32,936 nucleotides of DNA from Faecalibacter rhinopitheci (lineage in GTDB: Bacteria; Bacteroidota; Bacteroidia; Flavobacteriales; Weeksellaceae): contig NZ_JADGIK010000011.1 in NCBI RefSeq assembly GCF_015234135.1, positions 1 to 32,936 on the forward strand, read 5' to 3'. A model generated the notes under the pieces. That model saw only the letters and a list, made by a program, of their open reading frames with translations, was not told where the DNA came from and did no database searches. The position numbers were made by a program, and so were the translations under genes. This document shows, in pieces, positions 1 through 32,936 of this stretch (position 1 is the stretch's first letter; each line of letters begins with the position of its first letter).

Positions 1-156
1 GCGTTAGCTTCTATGTTTTACAACTTCGAATTTCCTTTAGCTCTATTATTTAAGGATTGACCTAATTTGTATTCGGCTTTTATTTCTTTCGTCTTATATT
101 ATAATTTCAAATGAACTTCTCATTAATATGCAAACAGCTTTCGTTGTTTGCGGTTG

Positions 157-186
157 CAAAGGTAATGCTTATTTTTAAACTACAAA
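157..186 (-). promoter_or_regulatory. Leftward Bacteroidetes-type promoter (proximal)
   Basis: On the minus strand TTTG (183-186) is followed after 18 bp by TACCTTTG (157-164). This matches the Bacteroidetes sigma-A consensus TTTG, about 19 bp, TAnnTTTG. The transcript would run left with at least 150 nt of untranslated leader inside the window. The downstream gene is not visible. Confidence 0.6.
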
Positions 187-276
187 ATAAAATCTTAAAA
201 ATTTTTACTCCCGTTTAAATCTCTTTTACCTCGTTTTTTCAATTTTCAATACTACTCGTCTTTCGTATTGAGAGTG

Positions 277-309
277 CAAATATAAGACGCATTATTTTAA
301 CTTTCCAAA
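277..309 (-). promoter_or_regulatory. Leftward Bacteroidetes-type promoter (distal)
   Basis: On the minus strand TTTG (306-309) is followed after 21 bp by TATATTTG (277-284). It lies 120 bp upstream of the similar proximal site, so the two may form a tandem promoter for the same leftward transcript. Confidence 0.5.
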
Positions 310-424
310 TGGAATTTACAATTATTTTACATTAATACTTTAAATCATTGAATATGAGATTTATATTTTTTAAAATAAATTTTACCACACTTGAAATTAT
401 GTATAAATATACAATTTGATGCAC

Positions 425-468
425 TATCCATACTTTATCTATGCTTTATCTATACTGTATATAGGCTT
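425..468. repeat. Degenerate 11-bp tandem repeat, cluster 1
   Basis: Four consecutive 11-mers start at 425, 436, 447 and 458: TATCCATACTT, TATCTATGCTT, TATCTATACTG and TATATAGGCTT, with consensus TATCTATACTT. The period is exact although the units diverge. Read on the opposite strand the unit resembles cluster 2 (both contain AGCATAGATA). Confidence 0.65.
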
Positions 469-609
469 GTACTATATAATAAGTAAAGCTAAAATGATAT
501 TAAATATTCTAGTTTAGATTAATTGATGTGGGTGATATAAAAAAATAATTATACTAATACCTCATCATTTAAAATATATTCGACTAAAGTACTTAAACAT
601 ATACTTAAT

Positions 610-708
610 CCGATAAACACCGAACAAGCATCGAACAAACCCTACGGAAAGCATACAGAACATCTACAGCATAGATACAGCTTGCCTACACAACGCCTAC
701 AGCTCATC
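610..708. repeat. Degenerate 11-bp tandem repeat, cluster 2
   Basis: TAC recurs at 643, 654, 665, 676, 687 and 698, exactly every 11 bases, mostly as TACAG. Weaker units begin at 610, 621 and 632 (CGAACAAGCAT, CGAACAAACCC). That gives about nine units. It is inverted relative to cluster 1. The function is unknown; the period is close to one helical turn. Confidence 0.6.
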
Positions 709-836
709 CGAAGAAATACTGCTTTAATGGCATTATGTTAAATACAATTTCTACCTACTCAAACGTTTCACTCTTCAAATAACTGGATTCATTTTTTTGT
801 ATTGTAAGATTACTTTCTTATATATAACTAACTTCT

Positions 837-844
837 TATATTTG
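837..844 (+). promoter_or_regulatory. -10-like element before the BtuF-like gene
   Basis: TATATTTG is a perfect TAnnTTTG element. Position 814-817 reads TTTC where TTTG would be expected, so the upstream box is weak. Transcription would start about 12 nt before the ATG at 863. Confidence 0.45.
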
Positions 845-862
845 AAACAAAGCGATTAAAAA

Positions 863-1675
863 ATGTTTACACCTCACTATCCACAACGAATAATTTGTTT
901 AACAGAAGAAGGAACGGAAGTTTTATATGCAATAGGACAGGAAAGTCGTTTGGTTGGTATAAGCGGTTTTACTTACCGACCTCCGCAAGCACGTAAAGAA
1001 AAACCGAAAGTTTCTACATTTCTAGATGCGAAATTTGATGAAATTATTGCGCTCAAGCCTGATTTAGTGATAGGTTACTCGGATATGCAGGCTGAAATTG
1101 CAGCTGAATTGATTCGGCGCGGAATAGAAGTCTATATTTTTAATCATCATACAGTACAAGGTATCTTAGATTTTATCTTGAAGTTCTCTTCGTTACTTGG
1201 AAATAAAAAAGAAGGACAAATTTTATTGGATAAATACCAAAGAAATTTAGAAGATGCATACCGAATTGGCCAACAACTTCCTTTCTCTCCTATTGTCTTC
1301 TTTGAAGAATGGGATGAACCTATTATGAGTGGCTCTACTTGGGTAATGGAATTGATTGAAATATGTGGAGGAAAAATTTCACTTCCTGAATTAAAACCTC
1401 ATTTCCACGCGAAGAATAGAATCACTACCCACGAAGAATATATTCTATCGAATCCAGAATTGATATTAGGATCCTGGTGTGGCAAAATGTTTAAACCTGA
1501 AAAGGTAAAACAACGTGAAGGATTTGATCAAATTACTGCTGTAAAACATAATCAAATCTTTGAAATTAAATCAGAATTAATATTACAACCTGGCCCAGCA
1601 GCTTTGACTGATGGCTTGAAACAATTAAAAAATATTATTCATCAATGTTCGGACTTCTACAATCCTTTACAATAA
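863..1675 (+). CDS. BtuF/TroA-like helical-backbone binding protein (cobalamin-binding protein family)
   Basis: This 270-residue protein resembles the substrate-binding proteins of ABC importers for vitamin B12 and iron chelates. Typical features are the opening RIICLTEEGTEVLYAIG, the middle segment with ALKPDLVIGYSDMQ (residues about 63-76) and a long linking helix. The family is usually exported, but this copy begins almost directly at the fold with no signal peptide or lipobox. A cytoplasmic location is therefore likely, as for other short BtuF-like proteins of unknown substrate. No permease or ATPase gene is adjacent. Its stop codon overlaps the end of the convergent lipoprotein gene by 9 bp. 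The fold assignment is fairly safe; the ligand is not known. Confidence 0.75.
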   Translation: MFTPHYPQRIICLTEEGTEVLYAIGQESRLVGISGFTYRPPQARKEKPKVSTFLDAKFDEIIALKPDLVIGYSDMQAEIAAELIRRGIEVYIFNHHTVQGILDFILKFSSLLGNKKEGQILLDKYQRNLEDAYRIGQQLPFSPIVFFEEWDEPIMSGSTWVMELIEICGGKISLPELKPHFHAKNRITTHEEYILSNPELILGSWCGKMFKPEKVKQREGFDQITAVKHNQIFEIKSELILQPGPAALTDGLKQLKNIIHQCSDFYNPLQ

Positions 1676-2221
1676 ATCTCCTTTCATAAATAATGAATAA
1701 ACAAATTTTTCATTTGGAATATATCCCTTGTGCTTTGTAGAAAACCATTCTCCATTTTCTTTTCCTATAATGAATTCTCCTACGATTCCGTAACGATAAT
1801 TAGCAATAAATACGTAAGAAAGATCGATCATGTAATAACGTTCGATAGGCGTTGATTTAAAGAGACGAAATTTTCCATCTGCTGTAGGTATATCAGTGAA
1901 ATAATCTATTTCCAAATGCATAGAATCATTTAGTTGAAGAATCCCAGATATCTTTTCTTGACTGAAATCAAATAAAGGCGTATTTCCAATGAAATATAAA
2001 CTATCATGAATGGAAATTGATTGATGAATCGAATATTTTTTATTCCTGTTGAAAATTTCTCCAGACAAACGAAGTTTATGACAATCTTCTGAATCTTGAA
2101 TCATTTTAAGTGATAATTCATTTAGATTTTTTTGATCTAAATAAGAAGTATCATAAGTACAATCTGAAGATTGACAACTCCAAATGAAAACTAATATAAT
2201 AAGAAGAAAACTATTTTTCAT
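1667..2221 (-). CDS. Uncharacterised lipoprotein
   Basis: This 184-residue protein begins with a short hydrophobic signal ending in FIWSC, so Cys16 is a probable lipidation site and the mature protein would be anchored in the cell envelope. After it comes a Ser/Asp-rich linker and a mixed, beta-rich domain (YSIHQSISIHDSLYFIG). I recognise no catalytic motif. It runs convergent to the BtuF-like gene (9 bp overlap) and lies downstream of murB beyond a hairpin terminator, so it is probably its own transcription unit. Function unknown. Confidence 0.7.
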   Translation of the reverse strand: MKNSFLLIILVFIWSCQSSDCTYDTSYLDQKNLNELSLKMIQDSEDCHKLRLSGEIFNRNKKYSIHQSISIHDSLYFIGNTPLFDFSQEKISGILQLNDSMHLEIDYFTDIPTADGKFRLFKSTPIERYYMIDLSYVFIANYRYGIVGEFIIGKENGEWFSTKHKGYIPNEKFVYSLFMKGDLL

Positions 2222-2248
2222 AAACTTACGACTTAAAGTAAATATAAT

Positions 2249-2273
2249 AAAAAAAGGAATCCTAATGGATTCC
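2249..2273 (-). terminator. Rho-independent terminator after murB
   Basis: The arms GGAATCC (2256-2262) and GGATTCC (2267-2273) pair perfectly across a 4-nt loop. On the minus strand the hairpin is followed by a run of T. It sits just beyond the murB stop codon. Confidence 0.7.
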
Positions 2274-2280
2274 CTTTAAA

Positions 2281-3300
2281 CTATTTGATCATATTTACTT
2301 CTCTTTCGAGTGTAATATTGAATTTGTTGTGTATATCTTGAATGATATTTTCGGAAAGTTCATATATTTCTTTTCCAGTTGCATTTCCATGATTTACTAA
2401 AACCAAAGCTTGCTTATCATGCACACCCGCATCACCAAAACGTTTTCCTTTCCAACCTGCTTGTTCAATTAACCAACCCGCAGCAATCTTAACACCATTT
2501 TCTGCTGGATAATGGACAATATTAGGATGTTGAGTAATTACATGATCAAAAGCTTCTTTTGAAATAACTGGATTTTTAAAGAAACTTCCTGAATTTCCAA
2601 TTTGTGCAGGATCAGGTAATTTTGATTCACGAATATGAATTACAGCATTTGCAACATCTTGAATGGTTGGATGAGTTACACCTTGCACTTCCAATTCTTT
2701 TTGAATAGCACCATACGATGTTTTAAGTACATGGCTGTGTTTAGTTAATTTAAACGTTACTGCAACTAAAACAAATTGCCCTTTACATTCATTCTTAAAA
2801 ATAGAATCACGGTAACCAAATTTACATTCTTCGTTTGTGAAAATATGTTCATCACCCGTTTCTAAAGATAAAACTTGGACTTCTGTAATTGTATCTTTTG
2901 CTTCTACTCCATAAGCCCCAATATTTTGGATTGGAGCAGTACCAACATTACCAGGAATTAAAGATAAATTCTCTAAACCTCCATAATTTTGTTGTAAAGT
3001 ATATTGAATAAATTGATGCCAATTTTCACTTCCTTGGGCTTTTAACCATACGTAATTGTCATCTTCTTTAACAATTTCAATTCCTTTCAAGTTTAATTTC
3101 AAAGCCAATCCTTTAAAATCATTTACAAAAAGCATGTTACTCCCTCCTCCTATAAATAAAATTGGAAGGTCTCTTTGTCTTCGAAAAACCAATGCTTTTT
3201 TAAGATCTGTAAAATTATTAGCTTCTACAAAATAATCTGCTTTTGCATCTACACCAAATGTGTTATATAATTTTAAAGAATAGTTTTCTTGAATATTCAT
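2281..3300 (-). CDS. murB: UDP-N-acetylenolpyruvoylglucosamine reductase (UDP-N-acetylmuramate dehydrogenase)
   Basis: MurB carries out the NADPH-dependent, FAD-bound reduction of UDP-GlcNAc-enolpyruvate to UDP-MurNAc, the second committed step of peptidoglycan synthesis in the cytoplasm. The 339-residue length fits a type I (E. coli-like) enzyme. Visible motifs are the FAD-binding FIGGGSNMLF (49-58), the SLIPGNVGTAPIQNIGAYG block (about 113-131) and GNSGSFFKNP, whose serine is the expected proton donor region. The start gives the usual NYSLKLYNTFG opening. It lies 15 bp downstream of the aminotransferase gene on the same strand and is probably cotranscribed with it. Confidence 0.95.
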   Translation of the reverse strand: MNIQENYSLKLYNTFGVDAKADYFVEANNFTDLKKALVFRRQRDLPILFIGGGSNMLFVNDFKGLALKLNLKGIEIVKEDDNYVWLKAQGSENWHQFIQYTLQQNYGGLENLSLIPGNVGTAPIQNIGAYGVEAKDTITEVQVLSLETGDEHIFTNEECKFGYRDSIFKNECKGQFVLVAVTFKLTKHSHVLKTSYGAIQKELEVQGVTHPTIQDVANAVIHIRESKLPDPAQIGNSGSFFKNPVISKEAFDHVITQHPNIVHYPAENGVKIAAGWLIEQAGWKGKRFGDAGVHDKQALVLVNHGNATGKEIYELSENIIQDIHNKFNITLEREVNMIK

Positions 3301-3315
3301 TCCTTTTAGTTTAAG

Positions 3316-4515
3316 CTATCTTATTGTACCAGGATATTGCACTAAAGCTTCTTTTAAGATTTCTACAGAACGTACTAAATCTTCTTCTTTTAATACATAA
3401 GCTAAACGAACCTCTTGTAAACCTGAATTTGGAGTACTATAAAAACCTGCACCTGGTGCCAACATTACAGTTTCTCCGTTTGAAGCAAAAGATTCTAATA
3501 ACCAAATGGCAAATTTTTCAGCATTGTCTACCGGTAATTGAATCATACAATAAAATGCTCCTTTTGGATTTGGTACAATAACACCTGGAATTTGTTTTAG
3601 TCCATTTACTAAAACATCGCGGCGTTTAAGATATTCAGCACGACAATCTTCAAAGTATGTACCTACGTTTTGATGCGCTAAAGTTGCCATATATTGTGAT
3701 AATTCCACTGGACTTAAACGAGCTTGAGCAAAACGCATAGCTGCATCTAAAAATGCTTGATTTCGAGTAACAATAGCACCTGAACGAGCACCGCACAATG
3801 AAAAACGTTTTGATTCAGAATCAATAACAATGGCATGATTTTTTAATTCAGGAAAACTTAAAACAGATGTAAAAGGTTCTTCTGTATACAAATATTCTGC
3901 ATATACTTCATCTGCTATTAAATAGATGTCATGTTTTAAAACTATTTCCTTTAATTGCTCTAATTCCTCTTTAGAATATACATATCCAGTTGGGTTTCCC
4001 GGATTACAAATTAGAATAGCACGTGTTTTGTCTGTAATTTTTTTCGCAAACTCTTCTACTGGTGGTAAACCGAAATTATTTTCTATTGTAGATGGAACTG
4101 GAACAATATTTACATCATTTTCACAAGTAAAGCCATTATAATTTGCATAGAATGGTTCTGGAATAATAATTTCATCTCCTGGATTTGCAATAATTCCAAA
4201 AATAAATAATAAAGCCTCTGATCCTCCTAGTGTCGCTATAAAGTCTTTTTCTGTAACATCTATACCTCTATTATTATAGTAATTAGCTAATGCTTGTCTA
4301 TATTCTAGCGTTCCTTCAGAATGCGTGTAAGAAACTACTTTAGATGGGAAGTTTTTCAATCCTTCTAAAACAGCATTAGGAGATTCGATATCAGGTTGAC
4401 CAATATTTAAATGATAAACTTTAGTCCCTCTTTGTTTAGCAGCATCTGCGTAAGGTACTAACTTACGGATAGGTGACGCCGGCATTTTTTGTGATTTATC
4501 TGATAAAACTAACAT
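3316..4515 (-). CDS. Pyridoxal-phosphate aminotransferase, class I/II (aspartate aminotransferase-like)
   Basis: This is a 399-residue fold-type I transaminase that would move an amino group between an amino acid and a 2-oxo acid in the cytoplasm. The signature elements are present: NIGQPDIESP near residue 37, NPGNPTG at 171-177, ADEVY at 201-205 and the Schiff-base lysine in SESKRFSLCGARSG (Lys236). The sequence fits the AspC/AraT-type group, but the exact substrate (aspartate, aromatic or alanine) cannot be decided from sequence alone. It is the first gene of a probable operon with murB and is divergent from the YtxH gene. Confidence 0.9.
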   Translation of the reverse strand: MLVLSDKSQKMPASPIRKLVPYADAAKQRGTKVYHLNIGQPDIESPNAVLEGLKNFPSKVVSYTHSEGTLEYRQALANYYNNRGIDVTEKDFIATLGGSEALLFIFGIIANPGDEIIIPEPFYANYNGFTCENDVNIVPVPSTIENNFGLPPVEEFAKKITDKTRAILICNPGNPTGYVYSKEELEQLKEIVLKHDIYLIADEVYAEYLYTEEPFTSVLSFPELKNHAIVIDSESKRFSLCGARSGAIVTRNQAFLDAAMRFAQARLSPVELSQYMATLAHQNVGTYFEDCRAEYLKRRDVLVNGLKQIPGVIVPNPKGAFYCMIQLPVDNAEKFAIWLLESFASNGETVMLAPGAGFYSTPNSGLQEVRLAYVLKEEDLVRSVEILKEALVQYPGTIR

Positions 4516-4616
4516 TTCTTAAATAATTTGTTGTTAACTTATATTATTTTGGTATTGTATTTGTATCTTTAGATTGTAAATATACAATTCGTTTAATCTA
4601 TAAAAAAAACTTTATT

Positions 4617-4964
4617 ATGAGTAAATTAAATAATGCTTCTAAATTATTAGCTGGTTTAGCAATTGGAACTGCAATTGGTGCTGTTGTAGGATTACTATAT
4701 GCCCCAGAATCAGGAACTGAGACAAGAAAAAAATTAAAAAAAGAAGCTGACAAGTACAAAAAAGATTTAGATAAATATGCTGGAGATTTTTCTGAAAAAG
4801 CTAAGAAAGCTAAAGCAGAATTAGAAGCTAAATTAGAAGAAGTTAAAGATAAATTAGCTGAGCAAAAGGATGAATTAATGGCAAAAGCTGAAGATCTTAA
4901 AGGAAAAGCAAAAGATAAAGCAAAAGATGTAAAGGATGAATTCCAAGAAAACGTTGGAGTATAA
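4617..4964 (+). CDS. YtxH domain protein
   Basis: This is a 115-residue protein with an N-terminal glycine/alanine-rich hydrophobic segment (ASKLLAGLAIGTAIGAVVGL) followed by LYAPESGTETR, the YtxH hallmark. The rest is a long, charged Lys/Glu/Ala-rich helix with heptad-like spacing, resembling apolipoprotein or LEA-like helices. It is likely anchored in the inner membrane by one segment. Family members are linked to general stress responses in Firmicutes; the molecular role is not known. It heads a same-strand cluster with a holin-like and a small membrane protein. Confidence 0.85.
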   Translation: MSKLNNASKLLAGLAIGTAIGAVVGLLYAPESGTETRKKLKKEADKYKKDLDKYAGDFSEKAKKAKAELEAKLEEVKDKLAEQKDELMAKAEDLKGKAKDKAKDVKDEFQENVGV

Positions 4965-5013
4965 TTCATTTAATTAAAAATTATTTTTTCAGTATAATTC
5001 TAGCCAACCATTT

Positions 5014-5358
5014 ATGTTCGGAGATTTAAAAGACTATATTAATCAACGTATTACCCTAACTAAATATGAAATCATAGATTCTACCAGCAACATGCTTGCA
5101 GCTGGAGTCTTTGTATTAGTTATTGGATTTTCAGTCACATTTCTAATTTTATTAGGAAGTATTGCTATCGGATTTATGTTAGGGCACTATTTTGATAATT
5201 ATGGATATGGTTTTTTAGCCGTAACAGGTATTTATTTATTATTTATAGCATTGTGTTTAATCTTTAGAAAAAACATAAAATTATTCTTGGCAAATATTGC
5301 CGTAGAAAATGCTATGAATGCTTTAACTAACCAAGAAGACGACGAAGATGAAGAATAA
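5014..5358 (+). CDS. Phage-holin-superfamily / YqjE-like membrane protein
   Basis: This is a 114-residue protein with a short amphipathic N-terminus, two predicted transmembrane helices (about residues 29-55 and 64-86) joined by a short glycine/aspartate loop, and a very acidic C-terminus (QEDDEDEE). This is the layout of the actinobacterial-type holin/YqjE family. No lysis genes are nearby, and in chromosomes this family accompanies YtxH/YqjD-like stress proteins, so a phage role is unlikely. Its last 11 bases overlap the next gene, which suggests translational coupling. Confidence 0.75.
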   Translation: MFGDLKDYINQRITLTKYEIIDSTSNMLAAGVFVLVIGFSVTFLILLGSIAIGFMLGHYFDNYGYGFLAVTGIYLLFIALCLIFRKNIKLFLANIAVENAMNALTNQEDDEDEE

Positions 5359-5674
5359 GACAAAACCTCAAATCAAGAATTTAAATGATTTAAGAATGGC
5401 TAAGAAGCTTCTAAAATCAGAAATGAAATTTGCTGAAAATAAACAGGAAAATTCATTATTGAATAAAGCTTTTAACCTTGCTTCTACTTTTAGTTCTGAT
5501 CAAAATTTTGCTTCATCAAAAATTGAAAATTCGTTACATTGGATTGGTAACAAAGCAAGTGAAAAATATCCAATGAAAGGATTTAGTAAAATAATCATTT
5601 CAGGCTTAATTGTCCTAGCTGTTCCTCTAATTACAGCTAAAGTGCAAAGTTTTATCAATGAAAAATTACAATAA
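5348..5674 (+). CDS. Small membrane-anchored protein of the YtxH/holin cluster
   Basis: This is a 108-residue protein whose ATG overlaps the end of the holin-like gene by 11 bp. It has a charged, polar N-terminal two-thirds and one hydrophobic segment near the C-terminus (about residues 82-98, IIISGLIVLAVPLI). I do not recognise a named family. Its position mirrors the third gene of the YqjD-YqjE-YqjK arrangement of proteobacteria, but I see no clear sequence similarity. A strong terminator follows at once. Confidence 0.65.
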   Translation: MKNKTKPQIKNLNDLRMAKKLLKSEMKFAENKQENSLLNKAFNLASTFSSDQNFASSKIENSLHWIGNKASEKYPMKGFSKIIISGLIVLAVPLITAKVQSFINEKLQ

Positions 5675-5710
5675 AAAAAATGGGCTTACTTTTAGTAAGC
5701 CTATTTTTTT
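5673..5710. terminator. Bidirectional terminator
   Basis: GGCTTACT (683-690 of this kilobase, i.e. 5683-5690) pairs perfectly with 5694-5701 across a 3-nt loop. It is flanked by an A-run on the left and a T-run on the right, so it can serve both converging units. Confidence 0.85.
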
Positions 5711-6207
5711 ATAATATGTTTTATAAAATTATTAAAATTTTCTTCGAAGTCTTTATAAGGTACAAAATGTTCTAGCTTATCATTCGTTACTAACATAATC
5801 TTAGCAGACTCATCCTTAAAATGTTCAAAAAATTCAATTTGTAATTTTGGGTCAATTATTTGGTCTTTTAAACCAATAAGGATCATAACATCTTTCTTAG
5901 GAAATTTTCCGTAAATATCTTCCGGAATATATTGTTTTACTTGTTCTACTACTGTTACTGCTGGATTTAACAAAAAGCATGGTAGATCTAATAATATAGC
6001 TAGATAAAAACTAAGTATACCTCCTAAACTTGTACCAGAAACAAAATCGATTTCTTCATTTTTGAATTTTTCATATAAACTATATACAATATCAGGTTGT
6101 TTATCGTAATCAATATTTGGAGCATATATATTGCCCAATTTTTGTAGATAATTCATTTTTTCATCCGTTACGAATCCTTGGTAACCATGTAAATATATTC
6201 CTTTCAT
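5701..6207 (-). CDS. YqiA-like alpha/beta-hydrolase (putative esterase)
   Basis: This 168-residue small alpha/beta-hydrolase resembles the YqiA/YcfP (UPF0227) group of single-domain esterases. It opens with IYLHGYQG, the oxyanion-region motif. The nucleophile elbow is SGTSLGG with Ser60. A late aspartate (LIGLKDQIIDP) and a histidine (KLEHFVPY) complete a plausible triad. There is no signal peptide, so it should be cytoplasmic. The physiological substrate is unknown. It lies after the secA terminator on the same strand, and its own stop codon abuts the bidirectional terminator. Confidence 0.8.
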   Translation of the reverse strand: MKGIYLHGYQGFVTDEKMNYLQKLGNIYAPNIDYDKQPDIVYSLYEKFKNEEIDFVSGTSLGGILSFYLAILLDLPCFLLNPAVTVVEQVKQYIPEDIYGKFPKKDVMILIGLKDQIIDPKLQIEFFEHFKDESAKIMLVTNDKLEHFVPYKDFEENFNNFIKHIIKK

Positions 6208-6226
6208 TTTTTGAAATATTAATTAT

Positions 6227-6259
6227 AAAAAAATCCATAACTTTTATGGTTATGGATTT
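6227..6259 (-). terminator. Terminator after secA
   Basis: AAATCCATAAC (6231-6241) pairs perfectly with 6249-6259 across a 7-nt loop. On the minus strand a T-run follows. Confidence 0.8.
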
Positions 6260-6282
6260 TAAATATATAAAATTCTGATAGA

Positions 6283-9200
6283 CTATGCTTCTTGTTCCGC
6301 TTGTTCTTCAGTTTTATTAGCATTTGGTAATTCACCTTTAAATAAGAATGAAATAATTTCCTTATTAACAGTACCTAACATACGTTGGAAAATCATAAAC
6401 GATTCTTGTTTATAAATCACTAAAGGATCTTTTTGCTCATAAACTGCGTTTTGAGAAGTTTTACGTAAATCATCTACATCACGTAAGTGTTCTTTCCAGT
6501 TATCATCAATTAAAGATAATACGATTGATTTTTCAAAATCTTTCACTATTGTTTTACCTTTAGATTCATAAGCCTCTTTTAAATCACAAACAACAGTCAT
6601 AGAACGTATACCATCTGTAAATGGAACTTGAATACGAGAGAACATATGTCCTTGATTTTCAAAAACTCCTGAGATTACAGGGAATGCTGTTTCTGCAACA
6701 TATACCATTCTATTTTTGTAATCTACTAAAGCAGCATTATATACGATATCTACTAATTCTTTCACATTTTTAGAAGTAAATTCAGATTCAGTAACAGGCG
6801 TACCCATTGTAAAATACTTAATTAAATCTAATTCAAATTGTTTAAAATCTTCGAATTCTTTGTTTTCTTTTACAATTGCTGCAGAAACATCAAAGATCAT
6901 ATTAGCAATATCCACTTCAAGACGATCACCAAATAATGCATTACGACGACGTTTGTAAATAACTTCACGTTGTTTATTCATCACGTCATCATATTCTAAT
7001 AAACGCTTACGAACACCGTAATTATTTTCTTCTACTTTTTTCTGCGCACGCTCTATCGATTTTGTAATCATTGAATGCTCAATAACTTCTCCATCTTTAT
7101 GTCCCATTCTGTCCATTAATTTTGCAATTCTTTCAGAACCGAATAAACGCATTAATGAATCTTCTAAAGAGATATAGAATTGAGAAGAACCTGGATCACC
7201 TTGACGACCTGCACGACCTCTTAACTGACGGTCAACACGACGAGAATCATGACGCTCAGTACCAATAATAGCTAAACCTCCTAAATCTTTCACTTCTTTA
7301 GACAATTTAATATCGGTACCACGACCAGCCATATTTGTTGCAATAGTTACTGCACCAGGTTGACCAGCTTCTGTTACGATATCAGCTTCTTTTTTATGCA
7401 ATTTAGCATTTAACACATTGTGTTTAATACCACGTAATTTTAAAGCTTTTCCTAATAATTCCGAAACTTCTACATTTGTAGTTCCCACTAAAACTGGACG
7501 TCTCTCATCTTGCGATAGACGTACAATCTCTTCAATTACAGCTTTATACTTTTCACGATTTGTTTTGAAAACAACATCATTTCTATCATGACGTAAAATC
7601 GGACGGTTAGTAGGGATTGAAACTACATCTAGGTTATAGATTTGCCAAAACTCACCCGCTTCAGTTTCCGCTGTACCAGTCATACCTCCTAATTTATTGT
7701 ACATACGGAAGTAATTCTGTAAAGTAACCGTTGCAAAAGTTTGGGTAGCAGCTTCAATTTTAACATTTTCTTTCGCTTCAATTGCTTGGTGTAAACCGTC
7801 AGAATAACGACGACCATCCATAATACGACCTGTCGATTCATCTACAATTTTAACTTCTCCATCCACTACTACATATTCATTATCATTTTCGAATAATGTA
7901 TATGCTTTTAATAATTGAGACATTGTATGAATACGCTCAGATTTGATAGAAAAGTCTCTAAAGAAATCTTCTTTTAATTGAGCAATTTCTTCTAAAGGTT
8001 TTCCTGAGTTTTCAATATTTGCTACGTTTGTAGATACATCTGGTAAGATGAAGAAATTTTCGTCCTCCATTCCTTTAGACAAATACTCAATACCTTTATC
8101 TGTTAAGTCAGACTGGTTACTTTTTTCTTCAATTGTGAAATATAAATGTTGATCAACTTTAGGCATTTCACGGTTATTATCTTGGATAAAGTAAGCTTCT
8201 GTTTTTTGTAACTGTGCTCTTACTCCATCTTGCGACAAGAATTTAATCAAAGGTTTATATTTAGGTAAACCACGGAAAACTTGGTATAATTTAAATCCAC
8301 CTTCTTTTAAATCTCCTGCTTTAAATAAAGCTTTCGCTTCATTCAAGGTTTTACCTAACAACTCACGTTGTAAGTTATATAACGTTTCAATTTTTGGTTT
8401 TAAGACATCAAATTCATGACGATCCCCTTGAGGAACTGGTCCAGAAATAATTAATGGCGTACGTGCATCATCAATTAAAACAGAATCGACCTCATCGACA
8501 ATTGCATAATTTAATTCCCCTTGTACTAACGCATCTGGAGAATTTGCCATGTTATCACGTAAATAATCGAAACCAAATTCGTTATTAGTTCCGTACACGA
8601 TATCAGATGCATATGCTTTTTTACGTCCTGGTGAGTTAGGCTGGTGATTATCGATACAATCAACCGTTAAACCGTGGAAATTAAAAATTGGTCGCATCCA
8701 CGCCATATCACGTTTAGCTAAATAATCATTCACTGTTACTAAGTGAACTCCACGTCCAGTTAAGGCATTTAAATACATTGGTAATGTTGCAACTAATGTT
8801 TTTCCTTCACCAGTTTGCATTTCGGCAATTTTACCTAAGTGTAAAGCCGAACCACCAATAAACTGAACATCATAATGAGACATATCCCATTTAACTTTAC
8901 GCCCTGCAGCATCCCATTCATTATACCATACAGCCGTATTTTCGTCCTGTAAAGTTACATAGTCTGCCCCTGCTTGTGCCAACTCACGATCAAAATCAGT
9001 AGCCGTTACAATTAATTGTTCATTAGTTGTAAAACGTTTTCCAGTTTCACGCATTACAGCAAAAGCTTCAGGAAGAATTTCTAGTAAAATCTTTTCCTCA
9101 ACTTGGTACGCTTCTTTATTAATACGGTCAATTTCTGCATAGATAGCTTCTTTTTCCGTAAAATCTTCAGTTGCTTCTACTTTAGTTTTTAACTCATTAA

Positions 9201-9399
9201 TTTGAGTAGTAAAATCGACAGTTGCATCTTTAATTTTCTTTTTAAAACTAACTGTTCTTCCTCTTAACTCATCAATAGTTAAAGCTTCTAAAGTTGGACC
9301 AAATCCATTGGCTAAATCTACGTATTTGCGTAGTTCTTTTACATCTTTTTCATTCTTATTTCCTAAGAAACCCTGTAAAATTTTGTTTATAATATTCAT
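6283..9399 (-). CDS. secA: Preprotein translocase ATPase SecA
   Basis: SecA drives post-translational export of unfolded preproteins through SecYEG by ATP hydrolysis at the cytoplasmic face of the inner membrane. The 1,038 residues carry Walker A MQTGEGKT (194-201), the DEVD Walker B box (302-305) followed by LIDDARTPLIISG, the preprotein-crosslinking insertion, and motifs TNMAGRGTDIKL and RQLRGRAGRQGDPG. It is longer than E. coli SecA (901), as is common in Bacteroidota, owing to an enlarged N-terminal region and insertions. It ends in an acidic tail, EEQAEQEA, without the usual cysteine-rich zinc-binding C-terminus. A hairpin terminator follows. Confidence 0.98.
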   Translation of the reverse strand: MNIINKILQGFLGNKNEKDVKELRKYVDLANGFGPTLEALTIDELRGRTVSFKKKIKDATVDFTTQINELKTKVEATEDFTEKEAIYAEIDRINKEAYQVEEKILLEILPEAFAVMRETGKRFTTNEQLIVTATDFDRELAQAGADYVTLQDENTAVWYNEWDAAGRKVKWDMSHYDVQFIGGSALHLGKIAEMQTGEGKTLVATLPMYLNALTGRGVHLVTVNDYLAKRDMAWMRPIFNFHGLTVDCIDNHQPNSPGRKKAYASDIVYGTNNEFGFDYLRDNMANSPDALVQGELNYAIVDEVDSVLIDDARTPLIISGPVPQGDRHEFDVLKPKIETLYNLQRELLGKTLNEAKALFKAGDLKEGGFKLYQVFRGLPKYKPLIKFLSQDGVRAQLQKTEAYFIQDNNREMPKVDQHLYFTIEEKSNQSDLTDKGIEYLSKGMEDENFFILPDVSTNVANIENSGKPLEEIAQLKEDFFRDFSIKSERIHTMSQLLKAYTLFENDNEYVVVDGEVKIVDESTGRIMDGRRYSDGLHQAIEAKENVKIEAATQTFATVTLQNYFRMYNKLGGMTGTAETEAGEFWQIYNLDVVSIPTNRPILRHDRNDVVFKTNREKYKAVIEEIVRLSQDERRPVLVGTTNVEVSELLGKALKLRGIKHNVLNAKLHKKEADIVTEAGQPGAVTIATNMAGRGTDIKLSKEVKDLGGLAIIGTERHDSRRVDRQLRGRAGRQGDPGSSQFYISLEDSLMRLFGSERIAKLMDRMGHKDGEVIEHSMITKSIERAQKKVEENNYGVRKRLLEYDDVMNKQREVIYKRRRNALFGDRLEVDIANMIFDVSAAIVKENKEFEDFKQFELDLIKYFTMGTPVTESEFTSKNVKELVDIVYNAALVDYKNRMVYVAETAFPVISGVFENQGHMFSRIQVPFTDGIRSMTVVCDLKEAYESKGKTIVKDFEKSIVLSLIDDNWKEHLRDVDDLRKTSQNAVYEQKDPLVIYKQESFMIFQRMLGTVNKEIISFLFKGELPNANKTEEQAEQEA

Positions 9400-9455
9400 A
9401 TTGTAGCTCGTTCTTTTTAATAACTCAAGTTGTTTAAGCTTCAGTTATTTCACAG

Positions 9456-9463
9456 CAAATATA
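9456..9463 (-). promoter_or_regulatory. -10-like element of secA
   Basis: The minus strand reads TATATTTG, a perfect TAnnTTTG element, 57 bp upstream of the secA start codon. No clear TTTG lies at the right distance upstream, so this is a partial promoter call. Confidence 0.45.
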
Positions 9464-9500
9464 CATCAACTATGTTTGAAATAATTTGTTATAGAATTGA

Positions 9501-9524
9501 AAAAAGCCCCAATTTGGGCTTTTT
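9501..9524 (-). terminator. Terminator after the DUF2795 gene
   Basis: AAAAAGCCC (9501-9509) pairs perfectly with GGGCTTTTT (9516-9524) across a 6-nt loop. It lies just beyond the stop codon of the gene at 9528. Confidence 0.85.
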
Positions 9525-9527
9525 ATA

Positions 9528-9749
9528 TTAATATTCGTCTTCGTTCCAAAGAAAATCGTCATCTGTTGGATAATCCGCCCAGATTTCTTCAATACTTTCG
9601 TAAGAATCTCCTTCGTCCTCGATAGATTGTAAATTTTCAACAACTTCTAATGGTGCTCCAGTACGGATTGCATAATCAATTAATTCATCTTTCGTTGCTG
9701 GCCATGGTGCATCACTTAAGTAAGATGCCAATTCTAAAGTCCAATACAT
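9528..9749 (-). CDS. DUF2795 domain protein
   Basis: This 73-residue acidic protein matches the DUF2795 pattern: an N-terminal YLSDAPWPATKDELIDYAIRTGAP helix-rich segment that resembles a small nucleic-acid-binding or sigma-interacting fold, followed by an Asp/Glu-rich tail. In Bacteroidota these tiny proteins are often abundant and highly expressed, but their role is not established. It is flanked by its own terminator and lies upstream of secA on the same strand. Confidence 0.85.
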   Translation of the reverse strand: MYWTLELASYLSDAPWPATKDELIDYAIRTGAPLEVVENLQSIEDEGDSYESIEEIWADYPTDDDFLWNEDEY

Positions 9750-9921
9750 AGTTTTTCTATTTATTTCTATTATTCGTAGAGACCGTTTGAAGGCTCTATT
9801 GATTCTATATTCAGAAATTCCGAATCAAATAATTTGCCAAAGTCAAACTGTCAGTCTTTTGTTTAATTTAATCTTAAAGCTAAAAATATTTTAATTATTT
9901 TTAGCGACTAAATATAATAAA

Positions 9922-10863
9922 ATGGACACGAATATAACAAAATTATTTGCAATAAAATACCCAATAATTCAAGGCGGAATGATTTGGAATAGCGGATGGC
10001 GTTTAGCCTCAGCAGTTAGCAACGCTGGAGGACTTGGTTTAATAGGTGCTGGTAGTATGTATCCAGATGTATTAAGAGAGCATATTCGCAAATGTAAAGC
10101 TGCTACTTCAAAGCCTTTCGGAGTAAATGTTCCAATGCTTTACCCCAATATTGAAGAAATAATGCAGATTATTATAGAAGAAGGCGTACAAATCATCTTT
10201 ACTTCAGCAGGAAGTCCTAAGACATGGACAGAAATTTTACAAAAAGAAGGTCTTAAAGTAGCTCATGTAGTGAGTAGTACAACATTTGCAAAAAAATGTG
10301 TAGATGCAGGTGTAAATGCTGTCGTGGCAGAAGGTTTTGAGGCAGGTGGTCATAATGGCAGAGATGAGACCACTACTTTATGTCTTATTCCTAATGTCAG
10401 ACAGGCGATCGATATTCCTTTGATTGCTGCTGGTGGAATTGGTACTGGTTCTCAAATGTTAGCCGCAATGGCACTTGGAGCGGACGGTGTACAGATTGGT
10501 TCTCGCTTTGCGGCCACTGAAGAGTCTTCAGCTTCTTTAATTTATAAAGAAGAAATTATTAAAGCTAATGAAGGAGATACATCTCTAACGTTGAAAGAGC
10601 TTGCGCCGGTACGTTTAATTAAAAATCAATTTTATGATGAAATACAAGAATTGTACAAAAAGGGGACTTCCGCTGACGAACTAAAAGCTCATTTAGGTAG
10701 AGGAAGATCTAAAAAAGGTATGTTTGAAGGTAATTTATTAGAAGGTGAATTAGAAATAGGTCAGGTTTCTGCATTAATTCATAAAATATCTACAGTACAA
10801 GAAGTATTTGATGAATTAATTTTAGATTTTAATAAAGCGAAAGATACTATTGCGCGATTCTAA
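9922..10863 (+). CDS. NAD(P)H-dependent flavin oxidoreductase (nitronate monooxygenase / FabK-like)
   Basis: This is a 313-residue TIM-barrel FMN enzyme of the 2-nitropropane dioxygenase family. Visible hallmarks are IIQGGMIW (15-22), a glycine-rich SNAGGLGLIGAGS stretch (33-45), EGFEAGGHNGRDE containing the catalytic-region histidine, and the phosphate-binding AAGGIGTGSQMLAAMALGADGVQIGSRF. Members either oxidise alkyl nitronates, protecting against propionate-3-nitronate, or act as enoyl-ACP reductase II (FabK) in fatty acid synthesis. Sequence alone does not separate these here, and there are no fab neighbours, so I leave the symbol blank. It is monocistronic and ends at a strong bidirectional terminator. 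Confidence 0.88.
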   Translation: MDTNITKLFAIKYPIIQGGMIWNSGWRLASAVSNAGGLGLIGAGSMYPDVLREHIRKCKAATSKPFGVNVPMLYPNIEEIMQIIIEEGVQIIFTSAGSPKTWTEILQKEGLKVAHVVSSTTFAKKCVDAGVNAVVAEGFEAGGHNGRDETTTLCLIPNVRQAIDIPLIAAGGIGTGSQMLAAMALGADGVQIGSRFAATEESSASLIYKEEIIKANEGDTSLTLKELAPVRLIKNQFYDEIQELYKKGTSADELKAHLGRGRSKKGMFEGNLLEGELEIGQVSALIHKISTVQEVFDELILDFNKAKDTIARF

Positions 10864-10920
10864 TTTATCAAGCGATCGATTATCTTCATATTTTAATAAC
10901 CTCTTTAATTCTATCAATAA

Positions 10921-10954
10921 AAATTGCGGTTCAAATTAATTTGAACCGCAATTT
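10921..10954. terminator. Bidirectional terminator, 15-bp perfect stem
   Basis: Bases 10921-10935 pair perfectly with 10940-10954 across TTAA. It lies between two converging genes and touches the stop codon of the MBL-fold gene. Confidence 0.85.
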
Positions 10955-11854
10955 TTATATTCTACCTTGGTCTTTTAGTTTCCAATATCTCAACAAACCA
11001 TTGACTGACATCCAACTAGGATTTGCGTATTCATAAGTCTGAATCTGATCCTTTTCTAATCCTTTTTCTTTAAACTGTTTTTCTGTAAATTCTACAAATA
11101 AGGGTACAATTTTATCCGAAGGAATATTGTCTTCATAAAAAGGTTTAATATAATTAGCCCACTGATCTAAAACAATTTCTAATTCATCAAAAACTTCGTT
11201 TGGATTTTCTTGTTTACCATAATGGGTTAAATAAAGAGCTTCAGGTTTTAAACTCCTTAATTTATCGATGGATTGTTTCCATAATTCTATATTTATATCT
11301 GGAGGTGGACATGGAGGAACTACTGGCCCATTATTTATTCTCACACCACCTACGTCACCTGTAAAAATAACATCACCAATTTTATATGCGTTATGATGTA
11401 CTGCGTGTCCAGGAGTATAAATAACTTCTACTTCTACATCTCCAAATTCTATTGTTTGTCCATCTTTTACTCCATCTAACTGATCTTCTGGTATTGGTTT
11501 CATCTCCCCCCATAATGTATTCATGTCTTCTCCATAAATTTGAGCAGCTGAATTCCATAATTTTTCTGGATGTTGTAAATGAGGTACTCCTATTGGATGA
11601 ACAAAAATTTTTGCTCCATGTTCTGCAAATTTCCAAGCTGCGCCTGCATGATCAAAATGAATATGAGTTAATAATATATTTTCTATATCTTTTACTTGAT
11701 AACCAATTTTTTCAATTTCCTCTTTTAACTTTTCAAAAGTAGACATTGGACCAGTTTCTATGAGAATAGGACCTTGCTGAGTTTCTATAAGATAAGAAGC
11801 AATGGAATGATTTTCCTTCTGAAAGTATAAATCTAAGGTATGTATTTTTATCAT
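10955..11854 (-). CDS. MBL-fold metallo-hydrolase
   Basis: This is a 299-residue metallo-beta-lactamase-superfamily hydrolase. The dinuclear metal site is shown by THIHFDHAG (63-71; His64, His66, Asp68, His69), the later YTPGHAVHHNAY histidine, the bridging aspartate in FTGDVGG and the final LTHYG histidine. There is no signal peptide. After the core it has a helical C-terminal extension of about 85 residues (LEIVLDQWANYIKPFYED). The substrate cannot be read from sequence; glyoxalase II-like and lactonase-like members look similar. It is separated by a single base from the upstream Gre-like gene, so the two are translated from one message. Confidence 0.88.
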   Translation of the reverse strand: MIKIHTLDLYFQKENHSIASYLIETQQGPILIETGPMSTFEKLKEEIEKIGYQVKDIENILLTHIHFDHAGAAWKFAEHGAKIFVHPIGVPHLQHPEKLWNSAAQIYGEDMNTLWGEMKPIPEDQLDGVKDGQTIEFGDVEVEVIYTPGHAVHHNAYKIGDVIFTGDVGGVRINNGPVVPPCPPPDINIELWKQSIDKLRSLKPEALYLTHYGKQENPNEVFDELEIVLDQWANYIKPFYEDNIPSDKIVPLFVEFTEKQFKEKGLEKDQIQTYEYANPSWMSVNGLLRYWKLKDQGRI

Positions 11855-11855
11855 T

Positions 11856-12311
11856 TTATAATATATCTTCTACTGTATAAGTTATTCCGTTAAATTCTAT
11901 CGTATCACCTTTTCTTTTTCCTACTATAGCTTGGAAAATTGGAGCTTGGGTACTGATCCCAATAAATTTCTTATTTCCCCACTCAAATTCTTTAAAAGCT
12001 AAACCAATTACAAAATTAACTCGGTCAGTAAAAACTACATTTCCTTCTGTAATTTCATTAATTAGTTCAGGACGAACAGTGCGAAAAGCTTCTAAGTTTT
12101 CTTTTGCTTGCTCAATTCTAACTTGTAAACTTCTTGCAGATTCCGTTGATTGATTTTGTTGCGCAAAATCATCCATTTTTAAACTTGTTTCTTCATCTAA
12201 ATCTGCTCCATCAGAATAAATTTTATGAGAATCTTCTAAGGCTTTAATTTCTTTTTCTTTTAAAGAAATTAAATGATCTTTAACTTCTTTTCTTGTATAA
12301 TTTTTACTCAT
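11856..12311 (-). CDS. Gre-factor-like protein (GreA/GreB family, divergent)
   Basis: This 151-residue protein has an N-terminal helical hairpin (about 8-78) and a C-terminal domain ending IGISTQAPIFQAIVGKRKGD, then FNGITYTVEDI. That tail matches the FKBP-like C-terminus of GreA/GreB, which binds RNA polymerase in the secondary channel. GreA carries a GDLSEN motif at the hairpin tip, where two acidic residues hold the catalytic Mg. Here the equivalent region reads DGADLDEETS (34-43), acidic but altered. It may rescue stalled polymerase or be a Gre-like competitor without cleavage activity. Databases sometimes label relatives '3-oxoacyl-ACP synthase', which the sequence does not support. Confidence 0.7.
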   Translation of the reverse strand: MSKNYTRKEVKDHLISLKEKEIKALEDSHKIYSDGADLDEETSLKMDDFAQQNQSTESARSLQVRIEQAKENLEAFRTVRPELINEITEGNVVFTDRVNFVIGLAFKEFEWGNKKFIGISTQAPIFQAIVGKRKGDTIEFNGITYTVEDIL

Positions 12312-12347
12312 TTTTATAGGTTTGATTACTTAAATTTACAATAAATA

Positions 12348-12379
12348 AAAAACTCCTGAAATAAATTTCAGGAGTTTTT
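12348..12379 (-). terminator. Terminator after the M43 protease gene
   Basis: AAAAACTCCTGAAA (12348-12361) pairs with 12366-12379 across a short loop. On the minus strand it ends in a T-run just beyond the protease stop codon. Confidence 0.85.
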
Positions 12380-12411
12380 AAAAATTTAAAAAATATTGTT
12401 TTAGCAATTAA

Positions 12412-13365
12412 TTATTTTGCGAAGCTGTTTCTTGCACCACCTGCACTAAAAATAGATAGCATACGACTTTTTTGGCCTTCAGTAAACATATACAATCCTC
12501 TATCGTCACTGTAATCCATATAATTCATTGTCATTTCTACTGGACTACCTGAACAAGTACTATAGTGTGGGAATGTTGGAACTCCATAATTAGCTGTATT
12601 ATGCGTCGGAGTATCTGCTACATAATCTGTCCCACAATTTGTATCTCCCCAGATGTGTCTTAAATTCATCCAGTGTCCAACTTCGTGCGTAGCTGTTCTT
12701 CCTAAGTTAAAAGGATACGTAGCTGTACCAGTAGTCCCAATATACCTAGAATCTATAACTACACCATCCGTCGATGAACTTCCTCCAGGAAATTGTGCAT
12801 ATCCTAATATACCATTACCAATTGTACATACCCATAAATTTAATTTGGTAGTTGGAGAAGTTGGTAAAATACCTGAACTTTTTTTCATTAAATCGGCTGT
12901 ACCCCAAGATGTTTTATTTACATTTTTACGTATAATTTGATCCAATTCGAAACGAACACCAACATTCGCTTTTACGCCAGAAAAAATAGAGGGAACATTG
13001 GAAAAATCAGCATTTTGTGCATTAAAATCCTTGTTTAAGACATCTATCTGAGATTGAATTTGAGTTGCGGAAATATTTTCTGCTGCGGTTTTGTAAATTA
13101 CATTCACAACCACAGGTATTACAATAGTTCCGTTTACTAATTTAGCTTGAGATAAATCAAAGTTTTGAGTATGCTCTTCAATCATTTGCATTTTTGCACG
13201 TAATTCAGGATTACTATTTAATTGTGCTTGAAACACCTCATCAGTTGCACAAGCTCTTGCTACAATTTGCCCATCTGATGATTCCTCATACATTTCGTTT
13301 TTATCTTCATCATTACATGCTGTAAAAAGCACAAGCGATGCTAATACCATCATTAATTTCTTCAT
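12412..13365 (-). CDS. Pappalysin-like zinc metalloprotease lipoprotein (peptidase family M43)
   Basis: This 317-residue exported endopeptidase has a short signal ending LFTAC, with Cys17 as the lipidation site. A propeptide-like region follows (about 20-80). The catalytic domain carries the metzincin zinc motif HEVGHWMNLRH (227-237; His227, Glu228, His231, His237) and the Met-turn region MTMNYMDY (278-285), with the DTPTHN and CSGS elements typical of M43B. It probably sits on the outside of the cell, digesting environmental proteins. There is no C-terminal secretion (T9SS) sorting domain. The gene is monocistronic, with a terminator and 219 bp upstream before the next gene. Confidence 0.9.
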   Translation of the reverse strand: MKKLMMVLASLVLFTACNDEDKNEMYEESSDGQIVARACATDEVFQAQLNSNPELRAKMQMIEEHTQNFDLSQAKLVNGTIVIPVVVNVIYKTAAENISATQIQSQIDVLNKDFNAQNADFSNVPSIFSGVKANVGVRFELDQIIRKNVNKTSWGTADLMKKSSGILPTSPTTKLNLWVCTIGNGILGYAQFPGGSSSTDGVVIDSRYIGTTGTATYPFNLGRTATHEVGHWMNLRHIWGDTNCGTDYVADTPTHNTANYGVPTFPHYSTCSGSPVEMTMNYMDYSDDRGLYMFTEGQKSRMLSIFSAGGARNSFAK

Positions 13366-13533
13366 TATTAAATATTTATTAGTGTTAATTAATTAAAATT
13401 AATAAATATATTTTAATTAATCATTAACATATTTAACATTTTATTCAATTAATTTCATTTTAACAGGATATATCTTACACAAAACTTAATAAAATAAGCT
13501 ATTTAATAAAGAATAATTAATTACACACTATAA

Positions 13534-13566
13534 AAAAAGCATTCATATATACTATGAATGCTTTTT
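13534..13566 (-). terminator. Terminator after the thioredoxin-fold pair
   Basis: AAAAAGCATTCATA (13534-13547) pairs perfectly with 13553-13566 across TATAC. It lies beyond the stop codon at 13585. Confidence 0.85.
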
Positions 13567-13584
13567 CATGAAGAAAATATTCCT

Positions 13585-14190
13585 CTATTTTTTAGTTTTT
13601 ATGGTACAACCTATTGCTACAGTTGTAGGCACTTTAACTTCTTTATTATTTAATAAACTATTTACAGCATCCTGCACATAATATTCAGTTACATCGTTTA
13701 CATCTTCATAATTATTGTCAATTGCACCGATGTATTTAACTATATTCTTTGCACCTTCTTTTTTTAATATAAATACATGAGGCGTTTTTGTAGCGCCATA
13801 CTGTGGATATATTTTTTGTTGCTCATCTACCAAATATGGGAAAGTAAATCCTTTTTCCTCTGCCCTTTTCTTCATTTCTATAAAGTTATCTTGGGGCTGG
13901 ACTATAGGATCATTTGGATTAATCGCAATTACAGGATATCCTAATTCTTTATACTTAAGATCCAGTGCAATAATCCGATCTTCGTAGGCTTTCGCATATG
14001 GGCAATGGTTACAAGTGAAAATAACTATAAATCCCTTTGCAGATGTATAATCTTTTAAAGAAATATATTTATTGTCAATGTTTTTTAATTTAAAATCTGT
14101 GGCTTCGTCTCCAATTTTGTATTGCGCATTAACTACACAACACAAAGCTAGCATACAAGTTGTAAAGAGAAATTTTAAGGAATTTTTCAT
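13585..14190 (-). CDS. Exported thioredoxin-family protein (AhpC/TSA-like redoxin)
   Basis: This 201-residue protein has a signal peptide (MKNSLKFLFTTCMLALCCVVNA) and a redoxin domain beginning IGDEATDFKLKNIDN. The active-site region is FTCNHCPYAKAYE, with a CNHC pair (Cys60/Cys63), and a cis-proline is seen in TKTPHVFIL. CNHC is common in the periplasmic redoxin group of Bacteroidota and differs from the classic CGPC. It should act on disulfides or peroxides in the periplasm. A third cysteine lies near the end (AIGCTIK). It follows the TlpA-like gene by 15 bp, so the two are probably an operon. Confidence 0.85.
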   Translation of the reverse strand: MKNSLKFLFTTCMLALCCVVNAQYKIGDEATDFKLKNIDNKYISLKDYTSAKGFIVIFTCNHCPYAKAYEDRIIALDLKYKELGYPVIAINPNDPIVQPQDNFIEMKKRAEEKGFTFPYLVDEQQKIYPQYGATKTPHVFILKKEGAKNIVKYIGAIDNNYEDVNDVTEYYVQDAVNSLLNNKEVKVPTTVAIGCTIKTKK

Positions 14191-14205
14191 AGGTAAGATT
14201 TTTTC

Positions 14206-14703
14206 TTATTCAATATAAGTTTGTACATGATGTTTTAGTTCATCTTTACTCATTTCCGCTCCTACGAAATGAACCTTTTGTCCATTTTTATAAAATGCGG
14301 TAACTGGAATATTTCCACTCCAAGATTTATCAATTGCAGGAATCCATTCGTTCATGCGCTTGTTGTCGTCTAATAAAACAACCTCAGCTTGTATATCAAA
14401 TTTTTTAATGAATGATTTTACCCCCTCTAATTGTTTTGCTCGATCCATAGACACAAAAATCAATTTAAATTTCGGGTTATTTTTATATTCTTCATTTACT
14501 TGTAGAAAGTTTGGCATTTCTTCCACACATGGTCCACACCAAGTTGCCCAAAAATTAACTACGATAAGTTGATCAGTCGGTTGGTTTATTTTCTCAAATA
14601 GTTGTTCATATTTAATAACTTTTATTTCATCATAAGTATCTTGAGCATTAAGTTGACCTAAACCTAGAATGGCCATAAATGACAATATTGTAAAAAATTT
14701 CAT
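14206..14703 (-). CDS. TlpA-like periplasmic thioredoxin
   Basis: This 165-residue protein has a signal peptide (cleavage after LGQLNA, about residue 20) and a thioredoxin fold with the active site FWATWCGPCVEEMP (Cys56, Cys59). The cis-proline lies in GNIPVTAFY. TlpA/ResA-type proteins usually keep periplasmic thiols reduced, for example in cytochrome c maturation. No cytochrome genes are near, so the client is unknown. It is the first gene of a two-gene unit with the redoxin downstream. Confidence 0.88.
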   Translation of the reverse strand: MKFFTILSFMAILGLGQLNAQDTYDEIKVIKYEQLFEKINQPTDQLIVVNFWATWCGPCVEEMPNFLQVNEEYKNNPKFKLIFVSMDRAKQLEGVKSFIKKFDIQAEVVLLDDNKRMNEWIPAIDKSWSGNIPVTAFYKNGQKVHFVGAEMSKDELKHHVQTYIE

Positions 14704-14778
14704 TTCAATTTTATTTTAGAGTTAAAGTTAATTGTTTTGAATAATGTAAGAAAATGTAAATAGGATTTTAACTCAAAT

Positions 14779-14809
14779 TTTGTAATTGCATTTAAATTAT
14801 CGAATTTTG
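14779..14809 (+). promoter_or_regulatory. Probable promoter of the DUF4268 gene
   Basis: TTTG (14779-14782) is followed after exactly 19 bp by GAATTTTG (14802-14809), one base off TAnnTTTG. The predicted transcription start is only about 10 nt before the TTG start codon. Confidence 0.4.
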
Positions 14810-14825
14810 TAAAAATTAAATAATC

Positions 14826-15287
14826 TTGTACTCAAAAGAAGAATCATATCAAAAGAAGAAAGATTTTTGGATTTCGTATGGTGGATATATGAAATTGCAA
14901 AAAAATGCCGAAGGTGAATCTATTAACTGGATAAACTATAAAACAGGTGTTAAAGGAATCTATTTTCGTACAAATGTTGAACGTAAGCACGCTGATGTGA
15001 TGATTATGATAGATCATCCCGATGCAGATATTAGACAACTGATTTGGGAGCAATTTGAAGAATATGAAATTGTACTTAAAAGTTACGTTGGTGAAGATTG
15101 GATTTGGGAAGCAAATGCATATGACGACGAAGGAAAAGAAATTTCCACGATAAAAAAAACCTTAGATCATGTAAGTATTTTTAGAGATGAAGATTGGCCG
15201 ACAATCATCAGCTTTCTTAAGGAGAGAATGAAAAATCTTGATGAATTTTGGATAGATCATAAGGAAAGCTTTGAGATATTTAAATAG
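14826..15287 (+). CDS. DUF4268 domain protein
   Basis: This 153-residue cytoplasmic protein matches the DUF4268 family, which often opens with a MYSKEES-like helix and FW(I/T)S(Y/F)G. That is why I take the TTG at 14826 as the start rather than the later ATG at about 14889, which would cut this conserved opening. Characteristic stretches are IYFRTNVERKHADVMIMIDH and the C-terminal W..ITSFLKERM-like helix. Some family members occur beside restriction-like nucleases; the next gene, convergent here, encodes such a fold. Function unknown. A strong terminator follows. Confidence 0.8.
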   Translation: MYSKEESYQKKKDFWISYGGYMKLQKNAEGESINWINYKTGVKGIYFRTNVERKHADVMIMIDHPDADIRQLIWEQFEEYEIVLKSYVGEDWIWEANAYDDEGKEISTIKKTLDHVSIFRDEDWPTIISFLKERMKNLDEFWIDHKESFEIFK

Positions 15288-15313
15288 AAAATAGGGCAAT
15301 TGTGCCCTATTTT
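15288..15313. terminator. Bidirectional terminator
   Basis: AAAATAGGGCA (15288-15298) pairs perfectly with 15303-15313 across a 4-nt loop, between two converging genes. Confidence 0.85.
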
Positions 15314-15344
15314 TTATTTAAATACAACTGCTTTTTATAAACGA

Positions 15345-16196
15345 TTATTGGATATAACATTCAATCGTTTCAATTTCAATTAATTCTTTTGCTTCTGTAA
15401 TTAGACTATCTAATAATTGATTATCTAATTCTAAAGATTTTAAATATTCTTGTTTTTCAATAATATCTTTTACTAGTAAGCATCCTGCTTTTAAAAGAAT
15501 TTGTATTTGATCTTTATGAAGGGTTGTTAAACATGTTATAGGATATATTGCAAGGTTATCAATCAAGTATTTTAAGCTCATATTTTCTGGATAATTCCAC
15601 GAAATCATTCCTATTTTATAATATTCTGCCCAATCAGTACTATCAGATGTTAAATATGCATTTGTAATTAGAAACCCTTTGGTAGGCTTCATATTTTTAT
15701 TAAAAAAAGTATATTCCTTATCTTTTACATCTATCATACGAGACATAAAATACATCGGAGTTGTGACGCTTATTTTAGCATCAATATCATTTCTGAATTT
15801 ACATTCACAAAAAAACAATTTATCTTCTTTTTGCGCTACAACATCAATTTCATGCGTTACAGCATTTCCTTGCACCGTAATTCCATTAACTGCATTAAAA
15901 CCTGAGGTTTCCATTAATCTTTTGATGTATTTCTCAAAATAAAACCCTTCCGGTCCCAGATCTCTTAATGCTTTCTTTAGACTATATCTAGCCGCATATG
16001 AATTTCTATATTTTTTTAAATTTTCAAAAGCTAAATTATATAAATCTTGAGTTGGTATTCCGTCATAGATATCTGGTGTCATTAATTCAAAAACTTCTGC
16101 AACCTCATCCTTTGTTGCCCCCGATTTTGTTAATGATATTTTTAAAGCTTTAGGGTTATAGTCAATTAATTCACCGTTGAATTTTTTTACTTGCAT
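15345..16196 (-). CDS. ATP-cone / Mrr-like PD-(D/E)XK nuclease fusion
   Basis: This 283-residue protein has two recognisable parts. Residues 1 to about 88 resemble an ATP-cone, the nucleotide-sensing domain known from ribonucleotide reductases and NrdR (VKKFNGELIDYNPKAL, SLTKSGA). Residues about 84-200 resemble the Mrr-type restriction endonuclease fold: GFYFEKYIKRLMETSGF, then HEIDVVAQ (Asp118) and CECKFR (Glu131, Lys133), which form the D-ECK catalytic core. The C-terminal 60 residues form a helix-rich region with LLKAGCLLVKDI, possibly a helix-hairpin-helix. It could be a nucleotide-controlled DNase. No methyltransferase lies beside it, so it is not a simple restriction-modification pair. 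Confidence 0.78.
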   Translation of the reverse strand: MQVKKFNGELIDYNPKALKISLTKSGATKDEVAEVFELMTPDIYDGIPTQDLYNLAFENLKKYRNSYAARYSLKKALRDLGPEGFYFEKYIKRLMETSGFNAVNGITVQGNAVTHEIDVVAQKEDKLFFCECKFRNDIDAKISVTTPMYFMSRMIDVKDKEYTFFNKNMKPTKGFLITNAYLTSDSTDWAEYYKIGMISWNYPENMSLKYLIDNLAIYPITCLTTLHKDQIQILLKAGCLLVKDIIEKQEYLKSLELDNQLLDSLITEAKELIEIETIECYIQ

Positions 16197-16272
16197 GTTT
16201 AGTTGTTTATTTCTCTAATTTATTAAAAAATAGATTAATCATCGGTGCATTTCTGAAATTAATAATAAAGAT

Positions 16273-16280
16273 TATCTTTG
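16273..16280 (+). promoter_or_regulatory. -10-like element of the PhnA gene
   Basis: TATCTTTG is a perfect TAnnTTTG element 21 bp before the start codon. The upstream box at the right distance reads TTTC rather than TTTG. Confidence 0.5.
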
Positions 16281-16301
16281 CCGAACTTATAAAAATTTTA
16301 C

Positions 16302-16886
16302 ATGAAATTAGATGCACTTTTACAAGAACGTAGTGGGAATAAATGTGAGTTGAGTGGTGAAACTGGTAAATTAAATATTTATGAAGTTAATCCTGATGCA
16401 ACAAGTAATCCTGACCGTATTATTTTGATCAGCGAAAAATGTTTAGCGCAAATTGAGAAAAGAGAAGAATTAGATGGTGCGTTTTGGGAATCAATATTAT
16501 TAACTTCAATGTGGAGCGAGGTTCCTGGAGTACAAGTGATATCTTGGCGAATGCTGAACCGTTTTCGTAATGAAAGCTGGGCTGCAGATGCCTTAGATAT
16601 GATGTATTTAGATGAAGAATCTTTAGAATGGGCAAAAGCTTCTGGGGATCATATTGGTGATGGAACAGTACAATTGCACAAAGATTGTAACGGAAATATT
16701 TTAGCGAATGGAGACACTGTTACATTAACAAAGGATTTAGATGTAAAAGGATCTTCTTTAAACGCTAAAATAGGAACAGCAGTTCGTAATATCCGATTAG
16801 TGCATGATAATCATGAACAAATTGAAGGTAAAGTAGAAGGACAATCCATTGTAATTCTAACAAAATATGTTAAGAAACAAGCTTAG
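16302..16886 (+). CDS. PhnA/YjdM domain protein
   Basis: This 194-residue protein ends in the conserved PhnA (YjdM) domain, about residues 125-191: KDCNGNILANGDTVTLTKDL, then GTAVRNIRLV and IEGKVEGQSIVILTKYVKK. The N-terminal half begins with a short Cys-containing motif (SGNKCELSG) reminiscent of the PhnA zinc ribbon but with few cysteines. Despite the name, the family is not needed for phosphonate breakdown; its role is unclear. A perfect -10-like element precedes it. It is monocistronic and ends in a strong terminator. Confidence 0.85.
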   Translation: MKLDALLQERSGNKCELSGETGKLNIYEVNPDATSNPDRIILISEKCLAQIEKREELDGAFWESILLTSMWSEVPGVQVISWRMLNRFRNESWAADALDMMYLDEESLEWAKASGDHIGDGTVQLHKDCNGNILANGDTVTLTKDLDVKGSSLNAKIGTAVRNIRLVHDNHEQIEGKVEGQSIVILTKYVKKQA

Positions 16887-16907
16887 TTATTAAGTTTAGA
16901 TACTATA

Positions 16908-16943
16908 AAAAAATGGTGATTATTTATAATAATCACCATTTTT
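16908..16943. terminator. Bidirectional terminator
   Basis: Bases 16909-16924 pair perfectly with 16928-16943 across 3 nt. The stem lies between converging genes and touches the stop codon of the minus-strand gene. Confidence 0.8.
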
Positions 16944-16944
16944 C

Positions 16945-17700
16945 TTAATCTCCTATAATAAGTTTATCCATTGACAATTTAAGACATAATTGGCTGCCTA
17001 ATTCTAAGCCTAATTCTAAATATTTTTCGCCCATATTTTCTTGATCGTTCATCACAAAATAAGAATACATTAAGCCATATCCATCCGAATTACCTAACTC
17101 TATTACTTGTTGTGCGATAAGTTTTAAAGTTTCAAAATCTACTTTGTAATTCTCTTCATTCTGGTTTCTATTCATTAATTGATGCGTAAGAAATGAGAAA
17201 TTTTGAATACAACCTAAATCAAATCCTTCCTGACATAATTTTATATTTTCTTCGTTTCTTAAAATTAAATCCTTAATTGATTGTTGATCATTAGAAAAGA
17301 TTGAAATTTCTCGTTGTACATTATTTTTATAAAATCTTTTTAGCCATTCAGCTCTAGGATTACTTAAATCTATTTGATTAATAGAAATCAATGAACTTTT
17401 TTTTGATTTTAATGTTTGATTTTTCTCCCATTTAGACAATCCAACTAATTTATTTTTTTCTAATTTATATACCGCGATTTCCATATTTCTAAATATGAAA
17501 AGACTATCATTTTCGTAATAATATTCTGCTGGAAATTCTTTATTCACAAGCATTTTACCATTTTCAAAAAAGATAAAATTATTATTTAGGTATTTGGAAT
17601 TCCCTATAAATTCGCCAGATAAATCATTTTTAGGTTGTGCATTAATAACATTTATTAAGCCTGAGAGTAGGCTTATCCATAAAATTAATTTCCATTTCAT
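16945..17700 (-). CDS. Uncharacterised exported protein, paralogue A
   Basis: This is a 251-residue protein with a signal peptide (cleavage after INVINA, about residue 21). The mature N-terminal region is beta-rich (LSGEFIGNSK, FIFFENGKMLV). The C-terminal half is helical with conserved pieces: CQEGFDLGCIQNF, LGNSDGYGLMYSYF and a final LCLKLSMDKL. The same pieces occur in the same order in the neighbouring upstream gene, so the two are tandem paralogues. The C-terminal part resembles a short Sel1/TPR-type solenoid with cysteines, but I do not recognise a named family. Function unknown. Confidence 0.7.
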   Translation of the reverse strand: MKWKLILWISLLSGLINVINAQPKNDLSGEFIGNSKYLNNNFIFFENGKMLVNKEFPAEYYYENDSLFIFRNMEIAVYKLEKNKLVGLSKWEKNQTLKSKKSSLISINQIDLSNPRAEWLKRFYKNNVQREISIFSNDQQSIKDLILRNEENIKLCQEGFDLGCIQNFSFLTHQLMNRNQNEENYKVDFETLKLIAQQVIELGNSDGYGLMYSYFVMNDQENMGEKYLELGLELGSQLCLKLSMDKLIIGD

Positions 17701-17761
17701 ATATGTGCTAATTACTTTAAATATAATAAAAAGTAAATTAATATGGAATGGTTTTGAATTT

Positions 17762-18553
17762 TTATTCTATATCCTCCTGCTCTATTTGTCTTAATAAGTC
17801 ATTCATTGCTAACTCCAAACACATTACGCAACCTTCTTCTAGGCCTTTATCATTTATTTCTTTAGCCTTTTCGGATTCGTTTATCATATAAAAATAGGAA
17901 GATAATAGACCATATCCTTCTGGATTCCCTAATTGAATTACTTTGTTTCCTAACTCCTCATATTTTTTATTAGGCACAAAAGAACTATTTCCCTGCCCTT
18001 GTAGCGCTAAAGAAATACCTCCCATATCTGCCATTATTTCTTGAGAAAATTGCTGAATACATCCCAAGTCGAATCCTTCGTTACATAACTTCGTATTTTC
18101 TATTAAAAGATTTTCTATTTTTTGGTTTAGGTCATCTTCACCTTCAGCAAGAGCAAATAAATTCAGTCCAATTTTATAATTAAGTTCGTAATGACGTTCC
18201 AACCATTTTGCACGTTGGGCAAGTTTCATATCATTGTCTTGGTTATACATCAAAGTTTTAGAAGATGATTTAAACACTTCATTATTTATCCATTCTCCTT
18301 GTCCCACTAATTGATTATTTTTCTTTTTAAAAATAAATGGTACATTATCAACGAAAGCAATAACAGAATCATTTCTTTCAAAGAAATCATATTCTTGCAT
18401 ATCATTGATATTTACTTTTCCTCTTCCATCAAAGTTTAATGTTGTGTAAATACTGTTTTTACTTTTATTTTTAAAAGAACCTTCTAAATTATTGGATGTC
18501 TGCTGAGCAAATAAAATCTGAGCAAATAAGATGATTGGTAGAAGAAATTTCAT
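17762..18553 (-). CDS. Uncharacterised exported protein, paralogue B
   Basis: This is a 263-residue protein with a signal peptide (MKFLLPIILFAQILFA) and the same layout as paralogue A: a beta-rich N-terminal domain (LEGSFKNKSK), then CNEGFDLGCIQQF, LGNPEGYGLLSSYF and CLELAMNDLL. An open frame continues up to 18592, but that extension lies inside the terminator hairpin of the efflux operon, so I use the ATG at 18553 (another is at 18559). It has an acidic C-terminus (RQIEQEDIE). It is separated from paralogue A by 61 bp and probably cotranscribed with it. Function unknown. Confidence 0.7.
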   Translation of the reverse strand: MKFLLPIILFAQILFAQQTSNNLEGSFKNKSKNSIYTTLNFDGRGKVNINDMQEYDFFERNDSVIAFVDNVPFIFKKKNNQLVGQGEWINNEVFKSSSKTLMYNQDNDMKLAQRAKWLERHYELNYKIGLNLFALAEGEDDLNQKIENLLIENTKLCNEGFDLGCIQQFSQEIMADMGGISLALQGQGNSSFVPNKKYEELGNKVIQLGNPEGYGLLSSYFYMINESEKAKEINDKGLEEGCVMCLELAMNDLLRQIEQEDIE

Positions 18554-18580
18554 AGTCATAATTGATTTTTTTTTAAAGGT

Positions 18581-18613
18581 AAAAAAAGCCATTCAATAAT
18601 TATTGAATGGCTT
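18581..18613 (-). terminator. Terminator of the RND efflux operon
   Basis: AAGCCATTCAATA (18586-18598) pairs perfectly with 18601-18613. On the minus strand a run of seven T follows, 26 bp beyond the permease stop codon. Confidence 0.85.
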
Positions 18614-18638
18614 ATAAAATAGCTGTTTTAAGGGATAA

Positions 18639-21600
18639 TTACTCCCACTCTTCTTTAATTTGTCTTTCTTCGTAATCTGCTTTCATTTCAGCTTCATAGT
18701 CAATAGTTTCTGAAGATGTAAATCTTTTGATTAAACTATCAAATATTGAATATACTACTGGTACAATAATTAAGGTTAAGAATAAAGATGAAATTAATCC
18801 ACCGATAATTACCCATGCTAATCCATTATTCATCTCAGCACCTGCCCCTTTTGCCATTGCAATAGGAATCATCCCTATCACCATTGCAATTGTAGTCATT
18901 AAAATTGGACGTAAACGAGCATGGTTAGCTTGTAACAGAGCATTGTAAGTTGATTCCCCAGCCTCTTTACGCTGATTGGTAAAATCGACTAGTAAGATGG
19001 CATTTTTACACACTAAACCAATTAACATGATCATCCCTAATATTGTAAATACATTTAAGGAGTTGTTGGTTAATGCTAATATTATAAACACTCCAATTAA
19101 CGATAACGGAATTGAAAATAGTACCACAAATGGATATACAAAAGAATCGTATAAGGCAACCATTACAAGATAAACTAAAATAATAGCGGCTAGTAATGCT
19201 ATTCCTAATGTTCCAAAACCTTCAGTTTGATTTTCCATATCACCACCCCAAACGTATTCTACACCTGCAGGTCTATCAAGGTTATCCAATTTTTCCATCC
19301 ACTCGTTTGCAACAGTACCCACTGGTACCCCTACAACTTGGGATTCTACAGAAACGGCTGCTGTCTTATCACGTCTTTCTAATAAAGATGGACCAGAACC
19401 TTGTACAACTTCTGCAAATTGGCTTAATTTTATTGGTAATCCTGCACTATTTACAACAATAATATTTTTAACATCTTCGATTGACTGACGGTTAAAGTTA
19501 TCGTATTGAATGTTAATATCATATTCATACTCACCTGCACGGAATTTACCATCTGTATTTCCAGAAAACGCTGTTTGCATTGTTACACCTACAGTTTGTA
19601 AATTTAAACCTAAAGCAGACATTTTATCTCTATCTACCGAAACAGTAATTTCTGGATTACCTGCTTCAGAAGATAGTTTTGGTTCTGAAGACCCAGGTAT
19701 TTCTTTTAGAATGGCCAGAGCTTGATCTGCAAATTTTGCTGCAGACTCATAATCTGTACCTGTAATTGTTAATTTTAATGGAGCATTTTCTGCACCAATT
19801 AAACCAACGGGAACAGTCTTAATTTTAATTCCTACAAATTTTTGTTGTAGTTCTTTTTTAATCTTTGCTGCAAATATTGATGAATTATCTTCACGCTTTG
19901 CTTTATCAACAAGTATTACGTCAATTTCGGATTGGTATGCTGTAGCTTGAGAAGCACCCATACCTCCTGATTGTTGACCAACAGTAGTAATAAGATCAAC
20001 AATTTCAGTTTTATCTCTTAAGAAACGTTCGATTTCGATTGTTTTCTGATTCGTTTGTTCAACCGAAGCATCTTTAGGTAATTCAATTTGCACTAAAAAC
20101 TCTCCTTTATCAATCTTAGGAAAAAATGCAGTTCCGATATACCCTAATGGGACTAACATAAAAGATGCTACAAGTAGTAAACTTGCTCCTACAATAGAGG
20201 CTATTTTAGTACTTACACTACTTAAACACCATTTTAATAAATCAGCAATCCAATGCGTAAAATTATTTAATAATTTTTCGAAACCTAAAATGAATTTCTC
20301 AAAAAGATTTTTCCCAGTTAGGTGTTCTAACTTCCCGAAACGTGATGATAACCAAGGAACAATTGTAAAGGATGACAATAAGGATAATAATGTGGCAATA
20401 ACCACTGTCACACAAAATTGTCCGATAATTCCGGCTACTAAACCTGTAGATAACGCAATTGGTAAGAAAACCACCACAATTACCAAAGTAATGGCTGTTA
20501 CGGTAAAACCAATTTCGGCCGCTCCATCATAAGATGCACGAATACGAGATTTCCCCATCTCCATATGGCGGTAAATATTTTCTAATACAACAATAGCATC
20601 ATCTACTAGAATACCTACTACAAGAGATAACCCTAATAATGTCATCAAGTTTAAGGTATATCCTAATAATTCAATACCAATAAATGTTGCGATTAAGGAT
20701 GCTGGAATTGCAATCATTACAATAAAGGCGTTACGAATACTGTGTAAGAACAATAACATCACTATGGCAACTAATATAATTGCTAATACTAAATCGAAAA
20801 CAACTGAGTTGGCTGCATTTAATGTAAAAGTAGACGTATCGTTCATGATACGCACTTTTAGACCTTCTTGGGCAAATTGTGCTTCAATTTGTTCAACCGT
20901 TTTCTGAATTAAAGCAGATACTTCAACTGCATTGGCATCAGATTGTTTTACAACTTGGAAAAGAATCGAAGGTTCTTGATTCAAACGCGCAACTTTATCA
21001 ACTTCTTTTTGTGAATCGTAAACATAAGCGACATCTGATAATCGTATTTGGATTCCATTATTAGACGTTAAAACTAAAGCTTTTAGCTCGTCTACTGTTT
21101 TATATTTCCCCGATAGACGTATAATCGTAGAATTTTCTCTCGTTTTAATTTTCCCGGTAGGGAAATCTAAATTTGAAGATAAAACCGCTTGCTGTACTTG
21201 AGGAACAGAAAGACCATAACCTTCTAGCTTTTTAGCATCTAAACGAACCTGAATTTCACGTTCTTGACCTCCGATTAGATTAACCTGAGCAACCCCTTTA
21301 ACACGTGAAAGGATTGGTTCAATTTTTTTATCTAATAAATCGTATAATTCTTTATCATTTAATTTATCTGAAGATACACCAGCCGTAATAATCGGCAAAT
21401 CTGACATAGAGAATTTACTCAGCGATGGCGCATCTACATCATCAGGTAAATCCGATACGATTTGATTAATCTTACGTTGCGCATCATTCAGGGAGTAATC
21501 TGCATCTGCATCGGAATTTAGAGTAATCATAACGACTGATAAACTCTCGTAAGATTTAGATTCTACCTTTTTTACATTTTCTAGAGAAGATACTGCATCT

Positions 21601-21803
21601 TCAATCTTCTTGGTCACGGAATTTTCTACTTCACTTGGAGATGCTCCAGGATAAACGGTAGAAACTGTAACAACGTTAACTTCAAATTTAGGAATCAATT
21701 CATAGCCTAAACTCTTGTAACTTAATATACCACCTAACGTTAAAATCGTAAATAATACGACAATTAGCGTAGGTCGTTTAATCGATATTTCAGCTAATTT
21801 CAT
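18639..21803 (-). CDS. RND-family efflux permease (AcrB/MexB-like, HAE1 group)
   Basis: This is a 1,054-residue inner-membrane proton/drug antiporter. It shows the RND plan: a first transmembrane helix (LIVVLFTILTLGGIL), a large periplasmic porter domain (YPGASPSEVENSV), helices 2-6 with the proton-relay VVGILVDDAIVVLENIYRH (the double aspartate in helix 4), a second porter half and helices 8-12 (GMIMLIGLVCKNAILLVDF). It pairs with the adaptor 7 bp upstream and the TolC-type channel to span both membranes. Substrates are probably hydrophobic or amphiphilic compounds; the metal-efflux (CusA) signature is not evident. It is last in the operon. Confidence 0.95.
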   Translation of the reverse strand: MKLAEISIKRPTLIVVLFTILTLGGILSYKSLGYELIPKFEVNVVTVSTVYPGASPSEVENSVTKKIEDAVSSLENVKKVESKSYESLSVVMITLNSDADADYSLNDAQRKINQIVSDLPDDVDAPSLSKFSMSDLPIITAGVSSDKLNDKELYDLLDKKIEPILSRVKGVAQVNLIGGQEREIQVRLDAKKLEGYGLSVPQVQQAVLSSNLDFPTGKIKTRENSTIIRLSGKYKTVDELKALVLTSNNGIQIRLSDVAYVYDSQKEVDKVARLNQEPSILFQVVKQSDANAVEVSALIQKTVEQIEAQFAQEGLKVRIMNDTSTFTLNAANSVVFDLVLAIILVAIVMLLFLHSIRNAFIVMIAIPASLIATFIGIELLGYTLNLMTLLGLSLVVGILVDDAIVVLENIYRHMEMGKSRIRASYDGAAEIGFTVTAITLVIVVVFLPIALSTGLVAGIIGQFCVTVVIATLLSLLSSFTIVPWLSSRFGKLEHLTGKNLFEKFILGFEKLLNNFTHWIADLLKWCLSSVSTKIASIVGASLLLVASFMLVPLGYIGTAFFPKIDKGEFLVQIELPKDASVEQTNQKTIEIERFLRDKTEIVDLITTVGQQSGGMGASQATAYQSEIDVILVDKAKREDNSSIFAAKIKKELQQKFVGIKIKTVPVGLIGAENAPLKLTITGTDYESAAKFADQALAILKEIPGSSEPKLSSEAGNPEITVSVDRDKMSALGLNLQTVGVTMQTAFSGNTDGKFRAGEYEYDINIQYDNFNRQSIEDVKNIIVVNSAGLPIKLSQFAEVVQGSGPSLLERRDKTAAVSVESQVVGVPVGTVANEWMEKLDNLDRPAGVEYVWGGDMENQTEGFGTLGIALLAAIILVYLVMVALYDSFVYPFVVLFSIPLSLIGVFIILALTNNSLNVFTILGMIMLIGLVCKNAILLVDFTNQRKEAGESTYNALLQANHARLRPILMTTIAMVIGMIPIAMAKGAGAEMNNGLAWVIIGGLISSLFLTLIIVPVVYSIFDSLIKRFTSSETIDYEAEMKADYEERQIKEEWE

Positions 21804-21810
21804 TTATAAA

Positions 21811-22881
21811 TTATTTTACGATTCTTACTTTTTCACCATCTGATAAATTAATTTGTCCAGATGTAACCACTTCAGCGCCTTCTTTTAACCCTGAAAGAAC
21901 TTCGACATATTCTCCGATTACACGACCAGAAACAATTTTAGTTATTTTAGCAATTCCATTTTCTACAACAAATACAGTATTTGAAGAAACTCCGTTTACA
22001 AAAGCTGTAGCCGGAATTACAGCAATAGCTTTTGTTGCTGCGGCATCACCAGCAGTTGAGAATACAGCAGTTCCGTACATACCTGCTTTTAATTTATTAT
22101 TATTAGATACTTCAATTTCTACAGGGAAATTTAATGATGCATCAGCTTTAGGAGCTATAAAAGTTAATTTTCCTACGAATTCGTCATCTGGTAAAACAGA
22201 AGCTAAAACTTTAATATTTTGACCTACTCTTAAATTAACGATTTCTGATTCATTTACTGCGACCTTTAACTTTAAACGAGAAACATTTACAATTTCAAAC
22301 ATTTGTGTACCTGGAGCAACAACAGATCCTGGCTCTATAAAACGAGTATTAATAACCCCAGAAATAGTCGCTTTTACATTAGTATCACGAACACGTAGAC
22401 CTTGCGCTTCTACAGCGGCACGAGCATTTTTAAGTTGTAAACGAGAATTATCCACTTGCTGCTTGGTAACCCCTCCTGTTTTAAAAGCATTTTCAAAACG
22501 TTGATTGTCTGCGATAGCATTTTGTAAATTATTTTGAGCTTGTGTCATATCCACTTCAATCGCATCTTTTTTGATTGTTGCTAAAGTTTGTCCGACACGA
22601 ACATAATCCCCTTCTTTTACCATTACATTAATAATTCGACCTGACATTTCAGATGGAAAAGTCATTTGCTGTATTGGTTCAAAGTTACCATTAACCATAA
22701 AGTCTGCTGATAAATCTTTGTATTCTAATTTTGCCGTATTTACCGCAATTTCATCAAGTTTTGATGCAACAATTTCAACTTCTTTTTGTTGCTTTTCTTT
22801 ATTTTTATTGATGATGTAGTATCCTCCTCCTAAAACTAGAACAGCTGCTACAATCCAAAGTAAAGTTTTACCTAATTTCAT
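21811..22881 (-). CDS. RND efflux periplasmic adaptor (membrane fusion protein)
   Basis: This 356-residue adaptor has an N-terminal membrane anchor (LLWIVAAVLVLGGGYYII, about 5-22). The order is then half a lipoyl domain (MSGRIINVMVKEGDYVRVGQTLATI), a short alpha-hairpin (MTQAQNNLQNAIADNQRFENAF), the second lipoyl half (VKATISGVINTRFIEPGSVV), a beta-barrel and a membrane-proximal domain ending SGQINLSDGEKVRIVK. The hairpin is short, about as in TolC-docking adaptors of the HlyD/AcrA group. It bridges the permease and the outer-membrane channel. Spacings to its neighbours are 7 and 23 bp. Confidence 0.93.
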   Translation of the reverse strand: MKLGKTLLWIVAAVLVLGGGYYIINKNKEKQQKEVEIVASKLDEIAVNTAKLEYKDLSADFMVNGNFEPIQQMTFPSEMSGRIINVMVKEGDYVRVGQTLATIKKDAIEVDMTQAQNNLQNAIADNQRFENAFKTGGVTKQQVDNSRLQLKNARAAVEAQGLRVRDTNVKATISGVINTRFIEPGSVVAPGTQMFEIVNVSRLKLKVAVNESEIVNLRVGQNIKVLASVLPDDEFVGKLTFIAPKADASLNFPVEIEVSNNNKLKAGMYGTAVFSTAGDAAATKAIAVIPATAFVNGVSSNTVFVVENGIAKITKIVSGRVIGEYVEVLSGLKEGAEVVTSGQINLSDGEKVRIVK

Positions 22882-22904
22882 TTTAATTTAATTTCGTAGG
22901 TTTA

Positions 22905-24245
22905 TTATTGTAATATCGTATTAATTTCTCCCCTTGCTTTTAATAAAGCTACCTCAGCTACTTTATACTCTAACAACACATTTGAATAATTGTTTTTAGA
23001 TTCAGTATAAGCTTGTTCAGCATCTAAAACTTCTGTTAAAGTTGCTAGGCCATTCTGATAATTAGATTGTGTATTATTAAATACCTTTTGAGCTAATTCA
23101 ACATTTGCCTTTTGGTTGTCTAAATTGATAATTAGATTCTCTATTTGAGTTTTAGAATTATTATATTCTAAGTCTAATCCTAGTAAAGCATCTTGAATAT
23201 CAATATCTAACGCATCAATATCTAATTGAGCTTGTTGGATTTTAGATTTTGTAGCCCCACCTGTAAATATTGGTACTTTAAGTTGCAAAGCAACATTACC
23301 TACATTTGACCAATAAGTGGAATTATGAAATGGTAAATTTTCACCAAAACCGTTGACTCCATAGTTTAATGCTAAGCCAACTGTTGGATACAATAACGCC
23401 TTAGTTGCTTCTAAATTATAGCCTAATAATTCCTTTTGTTTTAATAAGGCTGCTACTTCAGTACGCTTTGTATAATCAAATTTATCTTCTAACAAAAATT
23501 CATTAATTTTCACATCTTCTTCTACCAATTTAATTTCTGTTTCTATTGGCATTCCCATGTAAAATTTAAGTGCATTTTCTTGTAATTCAACTGAATTTAC
23601 AATTTGCTGACGTGTAGACTGTATGTTTACCAAGCCAACTTTTGTACGATCTAAATCTATTTCTTTTGCTAATCCATTATCATATAAACTTTGAATAACA
23701 TTTTTTACTTTATTGGTATTCTCGAAAGAAGCATCTATATTTTTTAACTTCTGTTCAGTAACAAATACTTGATAGTAAGCTGTGGCTACACGTTCTATAA
23801 TTTGTTCGTTTGTAAGCTGAGCATTTATTTGATAAAACTCTCTTGTTGACTTTGCCGCTTTAAGGCCTGTAAAAACGCGTTGATCAAATAAAGCTTGATA
23901 CACGGAAACAGAAGCATTCGTATTCCAAGGTTGTCCCATTTTGATGACCATTAACTGGTCATTCATTTGCAAGGCAGATTCTTGAATAATAGCATTGTAT
24001 TGTACTGCACCAGAAGCAGATATTTGAGGAAGTGCTCCTGCTTTCGCTTCTTTTATTTGAAGATCACCTCTACTAATTTCAAGTTTCGCTTTCTGTGCAT
24101 CAGCTTTATTTTGTAAAGCAAAATTTATGGCCTGCTTTAGGGTCAACTCTTGCTGAGCTGAAACCGTCTGAAACATAGCCAACAATACTGTTACTCCTAT
24201 CCATCTTAGACGTTCGAATAAATTGGAAAATTTCATATATTTCAT
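22905..24245 (-). CDS. TolC-family outer-membrane efflux channel
   Basis: This 446-residue protein has a signal peptide (VTVLLAMFQTVSA then QQE). Two repeats of the outer-membrane efflux protein domain follow: QELTLKQAINFALQNKADAQKAK and the second near KRTEVAALLKQKELLGYNLEA. Each half is mainly long coiled helices, as in the TolC trimer. The motif NYQNGLATLTEVLDAEQAY near the end is typical. It supplies the exit duct for the efflux complex. It starts 5 bp after the TetR-type gene, so all four genes are one operon. Confidence 0.93.
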   Translation of the reverse strand: MKYMKFSNLFERLRWIGVTVLLAMFQTVSAQQELTLKQAINFALQNKADAQKAKLEISRGDLQIKEAKAGALPQISASGAVQYNAIIQESALQMNDQLMVIKMGQPWNTNASVSVYQALFDQRVFTGLKAAKSTREFYQINAQLTNEQIIERVATAYYQVFVTEQKLKNIDASFENTNKVKNVIQSLYDNGLAKEIDLDRTKVGLVNIQSTRQQIVNSVELQENALKFYMGMPIETEIKLVEEDVKINEFLLEDKFDYTKRTEVAALLKQKELLGYNLEATKALLYPTVGLALNYGVNGFGENLPFHNSTYWSNVGNVALQLKVPIFTGGATKSKIQQAQLDIDALDIDIQDALLGLDLEYNNSKTQIENLIINLDNQKANVELAQKVFNNTQSNYQNGLATLTEVLDAEQAYTESKNNYSNVLLEYKVAEVALLKARGEINTILQ

Positions 24246-24250
24246 ATTAT

Positions 24251-24841
24251 TTAATTCTTGAATAAAGTTCGAAGGATAATTTCTTTTCTATCCTTTAAGA
24301 TCCTTTTATAGTTGGACTCTGAGATTTGTAAATTTTCTTGTAATAATGGACGCATAGCCAACGGAAAATTAATCAATGAAATCATATTTAATAAAAATTG
24401 AATTGGTTCCATTTCTTCAATTATTCCTTCTTCCATAGCTTGTTCTACATTACTAAAGAAAAATTCTGAATGATCTTTTGCGTTATCTCTTTTATAGGAT
24501 TCTCCTTTGTTCATTTGGGAAACAATGTATGTTTCTAGGTAGGGATATTCTAAATTAATCTCTAAACTGCAATCAATAAAATCGGAAATTTTTTGTTTAA
24601 AATTATGACTTGAAGACATTATAGATTCAGTCTTATTTATTTCAAGTTTCTTTGCTTCTTGAAATACAATTTGAAATAGGTTATTTCTTGATCTAAAATA
24701 ATAGTTAATTAATGTACGATTAACTCCAGCTGCATCAGCTATTTCTTGTGTTGTTGCATTAAATTTTCCTTCTTTGAAGAAAAGTCTTTTGGCCGTTTCT
24801 TTAATGATATATTCTGTTTGATCCTTTTTTTCTGCACTCAT
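24251..24841 (-). CDS. TetR/AcrR-family transcriptional regulator
   Basis: This 196-residue repressor has an N-terminal helix-turn-helix (ATTQEIADAAGVNRTLINYYFRSRNNLF, about residues 30-58 counting from MSAEKK) and an all-helical ligand-binding domain that should sense a substrate of the pump. I use the ATG at 24841, giving MSAEKKDQTEY. An open frame extends upstream to 24907, but it runs through the promoter and operator and has no family similarity. It is the first gene of the efflux operon, so it probably represses itself and the pump together. Perfect promoter boxes lie just upstream between inverted TTTGACAA repeats. Confidence 0.93.
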   Translation of the reverse strand: MSAEKKDQTEYIIKETAKRLFFKEGKFNATTQEIADAAGVNRTLINYYFRSRNNLFQIVFQEAKKLEINKTESIMSSSHNFKQKISDFIDCSLEINLEYPYLETYIVSQMNKGESYKRDNAKDHSEFFFSNVEQAMEEGIIEEMEPIQFLLNMISLINFPLAMRPLLQENLQISESNYKRILKDRKEIILRTLFKN

Positions 24842-24850
24842 ATTATCAAT

Positions 24851-24908
24851 TTTGACAAAAATGTTTAACAAAAGTATTAAACAAAAATCGTTTAACAAAA
24901 TTGTCAAA
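24851..24908 (-). promoter_or_regulatory. Promoter/operator of the efflux operon
   Basis: On the minus strand TTTG (24896-24899) is followed after exactly 19 bp by TACTTTTG (24869-24876), a perfect promoter. It is enclosed by exact 8-bp inverted repeats, TTTGACAA (24851-24858) and TTGTCAAA (24901-24908). Inside are three near-copies of TTTAACAAAA. The symmetric arms are good candidates for TetR-dimer binding, and the arrangement implies autoregulation. Confidence 0.65.
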
Positions 24909-24961
24909 TAACTTTAACATTTATGATGCCAGGATTTTATCTTTACGTACTTGATATCTCT

Positions 24962-24969
24962 TAACTTTG
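24962..24969 (+). promoter_or_regulatory. -10-like element of the YpdA-type gene
   Basis: TAACTTTG matches TAnnTTTG but ends 4 bp before the ATG at 24974, implying an almost leaderless message. A second near-match, TATCTTTA (24938-24945), would give a normal leader. The upstream boxes are weak for both. Confidence 0.35.
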
Positions 24970-24973
24970 CCAT

Positions 24974-25930
24974 ATGAAATATGATATTATTATAGTTGGT
25001 GGTGGGCCAATCGGAATAGCTTGTTTTATAGAAGCAAAAAAAAATAATCTTTCTGCATTAATTCTTGAAAAAGGAACAATTACCAATAGTATTTATAATT
25101 ATCCTTTGGATATGACTTTCTTTTCTACTTCAGAGAAATTAACCATAAATGATATACCGTTTAATTGTATAGCACCAAAGCCTGGTCGGAAAGAAGCATT
25201 GGAATATTATAGGAATGTTGCCAATTACTATGACATTAATATCAACTTATATGAAGAGGTTTTAACGATTGATAAATCTGACTATTTTACTGTAACCACA
25301 TCTAAAAACACTTATTTTTCGGATAATATAATCTTAGCAACGGGATTCTACGATATACCTCATCTACTTGGTGTAGAAGGCGAAAATCTTCCTATTGTTT
25401 CTCATTATTATAAAGAAGCTCATCCATATGCTTTTCAAAATATTGTTGTAATTGGTGCAAATAATTCTGCAGTAGATGCTGCATTAGAATGTTATCGAAA
25501 AGGTGCAAATGTTACATTAATAGTACGTGGTAGTGAGTTTACGTCCCGTTTAAAATATTGGGTAAAGCCCGATATAGAGAATAGAATAAAAGAAGGGGCT
25601 ATAAAAGCATATTTTAATTCTACCGTAGAAAAAATATCTCACACATCTATTACAGTGCAATCTAATCATGAAACTATTACAATAGAAACTGATCATATTT
25701 TAGCAATGACAGGTTATGAGCCCAATTTTAATTTTCTAGAACGCGCAGGTGTCCTATTACAAGATGATGGGTACAAAACGCCATTTTATAATCCAGAAAC
25801 AATGGAAACTAACGTTAAAGATCTTTACTTAGCTGGAGTTGTAAGTGGTGGTTTACAAACTAATATTTGGTTCATTGAGAATTCTCGCGTACATGCTAGT
25901 CAAATAATCAATCATATTCAATCAAAATAA
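24974..25930 (+). CDS. ypdA: YpdA-family FAD-dependent reductase (putative bacillithiol disulfide reductase)
   Basis: This is a 318-residue two-dinucleotide-binding flavoprotein. The FAD site is IIVGGGPIGIAC (6-17) and the NAD(P)H site is VVIGANNSAVDAALE (middle of the protein). The ILEKG, NYP and STSEKL stretches and the ending YLAGVVSGG are typical of the YpdA group. It lacks the CxxC redox pair of thioredoxin reductases. YpdA uses NADPH to reduce bacillithiol disulfide in the cytoplasm; many Flavobacteriia make bacillithiol. From memory, S. aureus YpdA relies on a cysteine directly after GGGP; here that place is Ile13 and the nearest cysteine is Cys17. Confidence 0.85.
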   Translation: MKYDIIIVGGGPIGIACFIEAKKNNLSALILEKGTITNSIYNYPLDMTFFSTSEKLTINDIPFNCIAPKPGRKEALEYYRNVANYYDININLYEEVLTIDKSDYFTVTTSKNTYFSDNIILATGFYDIPHLLGVEGENLPIVSHYYKEAHPYAFQNIVVIGANNSAVDAALECYRKGANVTLIVRGSEFTSRLKYWVKPDIENRIKEGAIKAYFNSTVEKISHTSITVQSNHETITIETDHILAMTGYEPNFNFLERAGVLLQDDGYKTPFYNPETMETNVKDLYLAGVVSGGLQTNIWFIENSRVHASQIINHIQSK

Positions 25931-25945
25931 TCTTATTTTTACACC

Positions 25946-26653
25946 ATGAAAGATTTATTTGGACAGGCTATATTAGACTATCAAACAGAAAACAATTCAG
26001 AAAATCTCTATACAGAAACTTCAATTTCTGAGCTGGATGTAATGCCCATAGATTATTTATTTAGGGATTTTGAAGAAATGCCTATTTTAGAACAGCAAGC
26101 ATTAAACCTTACAAAAGGCAAAACTTTGGATATTGGTGCAGGAGCCGGATCGCACAGTTTATATTTACAAGAAAAAGGTATTAATGTAAAAGCGATAGAT
26201 ATTTCTCCAAAAGCGATAGAAACTTGTGAGCTAAGAGGTATTAAGAATGTACAGACCATTAATATGTTGGATTTAAATGAAGATGAGAAATACGATACCA
26301 TTTTATTGTTAATGAATGGCACTGGTATATTTCAAAATCTTTTATTAATCGGTGTATATTTAGAAAAATTAAAAAAATTGTTAACTGCAAATGGGCAAGT
26401 TTTAATTGATGGAACAGATATACTTTATATGTTTGACGATGATGATGATGGTGGAAAATGGATTCCAGGAGATAAAGATTACTATGGCGAAGTAGACTTC
26501 ACTGTTCACTACAAAGGAATGACAGATGAACCTATAAATTGGTTGTACCTTGATTTTGACACATTAAAAAACGCATGTGAATATCATGGTTTAAAATGTA
26601 AGCGAATTGTAAAAGATGATGATTCTTATTTAGCAAAAATTACTATAAATTAA
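25946..26653 (+). CDS. Class I SAM-dependent methyltransferase
   Basis: This is a 235-residue protein with the Rossmann-fold SAM-binding motif I, LDIGAGAGSHSLYL (61-74), motif II VKAIDISPKAIE, and a later KYDTILLLMNG strand-loop. The C-terminal part contains an aspartate-rich stretch (MFDDDDDGGKW) and a YYGEVDFTVHYKGM segment not typical of small-molecule methyltransferases. The substrate is unknown. It starts 15 bp after the YpdA-type gene on the same strand and ends in a terminator, so the pair is an operon; a link to thiol metabolism is only an inference from that. Confidence 0.82.
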   Translation: MKDLFGQAILDYQTENNSENLYTETSISELDVMPIDYLFRDFEEMPILEQQALNLTKGKTLDIGAGAGSHSLYLQEKGINVKAIDISPKAIETCELRGIKNVQTINMLDLNEDEKYDTILLLMNGTGIFQNLLLIGVYLEKLKKLLTANGQVLIDGTDILYMFDDDDDGGKWIPGDKDYYGEVDFTVHYKGMTDEPINWLYLDFDTLKNACEYHGLKCKRIVKDDDSYLAKITIN

Positions 26654-26680
26654 GCGTTAAACATAAGTTTAACGCTTTTT
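26652..26680 (+). terminator. Terminator after the methyltransferase gene
   Basis: AAGCGTTAAAC (26652-26662) pairs perfectly with 26667-26677 across ATAA and is followed by T. The stem overlaps the stop codon. Confidence 0.85.
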
Positions 26681-26737
26681 TAATTTGATTAAAGCGAATA
26701 AAAATTCCTAAATTAGTGCAATAAACCAACTAATTAT

Positions 26738-28999
26738 ATGGAAGAACACTTACCTAAACTAATTACTGATCTTGCCTTAATTTTAGGTGTCGGAGCCATA
26801 ACTACATTAATATTTAAACGAATTAATCAGCCTCTGGTGTTGGGGTATATTATTGCTGGATTTCTGGTAGGTCCTCACTTTACATATTTACCTTCTGTTG
26901 CAGAAGAGCACAATGTTGAAATCTGGGCTAAAATTGGGGTAATATTTTTACTATTTAGCCTTGGTTTAGAATTTAGTTTCAAAAAATTACTCAACGTTGG
27001 TGGCAGTGCCTCCATAACGGCGTTGGTTGAAATTATTTTTATTGTAATTATTGGTTACTTTGTAGGTCAATGGATGGGTTGGTCTAATATGGATAGTATT
27101 TTCTTAGGAGGTTTATTAGCTAGCTCTTCCACCACCATTATAATACGAGCATTTGATGAATTAGGTCTTAAGCGCAAGAAATTTGCAAATGTCGTTTTTG
27201 GGATTCTTATCGTAGAAGATATTGTTGTAATTCTACTTATGGTAATGCTCTCTACAATGGCAGTAAGTCAACAATTTAACGGAACAGAAATGTTTAGTTC
27301 CTTAGTAAAACTTGGCTTCTTTTTAGCTGTATGGTTTTTAGGAGGAATATTTGTAATTCCATCTTTTTTAAGATCAATTAAAAAATACTTAGACGAAGAA
27401 ACCCTATTGATATTATCTTTAGGATTATGTCTAGGTATGGTTTATATAGCTGATAGTGTTGGTTTTTCTATTGAATTAGGCGCATTTGTAATGGGATCAA
27501 TACTAGCCGAAACAATATATGCTGAGAAGATAGAACATACACTGAAATCAGTAAAAACATTATTTGCTACAATATTTTTTGTCTCTATCGGTATGATGAT
27601 TGATCCTGCATCTATGATAGAACATAAGTGGGCAATTATAGTAGTAACATTAGTTACGGTTTTTGGTAAATTAATTTTTACTACGCTAGGTGCATTATTG
27701 TCTGGACAACCACTTAAACAGTCTATACAAGTTGGAATGAGTATGGCACAAATTGGTGAGTTTGCCTTTATTGTAGCCGGATTAGGCTTATCATTAGGTG
27801 TCACAAGTGATTTTCTTTTTCCTGTAGCTGTAGGAGTTTCTGCGATAACAACTTTCACTACACCCTATTTAATAAAATCTTCAGAAGCAACCTATACTTT
27901 ACTAAATCGTATATTGCCTCAAAAATTCATAAACACTATTGATCGTTATTCATCCGATACCCAACATATAAAAGATGAGAACCAATGGAAAATGATTATC
28001 GAAAAAACAATCAGAAATTTAGCTCTTAATACCATAATTGTAATAGCCATTACTTTCTTTATGAAAAATTTTGTGTTGTTGCTTTTGTATGATAATGTAA
28101 GTCCGTTTTTGGCAAATTTTATCACCATGATTGTTACGCTTATAATTTCCATTCCATTTTTATGGGCATTGGTTGGCAGTCGTGTGTCTAAACAATTAAT
28201 GTCTAAATTTTGGTTAGAATCCAAATTTAATCGTGCGCCTATTATTGGTTTATTTTCGCTTCGAGTTAGTTTTATTTTAGGGTTAATTATATTTATTTAT
28301 TATCAATTCTTTTCGAGCGAAGTAGCAGTTTTAATTCTTATTGTGGTGCTTTTAGGACTTATGTATCTTTTATCTAAACACTTTAATAATATTTACAGTA
28401 TTATACAAAATCGATTCATCTATAATTTAAATGAACGTGAAATTTTAGAAGAAAAGAAGCAAAAGATAAAAAAGGAAAATTACCAATATACGTGGGATAA
28501 TACTCATATTTCTGAGATGTATGTACCTAGACATGCTAACTTTATTGGTGTTCCTTTGGGAGATTTGAACTGGCGAACAAAATTCCATATAAATATTGCC
28601 TATATAAAACGCGGAGACCGCATTATCCAAATGCCTAATAGCGAATCTGTGTTATATCCACTAGATGAAATTGGAATAATTGGAACAGATGAACAAATTC
28701 AAAAATTTGAAAAATATCTTTCAATTATTGGAGAATCAGTTCCGACAAGTGATATAAAAGATCGAATTGATATTACAATGGATAAAGTTGTTGTACCAGA
28801 AAATGTAGCTGATGTAGCTTACCAAGATGTAGGGTGGGTAAAAGACACTTCTACCGGAATTGTTGTATCCATAGAACGTGATGGGAAAATTGTTTACAAT
28901 CCTGATCGTGAAATTATGATTGAGCCTGGTGATTATTTAACCATTGTAGCCGATAAGAAAAAGTTAAAAGAATTTATAAAACTCTATAATTTAAAATAA
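26738..28999 (+). CDS. CPA2-family cation/proton antiporter with RCK_C domains (KefB/KefC-like)
   Basis: This 753-residue membrane protein probably exchanges K+ or Na+ for protons. The N-terminal Na/H-exchanger domain (about 5-385) has LGYIIAGFLVGPHF, FSLGLEFSF and LASSSTTIIIRAF, typical of the KefB/KefC group. It is followed by four more hydrophobic segments (about 425-560, e.g. ITMIVTLIISIPFLWALV and LILIVVLLGLMYLL). Two RCK_C-type (TrkA C-terminal) domains then follow, at about 590-670 and 680-750, which sense ions or nucleotides. The RCK_N NAD-binding domain of Kef proteins is absent. It is separate from the preceding operon. Confidence 0.88.
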   Translation: MEEHLPKLITDLALILGVGAITTLIFKRINQPLVLGYIIAGFLVGPHFTYLPSVAEEHNVEIWAKIGVIFLLFSLGLEFSFKKLLNVGGSASITALVEIIFIVIIGYFVGQWMGWSNMDSIFLGGLLASSSTTIIIRAFDELGLKRKKFANVVFGILIVEDIVVILLMVMLSTMAVSQQFNGTEMFSSLVKLGFFLAVWFLGGIFVIPSFLRSIKKYLDEETLLILSLGLCLGMVYIADSVGFSIELGAFVMGSILAETIYAEKIEHTLKSVKTLFATIFFVSIGMMIDPASMIEHKWAIIVVTLVTVFGKLIFTTLGALLSGQPLKQSIQVGMSMAQIGEFAFIVAGLGLSLGVTSDFLFPVAVGVSAITTFTTPYLIKSSEATYTLLNRILPQKFINTIDRYSSDTQHIKDENQWKMIIEKTIRNLALNTIIVIAITFFMKNFVLLLLYDNVSPFLANFITMIVTLIISIPFLWALVGSRVSKQLMSKFWLESKFNRAPIIGLFSLRVSFILGLIIFIYYQFFSSEVAVLILIVVLLGLMYLLSKHFNNIYSIIQNRFIYNLNEREILEEKKQKIKKENYQYTWDNTHISEMYVPRHANFIGVPLGDLNWRTKFHINIAYIKRGDRIIQMPNSESVLYPLDEIGIIGTDEQIQKFEKYLSIIGESVPTSDIKDRIDITMDKVVVPENVADVAYQDVGWVKDTSTGIVVSIERDGKIVYNPDREIMIEPGDYLTIVADKKKLKEFIKLYNLK

Positions 29000-29018
29000 G
29001 GGTTATAATTTTGTATCC

Positions 29019-30110
29019 ATGCTTCGAAAAATTATCCATATCGACATGGATGCATTTTATGCTTCTGTAGAACAACGCGATTTCCCTGAATTACAAGGGA
29101 AATGCATTGCTGTGGGTGGTAATGCAGAACGTGGAGTTGTAGCAACTGCAAGCTATGAAGCTAGAAAATATGGTGTAAAATCTGCAATGCCCTCTGTAAT
29201 AGCCAAAAGAAAATGCCCTAAACTAATCTTCGTTAAACCACGTTTTGAAGTATATAAAGAAGTTTCACAACAAATTAGAGAAATTTTCAAAGAATATACC
29301 GACTTGATAGAACCCTTATCATTGGATGAGGCCTATTTGGATGTCACTAAAAATAAATTTAACCTTACAATAGCTACAGAGATTGCATTAGAAATTAAAC
29401 AAAAAATAAAGGAACGAACTCATCTTACTGCATCTGCGGGAGTCTCTTTCAATAAATTTTTAGCTAAAATTGCCTCTGATTATCATAAGCCTGATGGATT
29501 ATTTGTGATAACACCGTCGATGTCAGAAAAATTTATAGCTGAGTTACCTATTCATAAATTCCATGGAATTGGCAAAGTAACTGCTGAACGAATGGCAAAT
29601 ATGGGAATTAAAACTGGTTGGGATCTAAGACAACTTTCTTTAGAAAAAATTGCACGTGAATTTGGTAAAGCAGGTTTGCATTATTACAACATATCTCGAG
29701 GTGAAGATAATCGCCCTGTAAATGCTTCCCGAATAAGAAAATCAATCGGTTCTGAAAATACATTTTCAAATGATCTTTTTCATTATCATGATCTACAACA
29801 AGGTATTAATCCATTGATGCAAGAAGTGTGGGATTGGTGCAATACACATTATGTCTATGGTAGAACAATTACAGTAAAAATGAAATTTGATGATTTTTCA
29901 ATCACAAGTAAAAGTAAGTCTTCTGATTATCCTATAACACAAGAAAATTTATATAAAAAAATCGTTTTAGAATTATTAAAAGAAAGTTATCAGATAGGAC
30001 GAAATGTAAGACTTTTAGGCGTTTCTGTTTCGAACTTGACTGATTTTAAACTTCACGAAGGAAGACAATTGCTTTTGGATTTTGAGAGTGTATCTTCAAA
30101 TATTATCTAA
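29019..30110 (+). CDS. dinB: DNA polymerase IV (Y-family, translesion)
   Basis: This 363-residue error-prone polymerase copies past lesions in the cytoplasm. The catalytic carboxylates are in HIDMDAFYASVEQ (Asp9) and SLDEAYLDV (Asp103, Glu104). The little-finger domain follows, and near the C-terminus QLLLDF fits a beta-clamp-binding motif. It starts 19 bp after the antiporter gene. Its last 15 bases overlap the end of the convergent recombinase gene. Pol IV belongs to the SOS response in many bacteria, which makes its position beside a cassette recombinase notable, though no LexA-type site is identifiable here. Confidence 0.96.
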   Translation: MLRKIIHIDMDAFYASVEQRDFPELQGKCIAVGGNAERGVVATASYEARKYGVKSAMPSVIAKRKCPKLIFVKPRFEVYKEVSQQIREIFKEYTDLIEPLSLDEAYLDVTKNKFNLTIATEIALEIKQKIKERTHLTASAGVSFNKFLAKIASDYHKPDGLFVITPSMSEKFIAELPIHKFHGIGKVTAERMANMGIKTGWDLRQLSLEKIAREFGKAGLHYYNISRGEDNRPVNASRIRKSIGSENTFSNDLFHYHDLQQGINPLMQEVWDWCNTHYVYGRTITVKMKFDDFSITSKSKSSDYPITQENLYKKIVLELLKESYQIGRNVRLLGVSVSNLTDFKLHEGRQLLLDFESVSSNII

Positions 30111-31190
30111 AGGAGATTTAATTTTGAGAAGAGATTTTTTAGAAACGTGCGTATAAGTAAGCGTGGTTTTTATATCATTATGTCCTAATAATTGTTGTAT
30201 CAACGCAAGATCGGTTCCATTTTCTAATAAATGTGTAGCAAAAGAATGTCTAAGACTATGAACTCCCACATTTTTACGCGAATTAGTTTTTTTCAAAGCA
30301 TTTTTAAAGATAATTTGTACCGTTCTCGTCGACATTTGATTTCCAAATCTATTTTCAAATAAAAATTCCTTCGGACGGTAAGTCATATAGTATTCTCTAA
30401 GTGCTTCTAATAAAGATTCTGGTAGAATTGTAATACGATCTTTTTTTCCTTTTGCACCTTTTATATGCACCAGCATTCTTTCACTGTCCAAATCTCCAAT
30501 CTTAAGCTTTACAACTTCACTAACACGTAATCCCATACCATACATTGTTTTCAGAATCATCTGATGCTTTAGATTTTTTGTTAAAGTAATTATCTGCTTT
30601 ATTTCGTATACAGAAAGTACTTTAGGAAGTTTCTCAGGACGTTTGGGGCGCGGGATATCGTATATAACCCGAGGACGCATTAACACTTTTTCGTACAAAA
30701 ATTTTATTGCGTTCATTCTAGAATTTATTGTAAATTCAGACAAACCCAAATTATCCATACAATAAACTAAATACTTACGTATTTGATCAGTTGTAATATC
30801 TTCAACAGTATAATTTTTGAACATTTTAAAGAACGAAATCAATTCACTTCCGTATGTTTTTATTGTATTTGGACTGTAAGCCATCAATTTTAATTGCTGT
30901 ATAGTATCTAAAAAGTAAATTTTATGTTCTTCAGCTAATTGATGTATAGCAGGAAATTGTTCGGTTGTAATACCTATAAATTTTCTATTTTCTGTTGTAT
31001 CTTTTATATACCATTTTTTTTCAGTCGCAGAGTAATATAATTTAATTAACTGTTTTAATGGAGCTATAGAAATGGAATCTTTGGCATAAATAACCCAAAT
31101 AACTTTTTGATTTTTATGTATGCCAGCTTCAAACTTATAATTAGATAAATTAACACTTCCCATCTTGAGATAATTTGTATTAACGAACAT
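30096..31190 (-). CDS. Tyrosine recombinase/integrase of the cassette array
   Basis: This 364-residue site-specific recombinase has three parts. Residues 1 to about 92 are an unusual N-terminal extension (KNQKVIWVIYAKDSIS, KKWYIKD). Residues about 93-172 are the SAM-like core-binding domain (SPNTIKTYGSELISFF). Residues about 185-364 are the catalytic domain, with Arg222 (GMGLRVSE), a lysine at 247-250, His311/Arg314 (HSLRHSFATH), His337 (LLGHND) and the nucleophile Tyr346 (TLTYTHVS). All catalytic residues are present. It resembles XerC/D and lacks the IntI-specific insertion. It diverges from the cassettes and overlaps the end of dinB by 15 bp. Confidence 0.92.
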   Translation of the reverse strand: MFVNTNYLKMGSVNLSNYKFEAGIHKNQKVIWVIYAKDSISIAPLKQLIKLYYSATEKKWYIKDTTENRKFIGITTEQFPAIHQLAEEHKIYFLDTIQQLKLMAYSPNTIKTYGSELISFFKMFKNYTVEDITTDQIRKYLVYCMDNLGLSEFTINSRMNAIKFLYEKVLMRPRVIYDIPRPKRPEKLPKVLSVYEIKQIITLTKNLKHQMILKTMYGMGLRVSEVVKLKIGDLDSERMLVHIKGAKGKKDRITILPESLLEALREYYMTYRPKEFLFENRFGNQMSTRTVQIIFKNALKKTNSRKNVGVHSLRHSFATHLLENGTDLALIQQLLGHNDIKTTLTYTHVSKKSLLKIKSPLDNI

Positions 31191-31288
31191 ATACTCATGT
31201 ACTATAAAATTACGTTTATTTTTTCAATCTAGCTGATAGTAAGCATTTAAGTAAAAAAAATAAATTTGTTTATATCATCTATGTTCGT
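31183..31288. repeat. 9-bp inverted repeat flanking the recombinase-cassette intergenic region
   Basis: ACGAACATA (31183-31191) covers the recombinase start codon, and its exact reverse complement TATGTTCGT (31280-31288) lies in the cassette promoter. These are candidate recombinase or regulator binding sites. Confidence 0.5.
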
Positions 31289-31295
31289 ATATTTG
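31265..31295 (+). promoter_or_regulatory. Cassette promoter (Pc-like)
   Basis: TTTG (31265-31268) is followed after exactly 19 bp by TATATTTG (31288-31295), a perfect Bacteroidetes promoter. The predicted start of transcription, near 31302, falls at the attI-like core, so it would drive the first cassettes. The orientation is away from the recombinase. Confidence 0.75.
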
Positions 31296-31298
31296 AGT

Positions 31299-31308
31299 GT
31301 TATGTGCA
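31299..31308 (+). other. attI-like recombination core
   Basis: GTTATGTGCA marks the junction between the leader and cassette 1. Its full reverse complement begins the repeat at the end of cassette 1 (31723-31732). The expected cleavage point by analogy with integrons is between G31299 and T31300. Confidence 0.6.
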
Positions 31309-31342
31309 ATACTACCAAAACTTCCTTAAAAAAAATCTTGCA

Positions 31343-31714
31343 ATGAATGATAATATTCGAAACTTTTTACTTAAAATTTGTCCTGAAATCTTAGAAGGAG
31401 AATTTTCTCAAAAAAGTATAATAGAATATATTCAAACTGTGAAAATATTGGAAATTGAATTCACTGGAAATGGTTGCTTTATTAATTTAGATTCCGAAAA
31501 CTCAAATTTTGAAATGGAAATAATAAATAAAATGCACAATCAAAATGAATTAAATTTCGACGGACTTGAATTAATTAATAAAGATAAAAACTTATTATGC
31601 GAAATACGCATATTAATTATACAACAAAAAATTAATCTCATAGAAATATGGAATAAGTTGGGATCTAATTTTACAGAAATTCCATCTGAATATGAATTAA
31701 ATAAAAATTGGTAA
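31343..31714 (+). CDS. Cassette 1 protein, unknown
   Basis: This is a 123-residue, acidic, Asn/Ile/Glu-rich protein without a signal peptide or membrane segment (opening MNDNIRNFLLKI). A frame is also open from a GTG at 31304, but that lies within the recombination core, so the ATG at 31343 is preferred. I recognise no family. It occupies most of cassette 1, is on the same strand as the array promoter, and is very AT-rich, as integron cassette genes often are relative to their hosts. Confidence 0.65.
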   Translation: MNDNIRNFLLKICPEILEGEFSQKSIIEYIQTVKILEIEFTGNGCFINLDSENSNFEMEIINKMHNQNELNFDGLELINKDKNLLCEIRILIIQQKINLIEIWNKLGSNFTEIPSEYELNKNW

Positions 31715-31722
31715 TAAAGTAC

Positions 31723-31916
31723 TGCACATAACATACTATTTGCGAAAAAACGGGCTGAAAGTAAACTTTTTTGTCATAATTTTCCACTCGCAAAATTGCT
31801 TTTCTAAAAACAATACACTAATTTAGTTTTAGCCAAGTAATTTGCTTGAACGGACGAACTTGAACTTCGTTCAATTTCTCTCCCGTTCTTCGCAAATACT
31901 CGGCTCGTTGTATGTA
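31723..31916 (+). repeat. attC-like site 1
   Basis: It begins with TGCACATAAC (31723-31732) and ends with the core GTTGTATGTA (31907-31916). Arms 31737-31754 and 31882-31898 pair over about 17 bp with one bulge (TATTTGCGAA... / ...TTCGCAAATA). An inner hairpin is TTGAAC-TTC-GTTCAA (31860-31874). Most of the roughly 190 bp is shared with the second site. Confidence 0.75.
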
Positions 31917-31932
31917 ATTATCAAAACAACTC

Positions 31933-32622
31933 ATGAAATTAATATATACTTTTATTATAAGCTTATTCATCATAAGTTGTAATAAAAATTCTGAAATCGA
32001 ATATCAATTCGATAACGACTACATTTTTAATGACTTTAAGAAAGAATTTATTTCTTATGATTTAAATAATATAAACGATTCTATTTCTGAAAGAAAAACT
32101 TTATACAAAGATAAATTAATAAGAACTGACACATTACTTTCTAAAAATCAAAAAAGTAAATTTATTGGTTGGACAAAATTTTACGATACTATTGAAAATT
32201 CAAATACAGAAAAATTTATTGAAAACTTCAGGTTTAAAAATAATATTATAAAGTTTAACCAATTAATTGTTAAAGAAAATGACACAATTAATTATTCTAA
32301 AAGCTTTTTCTATAAATTTCATGGTAATAAAATTGTATTTTATCTTCCAGAAGAAATGAAATTTTCTAGAAATTCAAATAATGAAATTCTATTTTTTTTA
32401 CTTGACGATATTGAAAATCCATCTGTAAATCTTCCACAATTATTCAAACAAAAAAGTGAAGAATTAAACTTTTTGACTATTCATGAAAAATCTAATTATT
32501 CAGAAGCTGAATATCTTATAGATCCAGAAAAAAAAGATCTTAAAGGTATTTTTGTATATTTTGAATATGAGCCAAAAACTTTTGACATTAGTACTTATTC
32601 TATACTTCATATAAAAAGATAA
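31933..32622 (+). CDS. Cassette 2 protein: uncharacterised lipoprotein
   Basis: This 229-residue protein has a short signal peptide ending LFIISC (lipidation Cys16) and should be anchored in the cell envelope. The mature part is polar and mostly beta-rich, with many Lys/Asn/Ser (e.g. KFIGWTKFYDTIENSN). I recognise no family. It is the sole ORF of cassette 2, starting 25 bp after the core. Because the preceding cassette has no evident terminator, it may be transcribed from the shared promoter. Confidence 0.75.
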   Translation: MKLIYTFIISLFIISCNKNSEIEYQFDNDYIFNDFKKEFISYDLNNINDSISERKTLYKDKLIRTDTLLSKNQKSKFIGWTKFYDTIENSNTEKFIENFRFKNNIIKFNQLIVKENDTINYSKSFFYKFHGNKIVFYLPEEMKFSRNSNNEILFFLLDDIENPSVNLPQLFKQKSEELNFLTIHEKSNYSEAEYLIDPEKKDLKGIFVYFEYEPKTFDISTYSILHIKR

Positions 32623-32623
32623 C

Positions 32624-32820
32624 TACATACAACATAGTATTTCGCAAAAAACGGGCTGAAAGTAAACTTTCATCCCATCTTTTTCCACTCGCAAAATTGC
32701 TTTTCTTAAAACATTAACTTAAATTAGTTTCAGAAAAGAGCAATTTGCTTGAACGCACGAACTTGAGCTTTCGCTCAATTTCTGTCCCGTTCTTCGCAAA
32801 TACTCGTCTCGTTATACGAT
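32624..32820 (+). repeat. attC-like site 2
   Basis: It begins TACATACAAC (32624-32633) and ends with the core GTTATACGAT (32811-32820). Outer arms 32637-32655 and 32786-32803 pair with small bulges, leaving extrahelical bases. The inner hairpin is TTGAGC-TTTC-GCTCAA (32763-32778), which differs from site 1 by a compensated A-T to G-C change. Confidence 0.75.
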
Positions 32821-32828
32821 ATTATTGA

Positions 32829-32936
32829 ATGAAAATAACTGATATTAAAGAAACATACTCAAAATACATTTATACTGTAAATGAATTTAATGAAAGGGTT
32901 CGAATTCTAACTGACGTTGAAGTTAATCGAAAAGTA
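32829..32936 (+). CDS. Cassette 3 protein, partial (runs off the window)
   Basis: ATG 17 bp after the third core opens a frame that is still open at the window edge after 36 codons (start MKITDIKETYSKYIYTV). It is on the array strand, as are the other cassette genes. Too short to identify. Confidence 0.5.
   Translation, partial: MKITDIKETYSKYIYTVNEFNERVRILTDVEVNRKV

What the first reader, a model, noticed from the sequence alone, without database searches (positions are those of the whole stretch)
30096..32936. An integron-like cassette array in a Flavobacteriia-type genome
Seen: a tyrosine recombinase diverges from a perfect promoter, which is followed by a core site and successive cassettes, each with one same-strand ORF, a roughly 190-bp palindromic repeat, and boundaries at GTT. 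This is the layout of an integron (intI, Pc, attI, attC cassettes). Known: integrons are defined by IntI and GTTRRRY cores, and are described mainly outside Bacteroidota. Inference: this is a distinct integron-like system that captures genes with a Xer-like recombinase.
Basis: partly seen in the sequence, partly recalled or inferred. Interest (0 to 1): 0.96.

Follow-up and report, generated by a model that had tools for sequence, protein, structure and literature searches.

The report
Parallel integron in Bacteroidota bacteria
The window holds the head of a gene-collecting platform that is laid out like an integron but is served by a different recombinase, and its relatives sit beside the same kind of gene arrays in many Bacteroidota bacteria.

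Summary
A tyrosine recombinase diverges from a promoter whose -7 box lies inside an attI-like site, followed by single-gene cassettes ending in ~185-bp palindromes. I count 41 such sites on 11 contigs of this genome, one direction within each contig; a complete same-genus genome has 30 in a row beside the recombinase. Each cassette's start core is complementary to the left end of its own palindrome (28 of 32 perfect over 6 positions; no permutation reaches it), the signature of units that move as folded circles. The window's first cassette is 98% identical to cassette 16 of that other species, starting exactly at GTT, while the recombinase and its neighbours are 66-85% identical. Of 80 Bacteroidota relatives, 54 have attI and/or attC beside the recombinase. 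It is not an IntI integron as defined: the IntI additional domain is absent, the recombinase lies outside the IntI clade, and cores read GTTRNNNGY, not GTTRRRY. It works like an integron but is a separate lineage, perhaps sister to IntI. On plasmids, tet(X) and aadS have the anatomy of its cassettes. Activity is untested.

The parts
30096..31190 (-). Tyrosine recombinase (likely start 31163). Catalytic residues intact; IntI additional domain absent.
31184..31287 (.). Inverted arms CGAACATA (31184-31191) and TATGTTCG (31280-31287) flanking the attI/promoter region; possible recombinase or regulator binding sites (inference).
   Evidence: Read by eye; the arms pair in the fold
31265..31295 (+). 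Cassette promoter Pc, TTTG-N19-TATATTTG (Bacteroidota -33/-7 type; consensus recalled). By consensus only.
   Evidence: exact -33 box at 15 of 43 attI of relatives against 3.4 in shuffles
31286..31307 (+). attI: CGTATATTTGAGT then core GTTATGTGC (31299-31307).
   Evidence: first cassette's R'' pairs with it
31299..31906 (+). Cassette 1 (ORF 31343-31714, no Pfam match). 98.3% identical in DNA to cassette 16 of genome G148.
31724..31915 (+). attC-like site 1: R'' GCACATAAC 31724-31732 to R' core GTTGTATGT 31907-31915.
   Evidence: bottom-strand ssDNA fold z -3.6
31907..32810 (+). Cassette 2 (ORF 31933-32622, lipoprotein-like signal by eye; no Pfam match).
32625..32819 (+). attC-like site 2: R'' ACATACAAC 32625-32633 to R' core GTTATACGA 32811-32819.
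32811..32936 (+). Start of cassette 3, cut off by the contig end.

Best explanation
This is a chromosomal cassette-capture platform that works like an integron. The recombinase recombines attI with the attC-like palindrome of a circular cassette, at the GTT core. The new cassette lands beside attI, where the promoter built into attI drives its gene. attC x attC recombination releases cassettes as circles. The attC substrate is most likely a folded single strand (or cruciform), because R'' and R' of the same cassette keep complementary variable bases. Shown from sequence: the anatomy, the core rule, orientation, borders, single cassettes shared between species, association with this recombinase clade. 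Inferred: that this recombinase is the enzyme, that the hairpin is the substrate, the strand used, and expression from Pc. The lineage is separate from IntI and lacks the IntI additional domain.
For: Own genome: 41 attC on 11 contigs, one direction within each. Own-start rule: 184 of 192 positions, 28 of 32 cassettes perfect, best of 20,000 permutations 126; 68 neighbouring pairs from 26 of the 80 relatives: 357 of 408, 48 perfect, best of 20,000 permutations 231; 98 gaps from 10 of 13 chosen genomes of genus and family: 518 of 588, 73 perfect, best of 5,000 permutations 330. Longest ORF forward in 62 of 62 cassettes. A single cassette shared with another species, starting exactly at GTT. Detector on the 80 relatives: 46 against 2 in the other direction on the 5' side (4 in one shuffle), 66 against 1 on the 3' side. 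attI motif beside the recombinase in 43 of 80; attC on the attI side 77 to 2. None of either at 18 control loci of 2-7 kb. Recombinase intact.
Against: No activity, circle or expression was tested. The own array is split over contigs, so its order and the relative direction of contigs are unknown. 20 of 68 and 25 of 98 neighbouring pairs are not perfect; several (L077, parts of L113, G223, G234, parts of G182) are near random, from missed sites, chance hits or decayed arrays. 26 of 80 relatives show neither attI nor attC; 19 of these have a contig end within 500 bases of the match on one side, but L050, L055, L097, L101, L102, L116 and L120 do not. Some single hits may be chance. One of 7 genomes with an exact attI (G146) is recombinase-negative, and in another (G356) the copy has stops inside. 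On plasmids the ere(D) and catB genes run against the direction of their units.
Confidence: 0.88

Rival explanations
1. It is an ordinary IntI integron whose integrase has diverged.
Against: The score is under the 265-bit cut-off and in two stretches; about 40 residues of the IntI insertion are missing. IntI rows form their own branch at 100/100 apart from this group. Cores fit GTTRRRY in 1 of 43 own cores (41 attC, 2 attI) and 6 of 112 in relatives.
Confidence: 0.05
2. Recombination works on double-stranded cores as in Xer/dif, not on a folded strand; the palindrome is only a binding platform.
For: The enzyme lacks the IntI domain held to be needed for single-strand recombination (PMC7790495, introduction read); the best structural match is XerA.
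Against: The variable bases of R'' and of the cassette's own R' stay complementary from cassette to cassette, which a purely double-stranded core would not need; bottom strands of 5 of 5 attC fold better than the mean shuffle (z -1.9 to -3.6), attI hardly (z -0.9). Top strands were not folded.
Confidence: 0.2
3. The repeats are mobilised by housekeeping XerC/XerD (as in pdif modules, recalled) and the neighbouring recombinase is a bystander.
For: The genome has two other Xer-type genes, 152 and 122 bits to Phage_integrase against 138 for this one.
Against: attI and/or attC stand beside this recombinase group in 54 of 80 loci, on the same side 77 to 2; no such sites in the 3.5 kb around the own Xer genes.
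Confidence: 0.04
4. It is a fossil array that no longer moves.
For: Contigs of the array end in IS-like pieces (by eye) and the last site, on C1, is decayed.
Against: Intact catalytic residues; cassettes 97-98% identical between species whose platform DNA is 70% identical; identical cassette proteins inside G148.
Confidence: 0.06

Closest known systems
Chromosomal (sedentary) integron: IntI, attI, Pc, attC cassettes
   Same: Same layout: cassettes in one direction, attI beside the recombinase, R''-L''-L'-R' palindromes with unequal unpaired spacers, start core complementary to own R'' (integron side recalled). Both intI orientations are known there too (Treponema, PMC3607928, passages).
   Different: Recombinase lacks the IntI additional domain and is outside the IntI branch; core GTTRNNNGY; attI is a conserved CGTATATTTGNGNGTT that contains the -7 promoter box; often an extra N-terminal domain.
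Xer recombinases (XerA, XerC, XerD, XerH) and dif sites
   Different: The genome has two other Xer-type genes; this one sits beside arrays and forms another branch.
Riemerella anatipestifer aph(3')-IVb unit (PMC13148043)
   Same: A gene with 27 bp 5' and 140 bp 3' flank that inserts without homology; the 3' flank is reported to fold like attC (section 11 read). Would fit a cassette of this system; its sequence was not examined here.
   Different: That paper, as far as read, names no recombinase, array or attI.
TnpF/XerD fragment beside tet(X3)
   Same: A relative of this group (48% identity over 61% of the query).
   Different: 221 aa, lacks the N-terminal part; the papers seen ascribe movement of the unit to ISCR2 or ISVsa3 (passages).

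Membership tests
Integron (IntI type) | Integrase carries the IntI-specific additional domain (I2 / patch III region) | tested here: not met
   2a3v aligns as 12-181 and 242-318, its residues 182-241 facing about 17 residues here; gap against 4 IntI in the alignment
Integron (IntI type) | Integrase falls in the IntI clade | tested here: not met
   IntI 100/100, this group 97/90, Xer 99/97, each one side of a branch (35 rows); sister to IntI if the root lies in Xer
Integron (IntI type) | Core sites GTTRRRY | tested here: not met
   1 of 43 own cores, 6 of 112 in relatives
Integron (IntI type) | attI beside the integrase as landing site | tested here: met
   Window and 43 of 80 relatives; first cassette pairs with it
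Integron (IntI type) | attC palindromes ending each cassette, R'' complementary to the cassette's own start | tested here: met
Integron (IntI type) | Cassette genes in one orientation, read from Pc | tested here: inconclusive
   Orientation 62 of 62 in two chromosomes, with ere(D) and catB reversed on plasmids; promoter only by consensus
Integron (IntI type) | Integrase-driven excision and insertion of circular cassettes | not testable with these tools
   Needs bench work; indirect evidence
XerC/XerD chromosome-dimer resolution | Belongs to the conserved XerC/XerD pair of the genome | tested here: not met
   Third gene besides two Xer-type genes; outside the Xer branch; found in 6 of 14 same-genus genomes at E 1e-60

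The most novel reading that the evidence does not exclude
A second, phylum-wide integron lineage exists in Bacteroidota. It recombines folded cassettes with an enzyme that lacks, and perhaps never had, the IntI domain thought to make this possible, so cassette capture either arose before that domain or arose twice. This lineage is the native home of tet(X), aadS and similar mobile resistance genes.
Probability: 0.65. Interest if true: 0.96.

Novelty: new variant of a known kind. Interest (0 to 1): 0.92.

Why it matters
Reviews list Bacteroidota among phyla with integrons (PMC8618304, PMC9668308, passages), but the IntegronFinder 2.0 paper names one complete integron in Bacteroidetes, in Salinibacter (PMC9024848, passages). 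Tools that require IntI and GTTRRRY would probably miss this system (not run here). If it moves cassettes, single-strand cassette capture does not need the IntI I2 domain, against the statement that this domain is necessary for capture and found in no other protein (PMC7790495, introduction). It could also explain two loose ends: homology-free insertion of resistance units in Riemerella (PMC13148043) and the spread of tet(X) and aadS as exact units on plasmids.

Tried and rejected
Rfam: no match in 29000-32936. Sigma-70 scan: 1 site against 2.0 in shuffles in 31100-31400. attC family A against plasmids: no match. A first own-start test gave mixed values because attC of other sequence families lay unseen inside long 'cassettes'; reading the gaps and a structural detector resolved most of it. 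dinB neighbourhood as a system marker: rejected, genus only. Plasmid recombinases L142 and L143 (41-42% identical): no convincing attI, so not every relative need be an integron recombinase. L102 has ~200-bp direct repeats that the detector does not call. LexA-type control of the inverted arms: considered, not tested. The structural search barely tested residues 1-84, so nothing is said about the fold of the N-terminal domain; the plain Foldseek search did not run. L083 was dropped from the trees because the reading frame extracted for it was only 101 aa. In the tree labels L089 (a doubtful 5' hit as well as 3' hits) counts as 3', and L108 as none. Of the 33 cassette ORFs listed I scanned 32 and added two more. 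Papers: ten searches showed no description of this system in their listings; preprints and most subscription journals are not in that library.
Full report
WHAT IS IN THE WINDOW. The window is a whole contig, C3, of a 2.89 Mb, 44-contig genome. At its right end lie, from left to right, dinB, a tyrosine recombinase on the minus strand, a promoter, a GTT core and two complete cassettes; a third is cut by the contig end. The two repeats are 83% identical. The genus is probably that of Faecalibacter macacae, Weeksellaceae: L042 from that species and the same-genus genome G153 carry a 65% identical recombinase at the same contig coordinates.

THE REST OF THE ARRAY. Searching the genome with one repeat gave 25 strong places, 22 of them on contigs under 18 kb. 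I fetched ten small contigs and the first 8 kb of C1. By eye there are at least six sequence families of the repeat in one genome. A structural detector (YAACA; an 8-base L'' that pairs with L'; a second G+C stem; GTTR) gave 35 forward hits, 0 reverse and 0.6 expected from shuffles, about 3 of them spurious. Combining sequence, structure and reading by eye I count 41 attC-like sites on 11 contigs (one partial, two with a damaged first core base), plus a decayed one near the start of C1. Within a contig all point one way; the relative direction of contigs is unknown. Several contig ends look like IS pieces (by eye). A second attI-like site, without a recombinase beside it, heads seven of these sites on C8.

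THE CORE RULE. In integrons a cassette's own start core is complementary to the left box R'' of the same cassette's attC, because both meet in the circle (recalled). For the 32 own cassettes with both ends read, six core positions match in 184 of 192 cases; 28 of 32 are perfect. The right-hand core, which belongs to the next cassette, matches at 3.06 of 6 on average. None of 20,000 permutations reached the value; the best was 126. The rule holds in 68 neighbouring pairs from 26 of 80 related loci (357 of 408, 48 perfect; right-hand core 196; best permutation 231) and in 98 gaps from 10 of 13 genomes of the genus and family that I chose among the recombinase-positive ones (518 of 588, 73 perfect; right-hand core 281; best of 5,000 permutations 330). 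The pairing changes together from cassette to cassette and is the best evidence that R'' and R' pair within one strand. A mismatch near the outer end of the box recurs (core GYAAT against GYAGT).

A COMPLETE GENOME AND CASSETTES SHARED BETWEEN SPECIES. G148, one contig of the same genus, has attI and 30 attC in a row, none reversed. In the 32 own and 30 G148 cassettes the longest ORF is forward in 62 of 62. The window's cassette 1 matches G148 cassette 16 at 98.3% over 637 bases. The match begins exactly at the GTT at 31299, where the left neighbours are an attI and an attC end; on the right the printed sequences part after the next GTT, although the alignment trails on for some 28 bases. Cassette C8-1 matches at 97.0% over 711 bases and also begins exactly at its core. 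Over the platform (30001-31309) the DNA is 70.0% identical, and the aligned proteins are 66% (recombinase), 79% (DinB) and 85% (KefB-like, 637 of 753 residues) identical. Four cassette proteins are shared at 88-99%, and G148 holds identical copies of two of its own. G155, also one contig, has the attI motif twice and no attC detected in 44 kb. Of the 13 genomes one site in G190 was called in reverse.

THE SYSTEM IN BACTEROIDOTA. The one scan of genome contigs gave 207 relatives; the best 80 were kept, all with titles of Bacteroidota. On them the detector gave 46 hits against 2 in the other direction on the 5' side (4 in one shuffled copy) and 66 against 1 on the 3' side. attI is conserved: CGTATATTTG-NNN-GTTR with at most one substitution stands beside the recombinase in 43 of 80 loci, 21 divergent and 22 downstream and co-directional; one further match lay elsewhere (L103), and shuffles of 40 loci gave 0. 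attC hits occur in 39 loci (26 with two or more); 54 loci have attI, attC or both; in the 28 with both, attC lie on the attI side 77 to 2. Of the 26 with neither, 19 have a contig end within 500 bases of the match on one side and 7 do not (counted). In 13 of 14 divergent loci a core matching the first detected attC at 8 or 9 of 9 bases exists, and in 12 of them it stands at attI; L068 (a chance first hit) and L100 are the exceptions. Eighteen control loci of 2-7 kb (10 IntI, 5 other own recombinases, 3 E. coli stretches) have no attI or attC of this kind. The recombinase profile matches 104 of 198 genomes of the class at E 1e-50; the exact attI motif occurs in 7 of the 198 (12 sites; 1 match of the backward control), 6 of which are recombinase-positive, one of these with a broken copy. 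The motif is narrow and the profile broad, so prevalence is open. In the family, 55 of 120 genomes carry the recombinase at E 1e-60.

THE PROMOTER. The -7 box TATATTTG is part of attI in the window. An exact -33 TTTG stands 17-22 bases upstream at 15 of 43 attI of relatives against 3.4 in shuffles; TANNTTTG is exact in 24 of 43, a count that leans on the motif used to find them.

FOLDING. Bottom strands of five attC fold as single-stranded DNA with z -3.6, -2.7, -2.0, -1.9 and -2.9; the attI region has -0.9. Top strands were not folded.

CASSETTE CONTENT. Among 34 cassette ORFs, two are OLD/GajA-like ATPases, and single ORFs match GNAT acetyltransferase, WD40, DUF6994, TOTE-type and GldB models; the tool does not say how many have no match. 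Both window cassette proteins have none in Pfam.

PLASMIDS AND RESISTANCE GENES. Of three attC families searched, one had no plasmid hit and two hit 11 and 22 records, mostly Weeksellaceae and other Bacteroidota, one Salmonella. Of the eight stretches read, seven have the site beside resistance genes. The tet(X) unit obeys the core rule 9 of 9 in three plasmids, the aadS unit in three. The aadS unit is 1,029 bp, 99.8% identical between L209 and L210, whose left and right neighbours are 17% and 37% identical. The tet(X) unit is 1,327 bp, 92.5% identical between L210 and each of L213 and L214; right neighbours are 35-37% identical, and the left neighbour is the same attC end in all three. Not all fits: for ere(D) a matching start was found in L213 but not in L208 or L210, and ere(D) and catB run against the direction of their units.

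PRIOR WORK. Seen as passages: PMC9668308, PMC8618304, PMC9024848, PMC8138268, PMC2426708, PMC9784759, PMC8635130, PMC3607928. Read as sections: PMC7790495 (introduction), PMC13148043 (section 11). PMC13148043 already proposes attC-like, site-specific insertion for one Riemerella gene; the platform, its recombinase, attI and arrays are not described in anything I saw.

VERDICT. It works like an integron (anatomy shown, movement inferred from sequence) and fails three defining tests of the IntI family. I file it as a new variant of a known kind: a parallel integron lineage.

Noticed in passing
L031 (own contig C8), minus strand, core near 6126: Second attI-like site with inverted arms and a -7-like box but no recombinase beside it; it heads seven attC-like sites.
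   Followed up: partly
L209, L210, L213, L214 (plasmids): tet(X) and aadS are exact units bounded by GTT cores with own attC-like palindromes; aadS has different neighbours on different plasmids.
   Followed up: partly
L210, L211, L213, L214: ere(D) and catB lie in units of this kind but run against their direction.
   Followed up: no
L144:1052-1717: TnpF ('xerD') beside tet(X3) is a shortened relative of this recombinase group; tet(X3) begins at the same GTTATGTGC core.
   Followed up: partly
G364 and G290: Four and three exact attI motifs on different contigs, with one recombinase match each: orphan landing sites may be common.
   Followed up: partly
L143 near 7219, 9314 and 11695: A 79-bp palindrome-like repeat with the same left box TCTCCCAAC at each place on a Chryseobacterium plasmid; unlike the attC here and unexplained.
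   Followed up: no
own attC cores: A recurring mismatch near the outer end of the R box (core GYAAT against GYAGT in R''), perhaps a strand marker.
   Followed up: no
G155 (complete genome, same genus): Recombinase and two attI motifs but no attC detected in 44 kb: an empty platform or an array the detector misses.
   Followed up: no
G037 (same class): One genome of the same class has a true IntI gene (E 1.9e-126).
   Followed up: no
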